From Sedimenticola sp. (GTDB lineage Bacteria > Pseudomonadota > Gammaproteobacteria > Chromatiales > Chromatiaceae), in NCBI GenBank assembly GCA_027083925.1, contig JALWMK010000106.1, positions 1 to 43,530 on the forward strand: a stretch of 43,530 bases of DNA, given 5' to 3'. Numbering within the stretch: the first letter of the stretch is position 1; every line of letters begins with the position of its first letter. The notes beneath the pieces are model-generated. The model was not told the origin of the DNA. It worked only from the letters and a program-made list of their open reading frames with translations, and did no database searches. This document shows positions 1 through 43,530 of the stretch, one piece after another. The position numbers were made by a program, and so were the translations under genes.

Positions 1-48
1 TTCAAATCGCATTTTCCGGATCTCCTGTAGCAATTCTGTTGGTCTCAT
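1..48 (-). CDS. Transposase N-terminus (ISNCY/IS1202-like), cut by window edge
   Basis: Only the first 16 codons are inside the window, reading leftward from the ATG at 48-46. The peptide begins MRPTELLQEIRKMRFE, and a strong AGGAGGTGA ribosome site sits just upstream. From memory this resembles the start of ISNCY-type transposases, which continue into a helix-turn-helix; that is recognition, not a search. The position directly inside a broken attC site supports a mobile element. The rest of the gene lies outside the window. Confidence 0.5.
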   Translation of the reverse strand, partial: MRPTELLQEIRKMRFE

Positions 49-112
49 AATTCACCTCCTGGGTGAATATGAAACCGGACAGATCGTGTGCTACAACTCC
101 GGACAGTTTATT
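1..112 (-). mobile_element. End of an insertion sequence inserted into an integron attC site
   Basis: The leftward transposase start at 48 and its leader occupy this stretch. The leader carries two related copies of a CTGTCCGG motif about 30 bp apart (79-106 region), as expected for terminal or transposase-binding repeats. The sequence beyond about 113 returns to attC. The exact terminus cannot be fixed with only one end visible. Confidence 0.45.
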
Positions 113-133
113 TGCTCGTAACACTTGTTATGT
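113..133 (-). other. attC7 remnant, interrupted by insertion sequence
   Basis: Read leftward, this gives CACATAACAAG and a few more bases, a canonical R'' box and L'' arm. The box GTTATGTGC on the plus strand (127-135) matches the start of cassette 7 at 1028-1020. The rest of the site is missing and insertion-sequence DNA follows, so the site was split. Confidence 0.65.
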
Positions 134-287
134 GCTGATGTTGCAATGAAGCTAGAAACGCACCACAATATACACGGCTTCTGGCATTTCTTTTTTTCCT
201 AGCCGTACTGCCCATTTCTAAAAGTCTAGAGTATGGGGCTTTGGGCGGCAGCAGGGCTTCCCCTGTTTTAATATGGAGAATTTCGAA

Positions 288-395
288 ATGGCTTGTAAAA
301 AAACCACTAGAACCGTCCGTACTGGCAAGAAACCTGGGCCAAAAACCGTTCCTGTGAAACCTCACAAACGGTCTACGCCAAAGAAATGCAAGTAA
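288..395 (+). CDS. Small Lys/Arg-rich protein, 35 aa, opposite to its cassette
   Basis: ATG at 288 with GGAGAA seven bases upstream opens a 35-codon frame ending in TAA at 393-395. The product has about 14 Lys/Arg residues, many Thr and Pro, and Cys at positions 3 and 34. The core GKKPGPKTVPVKPHKRSTP looks like a low-complexity nucleic-acid-binding tail. It reads against the direction of the cassette array, so it would need its own promoter. I do not recognise the family. The composition is too structured to look random, and the good ribosome site supports translation. The overlapping leftward frame at 108-365 looks like its shadow. Confidence 0.5.
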   Translation: MACKKTTRTVRTGKKPGPKTVPVKPHKRSTPKKCK

Positions 396-412
396 TGTGA
401 AGGAAAAGAATG

Positions 413-997
413 TCAGAAGCCACCTCCCTCGTGGTGAGAATTTAGACTGCTTCTTAGATTGTGCAATGATCTAATGGCTCTATTGCAGTCGCTCATTTCA
501 TATATTTGCCATTCCCTTTGCTCCAAAAGCATTAAATGCTCACCATTTCGGACATCCCAGACCCAATCTATATCTTCTTTTAACTCTTCAGAAATAATAT
601 TTTCTTCTACAAGAACCTGACTTCGGTATTTGTAATTTTGGCCACCGCCACGCCTGCCTCTAAGATAGCACTTTGTTACACTTTCTATTATTGATCCAAT
701 TGAACTGATTTCTTTCTTTATAAGCATTTCTTTTGCTTGACCACTAATGTCTGTCCGATTTAGCAACCAGCGAAAAAGATCCGTTAGTAATAATGTATAT
801 GCGATATTACTTCTTAAAGTGTGGTCAGAAATAAATAGATACTTGTTTCTATGCTCTACGCAAGTTCGTAGGTATCCTCTTGGAAATCTAACAACTCCAT
901 TTTTGTGATTTCGTTCGCCTAGATAATCATTTATTGCCTGTATTTTTTCTCCTACTTCCGTAGCAACTAAAAATAATTCATTGTCATTTTCTATCAT
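413..997 (-). CDS. Hypothetical cassette protein, possibly HEPN-like
   Basis: This is the 194-aa product of cassette 7. The frame extends upstream to 1057, but that part lies in attC6, so the ATG at 997 (MIENDNELFL) is preferred; its ribosome site is weak. The protein looks mostly helical and ends with a segment WDVRNGEHLMLLEQREW. An Arg-Asn pair followed by His in the C-terminal half recalls HEPN RNase or dimerisation domains, but the spacing is not the textbook one, so this is only a hint. There is no signal peptide or membrane segment. Base composition is A+T-richer than the chromosome to the right, consistent with capture from elsewhere. Confidence 0.6.
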   Translation of the reverse strand: MIENDNELFLVATEVGEKIQAINDYLGERNHKNGVVRFPRGYLRTCVEHRNKYLFISDHTLRSNIAYTLLLTDLFRWLLNRTDISGQAKEMLIKKEISSIGSIIESVTKCYLRGRRGGGQNYKYRSQVLVEENIISEELKEDIDWVWDVRNGEHLMLLEQREWQIYEMSDCNRAIRSLHNLRSSLNSHHEGGGF

Positions 998-1021
998 ATG
1001 GTCTGACCATCTTGTTTTTGC

Positions 1022-1137
1022 ACATAACGTCTTGCTAACTGGCAGATAGCTTAGCACAGCTTTTGTGTGATAATGAGCGATAGCGAATACACAAAAGATG
1101 GGCTGAGTTAGCTGTCAAGTTGAGCAACTTGTTAGGT
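1022..1137 (-). other. attC6 recombination site
   Basis: Boxes are R' ACATAAC (plus strand 1022-1028) and R'' GTTAGGT (1131-1137). Between them, inverted arms fold into the usual imperfect hairpin: the leftward strand reads AAGTTGCTCAACTTGACAGC on one side and a matching CAGTTAGCAAGACG on the other. The site follows the DJ-1-like gene and is about 116 bp. Confidence 0.85.
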
Positions 1138-1187
1138 TTTTATATATTATTCAATAGCTTATGGAACATACCATCTTGAATCTATAC

Positions 1188-1769
1188 TTACTCACTCCAT
1201 ATGCCGTTTTTAAATAATTGAAACCATTTTTCAATATCTGTTTCGTTTTTTAGTTTTACTTCTTTAAATACTTCTCTTGCAAACTCAATAGGTGAAATTC
1301 CATTTGCCGTTATTATATTTTTATCAGTTACTGATAGGTCAGGCTGATATAATTTTTCGCCTTTATATTCGGGAGCCATATATTTCAAATAATCTAATGC
1401 GTTACTCGTATGTTTTACATTGTCCAAGTAGCCTTTTTGACCTAAAAATACTGTTGCGCCACATATTCCAGCTATTGTTTTATTATTAGAGTGCAAAGTT
1501 TCTACAAGTTTATCTATTCCTTTTATGCTTTTGTCTTCCCAAGCGCTTCCACCTGGTAAAATCAAAACCGAAATATCATCTAGGTTTAATTGTTTGATTG
1601 ATAAATCGGGACTGATTTTAAGCCCACCAGCAGAGGTAATATCTGAACCATCAATAGTAAAATATTTTAAGTCGGTTTTTTCACTTTTTTTCAGTTCGGG
1701 AGCTAGATACGCTATCTCCCAATCTGAATATCCATCGAAGAGAAAAACATAAATGTTTTCTTTATTCAT
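1188..1769 (-). CDS. DJ-1/PfpI family (type 1 glutamine amidotransferase-like) protein
   Basis: The 193-aa protein has the class I glutamine amidotransferase/DJ-1 fold signature. The nucleophile elbow AGICGA puts the reactive cysteine at C103, preceded by the strand and glycine turn ILPGGSAWE (about 70-78). Glu18, in DWEIA, fits the conserved acidic residue that supports the cysteine in DJ-1 relatives. Members include protein deglycases, chaperones and stress proteins; the exact activity here is unknown. An AGGGG ribosome site precedes the ATG. The gene is clearly A+T-rich, with codon use closer to Firmicutes or Bacteroidetes than to this chromosome. It is the cargo of cassette 6. Confidence 0.85.
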   Translation of the reverse strand: MNKENIYVFLFDGYSDWEIAYLAPELKKSEKTDLKYFTIDGSDITSAGGLKISPDLSIKQLNLDDISVLILPGGSAWEDKSIKGIDKLVETLHSNNKTIAGICGATVFLGQKGYLDNVKHTSNALDYLKYMAPEYKGEKLYQPDLSVTDKNIITANGISPIEFAREVFKEVKLKNETDIEKWFQLFKNGIWSE

Positions 1770-1801
1770 AGTGCCCCTATTTAATATTAGTTAAAGTTTG
1801 A

Positions 1802-1955
1802 ATTATACGCTGTGCCTCCTGACACCGTACTGTCAGGAGCAAATAATATTTTGAAGTACACTCCCACTTTTACATGGTTTTGTATAGAAAAAACCTCTAT
1901 TGAGGCTTATAATTTATGCTTTTGCGTCGCAGAGATCTAACCTTATTCGTTAGGC
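1802..1955 (-). other. attC5, degenerate or partly deleted
   Basis: The R'' box GTTAGGC (1949-1955) is canonical and matches the start of cassette 5 at 2543-2537. No convincing R' partner exists. The best candidates are GTATAAT (leftward, 1808-1802) or GTTAGAT (1941-1935), the latter only 8 bases from R''. A perfect 9-bp stem with a 6-base loop lies inside at 1816-1839. Either the site is a long degenerate attC or an internal deletion removed part of it. Confidence 0.5.
1816..1839. repeat. Perfect 9-bp hairpin
   Basis: CTCCTGACA and TGTCAGGAG flank a six-base loop, about 45 bases upstream of the DJ-1-like gene. There is no T-run on either side. It may be part of the attC5 fold or a cassette terminator. 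Confidence 0.6.
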
Positions 1956-2525
1956 TTTATATCCATAATTTTTAGCTACAGACACCCATTTGTCTCTTTG
2001 TTTTTCGCTTGACTCTTTGATTGTGGCAAACTCTGTTATACGAATCACCTTGATACCACAAAACCCTAGGATTGTGTTTTTCATTGCGTTGTGCCCTGGT
2101 CTACGGTATATAAAACGGTAGTACCAAGGTGGTGTATCCATAGTAACAAACAGGTGCGCAGTGCGTCCCAACAACAATTTATCCCAAAATTGGGAGTTTT
2201 CCCTATATTTGAATGCAAATCCTGGCAAGAAAGCACGGTCAAAAAATCCTTTCATTACAGCTGGCATGGTTCCCCACCAGTTAGGATAAATAAAAACAAT
2301 ATGCTGAGACCATTTGATTAGTTCTTGAGCTCTTAATAAATCTGTCTCAAGCTCTTGAACTTCTTTATATCCTTTCCATAATACTGGATCAAAATCTAGT
2401 TCACCTAGATTCAGTTCGCGTACTTCTGAGCCGTTGGATTTTGCTCCATCGGTATATGCTTTTGCCAATGAGCCACAGAAACTATTTTTATCTGGGTGCC
2501 CAAGAACAACGAGTATTTTTTTCAT
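1950..2525 (-). CDS. Flavodoxin-fold NAD(P)H:quinone oxidoreductase
   Basis: The 191-aa protein belongs to the Flavodoxin_2/NQO1-like group (relatives of KefF and MdaB), which use FMN or FAD and NAD(P)H for two-electron reduction of quinones. Visible signatures are the N-terminal strand and phosphate loop ILVVLGHPDKNSFCGSLA (4-21), the flavin-binding YPNWWGTMPAVMKGFFDR (about 80-97) and PGFAFKY (101-107). Length is normal. The ATG lies about 15 bases from the attC4 core with no clear ribosome site, so translation may be leaderless or start from a cassette-spanning transcript. Its stop overlaps R'' of attC5. It is the cargo of cassette 5 and has an A+T-rich look. Confidence 0.88.
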   Translation of the reverse strand: MKKILVVLGHPDKNSFCGSLAKAYTDGAKSNGSEVRELNLGELDFDPVLWKGYKEVQELETDLLRAQELIKWSQHIVFIYPNWWGTMPAVMKGFFDRAFLPGFAFKYRENSQFWDKLLLGRTAHLFVTMDTPPWYYRFIYRRPGHNAMKNTILGFCGIKVIRITEFATIKESSEKQRDKWVSVAKNYGYKA

Positions 2526-2536
2526 AGTATTTTTTA

Positions 2537-2600
2537 GCCTAACGTGATAGCTAACTGGCGCGCCTTTTTTGGCGCGTCCACGTTGAGCGTCTTGTTAGCC
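2537..2600 (-). other. attC4 recombination site
   Basis: This is a textbook short site of 64 bp. R' is GCCTAAC (plus 2537-2543) and R'' is GTTAGCC (2594-2600). The arms pair through GGCGCGCC and GGCGCG with an A/T loop, giving a strong hairpin. R'' extended (GTTAGCCTTC) matches the cassette-4 start at 4345-4336. Confidence 0.92.
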
Positions 2601-2601
2601 T

Positions 2602-2904
2602 TCACATGCATCTATCTAACTCTTGTTTCAATATGACAAGTTGTGATTCAATCTTTGCGCTATTTTCCTTTTCAATTGGCATAAATGTCTCGTTGCTACG
2701 ATCAGAGAGGCGTTGGCAGTGCTCAGCAAGGTCGAGTAGAATAGAGTAGACAGTGCTGGTCTTTTCAAGACCAATAATTGTTCTCCAACGAACAATAGCT
2801 GCGCTCGATAACCCGGTTAATTGGTAATTGCTTGGTAGCTGAGCGTTAACTACAGAGAGAACACGCCGCTCAGCCGTAACTCTGTTGAGAAATGTATTTG
2901 TCAT
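2602..2904 (-). CDS. Small helical protein, third gene of cassette 4
   Basis: The 100-aa product begins MTNTFLNRVTAERR. The ATG at 2904 is preferred because GAGGAGAAA immediately precedes it. The frame overlaps the 3' end of the nucleotidyltransferase gene by 35 bp, so the two are translationally linked. The sequence is predicted helical and ends in a Lys/Glu-rich probable coiled coil (about 75-98). No family is recognised. Tight coupling to a nucleotidyltransferase suggests a partner or small regulatory subunit, but HEPN motifs are not visible. Confidence 0.65.
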   Translation of the reverse strand: MTNTFLNRVTAERRVLSVVNAQLPSNYQLTGLSSAAIVRWRTIIGLEKTSTVYSILLDLAEHCQRLSDRSNETFMPIEKENSAKIESQLVILKQELDRCM

Positions 2905-3517
2905 TTTCTCCTCGCAAAGACTCAATCCATGGGCTCAATGGGGCACGCGTAACTTTGTATACTACCGAATTAATATCGATTTCAATCTCTATGCCTCTTG
3001 TAGAGCTGTGCCTGGCTAACATGGCTGCTTTATAAGCGGAATAATCTAACGGGCATGGGATTGGGAGCCTGTAAGGTGCATCACTGGAAAAGCATGGCTT
3101 TTCCATAAAAGCCCAAGATGCCGACATCGCAATATCACGAATAGCCGTATAAACGATTCCCAATTCATAAATAACGCTCTTGGTTCCATTTTTCAGTTCA
3201 TAAAGCGCTTCCTGGAGCAACTCCTCTAGATCATCGATATCCTTATTCATGGTCGCATACGGTGCGGGCGCACCTAAAGCATCCAAAAATGGGGTGTCCC
3301 GGGTGCTAAAAATACACTTAGCCTCAAGGTGCAAATGCCACGCGAAAAGCCGGCCTTGAGAAAAGTACTCACCAATTATTTTGGGATCATAAACGCTCCA
3401 GTTAATTGGAAAATTCGAGCGATCATCAGTAAATGGTAATGCCAATATATCAACATCTGACGTTGGAGATGATTCACCTCTACAAAGTGAGCCAAATACA
3501 TAGATTTCGTGATTCAT
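2870..3517 (-). CDS. Nucleotidyltransferase-fold protein (Pol beta superfamily)
   Basis: The 215-aa protein opens with the nucleotidyltransferase signature: Gly-Ser at 9-10, then SPTSDVDIL with metal-binding Asp21 and Asp23. The third acidic residue is not obvious; the stretch HLHLEAKC is the likely strand. The C-terminal half (about 95-170) is helical, resembling the all-alpha domain appended to aminoglycoside adenylyltransferases and MNT/HEPN pairs. Its ATG overlaps the stop of the pentapeptide gene by four bases (ATGA), so they are one operon. Candidate activities are AMP or NMP transfer to a protein, RNA or small molecule; the substrate is unknown. Resistance is possible but nothing specific supports it. 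Confidence 0.8.
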   Translation of the reverse strand: MNHEIYVFGSLCRGESSPTSDVDILALPFTDDRSNFPINWSVYDPKIIGEYFSQGRLFAWHLHLEAKCIFSTRDTPFLDALGAPAPYATMNKDIDDLEELLQEALYELKNGTKSVIYELGIVYTAIRDIAMSASWAFMEKPCFSSDAPYRLPIPCPLDYSAYKAAMLARHSSTRGIEIEIDINSVVYKVTRAPLSPWIESLRGENDKYISQQSYG

Positions 3518-4320
3518 CGTCTAGCTAACCGCTTTATTAGAATGGCCATAAATAATCCAACAAGCAAAAAGCGAAGAGCAGTAAGTGCTGCTAAATGTCC
3601 ATCTGGAACTGGTGGTGTGGTTGAAACTCCCCAGAATGCCTGCACAGATACTCGTAGTGACTCTGGCCATGAGAATTGGGGATATTGCCACGCAAGGTAT
3701 GCCCCCCATACAACAACAAGAAAAATTCCACAGCCAAGGACCCTGAAAATACTTTCGCCGTTACCCCACAACAAATCGAGTGCCTTCCACTGCAAATGCC
3801 TAACGGCATGATAAAGCCTATTCCAGCTTTTATACTTGGAACGGTAATATGACTGCTTCGAGTAGGCTGCGTTGAACAAATGTTGGCCTGTAAGTGCGAC
3901 CTCAATAGATGCCGCTTTATTAACTGCCGGATAATTTCCTACGTGACCGAAGTTAACACGTAAAGTACGAACAAGATCCCGCGCCAGATTCTCTTCACTA
4001 GGAAGACATCTGTCTAAAAATTCTTCATCAAGATATGTATGCTCCCAAGTCGAATAATGGAATTTGCACTCTTCGTATTGTGATCCTCTAAAATTAGACT
4101 TGGAAATATTGGCACCTGTGAAATCACACCTAATGAAGCGACAATTTCGAAAGTAGCATTGTGAGAATTCCGCTTGCTTAAATTTAACACCTACAAAGGT
4201 TTTGCCAACGGCATAAACGCGCCTTAACACTTTCTGCGTTAAATCTTCATCTCGAACATCGGAAACGATCTCCTTGTCCTCGATAACTGGCTTGGAATGG
4301 TCAACTAGTTCCATATTCAT
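3514..4320 (-). CDS. Pentapeptide-repeat protein with C-terminal channel-like membrane domain
   Basis: The 268-aa protein has a soluble N-terminus, a short pentapeptide-repeat stretch (about 41-88, repeats such as CRFIR, CDFTG, SNFRG, CKFHY), a helical linker, and a C-terminal two-helix membrane unit. Hydrophobic segments fall at about 192-211 and 244-262. Between them, SVQAFWGVSTTPPVP resembles the re-entrant pore loop of two-TM ion channels. This arrangement is seen in pentapeptide proteins fused to ion-channel domains and would put the repeats in the cytoplasm as a sensor. It is the first gene of cassette 4 and is coupled to the nucleotidyltransferase by a 4-base overlap. The channel assignment is inference. 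Confidence 0.78.
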   Translation of the reverse strand: MNMELVDHSKPVIEDKEIVSDVRDEDLTQKVLRRVYAVGKTFVGVKFKQAEFSQCYFRNCRFIRCDFTGANISKSNFRGSQYEECKFHYSTWEHTYLDEEFLDRCLPSEENLARDLVRTLRVNFGHVGNYPAVNKAASIEVALTGQHLFNAAYSKQSYYRSKYKSWNRLYHAVRHLQWKALDLLWGNGESIFRVLGCGIFLVVVWGAYLAWQYPQFSWPESLRVSVQAFWGVSTTPPVPDGHLAALTALRFLLVGLFMAILIKRLARR

Positions 4321-4338
4321 CTACCTAGGATAGAAGAA

Positions 4339-4457
4339 GGCTAACGCCATGCTCAGCGGCTGGCTAAAGTGGCGGGGGTTTGTGCCATAATGGAGCGACA
4401 GCGGAATGGCACAAACAACCGACGCTTTAGACAGTCCGCTGGAGCTATTTGTTATGC
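4339..4457 (-). other. attC3 recombination site
   Basis: R' is GGCTAAC (plus 4339-4345) and R'' is GTTATGC (4451-4457), about 119 bp apart. The arms pair (TCAGCGG/CCGCTGG) and an inner inverted pair, GTTTGTGCC and GGCACAAAC (about 4378-4412), makes a second stem. R'' plus one base matches the cassette-3 start at 5245-5238. Confidence 0.88.
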
Positions 4458-4469
4458 GGTGAATACAAT

Positions 4470-5204
4470 TCAACTTGCATCTTTGGTTGAGGTACTGAAA
4501 ACAGTTCTGAATTTCTCACCCTGGCGCACTCTTAACAACATGGAATATAATGCTTTTGGAGAATATATGCTCCATATTTCCTGGACTGCTGCCTTTGCCC
4601 CACGATAATTTTTGACATCTTGCTCTTTGGTACTGGTCCAGAACTTGGACGGGCTATTGAGTGTTTTTACCCTCTCGATTTCACGTTGATCGAATAATTT
4701 ATAGTCAACCTCATAGCGTTCTCGATAGTCAACCTGCATTGCAACTCCCTCATCAAACCAAGTTGGTATTTTGGTCTGGTAAGCCCAGTAACCCAATACA
4801 TCCCTCATTTGCGCGTGCATCAATTCGTGAGCCAGCAAATTTATATCAATCGTTTGATTGTTAATCACTATATATTCTTCCCAAGGCGCAGCAAATGCTT
4901 TGCCGGGGAAAACCCCCAGACCATACTTTTTTGAATTTTTGGTAGCTCCTGTGATAACTATCGTTGGCGTAGCTGAAAATGAGCCATATTTCTCTATAAT
5001 CCTGTCCTTCGAACGGCTCAATAAATCAAGAACACCCTTATACTCTTCTCTATCAATATTTGGATCTATATAGATTTTCTCAGAAACATTATTGAAATCA
5101 GAATATTCTATGGTTGAGAGCCAAAACACATGCGTATAAGCGACCGCTGTGCCTGTAAATATGAGAGCTGCAAGACCAATTCCAATTATTGATAGTTTTC
5201 TCAT
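4470..5204 (-). CDS. Membrane-anchored HExxH (gluzincin-type) metallopeptidase
   Basis: The 244-aa protein starts with a Lys/Arg N-terminus and a hydrophobic segment (residues 5-22), either a signal peptide or an N-terminal anchor. The zinc motif HELMH is at 126-130, and a conserved WFDEG puts a third-ligand Glu at 152, the spacing expected of MA-clan gluzincins. The remaining domain is extracytoplasmic by inference. A GGGGTGA ribosome site supports the ATG. It is the only gene of cassette 3. Substrate is unknown; it could act on cell-envelope or external proteins. Confidence 0.85.
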   Translation of the reverse strand: MRKLSIIGIGLAALIFTGTAVAYTHVFWLSTIEYSDFNNVSEKIYIDPNIDREEYKGVLDLLSRSKDRIIEKYGSFSATPTIVITGATKNSKKYGLGVFPGKAFAAPWEEYIVINNQTIDINLLAHELMHAQMRDVLGYWAYQTKIPTWFDEGVAMQVDYRERYEVDYKLFDQREIERVKTLNSPSKFWTSTKEQDVKNYRGAKAAVQEIWSIYSPKALYSMLLRVRQGEKFRTVFSTSTKDAS

Positions 5205-5238
5205 TTGGTCACCCCAATTGCCTATATCATCCTTTTGC

Positions 5239-5360
5239 GCATAACGCTGAAGCTAACCGGCGCCCACACTACGCCACCAAACGGGGGCAATGCCAACCAA
5301 CTCGCCGCCAGCACAAGCGGCGGTGCGAAGCACAGCGTCCGGTTGAGAGACTTGTTATGT
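5239..5360 (-). other. attC2 recombination site
   Basis: R' is GCATAAC (plus 5239-5245) and R'' is GTTATGT (5354-5360). Outer arms CTAACCGGCGC and GCGTCCGGTTGAG pair, and an inner GC-rich section extends the stem. R'' extended to GTTATGTGG equals the cassette-2 start at 5763-5755. Confidence 0.9.
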
Positions 5361-5570
5361 GGTTGAATGCACTGCCGACAGGAATTGTGGCAATAAACCT
5401 GACGTTGGCTTTATTGAACAAAACGATAAACCTCCCTATTTCTTCTGCGCCCGATACGAAGCACCAAGAACAACACTGCCTTACCTGGACGGCCCTTCGG
5501 ATCTTGCCGAGCATTGCCCCACAATGCTGGCACCTGTTTGATTAGACCACGTTACACAGGGTTTTTCCAT
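5272..5570 (-). pseudogene. Decayed cassette-2 ORF with a zinc-ribbon-like motif
   Basis: Cassette 2 (5361-5756) has no clean gene. A leftward ATG at 5570 opens a short frame (MEKPCVTWSNQ...) that soon diverges. In the next frame, after a stop near 5546, a longer stretch contains RCQHCGAMLGKIRR and then CCSWC, two CxxC pairs of a zinc ribbon. Joining the frames would take one frameshift near 5540. The second frame then runs through the attC2 R'' box and stops at 5269. A rightward frame from 5359 to 5541 exists but runs against the cassette direction. The rest of the cassette (5571-5756) shows no gene. Confidence 0.35.
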
Positions 5571-5756
5571 GCCAAGTTGCCGGGGCAGTTGCATTGGTGA
5601 TTGTGGCTGCGGAGCCGATGCAATAATGCAATTTCATGCCACTGTCATGGCAGACTGAGCGGGAACACTGCAAGAACGAAGGCACCCTCAAAGCCTAAAC
5701 TATGCGCTGAACGTGATGCACACAACTGCCAGCACTTTTTGCGCTGAAGCCAAACC

Positions 5757-5816
5757 ACATAACGATACAACTCAGCCGCGCCGTTTTTTGGCGTCGGCTG
5801 GAGTGCCTTGTTAATG
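5757..5816 (-). other. attC1 recombination site
   Basis: This compact 60-bp site closes the first cassette. R' is ACATAAC (plus 5757-5763) and R'' is GTTAATG (5810-5816). The arms CAGCCGCGCC and GGCGTCGGCTG pair across a short T-rich loop. R'' extended, GTTAATGTTC, is the exact complement-matched partner of the attI junction at 6828-6819. Confidence 0.93.
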
Positions 5817-6800
5817 TTCGTTTTCATCATCACGTAAATTCTCGATGATTATGTCACATGTTGAATAATAATAGCTCGACTCATGCGACTTCATAATGGC
5901 GGGATATGTATTGTTAGGCTTGGCATTCTTGTCAAACTCGTATTTAAAGCGCAAAGAGTGATAATACTGCTCGTCTAAATATATCTGCATAGGTGGGTGT
6001 ATCCCGGCCTTAATGGCTTCTTTTGCTGTCTTCTCAATTGCCAGCAACTCAGCAAAAGGAACCCCTAAACTATTTAAGCAAACATGATTGTTCGACTTGG
6101 AAATATGAAGTAATGATTCGCCATAGTATTCATTACTACCCTGCGTTAGTACTGCATATATTTCTAGACCAAGAACTTGCCGGTAAATAGCATCAATTTC
6201 TTTTACTACATGCAAAAATATTTCTGGTCTATATGAGCAATCTATCCCTTTGCGATAATAGCCTACATCCCAATTACTTTTCATAATCAGGCTATCGGCA
6301 AAGGAAATGAATGATATATCCTTGTGGTTCTCAGCAAGCTCATCAATCTTTTCTCTTAGCTTAATAAGCTTATCCCTGCTGAGACGATTATTTCTAATTG
6401 CTTCTTTTACCCCTATAGCATCAACCAACACAAATACGGAGTATTCTCTTATGTGAAGTTGCTCCAACCATTCATGATCTACAAAAATATATGGTTTCTG
6501 GTCGTACTGCCAGCAGCCTACACATACCTTTACTTTGTCCCGAGGAAGAGTGATTGAAACTTCGTGAAACCTCGTGTGCGTATTTGCGTACCATGACAAC
6601 TCTAATGAGTTATCGTTGATTCTTCTCACAGCCACCGGACTGACAAAGCCTACTTCGTAAGGATTGCACTCCTCTCCACGAAGCATTTTGTTTAGGGCTT
6701 CTTCGTACTCCTCCATATAGATTTCGCTCATGAGAAAGCAATCTCTATCAAGCGGAATTTCCTCAAATGAGTATTTATCTATATCGCTGTTGTCAAACAA
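5811..6800 (-). CDS. Unrecognised 329-aa protein, first cassette of the integron
   Basis: This is the attI-proximal cassette gene, usually the best expressed. The start is TTG at 6800, chosen because AGGAG lies nine bases upstream; a fallback is ATG at residue 24. The stop TAA falls in the R'' box of attC1. There is no signal peptide or membrane helix. The middle has a hydrophobic strand with acidic ends, VFVLVDAIG (122-130), and then SFISFADSLIM (163-173). Two strand-borne Asp residues in this order resemble the metal-binding core of class III nucleotide cyclases, but the match is short and I do not assign a function. Confidence 0.75.
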   Translation of the reverse strand: MFDNSDIDKYSFEEIPLDRDCFLMSEIYMEEYEEALNKMLRGEECNPYEVGFVSPVAVRRINDNSLELSWYANTHTRFHEVSITLPRDKVKVCVGCWQYDQKPYIFVDHEWLEQLHIREYSVFVLVDAIGVKEAIRNNRLSRDKLIKLREKIDELAENHKDISFISFADSLIMKSNWDVGYYRKGIDCSYRPEIFLHVVKEIDAIYRQVLGLEIYAVLTQGSNEYYGESLLHISKSNNHVCLNSLGVPFAELLAIEKTAKEAIKAGIHPPMQIYLDEQYYHSLRFKYEFDKNAKPNNTYPAIMKSHESSYYYSTCDIIIENLRDDENEH

Positions 6801-6821
6801 TACAGGTGGCTCCTACTAGAA

Positions 6822-6893
6822 CATTAACAGTTGATTATCACGCCGGCACTAAATATCGTGATACCCGGCCGGCACTGATATTGTAATACCCCG
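6822..6893. other. attI-like region with cassette junction and two near-direct repeats
   Basis: The junction core (CATTAAC, 6822-6828) is where cassette 1 begins, shown by its match to R'' of attC1. Next to it lie two near-identical units starting GCCGGCACT at 6842-6867 and 6868-6893, each ending in ATACCC. Class 1 attI carries similar direct repeats as extra integrase-binding sites, so that role is inferred. IS21-type terminal repeats are an alternative. Confidence 0.65.
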
Positions 6894-6909
6894 CCAAATG
6901 TTCTATAGT
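6881..6909 (+). promoter_or_regulatory. Probable sigma-70 promoter of the integrase gene
   Basis: TTGTAA at 6881-6886 and TATAGT at 6904-6909 are spaced by 17 bases. The -10 overlaps a possible GTG start at 6908, which argues for the ATG at 6953 as the true integrase start. Confidence 0.5.
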
Positions 6910-6952
6910 GGTTCTCCATAAGCAATTGGTTTCGCAAGGAGTGCTTAACCCA

Positions 6953-7630
6953 ATGGATTCTGTCGACCCACGTGTTGAACGGTTTTGGATGAATTATGCT
7001 GCCGTGCTGAAGCAATTCCGCATTTCTGGCAGCGCAATTCCCTGGTATCAGAAGCATATTCAGGGGTTTATCAACGATCACCCTTCTGTGCGCCTGGGAT
7101 CCCACACGCCTAAATCGTTGCAGGCCTGGCTGGAAGATATCGGTCGAAATCCAGCGGTACAGGACTGGCAGTTCTGCCAAAAAGTCGATGCTTTGCGCTT
7201 GTTGTTTGCACACTTCCTGAAACTGGATTGGGCGCTTCGATTTGACTGGGATGGCTGCGCAGGCAATGCCCAATCCCTGGGGAAGGATCATCCTACGGTT
7301 GCGCGGACTTATGAGATGATCGACAAAGCGGTCAGCGACCCACAAAATCCACTTGGAAAGGCGTTTCCTGATATTTATCGCAAGTTTCTGGTCGTCATGC
7401 GACTGTCTGATTACTCTCCGAATACCGAAAGGAGCTACCTCGGATGGATCAATAGATTCCTTGTTTTTCATCACCGCAAATATCCTTTTGACTGCTCGGA
7501 ACCGGAAGTTGCTTCCTTTTTAGAACATTTAGCCATAAAACGCAAAGTTTCTGGGGCTACTCAGGGGCAGGCACTCAATGCGCTGGTATTCTTTTTCGCA
7601 CGGGTTCATGCGCGGAAAATACCGCCATGA
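6953..7630 (+). pseudogene. intI: Integron integrase, truncated after the N-terminal domain
   Basis: The frame gives 225 aa from ATG 6953 (AAGGAG 11 bases upstream). Residues about 1-130 form an N-terminal extension seen in some long environmental IntI proteins. About 140-225 is the SAM-like DNA-binding domain of tyrosine recombinases, with SPNTERSYLGWINRFLVFH and ATQGQALNALVFFFARV typical of IntI. The protein stops there. The catalytic domain with its Arg, His, Arg and Tyr residues is absent in all frames before rlmH at 7668. It probably lost its 3' half by deletion and cannot catalyse recombination. It might still bind attI. Orientation and position relative to the cassettes are canonical. 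Confidence 0.88.
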
Positions 7631-7667
7631 GAAGTGCCTATGAGGGCTGACGGTGTAAAATACTTCC

Positions 7668-8138
7668 ATGAACATCCATCTCATTGCCGTAGGTGACAAA
7701 ATGCCCCGCTGGGTACAGGAGGGCTATCAGGAATACGCCCGGCGGCTGCCCCCCGAGTGCGCGCTGAAGCTGCTGGAGATCAGCGCCAGGCACCGGGGCA
7801 AGAATGCCGATATTGCCCGCATCGCCCGCGACGAAGGCAGGGCGATGCTGAAAGCTATCCCCAGGAGCAGCCGGGTGATCGCCCTGGAGATCAACGGGCG
7901 CAGCTGGCGCACGGAAGACCTTGCCACGCTATTGCAAAACTGGATGGCGGACGGGCGGGATGTATCGTTGCTGGTGGGCGGCCCGGAGGGACTGGCGCCG
8001 GAGTGCCGGGAGCGGGCGGATCAGCTCTGGTCACTTTCTCCCTTGACTCTGCCACACCCCCTGGTGCGGGTGGTGATTGCGGAGCAGCTGTACCGGGCCT
8101 GGAGCATTCTTAACAACCACCCCTACCACCGCGCATGA
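7668..8138 (+). CDS. rlmH: 23S rRNA (pseudouridine1915-N3)-methyltransferase RlmH
   Basis: The 156-aa SPOUT methyltransferase methylates pseudouridine 1915 in helix 69 of 23S rRNA. Signatures are the start [15 protein letters not shown], the SAM-binding LLVGGPEGL, and the C-terminal [16 protein letters not shown] ending in HPYHR, which form the knotted active site. Length matches the family. Its stop overlaps the start of maf by four bases. The truncated integrase lies 37 bases upstream, so the integron deletion ended just before this essential-region gene. Confidence 0.97.
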
Positions 8139-8698
8139 TTGTTCTGGCTTCACAATCCCCCCAGCGGCAGGCACTGCTGAATCAGATCGGCGTTGCCCAT
8201 GAGGTGGTCGCCGTGGACGTGGACGAGACCCCTCTCGACATGGAACCAGCCCTGGAGTATGTGCAACGCATCACCCTGGCCAAGGTTTGGGCAGGACAGC
8301 AGTTGGCTCCTGCACTGCCGGTACTGGCTGCCGATACCTGCGTGGTCGTCAACGATGCCATTTTGGGCAAGCCGGAGGATGAGGAACATGCCGTACGAAT
8401 ACTGCAGTTGCTGTCGGCGACCACGCATCAGGTGTACACCGGCATCGCCCTGACACAGGACGGCAAGGCGCACTACCGGTTGAGCAACAGCCAGGTGCGC
8501 TTTCGCGCCATCAGTGAGGTGGAAGCCCGGCGCTACTGGGCCACGGGAGAACCTGCAGACAAGGCCGGGGGCTATGCGATACAGGGACGCGGGGCGTTGT
8601 TTATCGAACATATTTCCGGCAGCTACTCCGGTATCATGGGGCTGCCCTTGTATGAAACCGGGCAATTACTGGCGAATGTCCCCGGCTGGTCGGTGTAA
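8135..8698 (+). CDS. maf: Maf-family nucleotide pyrophosphatase
   Basis: The 187-aa protein hydrolyses (d)NTPs such as dTTP and UTP or modified forms to monophosphates. It has the N-terminal [12 protein letters not shown] phosphate-binding motif, the [10 protein letters not shown] strand with catalytic Asp, the GKPED motif, and [10 protein letters not shown] near the C-terminus. It most resembles the YhdE branch (dTTP/UTP-type), an inference from motif spacing. It is coupled to rlmH through ATGA and followed by rng after 9 bases. Confidence 0.94.
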
Positions 8699-8707
8699 TA
8701 TAGAGGG

Positions 8708-10159
8708 ATGAGCGAAGAGATACTGATCAATGTCACCCCACCGGAAACCCGGGTTGCCCTTATCGAAAACGGCATCGCCCAGGAAGTGCTGATCGAGCGC
8801 AGCTCCAACCGCGGACTGGTGGGCAATATATACAAGGGCAAGGTCTGCCGGGTGCTGCCCGGCATGCAGGCCGCATTCGTGGATGCCGGGCTGGCACGGG
8901 CGGCATTCTTGCACGCTGCCGATATCAGCAGCGGTAACGGCGACAAGTCCACCGACATCACCCAATTGGTCAGGGAAGGCAGCTATATCGTGGTGCAGGT
9001 GGTGAAAGACCCCCTGGGTTCGAAAGGCGCAAGGTTGACCACGAATATTTCCATCCCCTCCCGCTATCTGGTGTTCATGCCCAACAGCAACACCACCGGC
9101 ATTTCCCAGAAGATCGAGGACGATGAAGAACGCCAGCGCCTGAAAAATATATTGCGCGAGGTCTCCGAGGAATGCGGGCTGAAAGGCGGCTTTATCGCCC
9201 GCACCGCAGCCGAGGGGATCGATGCGGAGGAATTGCGCACGGATATGTTGTTCCTGCAGCGCCTGTGGCAGTGCATCCAGGAAAAAACCACCTCCGCCAA
9301 TACCATAAAGATCGTCCACGAAGATTTGCCTCTGGCGCTGCGGGCTTTGCGCGACCTGGCCGGGCCGGAAGTGGAGAAAATCAGCATCGACTCCCGCTCC
9401 ACCTGGGAAAAGGCGGTGAACTTCGCGGAAAAATTCAACAAGGATATCGCTTCCCTGGTGAAGTATTATCCCGGCGAGCGCCCCCTTTTCGACCTTTATA
9501 ATGTGGAGGACGAAATCCAGAAAGCGCTGGCGCGCCGGGTGGATCTGAAATCCGGCGGCCACCTCATCGTGGATCAGACCGAGGCCATGACCACCATCGA
9601 CGTCAACACCGGCGGCTTCGTGGGGCACCACAATCTGGAAGAGACCATTTTCAAGACCAACCTGGAAGCCGCCCAGGCCATCTGCCGACAGCTGCGGCTG
9701 CGTAATCTTGGCGGCATCATCATCATCGACTTCATCGACATGGCCGAACAGGAGCACAAGCGCCAGGTCATGCGCACCCTGGAACGCTGGCTGTCCAGGG
9801 ACCATGCACGCACCACCGTTTGCGAAGTCTCTTCCCTGGGGCTGGTGGAAATGACCCGCAAGCGCACCAGGGAATCTCTGGAGCATGTGCTTTGCGACAA
9901 CTGCCCCACCTGCAACGGCCGCGGTTACATCAAAACAGCGGAAACCACCTGTTACGAAATCTTCCGTGAAATACTGCGTGAGGCGCGCCAGTTTGAAAGC
10001 CAGTCGCTGCTGGTGCTGGCTTCACCGGAGGTGGTGGATCGGCTGCTGGATGAGGAATCCCAGGAGCTGGCCGAGCTGGAGCAATTCATCGGCAAACCCA
10101 TCCGCCTCCAGGCCGAAACGCTCTATACCCAGGAGCAGTACGATGTGGTGCTGGTTTGA
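8708..10159 (+). CDS. rng: Ribonuclease G
   Basis: The 483-aa RNase E/G-family endonuclease processes the 5' end of 16S rRNA and some mRNAs. It has an S1-type RNA-binding domain (about 36-120), a 5'-sensor/RNase H-like middle, and a DNase I-like catalytic core. That core holds TTIDVNTGG and the metal-ligand strand IIIDFIDM. The zinc-link cysteines occur in CDNCPTCNGRG. The length is right for RNase G and there is no long RNase E-type C-terminal scaffold. An AGAGGG ribosome site precedes the ATG. It sits in the rlmH–maf–rng–yhdP run and abuts yhdP directly. Confidence 0.97.
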   Translation: MSEEILINVTPPETRVALIENGIAQEVLIERSSNRGLVGNIYKGKVCRVLPGMQAAFVDAGLARAAFLHAADISSGNGDKSTDITQLVREGSYIVVQVVKDPLGSKGARLTTNISIPSRYLVFMPNSNTTGISQKIEDDEERQRLKNILREVSEECGLKGGFIARTAAEGIDAEELRTDMLFLQRLWQCIQEKTTSANTIKIVHEDLPLALRALRDLAGPEVEKISIDSRSTWEKAVNFAEKFNKDIASLVKYYPGERPLFDLYNVEDEIQKALARRVDLKSGGHLIVDQTEAMTTIDVNTGGFVGHHNLEETIFKTNLEAAQAICRQLRLRNLGGIIIIDFIDMAEQEHKRQVMRTLERWLSRDHARTTVCEVSSLGLVEMTRKRTRESLEHVLCDNCPTCNGRGYIKTAETTCYEIFREILREARQFESQSLLVLASPEVVDRLLDEESQELAELEQFIGKPIRLQAETLYTQEQYDVVLV

Positions 10160-13100
10160 ATGCCAGGCGATCCAACAAGGCGGATTGAGTTGCTCTGGGG
10201 AATATTCAAGCATCTGATAACGCGGCTCTTCCAACTGCTGTGCCTCATTGTCATTCTCGTCGCAATCGCAAAGGCGCTGATCTTCGGCTTTGCCCTGTAT
10301 GCAGAAAACAACCGGCCAACCATCGAGCGCTGGGCCAGCGCCATTGTCGGTACCCCGGTGCGGTTCAGCAACATCGAAACCTACTGGGCCGGCATTACCC
10401 CGCGGCTCTGGGTGCGCCAGCTCTCCCTCGGCGATGAGGAAAAGCTGCTTCTGGGAGATGCCCTGGTAGGGATAAACCTGGGTGCATTACCCTGGTGGAA
10501 GCAAAACCTGCCCATCAACATTCATCTCGAAGGCACCCGTATCCAGATCCTCCGGGATGCGGCCGGCAAAACGCGTATCTCCGGTCTGCAACAATTTGCG
10601 GGCGGTAACAGAAAACTGCCTGCCTATATTTTTCTGGAAGACACCACGATCGATCTTCAGGACGAAAAACGTGGCGCCCGCATTCATCAGGGACATTTGA
10701 GTGTAAAGATGCTGACCCGGGGAAACCACAGCAGCCTCAGCATCTCTTCCCGTGAACAGGGCTTTCAGGTGCAGGCGGAAATAGATGGTTCGATCTCCAG
10801 CGGAAACTGGTCAGGCATATTCTGGTCACAGGGACGCAACCTGCAAACAGAGCAACTGCTGCAGGCCTATCTCCCCGACGGCTATCTGCTGAGCAACCTG
10901 CAACTGGCTTTTCAGGCATGGAGCTACTGGGAACAGGGACAGCACCGCAGCACACGGGCATTGATCGATCTGGACGAGGTAAACCTGCATACCCCCGACA
11001 GCACAGCCCTCAAGCTCACCCGCTTGCAGGGTGACCTGCTCTACGAAAAACACGATACGGGCTGGAAACTGCAACTGAAGGGCTTCCGCATGAATGCTGA
11101 CACGTATCAGTGGAAAGATACCGACATGGCAATGCTGATGCAGCAGGGAAAACTGTTGCTGGGCATATCACAAATTGATCTTCAGGGGGCCGCAAAGCTG
11201 TTGCCGCTACTGCCACAGGATCATGCAACCAGAAAGCTGCTGGAAGCCCTGTCTCCCGGCGGCTTGCTGAGTTCCCTGCACGCCAGCATCGACCTCGGTG
11301 ACCTGGCGTCCAGCCCAAGCTTTTACAGCAAATTCCATCGGCTATCGAGTCAGCCCCGGGGAGAACTGCCCGGCATCAGCAATTTCAGCGGCAACATCCT
11401 GTTGCGCAAAGACTCGGCCCGGCTGCGCCTGGACACTCAGAATGCGCAGATCCGCTTCATGACCCTGTTTCGCCAGCCCCTTTCCCTGCGTCTGCTCCAG
11501 GGCGAAATCGAATGGCAGAAAAAGGGTGAAGACAGCTGGGTATTGCACAGTGAGCACCTGCTTGCTGACAGTCCTGACCTGCAGACGATCAGCCGCCTGC
11601 GGGTGGAAAAGGCTGCCGGAAACCCACCCATCATGGACATACAAGCCGACTTCCGCAATGGCAACGGTAAACGAGCCGGGCTGTATTATCCGGTGGGTAT
11701 CATGTCCGACAATCTGGTTGCCTGGCTGGATGCCGCCATTGTGTCCGGCAGCGTCCCACAAGGCAGCTTCCTGTTTTATGGTCCCCTCGCCCCGGGGCAT
11801 TTCCCTTTTGACCAAACCCGCGATGGTCATTTTGAAGTGCTGTTCGATGTAAAAGACCTGAAACTGGCCTACCAGGATCAGTGGCCGCCACTAACAGGCA
11901 CCTCCGCCAGGGTGCGCTTCCACAACAACAGCCTGAGCATCCAGGCCAAGCGGGCGCGCATTTACCAAACACAGGTTCGTCACGCAACTGCAAACATCGC
12001 CTCCCTGCACCCAATCAGCCCCTTGCTCGTCGGCGGCAAGACAACAGGCCCCATGGCCGACTATCTGCGCATTTTGCGTGAAACCCCGCTGAAACACGCG
12101 GTTGCAAACCGGATCAAGGGTCTGTCGGCCAACGGTAACTCCGGCTTGCAACTACAACTTGAGATCCCCCTCGCAGCCCACACAACCCCGCCGGAATTTG
12201 ATATTGCCATTGATTTCAAACAGGGGGCCTCCCTGACCCTGGCGCAACAACAACTCCTGCTGCGCAATCTGCAAGGGCAACTGCAAATAAACAATCAGGG
12301 ATTGTTTGCCGATGCCGTTCAGGCCACAGCCCTGGGCGGAGATGTATCACTTTCCGTACGCCCCGCCGGGAACACGACCCTGATCGAGGCACAAGGCAGG
12401 ATTCCCGCACAGGGATTGCAGCGGCAGTATCCCCAGCTGGCCCCGCTGGGCCTGCAGGGTGCGGCTGATGTGGAGCTGTCCCTGACCATACCCGGGCTGG
12501 ATGCCCTCCGGGAAACAGCGACCAGACTGCACATACAATCAACACTTGAAGGAATGGCCGTGGACATGCCCCCTCCCTTGGGAAAAAAGACCGCACAAAG
12601 CATCCCTTTGCGACTGGATATGCAGCTGGGTGATACATCCACCTCAACCACCATAAAATATGGCGGCCTCCTCGGCATCACCTTCAAGCAGGACAGTACG
12701 CAGGGGGATGAGCTGCTGGCGAAAATATCTTCGCTCCCTGTGCGCAGCTGGCTGCGCCATTTCAGCGGCCAGAACAACCAGGATCTTTCGTCTGTAAAAC
12801 TCAGACGCATACGTCTGGAAACAGAAAAGCTGGATGCCTCACCCCTGATTGCCTCCTCATTCCTGCTGGATTTGCGCCACTCTGCAGGCAAGTGGAAGGG
12901 GTGGATAAGCTCTGACAACATCAGTGGCAATCTGGCATTTTCAGACGATCTTTACAGCCAGCCCCTGGTGCTCAACCTCGACAAGCTGCACCTGCAAACT
13001 TCAGCGGAAAAAAACACAAAGACACCGCCAGCATCAACGGAAAAGCTCCTGCCAAGTGATTTTCCCGCCCTCCACATCAGCAGCCGGCGCTTGGTGCTGA

Positions 13101-13900
13101 ACAAGGCAAAACTCGGGAGCCTGGAGCTGCGCACCACCAGGCAGGCGGACACCCAGATCATCGAAAAGCTGGAGGCCCACGGCAAACTGGCAGACATCTC
13201 TGTTCGCGGCAGCTGGGAATACAGCGCCGGTAGCGGCATCACCTGGCTCAAGGGCGCGGTCACCACGGACAACATGGGGAAACTGTTGAAGAAGGCTCTT
13301 CACATGGACTTTCTCTCGGGCAGCAAAACCCACCTCAGTTTTGACCTGAGCTGGGTGGGCGCGCCTTTCCAGCCCAATGTCAAACAAATGCAGGGAGAAG
13401 CCCAGCTGGACATGACCCAGGGCAGGTTCCTGCACTTCAAGCCCGGGCTGGCGCGCATCCTGGGACTGGTCAATTTTGACACCTTGCGCCGACGCCTGAA
13501 ACTCGACTTCAAGGACGTCTACCAGCAAGGCATGGCCTTCGATACCATCATGGGGAATTTCCAGTTCGACGCCGGCCAGATGTATACCAACAACCTGGAA
13601 ATCATCGGGCCTTCCGCTTCTGTCCTGATTGCCGGGAGCATCGACCTGATCAACGAAACCTACGACCAGGTACTGTCCGTGTCACCACGCCTGGATGCCA
13701 CGCTCCCCGTTGCCGGCGCCATTGCCGGAGGGCCTGCCGCCGGCCTGGTCGTACTACTGGCCCAGCAGGCTTTTTCCGAGAGGCTGCAGAAAATCCAGCG
13801 CATCACCTACAACATCAGCGGCACTTGGGATGATCCAAAATTAACCCGGCTGAACACGGATATCGAAGAAGACAAAGAAACCTCGGTGTTAGATCAATAA
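10160..13900 (+). CDS. yhdP: YhdP family (AsmA-like/TIGR02099) inner-membrane-anchored protein
   Basis: The 1246-aa protein belongs to the AsmA-like group that forms long periplasmic bridges and moves phospholipids to the outer membrane. An N-terminal hydrophobic anchor (about 18-42) precedes a very long beta-rich periplasmic region. The C-terminus has the conserved FLSGSKTHLSFDLSW, GQMYTNNLEIIGPSA and SPRLDATLPVAGAIAGGP segments of this family. It starts directly after the rng stop. In many Gammaproteobacteria tldD follows; here it does not, and a 258-bp gap separates it from the peroxiredoxin gene. Confidence 0.94.
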   Translation: MPGDPTRRIELLWGIFKHLITRLFQLLCLIVILVAIAKALIFGFALYAENNRPTIERWASAIVGTPVRFSNIETYWAGITPRLWVRQLSLGDEEKLLLGDALVGINLGALPWWKQNLPINIHLEGTRIQILRDAAGKTRISGLQQFAGGNRKLPAYIFLEDTTIDLQDEKRGARIHQGHLSVKMLTRGNHSSLSISSREQGFQVQAEIDGSISSGNWSGIFWSQGRNLQTEQLLQAYLPDGYLLSNLQLAFQAWSYWEQGQHRSTRALIDLDEVNLHTPDSTALKLTRLQGDLLYEKHDTGWKLQLKGFRMNADTYQWKDTDMAMLMQQGKLLLGISQIDLQGAAKLLPLLPQDHATRKLLEALSPGGLLSSLHASIDLGDLASSPSFYSKFHRLSSQPRGELPGISNFSGNILLRKDSARLRLDTQNAQIRFMTLFRQPLSLRLLQGEIEWQKKGEDSWVLHSEHLLADSPDLQTISRLRVEKAAGNPPIMDIQADFRNGNGKRAGLYYPVGIMSDNLVAWLDAAIVSGSVPQGSFLFYGPLAPGHFPFDQTRDGHFEVLFDVKDLKLAYQDQWPPLTGTSARVRFHNNSLSIQAKRARIYQTQVRHATANIASLHPISPLLVGGKTTGPMADYLRILRETPLKHAVANRIKGLSANGNSGLQLQLEIPLAAHTTPPEFDIAIDFKQGASLTLAQQQLLLRNLQGQLQINNQGLFADAVQATALGGDVSLSVRPAGNTTLIEAQGRIPAQGLQRQYPQLAPLGLQGAADVELSLTIPGLDALRETATRLHIQSTLEGMAVDMPPPLGKKTAQSIPLRLDMQLGDTSTSTTIKYGGLLGITFKQDSTQGDELLAKISSLPVRSWLRHFSGQNNQDLSSVKLRRIRLETEKLDASPLIASSFLLDLRHSAGKWKGWISSDNISGNLAFSDDLYSQPLVLNLDKLHLQTSAEKNTKTPPASTEKLLPSDFPALHISSRRLVLNKAKLGSLELRTTRQADTQIIEKLEAHGKLADISVRGSWEYSAGSGITWLKGAVTTDNMGKLLKKALHMDFLSGSKTHLSFDLSWVGAPFQPNVKQMQGEAQLDMTQGRFLHFKPGLARILGLVNFDTLRRRLKLDFKDVYQQGMAFDTIMGNFQFDAGQMYTNNLEIIGPSASVLIAGSIDLINETYDQVLSVSPRLDATLPVAGAIAGGPAAGLVVLLAQQAFSERLQKIQRITYNISGTWDDPKLTRLNTDIEEDKETSVLDQ

Positions 13901-14158
13901 TCTTGCTCATGGTCTTCTTCCAGGATTGATGGTTGATGAGATTCCCTCTTGGCGCATTGTGGCTCACCCGAAGGATGCTCTGAAAAAGCCTTTAACCGCA
14001 TGTTGAAAATGGCCATACGTCCTTGTACGGCGTACAGATACAGCAAAGCAATAGTCTCTACCTATCAAGCAAATCAATAAATACAATTTCTACTATAGCT
14101 CTCCGTTGGCAATAATAGCTCCACATTAACGAGACATTAACCAAACAGGAGAAATTCC

Positions 14159-14905
14159 ATGTACAACCAAGAAGGTTTGACCGTACCCCGGGTAGTATTC
14201 AAAACCCGCCAGAACAACGAGTTCATTGACGTCAGCAGTGATGACATCTTCCAGGGCAAAACTGTAGTGGTATTTTCACTGCCGGGCGCATTTACCCCCA
14301 CCTGCTCTTCCACCCATTTGCCCCGCTACAACGAGCTGGCTGCCACCTTCAAGGACAATGGTGTGGATGAAATTGTCTGCATTTCCGTCAATGACGCCTT
14401 CGTCATGGACGCCTGGAAGGAAAACCAGGAAGCGGAAAACGTGCGCCTGATCCCCGACGGAAATGGTGAATTCACCCTCGGTATGGACATGCTGGTAGAC
14501 AAGTCCGACCTGGGATTCGGCATGCGCAGCTGGCGCTATTCCATGCTGGTAAAAGATGGTGTCATCGAGAAGATGTTCGTCGAGCCCGACGTGCCCGGCG
14601 ATCCTTTCGAGGTTTCCGATGCGGACACCATGCTGGACTACATCAACCCCAAGGCACAAAAGCCGAAAGCGGTGAGCATCATCACCAAACCCGGCTGCCC
14701 GTTCTGTGCCAAAGCCAAGGAAATGCTTCACTCGCAGAACATGGATTATGAGGAAATCATCCTTGGCCGCGACGCCAGTCTACGCAGCCTGCGTGCGATC
14801 ACTGGCAGCGAAAAAGTGCCCCAGGTGTTTGTCGAAGGTAACTACATTGGCGGCTCGGAAGAACTGGAAGCCTATTTGAAAGGAGAATCCAGGCAGGCAG
14901 CTTGA
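14159..14905 (+). CDS. Hybrid peroxiredoxin–glutaredoxin (Prx5/Grx)
   Basis: The 248-aa fusion reduces peroxides using glutathione. The N-terminal Prx5 domain carries the [12 protein letters not shown] motif with peroxidatic Cys49. The C-terminal glutaredoxin (about 170-240) has CPFC at 180-183 and the TVP-like [14 protein letters not shown]. Both active sites are intact and fall at the residue numbers typical of the Haemophilus hyPrx5 type. A CAGGAGA ribosome site precedes the ATG. The next gene is glutathione reductase, which supplies the reductant, so the pair forms a complete cycle. The 258-bp upstream region likely holds the promoter, but I see no clear OxyR site. Confidence 0.96.
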
Positions 14906-14914
14906 CTCATCACA

Positions 14915-14933
14915 GGGAGCGCCTTGCGCTCCC
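14915..14933. repeat. Perfect 8-bp hairpin between prx/grx and gor
   Basis: GGGAGCGC and GCGCTCCC flank a CTT loop. No T-run follows, so it is more likely an RNA-processing or attenuating hairpin than a full terminator. Confidence 0.6.
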
Positions 14934-14963
14934 TTGCAAGAACCGGACAAGAGGATAAAGGCA

Positions 14964-16367
14964 GTGAACAACAAATTTGATTTAATCACCATTGGCGGCG
15001 GTAGCGGCGGCCTTGCGGTGGCAGAAACCGCAGCCCGCCTGGGCAAAAAAGTTGCGGTGGTGGAAGCACACAAAATGGGCGGCACCTGCGTGAACAATGG
15101 CTGCGTACCCAAAAAGGTCATGTGGATCGCTGCCAACCTGGCGCATGCTGTTGATGATGCAAACGGTTTTGGCATCCCCACCAGGCGCGGCAAAACCGAC
15201 TGGCCGGCGCTGGTGGCCGGACGGGAGAATTACATCCGCAACATCAACGAATACTGGGACGGCCATGTGGACACACTGGATATCCGGCATATCCACGGGC
15301 ATGCCCGGTTCGTGGACGGCCACAGTATCCAAGTGGAAGGGCAGCACTACAGCGCCGACCACATCGTACTGGCAACCGGCGGGCGCCCCATGGTTCCCCC
15401 CGTACCGGGCGCGGATCTGGGAATCACCTCGGACGGATTCTTTGCCCTGGAACAACAACCCAAAACAGTGGCCATTATCGGTGGCGGCTATATCGGGGTG
15501 GAGCTGGCCGGGGTATTGCAGGCACTGGGTTCACAGGTGTCGGTAATCGCACTGGAAGACCGGGTGCTGGAGCGCTTCGACCCCATGATTTCCAAAGTAC
15601 TCATGGCAGAAATGCAAAAGCAGGGCATTCGCCTGCACATGAGCTACCAGGTAAATGGCCTCAGCAAAAACGGTGAGCAGATCAGCATACACGGCGCGGC
15701 CGGCGAACAACTCGACGGCTACGACTGCGTAATCTGGGCCATCGGCAGAGCGCCCAACACCAGGGATCTCAATCTCGAGGCGGCAGGCGTGGCAATCCAG
15801 GCGAACGGCATGGTGCCCACAGACAGCTTCCAGAACACTAATGTACCCGGCATCTACGCCATTGGCGACATCACCGGGCGCACACCCCTCACCCCGGTCG
15901 CCATTGCCGCAGGGCGCAAGCTGGCCACACGCCTGTTCGACAACCAGTCCGGCAGCCAGGTAGACTATGACAATATCCCCAGCGTGGTGTTCGCCCATCC
16001 CCCGGTGGCCACCGTGGGACTCACCGAAGCCGAGGCACGGGAGAAACACGCAAAGATCAGCATCTATCAAGCGGAGTTCACGCCCATGCGCCATGCACTC
16101 TCCCGGCATGGCACGAGTACCGCCATGAAACTGGTCTGCGCCGGCGAGAAGGAACAGGTGGTAGGCATACACCTGATTGGCGACAACGTGGATGAAATGC
16201 TCCAGGGCTTTGCCGTAGCGGTAAAGATGGGCGCAACCAAGGCGGACTTCGACAACACCATCGCCATTCATCCTGTAAGCGCGGAAGAACTGGTCACCAT
16301 GAAGACCCCCCTACCGGAAGTGCAGTACGATGAGGACAGCAGCGAGGAATGGCGGAAAGCCAGCTGA
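14964..16367 (+). CDS. gor: Glutathione-disulfide reductase
   Basis: The 467-aa FAD flavoprotein reduces GSSG with NADPH. The FAD-binding [11 protein letters not shown], redox-active [13 protein letters not shown] with its CxxxxC pair, NADPH-binding [11 protein letters not shown], and C-terminal catalytic HP ([10 protein letters not shown]) are all present. Start is GTG at 14964 with AGAGGATAAAGG upstream; an in-frame TTG at 14934 has no ribosome site and falls in a hairpin. It lies 58 bases after the hybrid peroxiredoxin and ends at a strong terminator, so the two probably form one antioxidant operon. Confidence 0.96.
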
Positions 16368-16372
16368 AAAAC

Positions 16373-16410
16373 CCGGCCTGACCGGTGGCGAACCGGTCGG
16401 GCTGGTTCCT
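16373..16410 (+). terminator. Rho-independent terminator after gor
   Basis: A 14-bp stem (16373-16386 with 16392-16405, two G-U pairs) with a five-base loop is followed by the T-rich TTCCTTT. It lies six bases after the gor stop. Confidence 0.8.
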
Positions 16411-16634
16411 TTGTCCAGCAGGGTGGCTGCGAACCTGCGCCAGGGAAACAATTGCTGCTGGCTCCGGAAAGCTCCAACGGCAGCCCGGGAGGCGACAGCG
16501 CGGGAATGTCGCTCCCCCTGTCACGCCCCGTCAACACCGGCACGCCAGAATGCAGCAGTGCACACTGCCTGATCGTTGCCGTAAGCTGAGCTGGATTTGC
16601 AGGTTCCCGCCGCCTATACCAGCCTTGCTCCCTG
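16411..16634. other. Intergenic stretch with no recognised feature
   Basis: This is the first part of the 569-bp gap between gor and the symporter gene. I see no gene, RNA or clear repeat in it. The remainder of the gap holds the inverted-repeat element, a short CTGAA/TTCAG hairpin near 16825-16842 and repeat-family copy A. Confidence 0.6.
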
Positions 16635-16800
16635 TATAGGGCACCTCTATTAATTCATGATTGGCATCTACGCACATGAGGGCAGCGATAACTTCGTTGA
16701 AAATCTTGCAAATAGCAGACTATTTGCTGCGATCTTCGCCTTGTTCTCACTGCCCTCATGCACGAATCTGCTCAAACAGAATTAATAGAGGTGCCCTATA
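16635..16800. mobile_element. MITE-like element, complete copy (166 bp)
   Basis: Perfect 22-bp terminal inverted repeats run 16635-16656 and 16779-16800, starting TATAGGGCACCTCT. Inner inverted arms occur at 16675-16685/16750-16760 and a central hairpin at 16708-16727, so the whole element can fold as one imperfect palindrome. TA at each outer edge would suit a TA target duplication. There is no coding capacity for a transposase. Confidence 0.8.
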
Positions 16801-16848
16801 TTCAAAATTCCCGGATGCTATAACCTGAATCCGCAGGTTCAGATTAGA

Positions 16849-16914
16849 ATTAACCCAACCGCCAAATAGGTCGTCCCCAGGGCTTCAAGCAGGCCGTGAT
16901 GCACTGTTCACATG
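16849..16914. repeat. Dispersed repeat family B, copy A
   Basis: It shares an ATTAACC(C/A)...CCAAATA(G/T)GTCG(T/C)CC(T/C)CAG core and a downstream TTCAAGCAGG/TGATTCAC-like segment with 20962-21024 and 41572-41639. It lies just past the end of the symporter gene. Confidence 0.6.
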
Positions 16915-16936
16915 ACCATCTGGTGCACACAGCCCG

Positions 16937-18175
16937 CTAATTCCTGGTCTCGGATTCCGACTCCCGATTCAGGCTGTCCACGGTCTTGGCCACCACCATA
17001 TCGGAAGTGACATTCAGGGAGGTGCGCGCCATGTCGAGAATGCGATCCACCACCACGATCAGCGCCATATATTCAATAGGCAGGCCGGCCTGGTTGAGAA
17101 TCACCACCATCATCACCAGGGAGGCGCTGGGCAATGCGGCTACACCCACACTCAGGGCCACCACGGTGAATCCCAGCAGCAGCTGGTCTCCCAGGTTCAT
17201 GCCCACCCCGGCCAGATTGGCGATGTACAGCACTGCGATGGTGAGATAGGCGGCGGTGCCATCCATGGAGACCGTCGCCCCCAGGGGCAAGACGAAGCTG
17301 GCCGTCTCTTTTTTCACACCGCCTTTTTCCACCGCTACACGCATGCTCACGGGCAGGGTAGCGGCACTGGAGGCGGTGGAGAAGGCCATCAGTGGCACTT
17401 CCTTGATTTTGTTCAGATATTTCCAGGGGTTGATGCGCGCAAACAGACTCATGACCGCCGGCAGGGTCACCAGGGCGTGGAAAATCAGCACGCCCAGCAC
17501 CACCAGTATGTATTTCCACAGACCAATCAGGGTCTCGATGCCCTGATCTGCCACCACATAGCTGATGAGGCTGAACACCCCCAGGGGGGTAAACAGAATC
17601 ACCCATCGCGCCAGCTTGAGCATGGCTTCACTGATGCCGGTGAATACATCCAGCATCACGCTGTGGTGTTTTTCTTCCAGGTACAGGCTGGCCACCCCGA
17701 ACAATATCGCAAACACGATTACCTGCATCATGGAACCAGTGGCAAGAGAATTGAAAATATTGGTGGGAATGAAGCTCAGCAACATGGCACTGAGGGAAAA
17801 CGGCGCCACGTCCTTGGCCCGGTCATAGCTCAGGCCTTCCGGGGAAACTGCATCCCCGATGGGAAACACATTCATGGCGACCACCGCCAGCAGCACCGCC
17901 AAAGCCGTGGTCAGCACATACAGTCCGATGGTTTTCAGACCGATACGGCGCAGCTGCTCCAGCCCGCCCAGCCCGGAAATCGCTACATAGATGGAAGCAA
18001 ACACCAAAGGCACCACCAGCATTTTCAGAAAAGCGACAAACGCCTTTCCCAGTGCCTTTTGCGCCAGTGCCCATTCTGGCAGGAGGATGCCAAACAGAAT
18101 GCCCAGTATGATGCCGGCCACCACCAGCTTGTTGGTCGATTCTTCCCGGGAGATATAGCGCAGTATCTTGGTCAT
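16937..18175 (-). CDS. Dicarboxylate/amino acid:cation symporter (DAACS family)
   Basis: The 412-aa membrane protein belongs to the GltP/DctA/SstT family, which couples uptake of dicarboxylates, glutamate, aspartate or serine to Na+ or H+. It has about eight hydrophobic segments. The HP1 Ser-rich loop STASSAATLPVSM, the TM7 MDGTAAY (equivalent to NMDGT) and the TM8 DRILDMARTSLNV substrate-binding residues are visible. Substrate cannot be set from this. The ATG at 18175 immediately follows the hemD stop, with its ribosome site inside hemD, so it is likely cotranscribed with hemCD. That is unusual, since hemX and hemY are the common neighbours. Confidence 0.94.
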   Translation of the reverse strand: MTKILRYISREESTNKLVVAGIILGILFGILLPEWALAQKALGKAFVAFLKMLVVPLVFASIYVAISGLGGLEQLRRIGLKTIGLYVLTTALAVLLAVVAMNVFPIGDAVSPEGLSYDRAKDVAPFSLSAMLLSFIPTNIFNSLATGSMMQVIVFAILFGVASLYLEEKHHSVMLDVFTGISEAMLKLARWVILFTPLGVFSLISYVVADQGIETLIGLWKYILVVLGVLIFHALVTLPAVMSLFARINPWKYLNKIKEVPLMAFSTASSAATLPVSMRVAVEKGGVKKETASFVLPLGATVSMDGTAAYLTIAVLYIANLAGVGMNLGDQLLLGFTVVALSVGVAALPSASLVMMVVILNQAGLPIEYMALIVVVDRILDMARTSLNVTSDMVVAKTVDSLNRESESETRN

Positions 18176-18937
18176 CTAGCTTTCCACAAATTGGCACAGT
18201 GTCTGGAGAATACCACGATCACCCGCCTGTTCCGCCACCAGCACCTGACGGCAACCCAATTCCTTCGCATGGGTCGCAGTGCGCTCACTCAGTACGACCA
18301 GGGGGGTTCGGCAAAGCTTTTCCTTCCCTTCAGGGCCGAGCAACTGCAACAAATTATCCAGTATTCCGGAACTGGTCACGGCCACCACATCCACCATCTG
18401 CTCCCAACCACGCACCAGATTGTCTGCACTGCGCCGGGGCAGGCGCCGCTCATACACTTCTGCATAGATTACTTTCGCCCCCCGCTTTTCCAACTCCTGC
18501 TTCAGCAGCTCCCGGCCGCCACGGCCGCGTATGATCGTCACCCGCCGCCCCTGCATATCCGCCAGGGCATTCTGGGCCAGCAGTCCTTCGCTGTCGCAGC
18601 GTTGCCCGGGAACCAGGGTGGCGGACAAGCCGTGTTCTTCCAGGCTGGCCGCCGTGGCCTCGCCAATGGCGGCGATCTGCAGATTGAGGGGCAGTTCATC
18701 GGGCAACAAGGGAAAAGCATGCACGACGGCGTTCACGCTGATGAAAATCAGTAAATCACTGCGCCCGGCTTCGTGCAGAGCTTCACGGACGGCCTGCACA
18801 TCATCCGCAGGGGCAATTTCCATGGCGGGAAAACGCAGGGGGCGGCCATGGGCCGTTTCGATCATGCTGCAAAGCGGCCCGGCCTGATCTGCAGGACGGG
18901 TGATGAGCACGCTCAGGCCGTGCAGATGGCAGCTCAT
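18176..18937 (-). CDS. hemD: Uroporphyrinogen-III synthase
   Basis: The 253-aa enzyme cyclises hydroxymethylbilane with inversion of ring D. The preferred start is ATG 18937, which overlaps the hemC stop as ATGA; the longer upstream frame is a hemC shadow. Family landmarks are [13 protein letters not shown] at the N-terminus, FISVNAV, and [13 protein letters not shown] in the second domain. HemD is poorly conserved, but context after hemC makes it secure. Confidence 0.94.
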
Positions 18938-19866
18938 GCCTGCTGGTACAATTCCTTGAGAATTTGCGCGGCGCCTGCATCCAGCAGACGCTCCGCCAAG
19001 GTCACGCCCAAGGTTTCGGCGTCTGCCGCCGGGCCACGGATCTCGTCCTGGATGATGGTCTTGCCATCGACGCTGCCCACCAGTCCGCGCAGCCAAAGCT
19101 GGTCGCCTTCCAGCAGGGCGTGGCCGGCAATGGGCACCTGACAGCCGCCTTCCAGACGATTGTTCATAGCGCGTTCAGCCAGTACACGGATCGCCGTATG
19201 CGAGTGATGCAGCGGCGCGATGAGGGCGTTCACCCGCGCATCATCGGCGCGGCACTCGATACCCACCGCACCCTGGCCGATGGCAGGCAGGCTTTGCTCC
19301 GGCTCGATAAATGTACGGATGCGTCCGGCAAACTCCAGCCGGATCAACCCGGCGGCCGCCAGGATGATGGCGTCGTATTCGCCTTCATCGAGTTTGCGCA
19401 GGCGGGTGTTCACATTGCCGCGCAGGGGCAGCAATTCCAGATCGGGACGCCGCGCCATGATCTGGCTCTGACGGCGCAGGCTGGAGGTGCCCACCTTCGC
19501 CCCCAGGGGCAGTTCGTCCAGGCTGGCATAGGCGTTGGAGACAAAGGCATCGCGGGGATCTTCCCGCTCCATGATCACCGGCAGATGCAGACCTTCCGGT
19601 AACTCCACAGGCACATCCTTCATCGAATGCACGGCAATATCGGCGCTGCCTTCGAGCATGCCCTGTTCCAGTTCTTTTACGAACAACCCCTTGCCGCCAA
19701 TTTTAGCCAGGGGGGTGTCCAGGATCTTGTCACCCTGGGTGCTCATGCCCAGCAGCTCCACGTCAATGCCAGGATGCGCCGCCTTCAGGGCCGCCGCTAC
19801 ATGTTCAGCCTGCCACATGGCAAGGGGGGATTTTCGGGTGGCAATGCGAATCAGATCAATAGTCAT
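18934..19866 (-). CDS. hemC: Porphobilinogen deaminase (hydroxymethylbilane synthase)
   Basis: The 310-aa enzyme joins four porphobilinogens on a dipyrromethane cofactor. [34 protein letters not shown] and the cofactor-binding EGGCQVPIA are present. The cofactor cysteine is residue 242, the same number as in E. coli. It starts the hemC–hemD–symporter run. Upstream lies a 677-bp repeat-rich gap that must contain its promoter. Confidence 0.97.
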
Positions 19867-19890
19867 GGGATGGCAGCAGGAAAGTGGATA

Positions 19891-20125
19891 TCAATGGCAT
19901 AGTATGCCAAAGATGCGCGGCTCAATACAGGTGAATGCAACAGGAGAACGGGATGCAAACCCCAGCCACCCCCCACCGGCCCTGGCGGGACAATTATCCA
20001 GCGTACCCCCAGCGACACTGCACGCAACCCGGTTCCTGCCCAGCGCCTTGGCTTCATACAGGATCCTGTTCACCCGGGCCAGCAGGCTCTCGGGGACAGC
20101 TGCTGCAATCCGGCAGCTAAGGCAG
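19891..20125 (-). pseudogene. Fragment of a GGDEF (diguanylate cyclase) gene C-terminus
   Basis: Leftward translation gives IAAAVPESLLARVNRILYEAKALGRNRVA, the typical C-terminal helix and last strand of GGDEF domains (compare ALYxAKxxGRNRV). The GGDEF active site is absent. The fragment stops abruptly against the half-copy of the inverted-repeat element at 20134. About 30 codons of unrelated frame follow before the stop. It is a relic, not a gene. Confidence 0.6.
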
Positions 20126-20133
20126 ACCGAGGG

Positions 20134-20209
20134 TTTGCTGCGATCTTCGCCTTGTTCTCACTGCCCTCATGCACGAATCTGCTCAAACAGAATGAATAGA
20201 GGCGCCCTA
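20134..20209. mobile_element. MITE-like element, right-half copy
   Basis: About 76 bp from TTTGCTGCGATCTTCG to the terminal GGCGCCCTAA are nearly identical to the right half of the complete copy (16723-16798). The left half is missing and replaced by the GGDEF fragment, showing deletion or rearrangement. Confidence 0.75.
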
Positions 20210-20223
20210 AATGCGAAAATGCC

Positions 20224-20255
20224 TTTCCAGCCGCAGATCTTTCCAGCCGCAGATC
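20224..20255. repeat. Exact 16-bp tandem duplication
   Basis: TTTCCAGCCGCAGATC occurs twice without a spacer (20224-20239 and 20240-20255). A leftward frame across it reads VDGEVLDSNLIMRPFQDLR, which may be another piece of a broken gene. Confidence 0.7.
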
Positions 20256-20332
20256 TTGGAAGGGACGCATGATCAGGTTACTATCCAGCACTTCTCCGTC
20301 AACGATAAACCTTCCATACTACGAAACCATGA

Positions 20333-20491
20333 AGAGTGCCTCCAATAATTCGTAATCGGCGCCTTTGCGTTTGAACGGTGCGACAACCGCGTTGAAAACC
20401 TTGTAAATAGCACATTATTTGCTGCGGCCTTCACCTTGTTCCCGCACCGCTCAAACACAAGCCTGCTCAAACGGCATTATCGGAGGAACCC
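20333..20491. mobile_element. MITE-like element, diverged copy
   Basis: Imperfect terminal repeats (GAGTGCCTCCAATAAT and ATTATCGGAGGAACCCT) bracket about 159 bp. It has the same internal plan as the complete copy, including GTTGAAAACCTTGTAAATAG and TTTGCTGCGGCCTTC. It is an older or different subfamily member. Confidence 0.7.
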
Positions 20492-20543
20492 TGAAAACAA
20501 GGGTAGCGCATCCCGCTAACCCAAGACACAGGAATTCCGGGTT

Positions 20544-20903
20544 ATGACCACGACATCCAGGTACACAGCCAGCCAGACCGCTGACTTGCATGACTTTCGG
20601 CAAACAGTCATCGATGCTTCCCGAACCCAACCGGTGGTTGTGGATTTCTGGGCGGACTGGTGCGCACCCTGCCACGCCATTGCGCCCCATTTACAGCGTG
20701 TCATGGAGGAAATGGCAGACCAGGTCAACCTGGTGACAGTGGAGGTGGACGAAGGGGAAAACATGAAACTGGCAGGAAAATACAAGCTGCGAGGCTTCCC
20801 CACCATCATGCTGTTCGTGAATGGCGAGGAAGTCGCACGTTTTGCCGGGAACCGGGCCAGCCACTGGATTCGTGACTGGCTGCAGCAGCATCTTCCCCGC
20901 TAA
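20544..20903 (+). CDS. Thioredoxin-family protein
   Basis: The 119-aa protein has a complete thioredoxin fold. VVDFWADWCAPCHAIAP carries redox cysteines C40 and C43, and the cis-proline is in GFPTIMLF. It is slightly longer than TrxA at the N-terminus. There is no signal peptide, so it should act in the cytoplasm. It stands alone between repeat DNA and the prmA series. The CAPC motif, differing from CGPC, suggests a redox potential unlike classical Trx, which is inference. Confidence 0.92.
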   Translation: MTTTSRYTASQTADLHDFRQTVIDASRTQPVVVDFWADWCAPCHAIAPHLQRVMEEMADQVNLVTVEVDEGENMKLAGKYKLRGFPTIMLFVNGEEVARFAGNRASHWIRDWLQQHLPR

Positions 20904-20930
20904 CCCGCATTCCTCAACAGGTCGCCCCCG

Positions 20931-21024
20931 TTTTGGAAAAAGACCAATGATTCAGGCTGCTATTAACCCGGCGACCAAATATGTCGCCCTCAGTGCTTCA
21001 AACAGGGTGCTGATTCACATATCC
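20931..21024. repeat. Dispersed repeat family B, copy B (with 15-bp leader)
   Basis: A 15-mer TTTTGGAAAAAGACC (20931-20945) is shared exactly with 41447-41461. The main core at 20962-21024 is shared with 16849-16914 and 41572-41639. It lies about 50 bases upstream of prmA and may carry its promoter. Confidence 0.6.
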
Positions 21025-21074
21025 CTGCCATTTTGGGGTTAGAATAATCGCCACTGGACAAAGCGGATCGTCAC

Positions 21075-21953
21075 ATGCCCTGGCTGCAAGCACACCTCGA
21101 AGTAGAAAAACCCCAGGCCGCTCTTATCGAGTTGCTGTTCGAACAGCTTGGCGCGCTCTCCACCACCCTGGCCGATGCAAAAGACGAACCCATGCTGGAG
21201 CCACCGCCGGGCACCACGCCCCTGTGGAGCTACACCAGGGTAAGCGCCCTGTTCGAGGGTGACACGGACGCCGACAACCTGCGCGCCAGCATCGACCAGG
21301 TGCTGGCCCGGGAAAACAGCCGGCGGCTGCAGTTGGAGCTACTGGAAGACCAGGCATGGGAACGCGCCTGGCTGGAACACTTCCAACCCATGAAATTCGG
21401 GCGGCATCTGTGGATCTGCCCGACGGGAAAAGAAATTCCGGTACCGCAGGCCACCGTTATCCACCTGGATCCCGGCCTGGCTTTTGGCACCGGCACCCAC
21501 CCCACGACAGACCTGTGCCTGCAATGGCTGGATGGGGCGCAGATAAGAGACAAAACAGTCATTGATTTCGGCTGCGGCTCCGGAATTCTCGCCATCGCGG
21601 CACTGAAGCTGGGTGCAGCCAGGGCAATCGCCGTGGATCACGATCCCCAGGCACTCATCGCCACCCACAGCAACGCCGTGCAAAATGGCGTGGCCAATCG
21701 ACTGGAAACCTTTGCCGCCGAAGATTTCCCACCCCGGACTGCAGACGTGGTGCTGGCCAATATCCTTGCCAACGTACTCATCGAGCTGGCACCGCAGATA
21801 AAGTCCCTGCTCAAGCCCGGTGGGCAGCTGGTACTCTCCGGCATCCTGCATCACCAGACTGCCGATGTTACACAGGCCTATGCGCCGGAAATCCTGTTCC
21901 CACCTCCCGGCCAGCTGGGCGACTGGGCGCGCCTGAACGGAAAATCTTCATGA
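21075..21953 (+). CDS. prmA: Ribosomal protein L11 methyltransferase
   Basis: The 292-aa enzyme trimethylates L11 on several amino groups using SAM. The N-terminal L11-recognition domain starts PWLQAHLEVEK. The methyltransferase domain has GTGTHPTTDLCLQWL, SAM-binding VIDFGCGSGILAIAALKLGA, and VLANILANVLIEL. Its stop overlaps the next gene's ATG by four bases. It opens the conserved prmA–DUF3426–dusB–fis–purH–purD series. Confidence 0.97.
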   Translation: MPWLQAHLEVEKPQAALIELLFEQLGALSTTLADAKDEPMLEPPPGTTPLWSYTRVSALFEGDTDADNLRASIDQVLARENSRRLQLELLEDQAWERAWLEHFQPMKFGRHLWICPTGKEIPVPQATVIHLDPGLAFGTGTHPTTDLCLQWLDGAQIRDKTVIDFGCGSGILAIAALKLGAARAIAVDHDPQALIATHSNAVQNGVANRLETFAAEDFPPRTADVVLANILANVLIELAPQIKSLLKPGGQLVLSGILHHQTADVTQAYAPEILFPPPGQLGDWARLNGKSS

Positions 21954-22819
21954 AAGTCCGCTGTCCCCACTGCAAGGTCATCTACAACATCAAATCCTCA
22001 ACCCTGGCGGATGCAGGCTTCAAAGTGGTATGCGGCGAATGCCATGATGTGTTTGAGGTAAGGAACGGTGACGCCTCCCGGAAAACCGCGGCGGACAGCA
22101 ACAGCCAGGGACTGCAACCGGGTGTAGAAATGCAGGATCTCCTTGCAGATCTGCAGCACAGCCTGGACAAACAAGACACGAAGCAGAGCACCCAGGAAAC
22201 CATAGACAGCTTCTTGCCCCCAGTGCCGCCAGACTCACTGTTTGCCGAAAAACCCGGCCAGGGCGAGTTTCTGACCGACCAGCCGGAAGCAAAAGAAGAA
22301 GAATTCCTTGCGGAGTTTTCCCGGCAGAATAAGCCGGTATCCCCGCTTGCAATCGCTTCGCTGCTGGTATTGTTGCTGACAGCACTGGCCCAGCTTGCCT
22401 GGATAGAAAAAGAACGGCTTCTGCAGTTTCCCCGGGTTCATACCGCCGCCAGCCATCTGTGCTCCTACTTTGGCTGCACTTTGCCCCAGATCCGGACAAA
22501 AGAAGAAGAGTCATTTCTCGTAGTGGATCGCTCCCTGCAGGCGCACAGCAGACAGCCGGGCGCTTACCAACTGGATGTTTTGCTGCGCAACGCCGCTTCA
22601 TCCACCAAAACCCTGCCTGCCTTGCAGTTGAGCCTGCTGGATGACAAGCAAGCCGCTATCGCCAGACGCACCTTCCCGCCTAGCGACTACATGACAGGCC
22701 ACAAACAGCCCCGGCAGCTTGCTGCGGGCGAACTGCTGGAAATCCAGCTGCTGTTGCTGCCCCCGGAAGAGCATTTCTCCGGGTACAGGCTGGACTTCAT
22801 CCCCACAGATTCCTCATGA
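21950..22819 (+). CDS. MJ0042 zinc-ribbon and DUF3426 membrane protein
   Basis: The 289-aa protein has an N-terminal zinc ribbon (Cys5, Cys8, Cys28, Cys31), an acidic linker, one transmembrane helix (131-151), and a C-terminal DUF3426 domain, probably periplasmic. This family sits between prmA and dusB in many Beta- and Gammaproteobacteria. Its function is unknown. It overlaps prmA and dusB by four bases each, so it is firmly part of the operon. Confidence 0.9.
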   Translation: MKVRCPHCKVIYNIKSSTLADAGFKVVCGECHDVFEVRNGDASRKTAADSNSQGLQPGVEMQDLLADLQHSLDKQDTKQSTQETIDSFLPPVPPDSLFAEKPGQGEFLTDQPEAKEEEFLAEFSRQNKPVSPLAIASLLVLLLTALAQLAWIEKERLLQFPRVHTAASHLCSYFGCTLPQIRTKEEESFLVVDRSLQAHSRQPGAYQLDVLLRNAASSTKTLPALQLSLLDDKQAAIARRTFPPSDYMTGHKQPRQLAAGELLEIQLLLLPPEEHFSGYRLDFIPTDSS

Positions 22820-23805
22820 ATATCGGCAAACTGCAACTTTCCGGCAACCTTATCCTGGCCCCCATGGCCGGCATCACCGACCTGCCCTTTCGCAACCTGT
22901 GCAGACGCTTCGGCGCAGCCCTGGCCGTCTCAGAAATGATCAGTGCAGACACCAGCCTGTGGGGCAGCAAAAAAACCCAGACTCGCCTCCACCGCGAGGG
23001 GGAAACACCGCCAGTGGCGGTACAAATTCTGGGCGCCACCCCGGAAAAACTGGCCCGGGCCGCCCGCATCAACGTGGACTGTGGCGCCGAAATTATCGAC
23101 ATCAACATGGGCTGCCCGGCGAAAAAGGTCTGCAAGCTTGCTGCCGGTTCCGCCCTGCTGCAGGATGAACTCCTGGTCGGCAGAATACTCGATGCCGTGG
23201 TCAGCGCCGTGGACGTGCCAGTTACCCTGAAAATCCGTACCGGCTGGGACAAACAAAGCATCAATGCTCCCACCATCGCAAGAATTGCCGAGGCCAACGG
23301 CATTCAGATGTTGTCCGTACATGGCCGCACCCGCGCCTGCAAGTTCGCCGGAGAAGCCGAATATGAAACCATTCGTGAAGTAAAACAGGCAGTTAGTATT
23401 CCGGTGGTGGCAAATGGCGATATCGGCGACGAAAAAAAGGCGCAACAGGTGCTGAAATTTACCGGCGCTGACGCTATTATGATAGGCCGTGGAGCGCAGG
23501 GCAGGCCATGGATATTCCGCCATATTGCCCACTATCTCACCACTGGTGAGCAACTACAGGAGCCGGAGCTGCAGTGGATTGGGGATCTACTGCTGGAGCA
23601 CCTGGATGCGCTGTACAGCCTCTACGGCCGGCAACACGGCGTACGCATAGCGCGCAAGCATGTCGCCTGGTACAGCAAGCATTTGCGGGGGGGCGCAACA
23701 TTCCGCCGGAAAATCAACCAGGTGGAAGATACGCAAGGTCAGCATGACCTGATCAAAGATTTTTTTATTGCCGGGGTCCAGGGGAGAAGGCAGCATGAAT
23801 TTTGA
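22816..23805 (+). CDS. dusB: tRNA dihydrouridine synthase B
   Basis: The 329-aa FMN enzyme reduces uridines in the tRNA D-loop. It has the LAPMAGITDLPFRNLCRRFGA flavin-binding start, the catalytic Cys100 in DINMGCPAKKVCK, IRTGWD, VHGRTR, and VVANGDI, then the GRGAQGRPWIF phosphate site. Length is typical. fis starts within its last codons, the classic dusB–fis arrangement. Confidence 0.97.
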   Translation: MNIGKLQLSGNLILAPMAGITDLPFRNLCRRFGAALAVSEMISADTSLWGSKKTQTRLHREGETPPVAVQILGATPEKLARAARINVDCGAEIIDINMGCPAKKVCKLAAGSALLQDELLVGRILDAVVSAVDVPVTLKIRTGWDKQSINAPTIARIAEANGIQMLSVHGRTRACKFAGEAEYETIREVKQAVSIPVVANGDIGDEKKAQQVLKFTGADAIMIGRGAQGRPWIFRHIAHYLTTGEQLQEPELQWIGDLLLEHLDALYSLYGRQHGVRIARKHVAWYSKHLRGGATFRRKINQVEDTQGQHDLIKDFFIAGVQGRRQHEF

Positions 23806-24088
23806 AGAGACAGGCGGCAGCATGAGTGCCGAAACCTTTACTGTGGAAAGACAATCCCGGGAAGACTCCCTGAGCGACTGCGTCCGCGATGCTCTTGGCG
23901 GCTATTTCACCCGACTCAACGGCCATGGCACAAGCGATCTGTATCAGCTGGTGATGGAAGAGGTGGAACGCCCCCTGTTTGAGACCGTAATGGAACATAC
24001 CGGCGGCAACCAGACCCGTGCGGCCGCCCTGCTGGGCATCAGCCGCAGCACCCTGCGCAAGAAACTGGCGTATTACAAGCTTGGCTGA
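23795..24088 (+). CDS. fis: DNA-binding protein Fis
   Basis: The 97-aa nucleoid protein bends DNA and tunes rRNA and growth-phase promoters. The C-terminal helix-turn-helix [23 protein letters not shown] is nearly the consensus. The start at 23795 gives the family length and has GAGAAGGCAG in front; 23768 would give extra residues lying inside dusB. It overlaps the dusB stop by 11 bases, so expression is coupled. Confidence 0.95.
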
Positions 24089-24135
24089 AACCCGGCACAC
24101 TGACCTGTTACACCCGACTTTCAGGAATCCACAAC

Positions 24136-25698
24136 ATGACTGCAATTACCCGAGTCCTCATCAGCGTTTCCGACAAGGAAGGCGTGATCGAATTCGCCCA
24201 CGGGCTGGCCCGGGCCGGGGTGGAGATCCTCTCCACCGGCGGCACCGCAAAATTGTTGCAGGACAATGGCATCGACGTCATGGAAGTCAGCGACTACACC
24301 GGCTTCCCGGAAATGATGGACGGCAGAGTCAAGACCCTGCACCCGAAGATTCACGGCGGCATCCTCGGTCGCCGCGGCACGGACGATACGGTCATGGCAG
24401 AACACGGCATCGGCCCTATCGACCTGGTAGTCGTCAATCTCTATCCTTTCGAGAAAACCATCGCCAACCCGGATTGCGACCTGGCCACCGCCATCGAGAA
24501 CATCGATATCGGCGGCCCCACCATGATTCGCGCCGCCGCCAAGAACCACAAGGATGTTGCCGTGGTGGTGGATCCCGCCGATTACACCCGAATTCTTTCG
24601 GAAATGAAGAACAACGGCAACGCCCTGAGTGATGATTTCCGTTTCCGCCTGGCGGTGAAGACCTTCGAACACACCGCCCGCTACGATGGCGCCATTGCCA
24701 ACTACCTGGGCGCCATGAGCGATGACGGCCAGAAGCAGGACTTTCCCAACACCATCAACCTGCAATACCGCCAGGCGCAGACCATGCGCTACGGCGAGAA
24801 CCCGCACCAGAAGGCAGCATTCTTCCGCGAGGACGATGTACAAGAGGCATCTGTTGCAACCGCCCGCCAGCTCCAGGGCAAAGAGCTGTCCTACAACAAC
24901 ATCGGCGACACCGACGCTGCCCTGGAGTGCGTCAAACAGTTCAGCGAAGGCCCGGCCTGCGTCATCGTCAAGCACGCCAACCCCTGTGGCGTGGCTATCG
25001 GCGGCAACCTGCTGGAGGCCTACAACCGCGCCTACGCCACGGATCCCGAGTCCGCCTTCGGCGGCATTATCGCCTTCAATGAAGAGCTGGACGCACCAAC
25101 CGCCAGTGCTATCGTCGAACGTCAGTTCGTGGAAGTGATCATCGCGCCTGCCGTGTCAGCCGAAGCTGCCCAAGTGGTCGCCGCCAAAAAAAACGTGCGG
25201 CTACTGGCCTGCGGCTCATGGGGCAATACTCCAGCGCCACGCCTTGATTTCAAGCGTGTAAACGGCGGCCTGCTGGTGCAAGATGCGGACCTTTCCCTGC
25301 ACAACGAGTTGACCGTGGTCAGCAAGCGCCAGCCAACCGAACAGGAAATGGCGGATTTGCTGTTCACCTGGCGCATCGCCAAGTTCGTCAAGTCCAACGC
25401 CATCGTCTACGGCAGGGACAACATGACCATTGGCGTGGGCGCAGGACAGATGAGCCGCATCAATTCTGCGCGCATCGCCGGGATCAAGGCGGAACATGCA
25501 GGGCTGGAAGTACAAGGATCCGTCATGGCGTCAGACGCCTTTTTCCCCTTCCGCGATGGCATCGACAACGCCGCAGAAGCAGGTATCGTCGCCGTCATAC
25601 AGCCCGGCGGCTCCATGCGCGACGAAGAAGTCATCGAGGCAGCCGACGAACACGGCATGGCCATGGTGTTTACCGGCATGCGCCATTTTAGGCATTGA
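24136..25698 (+). CDS. purH: Bifunctional AICAR transformylase/IMP cyclohydrolase
   Basis: The 520-aa enzyme performs the last two steps of IMP synthesis. The N-terminal IMP cyclohydrolase (MGS-like) domain has [19 protein letters not shown] and [13 protein letters not shown]. The C-terminal transformylase has KHANPCGVA and the terminal [12 protein letters not shown] and [10 protein letters not shown] motifs. It is intact and standard length. purD follows after 13 bases. Confidence 0.98.
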
Positions 25699-25711
25699 GG
25701 AGACTCTGTCC

Positions 25712-27001
25712 ATGAATGTTCTGATCATTGGCGGCGGCGGACGCGAACACGCCCTGGCCTGGAAAGCCCTGCAATCGCCGCTGGCAGACAAGGTTTATGT
25801 CGCCCCGGGAAATGCCGGTACTACGGCGGAAGAAGGCATGGAGAATGTGGATATCTCCGCCGATGACACCAAGGCGCTGCGCGACTTTGCCCTGCAAAAC
25901 GACATCGCCCTGACCATCGTCGGGCCGGAACAGCCCCTGGTGGCAGGCATAGTGGATATTTTCACCGCAGCCGGCCTGAAATGCTTCGGTCCCACCAAGC
26001 GGGTAGCCAGACTGGAAGGATCCAAGGCTTTCGCCAAGGACTTCCTGGCTCGTCATCAAATACCTACCGCCACCTTCGGTACCTTTTCGGAGCTGGATTC
26101 CGCGCTGGAATATCTCTATAAAATGGGCGCACCCATCGTCATCAAAGCGGATGGGCTGGCTGCCGGCAAGGGCGTGATCCTCGCCCATGACATGAAAACC
26201 GCTGAAGAAACAATAAAGGACATGCTCTCCGGCAACCAGTTTGGCGAAGCCGGGCATACCGTGGTCATCGAAGAGTTCCTCAACGGCGAGGAAGCCAGCT
26301 TCATCGTCATGGCCGACGGCAAGCAGGTATTGCCCATGGCCAGTTCCCAGGACCACAAGGCCGCCTATGACGGCGACACCGGCCCCAACACCGGCGGCAT
26401 GGGCGCCTATTCTCCTGCACCCGTGGTCACAGAAGAAGTCCACCAAAAAATCATGGCGCAGGTGATTCTGCCTACGATTGCAGGCATGGCTGCAGAAGGC
26501 ACTCCCTACACCGGCTTTCTCTATGCCGGGCTGATGATCGACGCGCAAGGCAACCCCAGGGTCATCGAATTCAACTGCCGCTTTGGCGACCCGGAAGCCC
26601 AACCCATCATGATGCGCATGCAATCCGATCTGGTCGCTCACTGTCTGGCCGCACTGGAAGGCAAGCTTGATGAGGAAGAGGCTCATTGGGACGAGCGAGC
26701 CGCTGTAGGCGTAGTACTCGCTTCCGGTGGCTACCCCGGCGCCTACGAAACCGGCGATGCCATTGAAGGTCTTCCCGAAGAAAAAAGCGCCGACACCAAA
26801 GTCTTCCACGCCGGCACTGCTGAAAAAAATGACACAGTCATTACCACAGGCGGGCGTGTACTTTGCGCCACAGCCCTTGGCGATACCGTTACCGAAGCAC
26901 AAGAAAAAGCCTATGCCCTGGTGGAAAAAATTCACTGGAACAATATGCAGTACCGCAAGGATATCGCCTATCGGGCCATTGCCAGAGAACAGAAGGACTA
27001 G
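25712..27001 (+). CDS. purD: Phosphoribosylamine–glycine ligase
   Basis: The 429-aa ATP-grasp enzyme makes GAR in purine synthesis. [18 protein letters not shown], the ATP-grasp [23 protein letters not shown] and [12 protein letters not shown] are present. The start at 25712 with TTGAGGAGA upstream is chosen over the longer frame from 25496, which runs inside purH. The vanZ-like gene follows after only two bases. Confidence 0.98.
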
Positions 27002-27003
27002 CA

Positions 27004-27402
27004 GTGGAACGCCCGCCCGCACTGCCGGTCAGCCGCTGCAACCGGACCGGCGCCAGGCTTGCATTGGGCCTGGCCTTGCTGGTCATCACCTACATGGCGC
27101 TCACGCCGGTTCCTGACCTGCTGCAACAATCTGTAAACGATAAACTGGGACATGCCCTGGCTTTTGTCCTGCTGTCTTTTCTCAGCCATGCCAGCTGGCC
27201 AAAGCAAACTTTCGGTTGGCGCCATGGCCTGCCCCTGCTCACCTATGGCATTGCCCTGGAGTGCCTGCAATATTTCGTACCCGGCAGGTATTTCTCCTTT
27301 CTCGACATGCTTGCCGATGCCGCAGGCATTGCTGCCTATCTGCTGCTTTCCCTGTTTCTGTTTGCCCGGCTGCATCTCCGGGTCGGATTGCGGCGAGGAT
27401 GA
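27004..27402 (+). CDS. VanZ-like integral membrane protein
   Basis: The 132-aa protein has about four hydrophobic helices with DKLGHALAFVLLSFLS and GIALECLQYFVPGRYFSFLDMLADAAG, the hallmark of VanZ-like proteins. The start is GTG at 27004, two bases after purD, with AGAAGGA eight bases upstream; the longer frame overlaps purD. VanZ relatives are linked with teicoplanin resistance in Gram-positives, but in Proteobacteria the role is unknown, and no resistance should be inferred. Confidence 0.85.
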   Translation: MERPPALPVSRCNRTGARLALGLALLVITYMALTPVPDLLQQSVNDKLGHALAFVLLSFLSHASWPKQTFGWRHGLPLLTYGIALECLQYFVPGRYFSFLDMLADAAGIAAYLLLSLFLFARLHLRVGLRRG

Positions 27403-27505
27403 TCCTGGTGTAACCTTCAGCCGGGTAGCTCCCGACAATGCCATCCGGGTACACTGGAAACAGCCACCACCCAAGACTTTCCCTTGAAAAAAACTTTTAT
27501 AACCA

Positions 27506-27518
27506 AGCAATAATTGCT
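27506..27518. repeat. AGCAATAATTGCT palindrome near a T-run
   Basis: A 13-bp perfect palindrome is followed by ACGCTTTTTGTTT. It could be a weak terminator for the purine/vanZ operon or a regulator site for the metalloprotease gene. A second short stem, CCTGCT/AGCAGG, lies at about 27548-27563. Confidence 0.4.
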
Positions 27519-27648
27519 ACGCTTTTTGTTTAATCGCTTTCTCAGATGCCTGCTGTAGAGCAGGCACACAGACAAGTACGGAAGCTTGCACCAGGCACCT
27601 GGATAACGCCATCGTTCAAAAGGAATTGACAGAGAGGATAGTGAAATC

Positions 27649-30357
27649 ATGAATTCTTACTCATACTTATGGAGAGTCTGGGCTTTTATATCCATCGGCG
27701 GAATGTTGCTGGTGGCTGCAAAAATGGCCCAAGCTGTACCTGCCGCTCCCGGTGAATACAGGCTCGAGCAGGCAGATGGCACAATTTTTGTGGCGCACCA
27801 ATGGGGCGATGAATGGGTAAATGGCTGGGAAACAATCACCGGCTATTCCATTATCTACGACAAGGCCCAAAAGACCTGGTTCTATGCAGAGCGTGACGCC
27901 AACGGCCAGCTTGTCGCATCTTCTGCGGCTGTACGGGCTGAAGACACATCCAGCGCCGCCAGAAAAGGCAGCGTTTTTAGCCCTGTCTACCAATCCGGCA
28001 AGGAAATCAACAAGCATTTACGGCCATCTGGCAGCACGAGCACAAACACCCTGCGCAAATTCACATATGCCACTGGCGGTAATCACCGCCAGCCACAGCG
28101 GATCACTCCTCTTGTCAGCACCGGCAAACTGCCTGTGCTGATGATCAACTATAGCGATACTACAACAACTTATTCGGCATCTGATTTCGACTCCCTGCTG
28201 TTTTCCGGAGCCGGGGGATATACCTTAAAAGACTATTATGCAGAAGTATCCTATAACCAGCTTACTGTAAGCGGAGCGGTATCCGGCTGGTATACCGCCG
28301 CAAACAACCACAGTTATTACGGCGAAAATGATGCCAATAACAATGATTCCTTTCCCGGCCTGCTGGTCGAGGAAGCCATCAGCGCGGCAGATCCGGTCAC
28401 AGATTTTTCCCAATACGACACGGATGGCGACTGTTATGTTGATGTGGTTGCAGTTATTCACCAGGGCACGGGCGAAGAAGCGGGGGGTGCTGATACTGAC
28501 ATCTGGTCTCATCGCTGGAGTTTGAGTGCAGCAAATGCCTGGGGAGCGGGTGGCGCAGGTGAATATACAACCAACGACTCTTGCCCTGCAGGTGGATTCA
28601 TCAAGGTCAACGACTATATTTTGCAACCTGAAATCCTGTTTGGCGGGCAACAAACCATAGGAGTTTTTGCCCATGAGTATGCTCACAGTCTCGGCTTGCC
28701 CGATCTATATGACACTGACAACACCTCCGGCGGACTGGGCAATTGGGCATTGATGGCGGGAGGCTCATGGAACCGGAGAACAAGACCCGGGGATCGACCG
28801 GCACATATGTCCGCCTGGAGCAAATACTTCCTTGGCTGGGCAACACCAACAGCTGTAACTGGCGCCCTGACGGCAGAAACCATTGATGCCGCATCGGTTG
28901 CTGCTGACATATACCTGGCTGGCGAAGGATCGGCCTCCCCTGCTGCCGGAGAGTATTTTCTGATCGAAAACCGCCATAAGAGCGGTTTTGACATCGGCCT
29001 GCCCGGTTCCGGCCTGGCCATCTGGCATATTGATGAAGCCAAGGCGACCGGCAACAACCGCGACAATGCCGACGAATGCGCTCCCCCTGCAGACTGTTCT
29101 ATCAGCCACTATCGGGTTTCCCTGGTGCAATCCGACAATCAATGGCACCTCGAAAACAAGATCAACCAGGGTGATGCCAGCGACCTGTACGCCAATTCCG
29201 TCAACGGCTTTTCGGGCATCACTTTGCCCGCAAGCAACTGGTACAACGGCACTGCAAGCGGCTTCAGCGCCACCAGCATCAGTTCCAGCGGAACCACAAT
29301 GACAGCAGACCTGAGCATGGCCAGTTCGTCCAACGGAATATTGCACTTCAGCGCTGCGGCATTCTACGTTGATGAAGGCGCTGGCAACATTGACATTGCT
29401 GTCCAACGCACAGATGGTAGCGCAGGAGCCGTATCTGCAAGTTGCATAGCTTCCAACATTTCCGCTATGGCAAGCAGCGACTTTTCCACATCAACCACAA
29501 ATCTGAACTGGGCTGACGGTGACACAACTGACAAAAGCTGCACCTTCACCATTGTGGACGACACTGACATTGAAGGCGCACAGCGCTTCAAGGTCAGCCT
29601 TTCCACACCCACTGGTGGAGCGGTATTGGGCGCCCCCAGCACCACAGTGGTAAATATCGAAGATGATGAAACCTGCTCCGGCACTGTAGTTGACCTGACC
29701 GGCACATCTTTTGAGTCCGGCACAGATTTGGACTGCATTGCAACCACCAGTATTCTGGCAGCAGACGGCGGCACCGCCGTTGGCTCCCGCGTGGGCATTT
29801 ATTCTCCAAACGTAACGCTGGGACCAGGTTATTCCATCAATGGGGTTTTCTCTGTGGGAACTTATTCTGTCTTTGACGGCAACAGCAATGCCCCCTTGGT
29901 TGCGGGCACCTCTTCCGGCCCTTTTATGCCCTATCCCTCTACGATTACCGTATCCGCAATGAATGGAAGCGTATCCAAGGTAACCGTTACTCTGCATAAT
30001 CTGCAACACTCTTATCTTTCTGATATCGATGCACTGCTGGTTGGCCCGCAGGGGCAGTCAGTACTGCTCATGGCTGATGTCGGTGACAATGCCAATATTG
30101 CCGCCACCAGCCTGACCTTTGACGATGCAGCAAACGGCATGATTACCTTGCCCATTACAAGCGGCGCGTACCTGCCAACAAATAATGGCTCTACATCTTT
30201 TACCAGCCCGGCCCCACCCAGCCCCTATAGTTCCAGGATGGCTGCCCTGAAAGGCAGCAACCCCAATGGTGCATGGAGACTGTTCTTGTACGATGATACC
30301 GGGCAGGATACTGGCAGTCTTGCTGGAGGATGGAGCATCCATATAGAAGCCCGCTAG
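27649..30357 (+). CDS. Secreted M6-family metalloprotease with Calx-beta and P-domain-like modules
   Basis: The 902-aa precursor has a signal peptide (about 1-30, ending AQA) and a propeptide typical of M6 (QADGTIFVAHQWGDE). A catalytic domain follows with zinc motif HEYAH at 342-346 and the downstream GLPDLYD and NWALMAGGSW typical of the immune inhibitor A (InhA)/PrtV group. A Calx-beta-like domain runs about 563-672 (AFYVDEGAGN...ADGDTTDKSCTFTIVDD...NIEDDE). The C-terminal part (about 690-902) resembles a proprotein-convertase P domain, with LHNLQHSYLSDIDALLVGP and PNGAWRLFLYDD. It is probably exported and processed. GAGAGGAT precedes the ATG. The gene stands alone. Confidence 0.92.
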   Translation: MNSYSYLWRVWAFISIGGMLLVAAKMAQAVPAAPGEYRLEQADGTIFVAHQWGDEWVNGWETITGYSIIYDKAQKTWFYAERDANGQLVASSAAVRAEDTSSAARKGSVFSPVYQSGKEINKHLRPSGSTSTNTLRKFTYATGGNHRQPQRITPLVSTGKLPVLMINYSDTTTTYSASDFDSLLFSGAGGYTLKDYYAEVSYNQLTVSGAVSGWYTAANNHSYYGENDANNNDSFPGLLVEEAISAADPVTDFSQYDTDGDCYVDVVAVIHQGTGEEAGGADTDIWSHRWSLSAANAWGAGGAGEYTTNDSCPAGGFIKVNDYILQPEILFGGQQTIGVFAHEYAHSLGLPDLYDTDNTSGGLGNWALMAGGSWNRRTRPGDRPAHMSAWSKYFLGWATPTAVTGALTAETIDAASVAADIYLAGEGSASPAAGEYFLIENRHKSGFDIGLPGSGLAIWHIDEAKATGNNRDNADECAPPADCSISHYRVSLVQSDNQWHLENKINQGDASDLYANSVNGFSGITLPASNWYNGTASGFSATSISSSGTTMTADLSMASSSNGILHFSAAAFYVDEGAGNIDIAVQRTDGSAGAVSASCIASNISAMASSDFSTSTTNLNWADGDTTDKSCTFTIVDDTDIEGAQRFKVSLSTPTGGAVLGAPSTTVVNIEDDETCSGTVVDLTGTSFESGTDLDCIATTSILAADGGTAVGSRVGIYSPNVTLGPGYSINGVFSVGTYSVFDGNSNAPLVAGTSSGPFMPYPSTITVSAMNGSVSKVTVTLHNLQHSYLSDIDALLVGPQGQSVLLMADVGDNANIAATSLTFDDAANGMITLPITSGAYLPTNNGSTSFTSPAPPSPYSSRMAALKGSNPNGAWRLFLYDDTGQDTGSLAGGWSIHIEAR

Positions 30358-30520
30358 CCTGCCACCCCTCCCGCCGGACTCTCCAACCACTGCCGGAGAA
30401 ATCATACCGGAACAGCAACGCCATTCCTTCGGCAACGCTTGCAGTCCAACCAAGGCTTGTGCAAAATTGGTCGTGGAATGAAGGTACCAGCAAATGGCAC
30501 ACAAGATATGGAGGCAGCTC

Positions 30521-31516
30521 ATGCAAGCAGTAGTGATGACAGATATTGGTGATGTCGATGTGCTCAAGCTCAAGGAAATTGCAGAACCGGAAACCATTTC
30601 CCCCCGGCAGATCAAGGTGCACCTTGCCGCCGCCGGGGTAAATCCAGTCGACACCAAGTTACGGAAGAAAGGCCTGTTCTATGGTGCCCGGCCGCCCGCC
30701 ATTCTCGGCTGTGACGGAGCAGGCGAGGTTGTCGCCGTTGGAGAAAAGGTCGTCCGCTTCCAGCCTGGGGATCAGGTGTGGTTCTGTCATGGCGGGCTGG
30801 GCAGGGAGCAAGGCAACTATGCCCAGTTCACGGTGATGGACGAGAACCGCGCCGAATTTGCTCCGGCACGCATTTCCTCTATAGAAGCGGCTGCCACGCC
30901 ACTGGCCCTGATTACCGCCTGGGAGGCACTCTACGACCGTGGCAGGCTGCAGAAAGACCAGACTGTGCTCATTCATGCCGGGGCTGGCGGCGTGGGGCAT
31001 CTCGCCATTCAGCTGGCCAAGCTGCGCGGCGCCCGGGTGATTACCACCGTAAGCTCGCAGGCCAAGGCGGATTTCACGCAGTCTCTGGGAGCCGATGCTG
31101 TAATCAACTACAAAAACCAGGATCTTGGAGAGGCTATTCATGAATTTACCGAGGGCAAAGGAGTGAACCTGGTTTTCGATACCGTGGGGCCAGAGGTATT
31201 TCGCCAATCCCTGCCTCTGCTCGCCGAATACGGCACTCTGGTAACCATTCTCGACCCCGGAGATGGCCTGGTCACCGGGGAGGCGCGAAACAAGAACCTG
31301 ACTATCGCCTTTACCCTGATGCTCACCCCCGCCCTCAAGGATTTGCCCGAGGCTCTGGCGCATCAGGGCAAGATCCTGCGCCTGTGCGGTGAGTGGATGA
31401 GCGAGGGCAAACTGAAGGTCGAGGTTTCCAAAACCCTGCCGCTGGCAGAAGCGGGCAAGGCCCACGGTATAATTGAGGAGGGGCATGCCCAGGGGAAGTT
31501 GGTGCTGGAAATATAG
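30521..31516 (+). CDS. Zinc-free MDR-type NADPH:quinone oxidoreductase
   Basis: The 331-aa protein has the GroES-like N-domain (AAAGVNPVDTKLR, LGCDGAGEV) and the Rossmann NADPH site HAGAGGVGHLAIQLAKL. The zinc-ligand cysteines of alcohol dehydrogenases are absent, as in quinone reductases (Qor-like). The start at 30521 is chosen because GGAGGCAGCTC lies just upstream. The stop codon TAG forms part of the repeat-end-like scar at 31512-31526. Confidence 0.9.
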   Translation: MQAVVMTDIGDVDVLKLKEIAEPETISPRQIKVHLAAAGVNPVDTKLRKKGLFYGARPPAILGCDGAGEVVAVGEKVVRFQPGDQVWFCHGGLGREQGNYAQFTVMDENRAEFAPARISSIEAAATPLALITAWEALYDRGRLQKDQTVLIHAGAGGVGHLAIQLAKLRGARVITTVSSQAKADFTQSLGADAVINYKNQDLGEAIHEFTEGKGVNLVFDTVGPEVFRQSLPLLAEYGTLVTILDPGDGLVTGEARNKNLTIAFTLMLTPALKDLPEALAHQGKILRLCGEWMSEGKLKVEVSKTLPLAEAGKAHGIIEEGHAQGKLVLEI

Positions 31517-31526
31517 GCGCCCTATA
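31512..31526. repeat. Near-palindrome resembling fused MITE ends
   Basis: TATAGGCGCCCTATA combines the outer seven bases of the left end (TATAGGG with one change) and the outer GCCCTATA of the right end of the 166-bp element. It may be a deletion scar. It overlaps the stop codon of the quinone reductase. Confidence 0.35.
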
Positions 31527-31667
31527 CACATAACCCAATGTATTGTATTGGGTTATTGAAGAAAATCAGCGGCCTGGTGCAGTTTCCGGGCTGATATGTT
31601 TTAACTTGCAAGCAACTGTGCCAGAGGGCTTTTTTCTGGAACAGTTCTTGGCGAAAACATCGGACTT

Positions 31668-31699
31668 CATGTTTGAACTGGTTTGCAAGTTCAAACATG
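31668..31699. terminator. 12-bp perfect inverted repeat between convergent genes
   Basis: CATGTTTGAACT and AGTTCAAACATG flank an eight-base loop. It lies between the rightward quinone reductase and the leftward gene at 31711, so it may stop transcription from both sides. It lacks a T-run. A second hairpin with ATAACCCAAT and ATTGGGTTAT is at about 31530-31556. Confidence 0.5.
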
Positions 31700-31710
31700 G
31701 GGGCTAGACT

Positions 31711-32205
31711 CTACTTGATGCGCTTGACGCCAATCCGCCTGCCGGTCTCCAGGATTTCCAGCATGTAAAAACCCATCAGATTCTTGTTGATTCTCACTTC
31801 CGGGTTTTCCAGTTTTTTTGAATAGCGCCCCGTCTGGCGCTGTTTCCATACCTGGCCATTCTCCAGCCTGAACAGTGTTTTCCCTTTCCAACCACTGAAA
31901 CTTCCGAAAATTCTGCTCACCATCGGCCCTTCCTCTTCTGGCTTTAGAGTGACAGCCTGCTTGAGCGATATCGACTCTTTCAGCTCAGGAACCTCCCGAA
32001 CCAGGCTTGGCACGTCATCCGTGGTGTATTTCAGCAGCCAGGCATCCAGAGCCTTGCGCTCCTCGGCGGACAGCTTACCCAAGCCGGTTGCCGCAAATTC
32101 CTCCTTGCTCATCAAGGTCTCGATACCAGGAAATTCTTTTGCCGAACCAGTAGCTGGCAGGCAGGTTGCAGATAGCACCAATACAAATATTTTCATCTTG
32201 CTCAT
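31711..32205 (-). CDS. Small exported protein of unknown function
   Basis: From ATG 32205 the product is 164 aa with a signal peptide (MSKMKIFVLVLSATCLPATGSA, cleavage likely after Ala22). An earlier start, ATG 32220, overlaps the upstream methyltransferase end. The C-terminal half has FGSFSGWKGKTLFRLENGQVWKQ followed by a basic stretch and MLEILETGRRIGVKRI. I have seen this Gly-Trp/NGQVW pattern in small periplasmic proteins of Gammaproteobacteria but cannot assign a function. It is the last gene of the leftward block. Confidence 0.75.
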   Translation of the reverse strand: MSKMKIFVLVLSATCLPATGSAKEFPGIETLMSKEEFAATGLGKLSAEERKALDAWLLKYTTDDVPSLVREVPELKESISLKQAVTLKPEEEGPMVSRIFGSFSGWKGKTLFRLENGQVWKQRQTGRYSKKLENPEVRINKNLMGFYMLEILETGRRIGVKRIK

Positions 32206-32221
32206 GTGGCTAGTTCCCATA

Positions 32222-33169
32222 TCAGTTGTTTTTCCTAAACCGCACCACCCAGGCCAGTAACCCGGCTTCATCCGACAATTTTTCACACATTTCAGTCTCA
32301 AGGCCGTTCTTTTCAGCCAATCTCAACAATCTTTGCATTCGCTTATCGTCCAGGGCAGCGGTCGTCAAATCGAGTAATCGCTGCTGGGCATGCACCATAT
32401 CCCGCTCCAAACGGCGAACATACTGGAGCTTCGCCGACAACGGCATTGTTACATTCTCCTTAAACAGCGGGTTTACCCGTTGCAACACGTCCGCCAAGAC
32501 CACACCTTCAGGATGCCCGCGTAATAGTTTTCCAATAACTCGATTAAAAGCAACGCGTTGCTTTTCCGATGCAGGATTGTCTGACAGGCCCTGTAAATCA
32601 GATCTTCCACGAATTTCTCCCATGGCCTGGAGTAATGAAGCAAGCCTGGCAAATACCGGGAATTCGTTTATTAGAGCTCGATACTGCTGCAATTCCTCCC
32701 TGCTGCGCTTGCATATGATCGAAGCACTATGATGCGCTACCATCAGCAATTCGCCATTTTCTTCAAGTACATCATGGACAGACCCCAACGCCAAGTCTAC
32801 TTTTGCATACTCCAAACCAAACTGAGAAGAAACAAAGGCAAACTTTCCACCCGGAACGCACAGTTTTTCCAGTGGTGTATTAGACAGAAACTCTATTTGG
32901 CCGGAATATTCAGCACAAATTTCGGGTGCCAGGCTCGCCTTGTCTGCAGCAACAATCCGAAGCTGTTTTTTTTGTTCGATACTTACCCGCGCTGCAATTT
33001 GAGCCACAGCCCCATTGCCGGAGGCCACATCCAGTACGCTGGAATGGTCTGGCAATTTGGTGAATCCACTTTCCCACAAGGGCTGTAGCGCATGTGTGTA
33101 CCACTGCGGCGGCTGATTACCAAACGAAGTACAAATGCCATTTTTCCAATATACAGACCACGGATCCAT
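32222..33169 (-). CDS. SAM-dependent class I methyltransferase
   Basis: The 315-aa protein has the class I SAM-binding motif I SVLDVASGNGAVAQIAA (about 44-60), an acidic motif II region (VAADKA), and a long helical C-terminal domain of unknown role. The substrate is unknown. It lies between the TonB-dependent receptor and the small exported gene. The receptor's terminator at 33195-33222 separates it from upstream transcription, so it probably has its own promoter within about 50 bases. Confidence 0.8.
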   Translation of the reverse strand: MDPWSVYWKNGICTSFGNQPPQWYTHALQPLWESGFTKLPDHSSVLDVASGNGAVAQIAARVSIEQKKQLRIVAADKASLAPEICAEYSGQIEFLSNTPLEKLCVPGGKFAFVSSQFGLEYAKVDLALGSVHDVLEENGELLMVAHHSASIICKRSREELQQYRALINEFPVFARLASLLQAMGEIRGRSDLQGLSDNPASEKQRVAFNRVIGKLLRGHPEGVVLADVLQRVNPLFKENVTMPLSAKLQYVRRLERDMVHAQQRLLDLTTAALDDKRMQRLLRLAEKNGLETEMCEKLSDEAGLLAWVVRFRKNN

Positions 33170-33194
33170 AATTCACTCTTCCACCCCCGCAAAG

Positions 33195-33222
33195 TAAAAA
33201 AGGAGGCCATAAAGGCCTCCTT
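33195..33222 (-). terminator. Rho-independent terminator of the TonB-dependent receptor gene
   Basis: On the leftward strand, AGGAGGCC and GGCCTCCT form an 8-bp stem with a five-base loop, followed by a T-run (plus-strand A-run 33195-33200). It lies about 25 bases after the receptor stop. Confidence 0.88.
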
Positions 33223-33247
33223 CTTGCAGGTTTGTCAAATATAAATT

Positions 33248-35914
33248 TTAGTACTTTAGAGTATACTCAACATACACTACACGGCCCGTGTTGTTATACA
33301 GGCTCATGTGGTCTCGAGAGAATTTACCATCTTTGTCCAGGACGGGTTCCTCATTGGTCAAGTTACGTGCACCAATCTTGAGCGCACCCCAGTCGTCAGT
33401 CTCATATTTATAGGACAAATTCAGCGTAGTCCAGGAGTCCAGGTTGTTATTACTAGTCTCCAGAACCGCGCCATTCGGATTAACCACAATGAAGTCGGCT
33501 TCCGAGTGCTCACCAATGTAGTCTACCGTCATATCCACATAGTGTTTGCCCAGATTCCAGCCCAACCCGGCCTGCCAGCGCCATTCTGGCTGCAAATTGA
33601 ACCCGGCAGTTTCTTGAACTGGCCCTTTATAATAAACCTGTTGCTCATAAGAACGAGTATAGGAAGCCATGAACGATGGTGTCCACATACCGTATTTGGT
33701 GTCGAACATGCCTTGCAGTTGGAAATCGAAGCCATCGACATTCAGCTCACCAGAATTCGCTGTCCCGGTATGCACGGTAGGAGGGCCGCCACCCGTACGA
33801 TCTACCCACACACCGTCCGCCGAATTCAATGCTACTCCGGCAGCTTCTGCATACAACACCTCTTGAGTGGTAACGGAAGAAATCAGATCATCGATTTGAA
33901 TGTTCCAATAGGAAAGATCGGCTGTCCAGTCATCAATGAATTCCCAGCTGGCGCCCAAGCTAAAGCTCGTGGAAGTCTCCGCATCCAGGTCCGGATTTGA
34001 AGAATAGTATGTGTCAATCTGGCGCTCCGGACAGTCCTCAGCAGTGGTGCCTTGCGCGAAACAGGTTGTGTAATCAGTAGCATCTTCCGCTGAAAACGTT
34101 ATAGGACCATAGAGATCATCCAGTGCTGGCGCACGGAAACCCTGCCCCCAATGCGCACGTAGCGTGAGCGCATCCATCGCTTGCCAGATAAGCCCCAGCG
34201 ACGGGGATACCTCAGAGCCGAAGTCACTGTAATCATCGTAGCGAATGGCGGCATCCAACTCGAAATTCATTGGCAGGGGAATAACGGCCTCGGCAAAAAA
34301 TGCAGTTACATCACGCTCGCCAGCAGACGAATTGCCTGCGGAACCACCAACCTGACCAGCCTCTGAAGCCGCGTCGTACTGATTCACATAGTCATTTTCG
34401 AAGTACTCCATGCCACCCAATACAATCATGTCACCGGCGCCAAACATGTCTCCAACACTCCACTGCAACTGACCAAAATACTTGGTCATGGTGGTGTAGT
34501 TGTCCTGGCTGGTAGTGGCGCGCATCAGTCCCGCGCCCTCGGGAGAAAATGGATCAATTCCCTGCTCCAGAACAGTATTCAGCCCCGGATAAGACAAATA
34601 GTAGGTGCCCAGCTCTTTGGAATCATAGCGGTTGTACTGCGCGTACACCTCATAACTCAAAGTATCGGTAAGATCGCCGCGGAACCCGCCACTGACATCA
34701 TATTGCGTATCAGTAACCGTATTGTCACGCGGGCCAATGTTGGTCCAGCGGTAATAACCATACAGCTCATAATCCTCAGAAATTGTCCCGTCAGCAATCA
34801 TGGCATCAATATCGAAAGGATTATCAGGGTAATCCGCAGGATAGCCAGACCAGCCTGCGGCAGGCGGTGCATAGCGTCCCCAGGATTCTACGCGGGAAAA
34901 AATTGCGCTGGCAAAAAACTCCACATTATCCGTCAGCTCATAGTTGGTATCGATATAAGTATTGAAACGATTCAGCGCGGTTTTGTTGGCGGAAATATCG
35001 CCATACGCATAGGTACAGGCAGTGGAGTTCGGCAGGCCAAAAGCCGCCAGTCCCATCTCACCCATAAAACCACCAGTGGTAGGACAGCCATTGGCTGCCT
35101 GTATGTCAAAAAAACCGGTATTCGGATCATACAATTCTACAGTTTTACCATAGAAGGAAATACCGTCCGTATCCAGATAGATATCCAGACGGCCATCTCC
35201 ATTGTCACGAATCCATGGCGCGGTGTACTTGCGGTCACGGTCGAAAATGGGATCACGGCGATTCCATTCGATTGCGTAGGTGATATTACCCCTGTCGTTG
35301 GATGCGCCACCAACCAGGCTGGCACCTTCTTCGATGCCATCATCTTCGGAACGCTCACCATGGCGCGCTGTGATCTCAAAGCCTTCAAAATCCTGTTTCA
35401 GGATAATATTGACCACACCGGCTTCAGCATCAGAACCGTAAACCGCTGAAGCACTGTTCGGAAGAATATCAATTCGTTCCACGGCAGCCATGGGAATCAT
35501 ATTGATATTTACGGAAGCAGCTCCCATGCTTGGAGAGCCTGGAATGCGACGGCCATTCACCAAAACCAGGGTTCGCTCAGAACCCAGGCCACGCAGGTCT
35601 ATGGTCGCATTCGATTGAGCGGAACTACCAGAACGCTCACTGAAGGAACCAAATGCGTTAAGTGGAGAGGAACGCAGAACGTCTGCAATCATCAAGTCGC
35701 CAGTTGCCTCTATCTCGGCCTCGCCCATGGTTACTACATCGGTGGATTGCGCCAAGGTGCTGCGCTGGATGCGTGAACCGGTAACAACAACCTCCTCATC
35801 CGCCTCATTACCTTCCTCTGCAACTGCTGGAACAGCAGCCAAAGTGCTTGCAACCCCTATATACAGCGCGATATGTATCGCATTGCGCAGAATAGGATTA
35901 GTTTTTCGAATCAT
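33248..35914 (-). CDS. TonB-dependent outer-membrane receptor
   Basis: The 888-aa precursor has a signal peptide (about 1-32, ending AVA), a TonB box-like DEEVVVTGSRI (39-49), and a plug domain with DVLRSSPLNAFG, DLRGLGSERTLVLVNGRRI and NSASAVYGSDAEAGVVNIILK. A long beta-barrel follows, ending with the aromatic VVYVEYTLKY. It imports a nutrient; substrate is not fixed by the sequence. The plug type is common in receptors for peptides or carbohydrates. It lies downstream of the TonB module genes on the same strand, which suggests the module powers it. A terminator follows. Confidence 0.95.
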   Translation of the reverse strand: MIRKTNPILRNAIHIALYIGVASTLAAVPAVAEEGNEADEEVVVTGSRIQRSTLAQSTDVVTMGEAEIEATGDLMIADVLRSSPLNAFGSFSERSGSSAQSNATIDLRGLGSERTLVLVNGRRIPGSPSMGAASVNINMIPMAAVERIDILPNSASAVYGSDAEAGVVNIILKQDFEGFEITARHGERSEDDGIEEGASLVGGASNDRGNITYAIEWNRRDPIFDRDRKYTAPWIRDNGDGRLDIYLDTDGISFYGKTVELYDPNTGFFDIQAANGCPTTGGFMGEMGLAAFGLPNSTACTYAYGDISANKTALNRFNTYIDTNYELTDNVEFFASAIFSRVESWGRYAPPAAGWSGYPADYPDNPFDIDAMIADGTISEDYELYGYYRWTNIGPRDNTVTDTQYDVSGGFRGDLTDTLSYEVYAQYNRYDSKELGTYYLSYPGLNTVLEQGIDPFSPEGAGLMRATTSQDNYTTMTKYFGQLQWSVGDMFGAGDMIVLGGMEYFENDYVNQYDAASEAGQVGGSAGNSSAGERDVTAFFAEAVIPLPMNFELDAAIRYDDYSDFGSEVSPSLGLIWQAMDALTLRAHWGQGFRAPALDDLYGPITFSAEDATDYTTCFAQGTTAEDCPERQIDTYYSSNPDLDAETSTSFSLGASWEFIDDWTADLSYWNIQIDDLISSVTTQEVLYAEAAGVALNSADGVWVDRTGGGPPTVHTGTANSGELNVDGFDFQLQGMFDTKYGMWTPSFMASYTRSYEQQVYYKGPVQETAGFNLQPEWRWQAGLGWNLGKHYVDMTVDYIGEHSEADFIVVNPNGAVLETSNNNLDSWTTLNLSYKYETDDWGALKIGARNLTNEEPVLDKDGKFSRDHMSLYNNTGRVVYVEYTLKY

Positions 35915-36181
35915 TTTTTATGCCCCCGCATTAGGGATTAAAGCCCACATCAATTGTGGCATCAATCCGACAACAAATTAAATTTGTGGTAATAAACTAC
36001 AATTTGCGTGTTCAACTGTATGCTATTTGTAGCGACAATACAAGCCTGCCGCCCAGCATGCTGGCAACAGGCTATTGACTGGCGGCCGAAAACCATCTAA
36101 GCGTTGCTTTTTCCCAACACGCACTGCTGGCAATAGGCAGTTTTTCAGCTGTTAGCTGCATATACCCACCTTGTAGAACAG

Positions 36182-37516
36182 CTATCCTTGCGCCAGCGCT
36201 GCCGCACGTTCCAGTTCGGAGTCAATGTACTTGATCCATTGACGGGCAACTTTCTTGTTTTTCTTGTTGCCTGTTCTCGTGGCTGCTGCAAAAGCCGACT
36301 TTGCCTTGCTCAACATATTCATGTTGTAATAGCTCATGCCCAAAAGGATATTGGCGGAACCCACCCGCCTCAAACCACCTTTTTTCAAGCCGGTTTTCAG
36401 TGCTTTGATTGCGTCATTCCATTGATCCACGTTTGCATAGGCCTGTCCCAGACGAATCCACAACTCCCCGCCCGAAGATTTTTCCGCTGCCTTTCGCAAT
36501 GGTGGAATGGCTTTTTGATCCTCACGGGCCTGCATCCAGGATTGCGATAGCAAGCTCAGTATTTTCTCACTTTCCTTGACGATGCCTTTGTCAATTCCTT
36601 TCTCCAGCACTTTTCCAGCCTTGTACGGAACCCCATGCATTACAAACAGGCTGGCCAGATTCTTGATCTGGGACTCTGTAATCAAAAGGCCTTGTTCATA
36701 CATAGCCTCCATAATGCCCAGCTGTTTTTTGGTGTCGCCCATCTGGCTGTATGCGCCAGCCAGATCGTGCAGATACTGGGATTTTGGATACCGGCTCACC
36801 AGCTCCCGCAACACCAGCGCCATATTTTTATAGTCTTTTAATTCATAATAATTTACGCGCAGCAGCAGGTACCAGTTTTCCTTTACCGGCTTTCCCTTCT
36901 TTTTCTGAAGGGTGATCGCTTTCTGTAAGGGGGGGATGGCTTCCCTGTACTGCTTCAGTTTGTAATGAGCCTGCCCCAGCAGAGCGTAGGCATCAGGCCC
37001 GGGGTCATCGGTCAACGCCATCCATTTTTTTACTGTGGACAAAGCTTTGGGGTAATTCTCTGTTACAAAATACAGCTGGCTGAGTGTATATAGCGTACTA
37101 CTGCGAATTGCCTCTTGTAAATCCGGTTGCTTCAGCAACTTCTGGTAAGCAGTAATGGCTTTCGGGTAGTTTTCCTGAGAAAAATAAATGTAGGCATAGA
37201 AATTCCACAGCTGGGAAAGCTCTGTGCTGTTAAGGCGGCTCATCCCTTCGATTTTTTTCAGTATGGCCAATGCCTGTTTGTACTTCCGGGCCTCTACGAA
37301 CTCCTGTGCCTTGGTCAGACGCTCATAGGTTTTTTTTCGGATCAATGGCGCCTTGTTCTTTTTCTTTTCTTTCGCCTCTTTGGCAATACTGGCTGCAACC
37401 GCCGTTTCAGCTATCCCTATGCCCAGCAGCGCAACCGACAAGCAAATCGGCAATGCCAGCATCAGTTTCCCCAAGTTGAAAAAATTTACGCTCGTAAACA
37501 TTAATGGTCTCGACAT
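36182..37516 (-). CDS. Exported TPR-repeat protein of a TonB system
   Basis: The 444-aa product has an N-terminal signal segment (about 14-42) and then a Lys-rich linker and many tetratricopeptide helices. Repeats such as AQEFVEARKYKQALAILKK, YSQENYPKAITAYQKLL-like and AYANVDQWNDAIKALKTGL are clear. In Vibrio TonB2-like clusters a TPR protein follows tonB. It probably acts in the periplasm as a scaffold or partner of TonB. It starts 24 bases after tonB. The ribosome site is weak; ATG 37501 is an alternative start. Confidence 0.85.
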   Translation of the reverse strand: MSRPLMFTSVNFFNLGKLMLALPICLSVALLGIGIAETAVAASIAKEAKEKKKNKAPLIRKKTYERLTKAQEFVEARKYKQALAILKKIEGMSRLNSTELSQLWNFYAYIYFSQENYPKAITAYQKLLKQPDLQEAIRSSTLYTLSQLYFVTENYPKALSTVKKWMALTDDPGPDAYALLGQAHYKLKQYREAIPPLQKAITLQKKKGKPVKENWYLLLRVNYYELKDYKNMALVLRELVSRYPKSQYLHDLAGAYSQMGDTKKQLGIMEAMYEQGLLITESQIKNLASLFVMHGVPYKAGKVLEKGIDKGIVKESEKILSLLSQSWMQAREDQKAIPPLRKAAEKSSGGELWIRLGQAYANVDQWNDAIKALKTGLKKGGLRRVGSANILLGMSYYNMNMLSKAKSAFAAATRTGNKKNKKVARQWIKYIDSELERAAALAQG

Positions 37517-37540
37517 TTGTTCAACTTAATCCCGTTCCAT

Positions 37541-38158
37541 TCATTTTTCCAGCTGGAAAATAATTTTATTGCGGACGCCTGGCACTTCCATCGGCTTGCC
37601 ATCTTCCGTTCTCGGCTTGTATTTGAATTTTGCCGCCGCCCGCACCGCCGCCCGGTGAAAAATGCTGGATGACGGATCAGAAGAAACCACCACGATATCT
37701 TTTGTGCCACCCTGCTTGGTCACGGTAAATTCCAGCAGCACCCAGCCTTCAATCCCACGTTGCAAGGCGCGCCGCGGATATACCGGCGCCACCTTGACCA
37801 CTGGCAAGTATTCGGAATCACCTGGCGCCAAGCTAATCCCGCCGGAAGTCATGGAGATGTCCGTATCAACCGATATGGCGGCAACCGATATTTTGTCTGC
37901 CGTGGGATCAGCCTGATCCATTTCCGGCGGTGGCGGCTCGGGTGGTGGTGCTTTTGGTGGTGGCGGCTTTTCTGGTTTGCGCTGGCGCTGCTTTACGGTC
38001 TCATCCCGTTTAATACGAACAAAATCCACAAAATAGGAAGCACTGGATTCGTCCAGGCTGCGATCTGCCGTAGCAATCAAATACTGCATGGTAAACACCA
38101 GCGCAAAAGCCACTAGCGAAGCCAGCAGAAAGGCAATGATATAACGCAACAGACGCAT
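37541..38158 (-). CDS. tonB: Energy transducer TonB
   Basis: From ATG 38158 the protein is 205 aa: one N-terminal membrane helix (about 4-27), a Pro-rich spacer with PEKPPPPKAPPPEPPPPE (about 62-80), and a C-terminal TonB domain with VAPVYPRRALQRGIEGWVLLEF. The longer frame to 38218 overlaps exbD and is rejected. TonB carries ExbB/ExbD energy to outer-membrane receptors. It starts four bases after the exbD stop. The short Pro-rich spacer is shorter than in E. coli TonB, as in TonB2-type proteins. Confidence 0.94.
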   Translation of the reverse strand: MRLLRYIIAFLLASLVAFALVFTMQYLIATADRSLDESSASYFVDFVRIKRDETVKQRQRKPEKPPPPKAPPPEPPPPEMDQADPTADKISVAAISVDTDISMTSGGISLAPGDSEYLPVVKVAPVYPRRALQRGIEGWVLLEFTVTKQGGTKDIVVVSSDPSSSIFHRAAVRAAAKFKYKPRTEDGKPMEVPGVRNKIIFQLEK

Positions 38159-38162
38159 GTAT

Positions 38163-38573
38163 CTATTGTTCCTGCGCAGCAATGGATACGTTGTAAACAC
38201 CAGCCTGGCGGGAAGCATCCATCACCTGGATCAAGGTGTTGGTTTTCGACTCTTTATCAGCCTGGATAACTACGGAGCCTTGTGGGTTTTCCGCGTGCAA
38301 GCGCTCAATATTTGGCCGAACCGAGCGTATATCAACCTGTCGGCGGTCAATCCAGATATTGTCGTTTGCATCAATCGCAATCAGGATGTTGGCTTTGGCT
38401 TTTTTGACCGCAGTTGCTGCTTGCGGTCGATTCACATCAATGCCTGCCTCTTTCACAAAGGTGGAAGTTACAATGAAAAAGATCAACATGATGAACACCA
38501 CATCCAGCATGGGTGTGATATCAATATCGGCCTCTTCATCAGAAGATGTAACGCGGGAAAATGGTTTACGCAT
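38163..38573 (-). CDS. exbD: ExbD/TolR family biopolymer transport protein
   Basis: The 136-aa protein has one N-terminal helix (about 22-41) with the functional Asp in ITPMLDVVFIMLIFF (D24), followed by a periplasmic domain. It forms the proton-driven stator with ExbB. It lies between exbB and tonB in the same operon. Confidence 0.95.
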   Translation of the reverse strand: MRKPFSRVTSSDEEADIDITPMLDVVFIMLIFFIVTSTFVKEAGIDVNRPQAATAVKKAKANILIAIDANDNIWIDRRQVDIRSVRPNIERLHAENPQGSVVIQADKESKTNTLIQVMDASRQAGVYNVSIAAQEQ

Positions 38574-38593
38574 TGTTTCTCTCTATCAGCGGG

Positions 38594-39133
38594 TCAGACA
38601 AAAGTCAGGTTTTCACCAAGCAGCGCACGCTCCCGAAGCGCCTTCTTCTGTAGCCAGGTATTCAGGAAGACTCCAGACAACGCCACTACCATCCCCGCCA
38701 TGGTGGGAACAGTAGCCTTTGAGACGCCTGCGGCAAGCGAACGCGGATTGCCGGATCCGGAAATGGCCATAACATCAAACACCTCAACCATGCCGGTTAC
38801 CGTGCCCAACAAACCCAGCAAAGGACAAAGCACCACCAGCGCCTTGATGATGGGTAGGTTTTTTTCCATATTCATGCTTACACGGGAGATCATTTGCTCG
38901 CGAATCTGGTGCGCATACCAACTGCCATGGTCGGTACGCGCATTCCAGTCTGCCAAAGCCCGGCGTATTTCCTTGCGATGCCCTCCATACAGAAACAGGA
39001 GGCGTTCGATCATAAAGCCCCAGAGCACCAGCGCCACGATCGCGATTACTGTCAGTACCGGGCCACCCATTTCCAGAAAGTCCCGCACCGCTTCCAGCAC
39101 AGTGTAAAATTCGGTTATCAAATGTTCCATCAC
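38594..39133 (-). CDS. exbB: ExbB/TolQ family proton channel protein
   Basis: The 179-aa protein has three membrane helices. The conserved PLLGLLGTVTGMVEVF (about 104-119) and ATVPTMAGMVVALSGVFLNTWL (about 139-160) mark MotA/TolQ/ExbB. ATG 39133 or the adjacent ATG three bases in could start it. It is eight bases downstream of the larger ExbB-like gene. Confidence 0.94.
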   Translation of the reverse strand: MMEHLITEFYTVLEAVRDFLEMGGPVLTVIAIVALVLWGFMIERLLFLYGGHRKEIRRALADWNARTDHGSWYAHQIREQMISRVSMNMEKNLPIIKALVVLCPLLGLLGTVTGMVEVFDVMAISGSGNPRSLAAGVSKATVPTMAGMVVALSGVFLNTWLQKKALRERALLGENLTFV

Positions 39134-39141
39134 CTTCAGCC

Positions 39142-40527
39142 TCAGGCTTTCGCAGGAAATTTACCGTGCTGTTCGGCGAATTCCGCCACCATGCCTGCAG
39201 CTTGCTCATCCAGAATCTGCTGGATGGAACGCGAGCGGCTGGCAACCATCGTATGCAGTAATACCGTGGGAATAGCCACGACCAGACCCAGCACCGTGGT
39301 CATCAGCGCCTGGGAAATACCACCCGCCATCAATTTTGGATCGCCAGTGCCAAACAAGGTAATTGCCTGGAAGGTAACGATCATGCCGGTCACCGTACCC
39401 AGCAAACCCAGCAATGGCGCAACCACGGAAATAATTTTCAGCCACATGACACCACGGGAAAGCTTCGGTGATTCGCGCAATATCGCCTCGCCCAGTTTGA
39501 GTTCCAGCGTTTCTACATCTGTGTCTGTATTTTCATGATAGGCCAGAAGGATGCGCCCCAGAGGGTTGTTTTTCTTTGGCTTATCCGCATGCTTGGCCTG
39601 TGAACGCACCTTGAGACCAGTAACCGTAAGCACCAGCATCAACACTACCGACAGAAGCAAAGCGATGCCTCCCAGTGCGATAATGACATACCCCACCACT
39701 CCCCCTTGATGTATGCGCTCCTCAATGGAAGGGGATTGCACCAGTAATGACAGAATCTGCCCCCTTGAAGGATCGACGCCCACAGGCGTAACACCGGAAG
39801 TAGCCGACTCCAGTTCCCTTATACCCTTCAGGAACCGCCCCTGGGGCTGGCGCGCCAGCTCCACTATACGACCGGTCTCTGGCACATAGTTCAGGTATTT
39901 TCCATCAGCCACCAGATTGAATACGCCAATACGGATAACGTCACGTTGTTCCATATCACCAGAAGCGGTGACCACCTTTGTTGGGACTTTGACTACACGG
40001 CCACTTTCCGTCATCTCACGCTGCAATTCGAACCACAAGCGTTCAATATCCTCAATGGAGGCAAGCTTGCTGCTTTGCCCCATTTTTTTTGCCAGCTCTT
40101 CCAGGAAAATACCGCGCTCTGGAAACTGGATTTGGGTCAATGAGTTATCAAACTGCCCTTTGGCATCGCCCGCTGCCTGTTGCAGCACGCCAAAGAGTTC
40201 TTTCAGGGAACCCAGACGGTTTTTCAGTGTTTCCTGCGCCTCGGCCAAAAGCTTTTCATTGGCATCAAATTCAGCTTCCATTTTTGCGCTTTTTTCTTCC
40301 AGACGCTTGCGCTTGGCCTTTTCCGCCGCAAGGATTTTTTGTTGCTCGGCCTTTTCTGCCCGAAAACGCGCCTCCCGCGCCCTATTTTCCTTGGCATCTG
40401 TCAGCTTTCCCGCCTGAACCTGTTTCAGCAAAGCATCCAGGGACAGCTTCTCCGCCGCACTGGCGGTAACAGAAAACGACGCTGCCAAAACCAGTGTCAG
40501 GCTGATTACCCATTTATTCAGTCTCAT
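39142..40527 (-). CDS. Large MotA/TolQ/ExbB-family protein with periplasmic coiled coil (TtpC-like)
   Basis: The 461-aa protein has a signal peptide (about 1-24) and then a periplasmic N-terminal half dominated by a charged coiled coil (residues 40-105). A C-terminal ExbB-type channel domain (about 275-440) carries PLLGLLGTVTGMIVTFQAI and LMTTVLGLVVAIPTVLLHTMV. Vibrio TonB2 systems contain TtpC with the same plan, which is needed for TonB2-dependent iron uptake. Its start overlaps the DUF3450 stop by four bases. This is not a duplicate of exbB. Confidence 0.9.
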   Translation of the reverse strand: MRLNKWVISLTLVLAASFSVTASAAEKLSLDALLKQVQAGKLTDAKENRAREARFRAEKAEQQKILAAEKAKRKRLEEKSAKMEAEFDANEKLLAEAQETLKNRLGSLKELFGVLQQAAGDAKGQFDNSLTQIQFPERGIFLEELAKKMGQSSKLASIEDIERLWFELQREMTESGRVVKVPTKVVTASGDMEQRDVIRIGVFNLVADGKYLNYVPETGRIVELARQPQGRFLKGIRELESATSGVTPVGVDPSRGQILSLLVQSPSIEERIHQGGVVGYVIIALGGIALLLSVVLMLVLTVTGLKVRSQAKHADKPKKNNPLGRILLAYHENTDTDVETLELKLGEAILRESPKLSRGVMWLKIISVVAPLLGLLGTVTGMIVTFQAITLFGTGDPKLMAGGISQALMTTVLGLVVAIPTVLLHTMVASRSRSIQQILDEQAAGMVAEFAEQHGKFPAKA

Positions 40528-41309
40528 TTGGCAGTCTCCGGGGCTTCGATAGGCAAAATCAGGAGGTCAGGCGCAACCTGTTTGCGCGCTACACGCAGGC
40601 CCTTGCTTACCTGGTTACGATAAATTTCCGGAGGAAGGATATCCCACTGAGAGGTCTTTTTGTTCCATACGCCGGTGCTATCCTTTCCGATTGTTTGATA
40701 CAGCAGCACCGTCCTGCCAATACGCAGGAAATCCACTTCCCTTTCCTTTCCTCCTACAGATACCTCACCCTTGTAAGCCTCGATGGTGCGGCCATATTCA
40801 CCTTCGATCTGATAGGCCTCAATAACGCGGCGAAATTTTTCCGCTGCCGTCACATCGGCCCGCTCCATCATCTCGCGCAAGGAATGCACACGTTTTTCAC
40901 GCTCTTCCATTAAAAATGGCACATCCAGCTGCACAAACTGATCTAGTGTATCGATCATCCTTACCATTAGAGGGATAATCTGGCGCTCAATCAGCGCCAC
41001 GCTCTGAATGGATTTTTGAATCTGGGAAAGCTCGGAATTCTGGTCATCCAGTTGCTTTTGCAACAAACGGTTATAAATTTCCAGACCCTCATTGATCTTG
41101 AGTATGCTTTTGTAATCTCCCACAATATCGTAGGTCTTATCGCTTACCGCATTGATCTTGACTTGGGACTTGGCTGCCGCCTTGATGCGTGCCTCTTCTT
41201 CGGCGATTACCTTGTCAACCTTCGCCGCTGCCGCCAGCCCGGGCGCCAGCAATACGGAAGCTGCCAGCGCCAAACCGACAAAACGGCGACCAATAGCAAT
41301 GATTTGCAT
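40524..41309 (-). CDS. DUF3450 family periplasmic protein
   Basis: The 261-aa protein has a signal peptide (about 1-27, ending AAA), an N-terminal coiled coil (about 28-100) and a C-terminal domain with ERQIIPLMVRMIDTLDQFV and EGEYGRTIEAYKG typical of DUF3450. The start at 41309 with GGAGAGTATG upstream is better than the longer frame from 41351. It is first in the cluster DUF3450–ExbB–ExbB–ExbD–TonB–TPR. The function is unknown; conserved neighbourhood suggests a periplasmic accessory. Confidence 0.9.
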   Translation of the reverse strand: MQIIAIGRRFVGLALAASVLLAPGLAAAAKVDKVIAEEEARIKAAAKSQVKINAVSDKTYDIVGDYKSILKINEGLEIYNRLLQKQLDDQNSELSQIQKSIQSVALIERQIIPLMVRMIDTLDQFVQLDVPFLMEEREKRVHSLREMMERADVTAAEKFRRVIEAYQIEGEYGRTIEAYKGEVSVGGKEREVDFLRIGRTVLLYQTIGKDSTGVWNKKTSQWDILPPEIYRNQVSKGLRVARKQVAPDLLILPIEAPETAK

Positions 41310-41687
41310 ACATACTCTCCAAAATAATTCTGGTGGCGCCAGAAGGCGCAAAGAACAATCAAGCGATAACTTGAGGATATTACTAGATTCTGAATCCCTT
41401 GTACAAGCCGCTGCCTACACAACGCCGATCAGCCACAATAAAAGCATTTTGGAAAAAGACCGGAAGAGGTCATCACTTTTCTTGCTTATACCTGACCCCG
41501 TGGATTCAGGGCGGATGCAGAGTGTATAATATTGATTTCCCGGTGGAATCAAAAAATGCCCGCTTAACCGAATTAAACCGGCCACCAAATATGTCGTCCT
41601 CAGTGCTGCGAGCCATTGCTGAATCACTGCATATACCCTATGAACCCGGCTGATGCCGTCTCAATTTATAACCCCTTCGTGAAAACA
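41310..41687. other. Intergenic region between divergent DUF3450 operon and apaG
   Basis: This 378-bp divergent region must hold the promoters of both operons. It has a 5-bp GCGCC/GGCGC hairpin at 41336-41349, within the leader of the leftward operon. It also holds the 15-bp family-B motif (41447-41461) and repeat copy C (41572-41639). I found no convincing Fur box or promoter consensus by eye. Confidence 0.5.
41447..41639. repeat. Dispersed repeat family B, copy C (split)
   Basis: The 15-mer TTTTGGAAAAAGACC (41447-41461) and the core (41572-41639) match the two segments at 20931-21024. Here they are about 110 bases apart instead of about 16, so other DNA separates them. It lies immediately before apaG. 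Confidence 0.55.
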
Positions 41688-42062
41688 ATGCCAAAGCACC
41701 AGATACAAATAGAAGTGGAAAGCACCTTTCTCGAAGAGCAATCTGCTCCGGAAGAAGAGCGGTTTGTTTTCGGCTACACCATTACCATCAGCAACCGGGG
41801 CAATATCCCCGCGAAACTGCTCAACCGCCACTGGATCATCACCGATGCCAACGGCAAGGTCGAAGAGGTCCGCGGCAAGGGCGTGGTGGGTGATCAGCCT
41901 GATCTGCAGCCTGGTCAGCAGTACCAGTACAGCAGCGGTGCAATCCTGGAAACCCCCGTCGGCGCGATGGAAGGTGACTATGAAATGGTGGACGACCAGG
42001 GCGAGCATTTCCTGACCCCCATCCCCGTCTTTTCCCTGCAGACACCCAATACCATCAACTAA
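41688..42062 (+). CDS. apaG: ApaG protein (Co2+/Mg2+ efflux-linked, FN3-like fold)
   Basis: The 124-aa protein matches ApaG across its length: ERFVFGYTITISNRGNIPAKLLNRHWIITDANG, VRGKGVVGDQPDL and YSSGAILETPVGAMEGDYEM. Upstream in-frame starts at 41616 or 41640 would add residues lying partly in repeat DNA; ATG 41688 gives the family length. Function is unclear: it binds nucleotides/phosphates and is linked to cobalt resistance in some species. It is followed by apaH after five bases. Confidence 0.92.
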   Translation: MPKHQIQIEVESTFLEEQSAPEEERFVFGYTITISNRGNIPAKLLNRHWIITDANGKVEEVRGKGVVGDQPDLQPGQQYQYSSGAILETPVGAMEGDYEMVDDQGEHFLTPIPVFSLQTPNTIN

Positions 42063-42067
42063 CCATC

Positions 42068-42907
42068 ATGGCCGTATATGCCATCGGTGACATTCAGGGT
42101 TGCTATGACGAGCTGCAGGCGCTGCTCGGGCAACTGCAATTCGACCCGGCCAATGACCGGCTCTGGTTTGTCGGCGATTTGGTCAACCGGGGGCCTCAGT
42201 CACTGAACACCCTGCGCTTCGTCGCTTCACTGGGTGACCGGGCAATCACCGTGCTGGGGAACCATGACCTGCATCTGCTGGCGCTGGCCGCGGGCAACGA
42301 ACGCTTCCGCGATTCCGATGACCTCAATCAGGTGCTGGATGCGCCCGACCGCGACGAACTCATCCATTGGCTGCGTCACCGGCCCCTGATGCACCACGAT
42401 AAGCAGTTGAACTTCACCATGATCCATGCCGGTTTACCACCGCAGTGGGATCTGAAAACTGCCCAAGCCTGCGCCCGAGAAGTCGAAGCGGTGCTGCGCG
42501 AACCAGACTGTCAGGATTTCTTCGACCGGATGTACGGCAACAAACCCAACCGCTGGGATCCGGAGCTGACAGGCATGGGCCGCCTGCGTTTCATCACCAA
42601 CTGTTTCACCCGCCTGCGCTTCGTGACCAAAAAAGGCAAATTGAAGCTGAAACTGAAGGGCTCACCCCTGGGCCAGAAAAAGAAATACATACCCTGGTTT
42701 GCGCACCCCCAGCGGCTCACCAGAAACGACCGCATCCTGTTCGGTCACTGGTCCACCCTGGGCTATCAGCATGTGCAGAATACCTGGGCGCTGGATACGG
42801 GCTGTCTGTGGGGAGGCGCCCTGACGGCACTGCGCATCGACCAGGATCTGCCTTCACCCATTCAGCATCAGTGCCAGAGGCGGCAGGATCCGGCGATGTT
42901 TATATAA
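42068..42907 (+). CDS. apaH: Symmetrical bis(5'-nucleosyl)-tetraphosphatase
   Basis: The 279-aa metallophosphoesterase splits Ap4A to ADP. YAIGDIQGCYDEL, WFVGDLVNRGPQSL and VLGNHDLHLLALA give the metal and phosphate motifs. Its C-terminus has FGHWSTLGYQ and LDTGCLWGGALTALRID. Length and all ligands are intact. The apaG–apaH pair is typical of Gammaproteobacteria. Confidence 0.97.
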   Translation: MAVYAIGDIQGCYDELQALLGQLQFDPANDRLWFVGDLVNRGPQSLNTLRFVASLGDRAITVLGNHDLHLLALAAGNERFRDSDDLNQVLDAPDRDELIHWLRHRPLMHHDKQLNFTMIHAGLPPQWDLKTAQACAREVEAVLREPDCQDFFDRMYGNKPNRWDPELTGMGRLRFITNCFTRLRFVTKKGKLKLKLKGSPLGQKKKYIPWFAHPQRLTRNDRILFGHWSTLGYQHVQNTWALDTGCLWGGALTALRIDQDLPSPIQHQCQRRQDPAMFI

Positions 42908-42910
42908 GCA

Positions 42911-43035
42911 CTGGATCCCGGCCTGCGCCGGGATGACGACACTCCGTCATCCTGATTTCCTGTTCCACCTACCTATATGGAGTTGTGCTCCGATACAATA
43001 ATGCTCCGTCATTCTGGCGCATGCCAGAATCCATG
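42911..43035. repeat. Palindromic repeat left of the GIY-YIG gene
   Basis: GATCCCGGCCTGCGCCGGGATGACG forms a hairpin at about 42914-42936, followed by ACACTCCGTCAT and then a related TCCGTCATTCTGGCGCATGCCAGAATCC palindrome at about 43005-43032. The same words recur at 43380-43439. In my experience such units are found at many loci in proteobacterial genomes. Confidence 0.7.
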
Positions 43036-43047
43036 TATCACCAAGTC

Positions 43048-43338
43048 TTACAATAGCTCTGGATAGAGGTCCTGCCACTGAGGATTGTCCTCCTCGATCA
43101 GCCTGATCTTCCATGCGCGCTTCCAGTTCTTGATTGCCTTTTCTCGCTGTATGGCGGACATCATGTCCTCATGCAACTCATACCAAACCAGTGTATGCAC
43201 ATGATATTTACTGGTAAATCCTCGAACTGCATTGCTCTTGTGTTCCCAGATGCGCTTGATGAGGTTAGAGGTCACGCCGGTATACAGTGTGCCATTTCTT
43301 TTGCTTGCTAAGATATATACACAAGGTTGCTTTTCCAT
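43048..43338 (-). CDS. GIY-YIG nuclease-family protein
   Basis: The 96-aa protein is a single GIY-YIG domain: VYILASKRNGTLYTGVTSNLIKRIWEHK holds the YIL/YTG signature with the conserved Arg and His, and the C-terminal EKAIKNWKRAWKIRLIEE has the helix with Glu. It is in the small stand-alone class (COG2827-like), whose role is unknown. Palindromic repeats sit on both sides, so it looks like a repeat-bounded unit. Confidence 0.93.
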   Translation of the reverse strand: MEKQPCVYILASKRNGTLYTGVTSNLIKRIWEHKSNAVRGFTSKYHVHTLVWYELHEDMMSAIQREKAIKNWKRAWKIRLIEEDNPQWQDLYPELL

Positions 43339-43379
43339 AGCATCTCTTCCCGTTTCCTATTGGGTGTCACCCTGCAACT

Positions 43380-43439
43380 CTGGATGCCGGCCTGTGCCGG
43401 CATGACGACACTCCGTCATTCTGGCGCACGACTCCATGG
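43380..43439. repeat. Palindromic repeat right of the GIY-YIG gene
   Basis: GATGCCGGCCTGTGCCGGCATGACG is a hairpin near 43382-43406, followed by ACACTCCGTCATTCTGGCGCA as in the left copy (42911-43035). The rest to 43530 shows no gene. Confidence 0.7.
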
Positions 43440-43530
43440 CACTGGGAATGCTCCCGGCATTTCCAGTATTTCCTCCATCCCTGGACGTCATGGAGGAGAT
43501 AGGATAAAGCAGGAAGCAAGAATCGAGGCC

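Follow-up and report, generated by a model that had tools for sequence, protein, structure and literature searches.

A mobile family of mini-genes encoding cationic proteins within a folded RNA, represented in an integron cassette of Sedimenticola sp.

Introduction

An open reading frame of 35 codons, read against the integron cassettes around it, raises the question of whether so short a sequence is a gene at all and, if it is, what kind of unit it belongs to. The ORF lies at positions 288-395 of the window, the name used here for the whole stretch of 43,530 nucleotides from Sedimenticola sp. that was analysed. The initial annotation saw in it a possible regulatory or toxin-antitoxin gene that might pair with its neighbour. 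The observation proves to be larger than that. The ORF represents a new family of mobile mini-genes, and the conserved folded RNA and the several kinds of mobile element that carry it had been missed.

A short gene under protein-level selection

Translation from ATG 288 to the TAA ending at 395 on the plus strand yields MACKKTTRTVRTGKKPGPKTVPVKPHKRSTPKKCK, a protein of 35 amino acids with 10 Lys, 3 Arg and 5 Pro, cysteines at positions 3 and 34 and no acidic residue. A Shine-Dalgarno sequence, GGAGA, is found at 275-279 (+), 13 nt upstream of the start, and is predicted to be 0.39 unpaired in the full fold. Both the composition and the good ribosome site had been described in the initial annotation. 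A start at ATG 273 was rejected, since the longer frame would overlap the GGAGA site, which makes 288 the better start. The orientation was also read correctly: the cassette genes are on the minus strand and the ORF on the plus strand, as is an integrase remnant at 6908-7630.

The small-protein homology search that had been suggested at the outset was run and returned about 50 conserved homologues from many phyla and from viral contigs. A scan of 84,980 species genomes for DNA encoding KKPGPKTV gave 54 stretches, of which 40 encode the mini-protein in frame by our reading and 14 were dropped as chance matches; searches of genomes supplied the rest. The closest relative within the bacterial family of the window is a 35-aa protein with 71% identity. 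By record title the carriers are mostly Alpha- and Gammaproteobacteria, with Planctomycetes, Chloroflexi, Zixibacteria, Nitrospinaceae, Vampirovibrionales, Scalindua and others also represented. The viral contigs comprise L081, L086, L094, L095, six copies of one sequence including L084, an altered version (L088) and L119-L122. The family is rare wherever it was counted, with 4 of 210 genomes in the window's family, 3 of 369 in its class and 1 of 149 in the Erythrobacter family, the last being the centre genome itself.

The motif KKPGPKTV.V..H.R..P is kept across the homologues and most have the terminal cysteines. In an alignment of 33 sequences the invariant residues are K14, K15, P16, G17, P18, K19, T20, V21, V23, H26, R28 and P31, where invariance from K14 to V21 follows from the selection of rows found with that very pattern. 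Among 40 complete mini-proteins a cysteine occurs within the first 10 residues in 39 and within the last 6 in 37, and the composition is 37% Lys plus Arg and 1% acidic. Selection acts on the protein: across 42 loci, further loci lacking the full block being left out, in-frame pS is 0.763 and pN 0.229 (ratio 0.30), with ratios of about 2 in both other frames. Outside K14-V21 the values are still 0.771 and 0.304. A chance ORF is ruled out by the homologues together with this selection, and a leader peptide by the lack of a constant downstream gene in the same direction. The suspicion of a real gene is thus borne out by the 40 in-frame stretches and the pN/pS ratio, and as judged from conservation 288-395 is a gene. 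In two loci (L079, 1351-1554, and L122) the KPGPKTV motif occurs twice in tandem within one mini-protein ORF.

The mini-protein has no match in Pfam, NCBIfam, PHROGs or PDB sequences, and the RNA unit described below has none in Rfam. Neither tblastn, whose low-complexity filter may hide so basic a query, nor a DNA search found the mini-protein in named plasmids and phages. The strings PGPKTV and KPGPKT occur in no text of the literature searched, and no description of the family was found there. By its translated sequences 288-395 is therefore a member of an undescribed family of 31-39 aa proteins that are Lys/Arg/Pro-rich and nearly free of acidic residues, with a Cys near each end and an invariant His. 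One of the viral carriers, L081, also contains an sRNA-Xcc1 (RF02221) at 818-902.

A folded RNA closing round the ORF

The ORF is embedded in a predicted folded RNA of about 260 nt in which an arm of the 5′UTR pairs with an arm of the 3′UTR. This closing stem, P1, consists of a 5′ arm at 176-197 (+), beginning GGCTTCTGGCA, and a 3′ arm at 399-421 (+), ending TGTCAGAAGCC, and is supported by arm pairing, the fold and the consensus structure. It is followed by a 5′UTR hairpin P2 at 199-248 (+; 199-205 with 242-248 and 211-220 with 227-237) and by P3 at 250-267 (+), a consensus-structure hairpin directly before the ribosome site. Fold and consensus place a further hairpin within the ORF at 345-372 (+), in the codons of the KTVPVKPHKR region.

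Two other loci (L002 and L023) first revealed that the sequences flanking the ORF are complementary to each other, the letters themselves differing between the two loci. The P1 pairing is kept across loci despite sequence change, with the arms about 40-130 nt upstream of the start and 5-60 nt downstream of the stop. In 30 of 43 loci the 5′ arm pairs with its own 3′ arm better than do 95% of cross-locus pairings, a test that is conservative for related loci, which share arms. Against dinucleotide shuffles the mean folding z is -5.05, with z at or below -2 in 38 of 43 loci; the window scores -4.52 and none of 200 shuffles folds as well. The 43-locus tests omit duplicates (L051, L023, L065, L089), truncated loci (L028, L024, L045, L073) and loci with a short flank, and the start of L022 was set by hand.

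The consensus of the window with its relatives in SAR92 (L053) and Kangiella (L041), alignment A5, contains 76 pairs with 89.8% of cells paired. Two-sided changes occur in 16 of the 76 pairs, where column shuffles give 7.7 and slid structures 0-4, and 7 of the 17 pairs of P2 are among those that vary in this way. The covariation claim concerns this alignment of three sequences, from which the structure itself was derived. A plain MAFFT consensus fold of 11 sequences collapsed, as did those of groups G4 and G6.

The fold combines 5′-3′ pairing of the mRNA with a partly hidden ribosome site, as in a type I toxin mRNA. The occlusion is modest: the site is on average 0.29 unpaired against 0.40 for the whole RNA, which is the only control, and the start codon, at 0.50, is half open. 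Folding of the antisense strand is nearly as favourable (mean z -4.37), so the strand is assigned from the ORF and not from the fold. Counts of P1 mismatches, with 79 G-T and 62 A-C, are about equal and leave the strand of the fold undecided. The ORF is thus predicted to lie within a self-contained folded transcript, whose UTR arms form a stem closing round it and whose hairpins precede the ribosome site. That the mini-protein family and its fold are real we regard as very probable.

A structure of this kind could itself be the main actor, with the RNA encoding its own binding peptide and both forming a small regulatory or protective ribonucleoprotein that involves no toxin. The fold extends into the ORF (helices 5-8), RNA and peptide always occur together, the peptide is basic and acid-free, and the unit is autonomous and mostly single-copy (one match in 15 of 16 carrier genomes, two in one). 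However, apart from short motifs the RNA shows little sequence conservation, whereas the peptide is clearly selected as a protein, and the helices inside the ORF show few two-sided changes. An RNA-centred function is judged unlikely.

Candidate promoters and flanking sites

The initial annotation expected a reverse cassette gene to bring its own promoter. A weak candidate, TTGCAA-N17-CACAAT, lies at 141-169 (+); it falls below the threshold of the promoter scan, while its -35 box, 35 nt upstream of P1, is at a position that recurs in the family. With the loci aligned on the outer end of P1, 10 of 24 dereplicated loci have a TTG box 36/35 nt upstream of the 5′ arm (corrected p 6e-7), and 7 of 27 have one on the other strand, 35/34 nt ahead of the 3′ arm (corrected p 0.001); the anchor motifs were chosen by eye in both cases. 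A looser promoter test was mildly positive (p 0.02 and 0.01). The position fits a -35 box if an RNA starts at each P1 arm. An own promoter for the gene is thus probable, and the unit perhaps has promoters on both strands. In the window, no antisense -35 box stands in a suitable position.

The flanks of the unit are enriched in GANTC on both sides (7.1 versus 2.3 per kb), mostly in alphaproteobacterial loci. GANTC is the CcrM site in Alphaproteobacteria, and the enrichment is possibly linked to methylation-controlled expression.

An integron cassette cut by an insertion sequence

The assignment of the ORF to cassette 7 holds up, with attC sites carrying complementary R″ and R′ on both sides. 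The attC that precedes the cassette (1137-1022, -) ends in GTTATGTGC at 1022-1030, and the R″ of the cassette's own downstream attC at 131-139 (-), GCACATAAC, is its perfect complement. This second attC is cut by the end of a repeated insertion sequence at 1-123 (-), the same 123-124 bases of which recur on three other contigs of the genome, C151, C135 and C104. The contig stops at position 1 of the window because this repeated end cuts the attC at about 123.

Elsewhere in the array, the 240-aa integrase ORF at 6908-7630 (+) retains only the N-terminal SAM-like domain (PF13495), the catalytic domain being absent before the next gene, and the integron therefore looks unable to recombine by itself. 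In a neighbouring cassette a gene with a nucleotidyltransferase domain at 2602-3517 (-) overlaps a small second ORF (2602-2925), and the two may be an MNT/HEPN-like pair.

Carriage by unrelated mobile elements

Neighbours within 2.5 kb were listed for 48 mini-gene loci. In six of these (L025, L040, L050, L052, L054, L071) an IS1595 transposase (PF12762/PF12760) adjoins the gene, the transposases sharing 32-60% identity with one another. Twenty carrier genomes (about 65 Mb) contain 11 IS1595 transposases, three of them within 2.3 kb of the mini-gene where 0.02 would be expected by hand arithmetic. Three complete elements with perfect 8-bp duplications enclose the gene. Two are IS1595 elements, one of 2404 bp with RhuM cargo (L050) and one of 3009 bp with a DNA methylase (L071), and the third, of 2715 bp, is of the IS1 family (L074). 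Further terminal-repeat candidates (13-14 of 20 positions, one mismatch in the duplication) were judged to be chance, and an ungapped search for terminal repeats found none. In three distant genomes (L040, L054, L071) an IS1595 transposase, a DNA N6/N4-methylase and the mini-gene recur together. Other neighbours are MqsR/MqsA-Panacea (four related loci), AbiE (L022) and a HEPN protein (three loci). The genome of the window has no IS1595 transposase.

Such carriage could mean that the unit is a mobile DNA module, with inverted arms and mirrored promoter-like boxes serving as DNA-recognised ends and the peptide aiding or regulating transposition of its carrier. The adjoining IS1595 transposases, the three complete elements, the GANTC on both flanks and the near-equal G-T and A-C mismatches agree with this idea. 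It is nevertheless quite improbable. Most loci have no transposase nearby, and the carriers are of unrelated kinds. The terminal repeats of the three complete elements are separate from P1, whose arms are therefore not supported as transposon ends, and the arms differ from locus to locus, which the ends of a single transposon family would not do. A clean empty site was sought in Erythrobacter and not found: the relatives G789 and G792 have a cytochrome gene where G577 has the unit, so that a gene appears replaced rather than a site invaded. The interval concerned, between adenosine kinase and purD, holds a small cytochrome-type gene in L126 and L127 and the mini unit in L037. By its distribution the unit appears usually single-copy and patchy, carried by different mobile elements (IS1595, IS1-family, integron cassette, viral contigs).

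A linked but optional HEPN-fold neighbour

The gene at 413-997 (-), 194 aa from ATG 997 and convergent with the mini-gene, had been called possibly HEPN-like. It matches no Pfam or PADLOC family above cut-off. Its structure, modelled from four sequences (pLDDT 80, pTM 0.79), gives a best VIA-align match to 6m6w at Z 13.0 over 127 residues and 2.8 Å, a score that helical bundles can reach by arrangement alone. The first 21 matches are HEPN or HEPN-like proteins, toxins among them, and stand above the rest, and nearly all of the top matches, from Z 13.0 to about 9, are HEPN; the best Foldseek match has an E of only 0.0096. The protein is thus predicted to have the HEPN helical-bundle fold, in line with the original suggestion. 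The usual HEPN catalytic motif is R-x4-6-H, whereas all four family members have R-N-x-x-H, that is R-x3-H (RNGEH in the window).

The two genes are convergent neighbours in three loci, those of the window, SAR92 and Kangiella, with 41-69% identity between the HEPN proteins, and the homology of the window to the SAR92 locus covers both genes. Only 2 of 369 gammaproteobacterial genomes have credible matches to the HEPN protein, and because the family is so rare the linkage in three loci is unlikely to be chance. A further apparent two-gene genome (G418) was discarded, its HEPN match being 48 residues inside an unrelated-looking ORF. The HEPN gene is absent within 2.5 kb in 45 of 48 mini-gene loci, and four HEPN loci (L114, L118, L123, L124) have no credible mini-gene. 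The proposed pairing therefore stands as a linkage and falls as an obligate partnership; on gene order the association is linked but optional.

A role for the mini-protein or its RNA as antidote to the HEPN protein, or as its partner, draws on the predicted fold and on the convergent linkage in three loci, and is quite improbable. Each gene usually occurs without the other, convergent genes cannot make the operon that is usual for a type II pair, and other mini-genes adjoin MqsRA, AbiE, RhuM or DNA methylases. Among the relatives of the HEPN gene, that in L114 (36-2067) lies directly beside an ApeA-type HEPN defence gene. Those on two Alteromonadaceae plasmids (L123 and L124, 2495-4073) are followed at the same spacing by a hypothetical gene of 290 aa, which is perhaps the true partner.

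A possible type I toxin-like module

A secreted or surface cationic peptide of the bacteriocin kind, stabilised by a terminal disulfide, would suit the strong positive charge and the conserved terminal cysteines but is very improbable, as there is no leader or signal segment and no conserved exporter or immunity gene adjoins the unit.

The best explanation, which we put forward tentatively and which could well prove wrong, is that the 288-395 unit acts as a type I toxin-like module in which the folded mRNA and an antisense RNA exert control and the product is hydrophilic and cationic. The folded mRNA closed from 5′ to 3′, the partly hidden ribosome site, the possible antisense start and the mobile carriage all point to control of this kind. 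The full-length mRNA would be folded shut and silenced by an antisense RNA from the mirror-image end. In the window the same might be achieved by HEPN-gene read-through, since a transcript extending past that convergent gene would by the layout be antisense to the mini-gene. Processing, or loss of antisense control, would release a burst of cationic peptide, which may bind RNA, DNA or the ribosome in the cytoplasm, a target suggested by composition only. The burst could lead to stable maintenance of the carrier element or to the arrest of an infected cell. Most known type I toxins are hydrophobic, a property that is usual and not universal; with 37% Lys plus Arg and 1% acidic residues, the mini-protein is not a hydrophobic membrane-acting toxin. 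Selection could also act at the level of DNA, because the G-T and A-C mismatches are similar in number and the antisense strand folds nearly as well. Many loci, moreover, show no sign of a mobile element, which speaks against the reading.

The fuller picture, taken as a whole, is less likely than not. It would be a mobile module of about 300-400 bp whose mirrored promoters give a pair of complementary RNAs with similar folds, and one RNA of the pair would encode the cationic Cys-His-Cys mini-protein. Such a type I-like module would target nucleic acid or the ribosome and spread across phyla as cargo of transposons, integrons and phages.

Strong conservation across phyla in a family that Pfam, NCBIfam, PHROGs and Rfam all lack illustrates what gene finders overlook among proteins shorter than 40 aa; the family of the HEPN neighbour is another candidate still to be named. 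Should the type I-like reading prove true, a non-hydrophobic cationic class would be added to the antisense-controlled toxins, and such modules would move as cargo of IS1595 transposons, integron cassettes and phages. Reverse integron genes would also find an explanation, as they come with a folded transcript of their own and are independent of the integron promoter.

Comparison with known systems

Screens of structured RNAs in bacterial intergenic regions turn up peptide-coding sORF motifs with predicted structure, as described in main-text passages of PMC6429828, and the mini unit is likewise a peptide-coding RNA with predicted structure. The sequence of the mini family was not found among the sORF motifs in those passages. 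HEPN toxins of the HepT/MntA type are resembled by the neighbour 413-997 and not by the mini-protein: the neighbour shares their predicted fold (Z 13.0 to 6m6w). It differs in its R-x3-H motif (RNGEH), and its cassette has no MNT antitoxin gene.

Hok is encoded by a short ORF within a stable mRNA that folds so that its 5′ and 3′ ends pair and its ribosome site is occluded. In Helicobacter AapA, according to PMC6733600, a 5′-3′ interaction keeps the mRNA from being translated, and the toxin is also subject to repression by an antisense RNA. The mini unit resembles AapA/IsoA and Hok/Sok in its short ORF within a folded mRNA, its paired ends and its partly occluded ribosome site. It is also like them a small single gene on mobile or accessory DNA, with a possible antisense promoter in cis. 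It differs in its product, which is hydrophilic and cationic and contains Cys and His, where theirs is hydrophobic; antisense RNA and toxicity are putative here, and the RNA has no Rfam match.

The likeness to IS1595 passenger-gene transposons lies in the adjoining transposase and in the complete elements of 2.4 and 3.0 kb, which are bounded by 8-bp duplications and hold the mini-gene together with further cargo. The unit is found as well in an element of the IS1 family, in an integron cassette, on viral contigs and in plain chromosomes. With this range of carriers it is not a part of IS1595 as such.

Follow-up and report, generated by a model that had tools for sequence, protein, structure and literature searches.

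A probable deletion in a long-form integron integrase gene next to rlmH, and a second, complete integrase, in a Sedimenticola genome

Introduction

Does a cassette array become fixed once the integrase gene beside it has lost its catalytic part? The question is raised by a 43,530-nucleotide stretch of Sedimenticola sp. DNA (contig JALWMK010000106.1 of assembly GCA_027083925.1, hereafter the window), in which an integron integrase gene ends shortly before rlmH. A first-pass annotation, made from the letters of the window, had proposed that the promoter and N-terminus of the gene are intact, that its catalytic domain is gone, and that the array is fixed unless an integrase acts in trans.

Decay of intI, multiple intI genes per genome and longer IntI proteins are already known. 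Inactive intI genes have been put at about one third, as pseudogenes (PMC2426708), and inactivated ones at 43-46% (PMC3108266). In an early survey of Xanthomonas most intI genes were predicted to be inactivated, some of them through large deletions (PMC12444791). Active integrases can bear a fitness cost, which is relieved by the loss of intI (PMC3510236). More than one fifth of integron carriers harbour at least two intI genes, and a fusion clade of IntI proteins about 120 aa longer was reported in 2008 (PMC2426708). Arrays that lack an integrase (CALIN) can be mobilised in trans (PMC12444791).

Results

The integrase gene keeps only its N-terminal half

The features around the integrase gene are as follows.
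6822..6916, strand not assigned: attI and integrase promoter region (core site GTTAATG at 6828-6822, minus strand)
6953..7630, plus strand: truncated long-form intI, 225 aa (IntI-derived bases 6953-7606)
6953..7342, plus strand: extra domain at the N-terminus (residues 1-130), a predicted second core-binding domain
7602..7606, plus strand: putative deletion join, covered at once by the IntI alignment, which ends at 7606, and by the alignment to the rlmH flank of a sister species, which starts at 7602
7607..7630, plus strand: seven flank-derived codons (HARKIPP, encoded by 7607-7627) and a stop, not IntI
7668..8138, plus strand: rlmH, intact, with the conserved upstream TGTAAAAT element retained

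The frame, for which a GTG at 6908 is an alternative start, corresponds to the N-terminal half of a long-form integron integrase and keeps 218 of about 460 residues. As the first-pass annotation had it, the frame ends after the SAM-like domain (7630) and rlmH begins 37 bp later (7668). The only Pfam domain found was the SAM-like core-binding domain of IntI type, Phage_int_SAM_4 (PF13495, E 3.7e-28), and the NCBIfam model integrase_gron (TIGR02249) was matched only at profile positions 7-83 of 315 (E 4.7e-20). PF00589 was not matched in the remnant, which lacks the R-K-H-R-H-Y catalytic domain. The IntI-specific additional domain, present in L006 and in the IntI of contig C93 described below, falls in the deleted part.

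Long IntI relatives, found both inside and outside this bacterial family, are each encoded by one uninterrupted frame of about 460 aa (458-468) and have every catalytic motif. They share 53-66% identity with the remnant across the common part, and the 66% is to the protein of genome G021. Alignment to these full-length proteins thus indicates that about half of the protein is truly absent rather than just unrecognised. When the catalytic half of a relative was compared by tblastn with the whole 43.5-kb window, no credible match appeared, as expected from the earlier claim that the catalytic part is gone. The same query against the rest of the genome found only the C93 IntI, XerC and XerD; therefore, the lost half does not lie on another contig, and a search for a catalytic half moved elsewhere or stranded at a contig end found none. 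The remaining open reading frame is most likely a pseudogene without recombinase activity, and comparison with the relatives gives good support to the loss of the integrase in cis from the array.

The end of the remnant joins the flank of rlmH

Similarity to IntI stops at the Val codon 7604-7606. A sister species (G009), with 97% identity in RlmH, matches the DNA of the window from 7602 through rlmH to 16162. Since IntI homology reaches 7606 and the G009 flank starts at 7602, HARKIPP is that flank read in frame. Bases 7602-7606, common to both sides, form the pattern expected of a short-homology deletion, and the comparison suggests that such an event may have removed the 3′ half of the gene; a search for a close relative with an undeleted long intI at rlmH found none. 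The TGTAAAAT element directly before rlmH is present in most of the genus members compared, and because it was kept the expression of rlmH need not suffer. An integron between rsfS and rlmH was also considered and rejected: rsfS lies on contig C145, where an htpX-like gene and further host genes come next, and no array.

The junction might instead be an artefact of assembly or binning, with a real full-length long intI whose contig was misjoined to the rlmH contig at 7600-7607. The genome is a draft of 176 contigs, and integrons and repeats frequently break assemblies. However, the missing catalytic half is on no other contig despite a completeness of 98.8%, rlmH and the 8.5 kb beyond it match G009 without a break, and G009 likewise has integron remains directly 5′ of rlmH. 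A misjoin therefore appears quite improbable, and a genuine deletion is the preferred reading.

The remains in G009 (contig C33, L050 8684-8881 and upstream) include a decayed short-form intI fragment just 5′ of rlmH, which is 37-41% identical to the C93 IntI (E 4e-11). A C93-type attC (L050 9687-9773) accompanies them, as does a series of open reading frames pointing away. With integron remains at rlmH in both species, the rlmH flank has carried platforms of different types in the two. Elsewhere in G009 (C10:145083-145298) there is a separate fragment of a long-form IntI N-domain, in a frame of 114 aa.

The attI and promoter region

The stretch 6825-6916 is 76% identical to that of the intact long-form integron of G021, with which the attI/promoter region also has imperfect GCCGGC-type repeats in common. 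The claim of an intact promoter is favoured by this conservation, but the single sigma-70-like match, the candidate at 6881-6909, agrees at 9 of 12 positions, and about one such match is expected by chance. That part of the annotation is the weaker one.

The extra N-terminal domain

The first 130 residues of the remnant gave a weak Pfam match (E 0.11), and profile-profile comparison matched them to the core-binding domain (E 8.5e-5). In the predicted model of the remnant (mean pLDDT 78, pTM 0.48) the helices recur 130 residues further on. With Foldseek alone, a match was obtained for the second domain only; the extra one surfaced with VIA-align, where residues 7-104 resembled XerA (Z 11.1) and XerD (Z 8.7) in their core-binding domains, scores that are only suggestive for helical bundles. 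These comparisons point to a duplicated core-binding domain. The second domain (residues 136-221) aligns with Vibrio cholerae IntI4 (PDB 2A3V, Z 13.4), a structure without the extra N-terminal domain. The long-form N-domain is present in 33 of 57 genomes of the family, and about 11 of the 37 hits with E below 1e-10 fall in frames whose length is insufficient for a full IntI; some of these may be contig ends.

Could the remnant have been kept because it still binds DNA, as a catalytically inactive competitor or regulator of a second, active IntI of the same cell at attI or attC? Its 218 IntI codons are free of stops and, at 66% identity to G021, still open, and its predicted model has two core-binding folds. 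A recent truncation explains the open frame equally well, though, and no conserved truncated form of such length was found: broken relatives break at differing points. Moreover, isolated core-binding domains usually bind DNA weakly. Such a role is highly improbable, and we continue to regard the remnant as a likely pseudogene.

The cassette array

The array runs along the minus strand and leads away from intI.
5811..6800, minus strand: cassette 1 ORF, 329 aa, unmatched in Pfam
5757..5816, minus strand: attC 1
5239..5360, minus strand: attC 2
4470..5204, minus strand: cassette 3 ORF, 244 aa, weak peptidase-like match
4339..4457, minus strand: attC 3
2602..4320, minus strand: cassette 4, with a pentapeptide-repeat protein, a nucleotidyltransferase-like protein and a third ORF
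2537..2600, minus strand: attC 4
1950..2525, minus strand: cassette 5, flavodoxin-like NAD(P)H oxidoreductase
1935..1955, minus strand: attC 5, collapsed, with R″ and R′ 7 nt apart
1188..1769, minus strand: cassette 6, DJ-1/PfpI family protein
1022..1137, minus strand: attC 6
413..1057, minus strand: cassette 7 ORF, 214 aa, unmatched in Pfam
127..133, minus strand: R″ of attC 7 (ACATAAC); the site seems interrupted before the contig end

The strict pattern RYYYAAC/GTTRRRY recovered none of the real attC sites, which were recovered by relaxed, fold-based scans. Since 34.5 kb of control sequence yielded 28 chance sites in the loosest scan, attC sites in the window were accepted only with a cassette-start match or from a tighter scan. 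Five good sites resulted, all on the minus strand, with R″/R′ and L″/L′ pairing and a single orientation away from intI; one further site is collapsed and one is cut near the IS-like contig end. All six cassettes tested begin with seven bases that are exactly complementary to the R″ box of their own attC, the signature of genuine cassette insertion. The array has at least seven cassettes, and their products are mostly small accessory proteins or proteins without a known family. Having more than one attC site but lacking a complete integrase close by, it has the makeup of a CALIN.

At attC 5 (1955-1935), between cassettes 5 and 6, the normal attC hairpin should no longer form. In window positions 1-133 the interrupted attC 7 is followed by short repeats and a transposase-like start (MRPTELLQEIRKMRFE), the frame of which begins at position 48; this end is probably an IS copy that terminated the contig. 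Other short repeats, at 42900-43040 of the window and at 1-110 of L051 (CGTCATTCTGGCG...CCAGAATCC; GGATCCCGGC...GCCGGGATGAC), are common to a genus member and apparently belong to a dispersed repeat.

A second, complete integrase in the same genome

The reading of a fixed array had depended on there being no second complete integrase in the genome, and that part does not hold. A genome-wide search for a second intI found one on contig C93 (5272-6237), encoding an IntI of 321 aa that scores 491.9 bits against TIGR02249 (cut-off 265). The protein aligns over its full length with Vibrio IntI4 (2A3V), and the R, K, H-R-H and Y residues are in place. The gene adjoins mnmG, next to which an IntI is found in four genomes of the genus (G000, which is the genome analysed here, G001, G008 and G009). 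The C93 protein is 96% identical to the G008 copy, and the dN/dS of 0.043 indicates strong purifying selection. It faces an attC at C93 2528-2436 followed by a type II restriction endonuclease cassette; full-length IntI, catalytic residues and attC together make this platform a complete integron. From its motifs and conservation, the C93 IntI is very probably functional. The restriction endonuclease of the C93 array (1633-2406) is Eco47II-like, and the array also encodes (2752-5094, L056) an ATPase-like protein of 780 aa that weakly matches defence families.

Whether the window array is frozen hinges on the putative trans activity of the C93 IntI on its attC sites. A complete freeze, in which the array is beyond the reach of the local remnant and of the C93 integrase alike, agrees with the lack of an integrase in cis and with the attC sequences, which differ: the arms in the window are of the CTCAA or CTCCAG type, those of C93 are GCCATAAAC...GGTTATGGC. 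Against it stand the complete IntI under selection and the finding that IntI proteins read attC mainly through hairpin structure and can work in trans on CALINs (PMC12444791, PMC2727003). A frozen array is thus possible but rather unlikely. Of the original claim, the absence of an integrase in cis stands; fixation is called into question by the complete, selected IntI on C93.

Discussion

The window very likely holds a degenerate chromosomal integron in which the 3′ half of a long-form intI was deleted, leaving a likely pseudogene and a CALIN-like array that could potentially be mobilised in trans by the C93 IntI. The proposed deletion would have reached to about 66 bp before the start of rlmH and taken the linker, all catalytic residues and the 3′ flank. 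It would have spared the cassette array, attI with the promoter region, and the N-terminal half of intI. A separate complete short-form IntI with its own attC persists next to mnmG. The array would then be an integrase-less satellite, whose cassettes may be lost or exchanged in trans by attC x attC recombination. An attI is normally matched to its own integrase, so fresh insertion at the attI of the window would be less likely.

Several known systems resemble this arrangement. Xanthomonas chromosomal integrons (PMC12444791) are, like the one in the window, sedentary platforms at a fixed chromosomal site with the array kept. Their intI genes were lost through large deletions, stops or frameshifts, and the integron in the window has likewise lost intI function; unlike them, it shares its genome with a second complete platform. 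In the CALIN of IntegronFinder (PMC9024848), too, at least two attC sites occur and a complete integrase is not detectable next to them, whereas the array in the window is still joined to the 5′ half of intI, with attI and the promoter region. In the literature on IntI proteins with duplicated or extra domains, the only directly relevant source found was PMC2426708. Its long 'gene fusion' clade 15 is like the family of the remnant in length (about 120-140 aa longer) and in conservation across species, but was described mainly from Deltaproteobacteria, and the remnant family is gammaproteobacterial. What is new here is the putative deletion join, the predicted duplicated core-binding domain and, in the sister species, a second ruined integron at rlmH.

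The truncation is an ordinary, well-documented type of integron decay and not proof of a frozen array. It adds another chromosomal integron with a decayed integrase, from a bacterial family in which long-form IntIs occur often, and indicates that the whole genome should be searched before an array is declared frozen. With its dead and its live platform, whose attC types differ, the genome offers a natural setting in which to measure the trans mobilisation of an orphan array.
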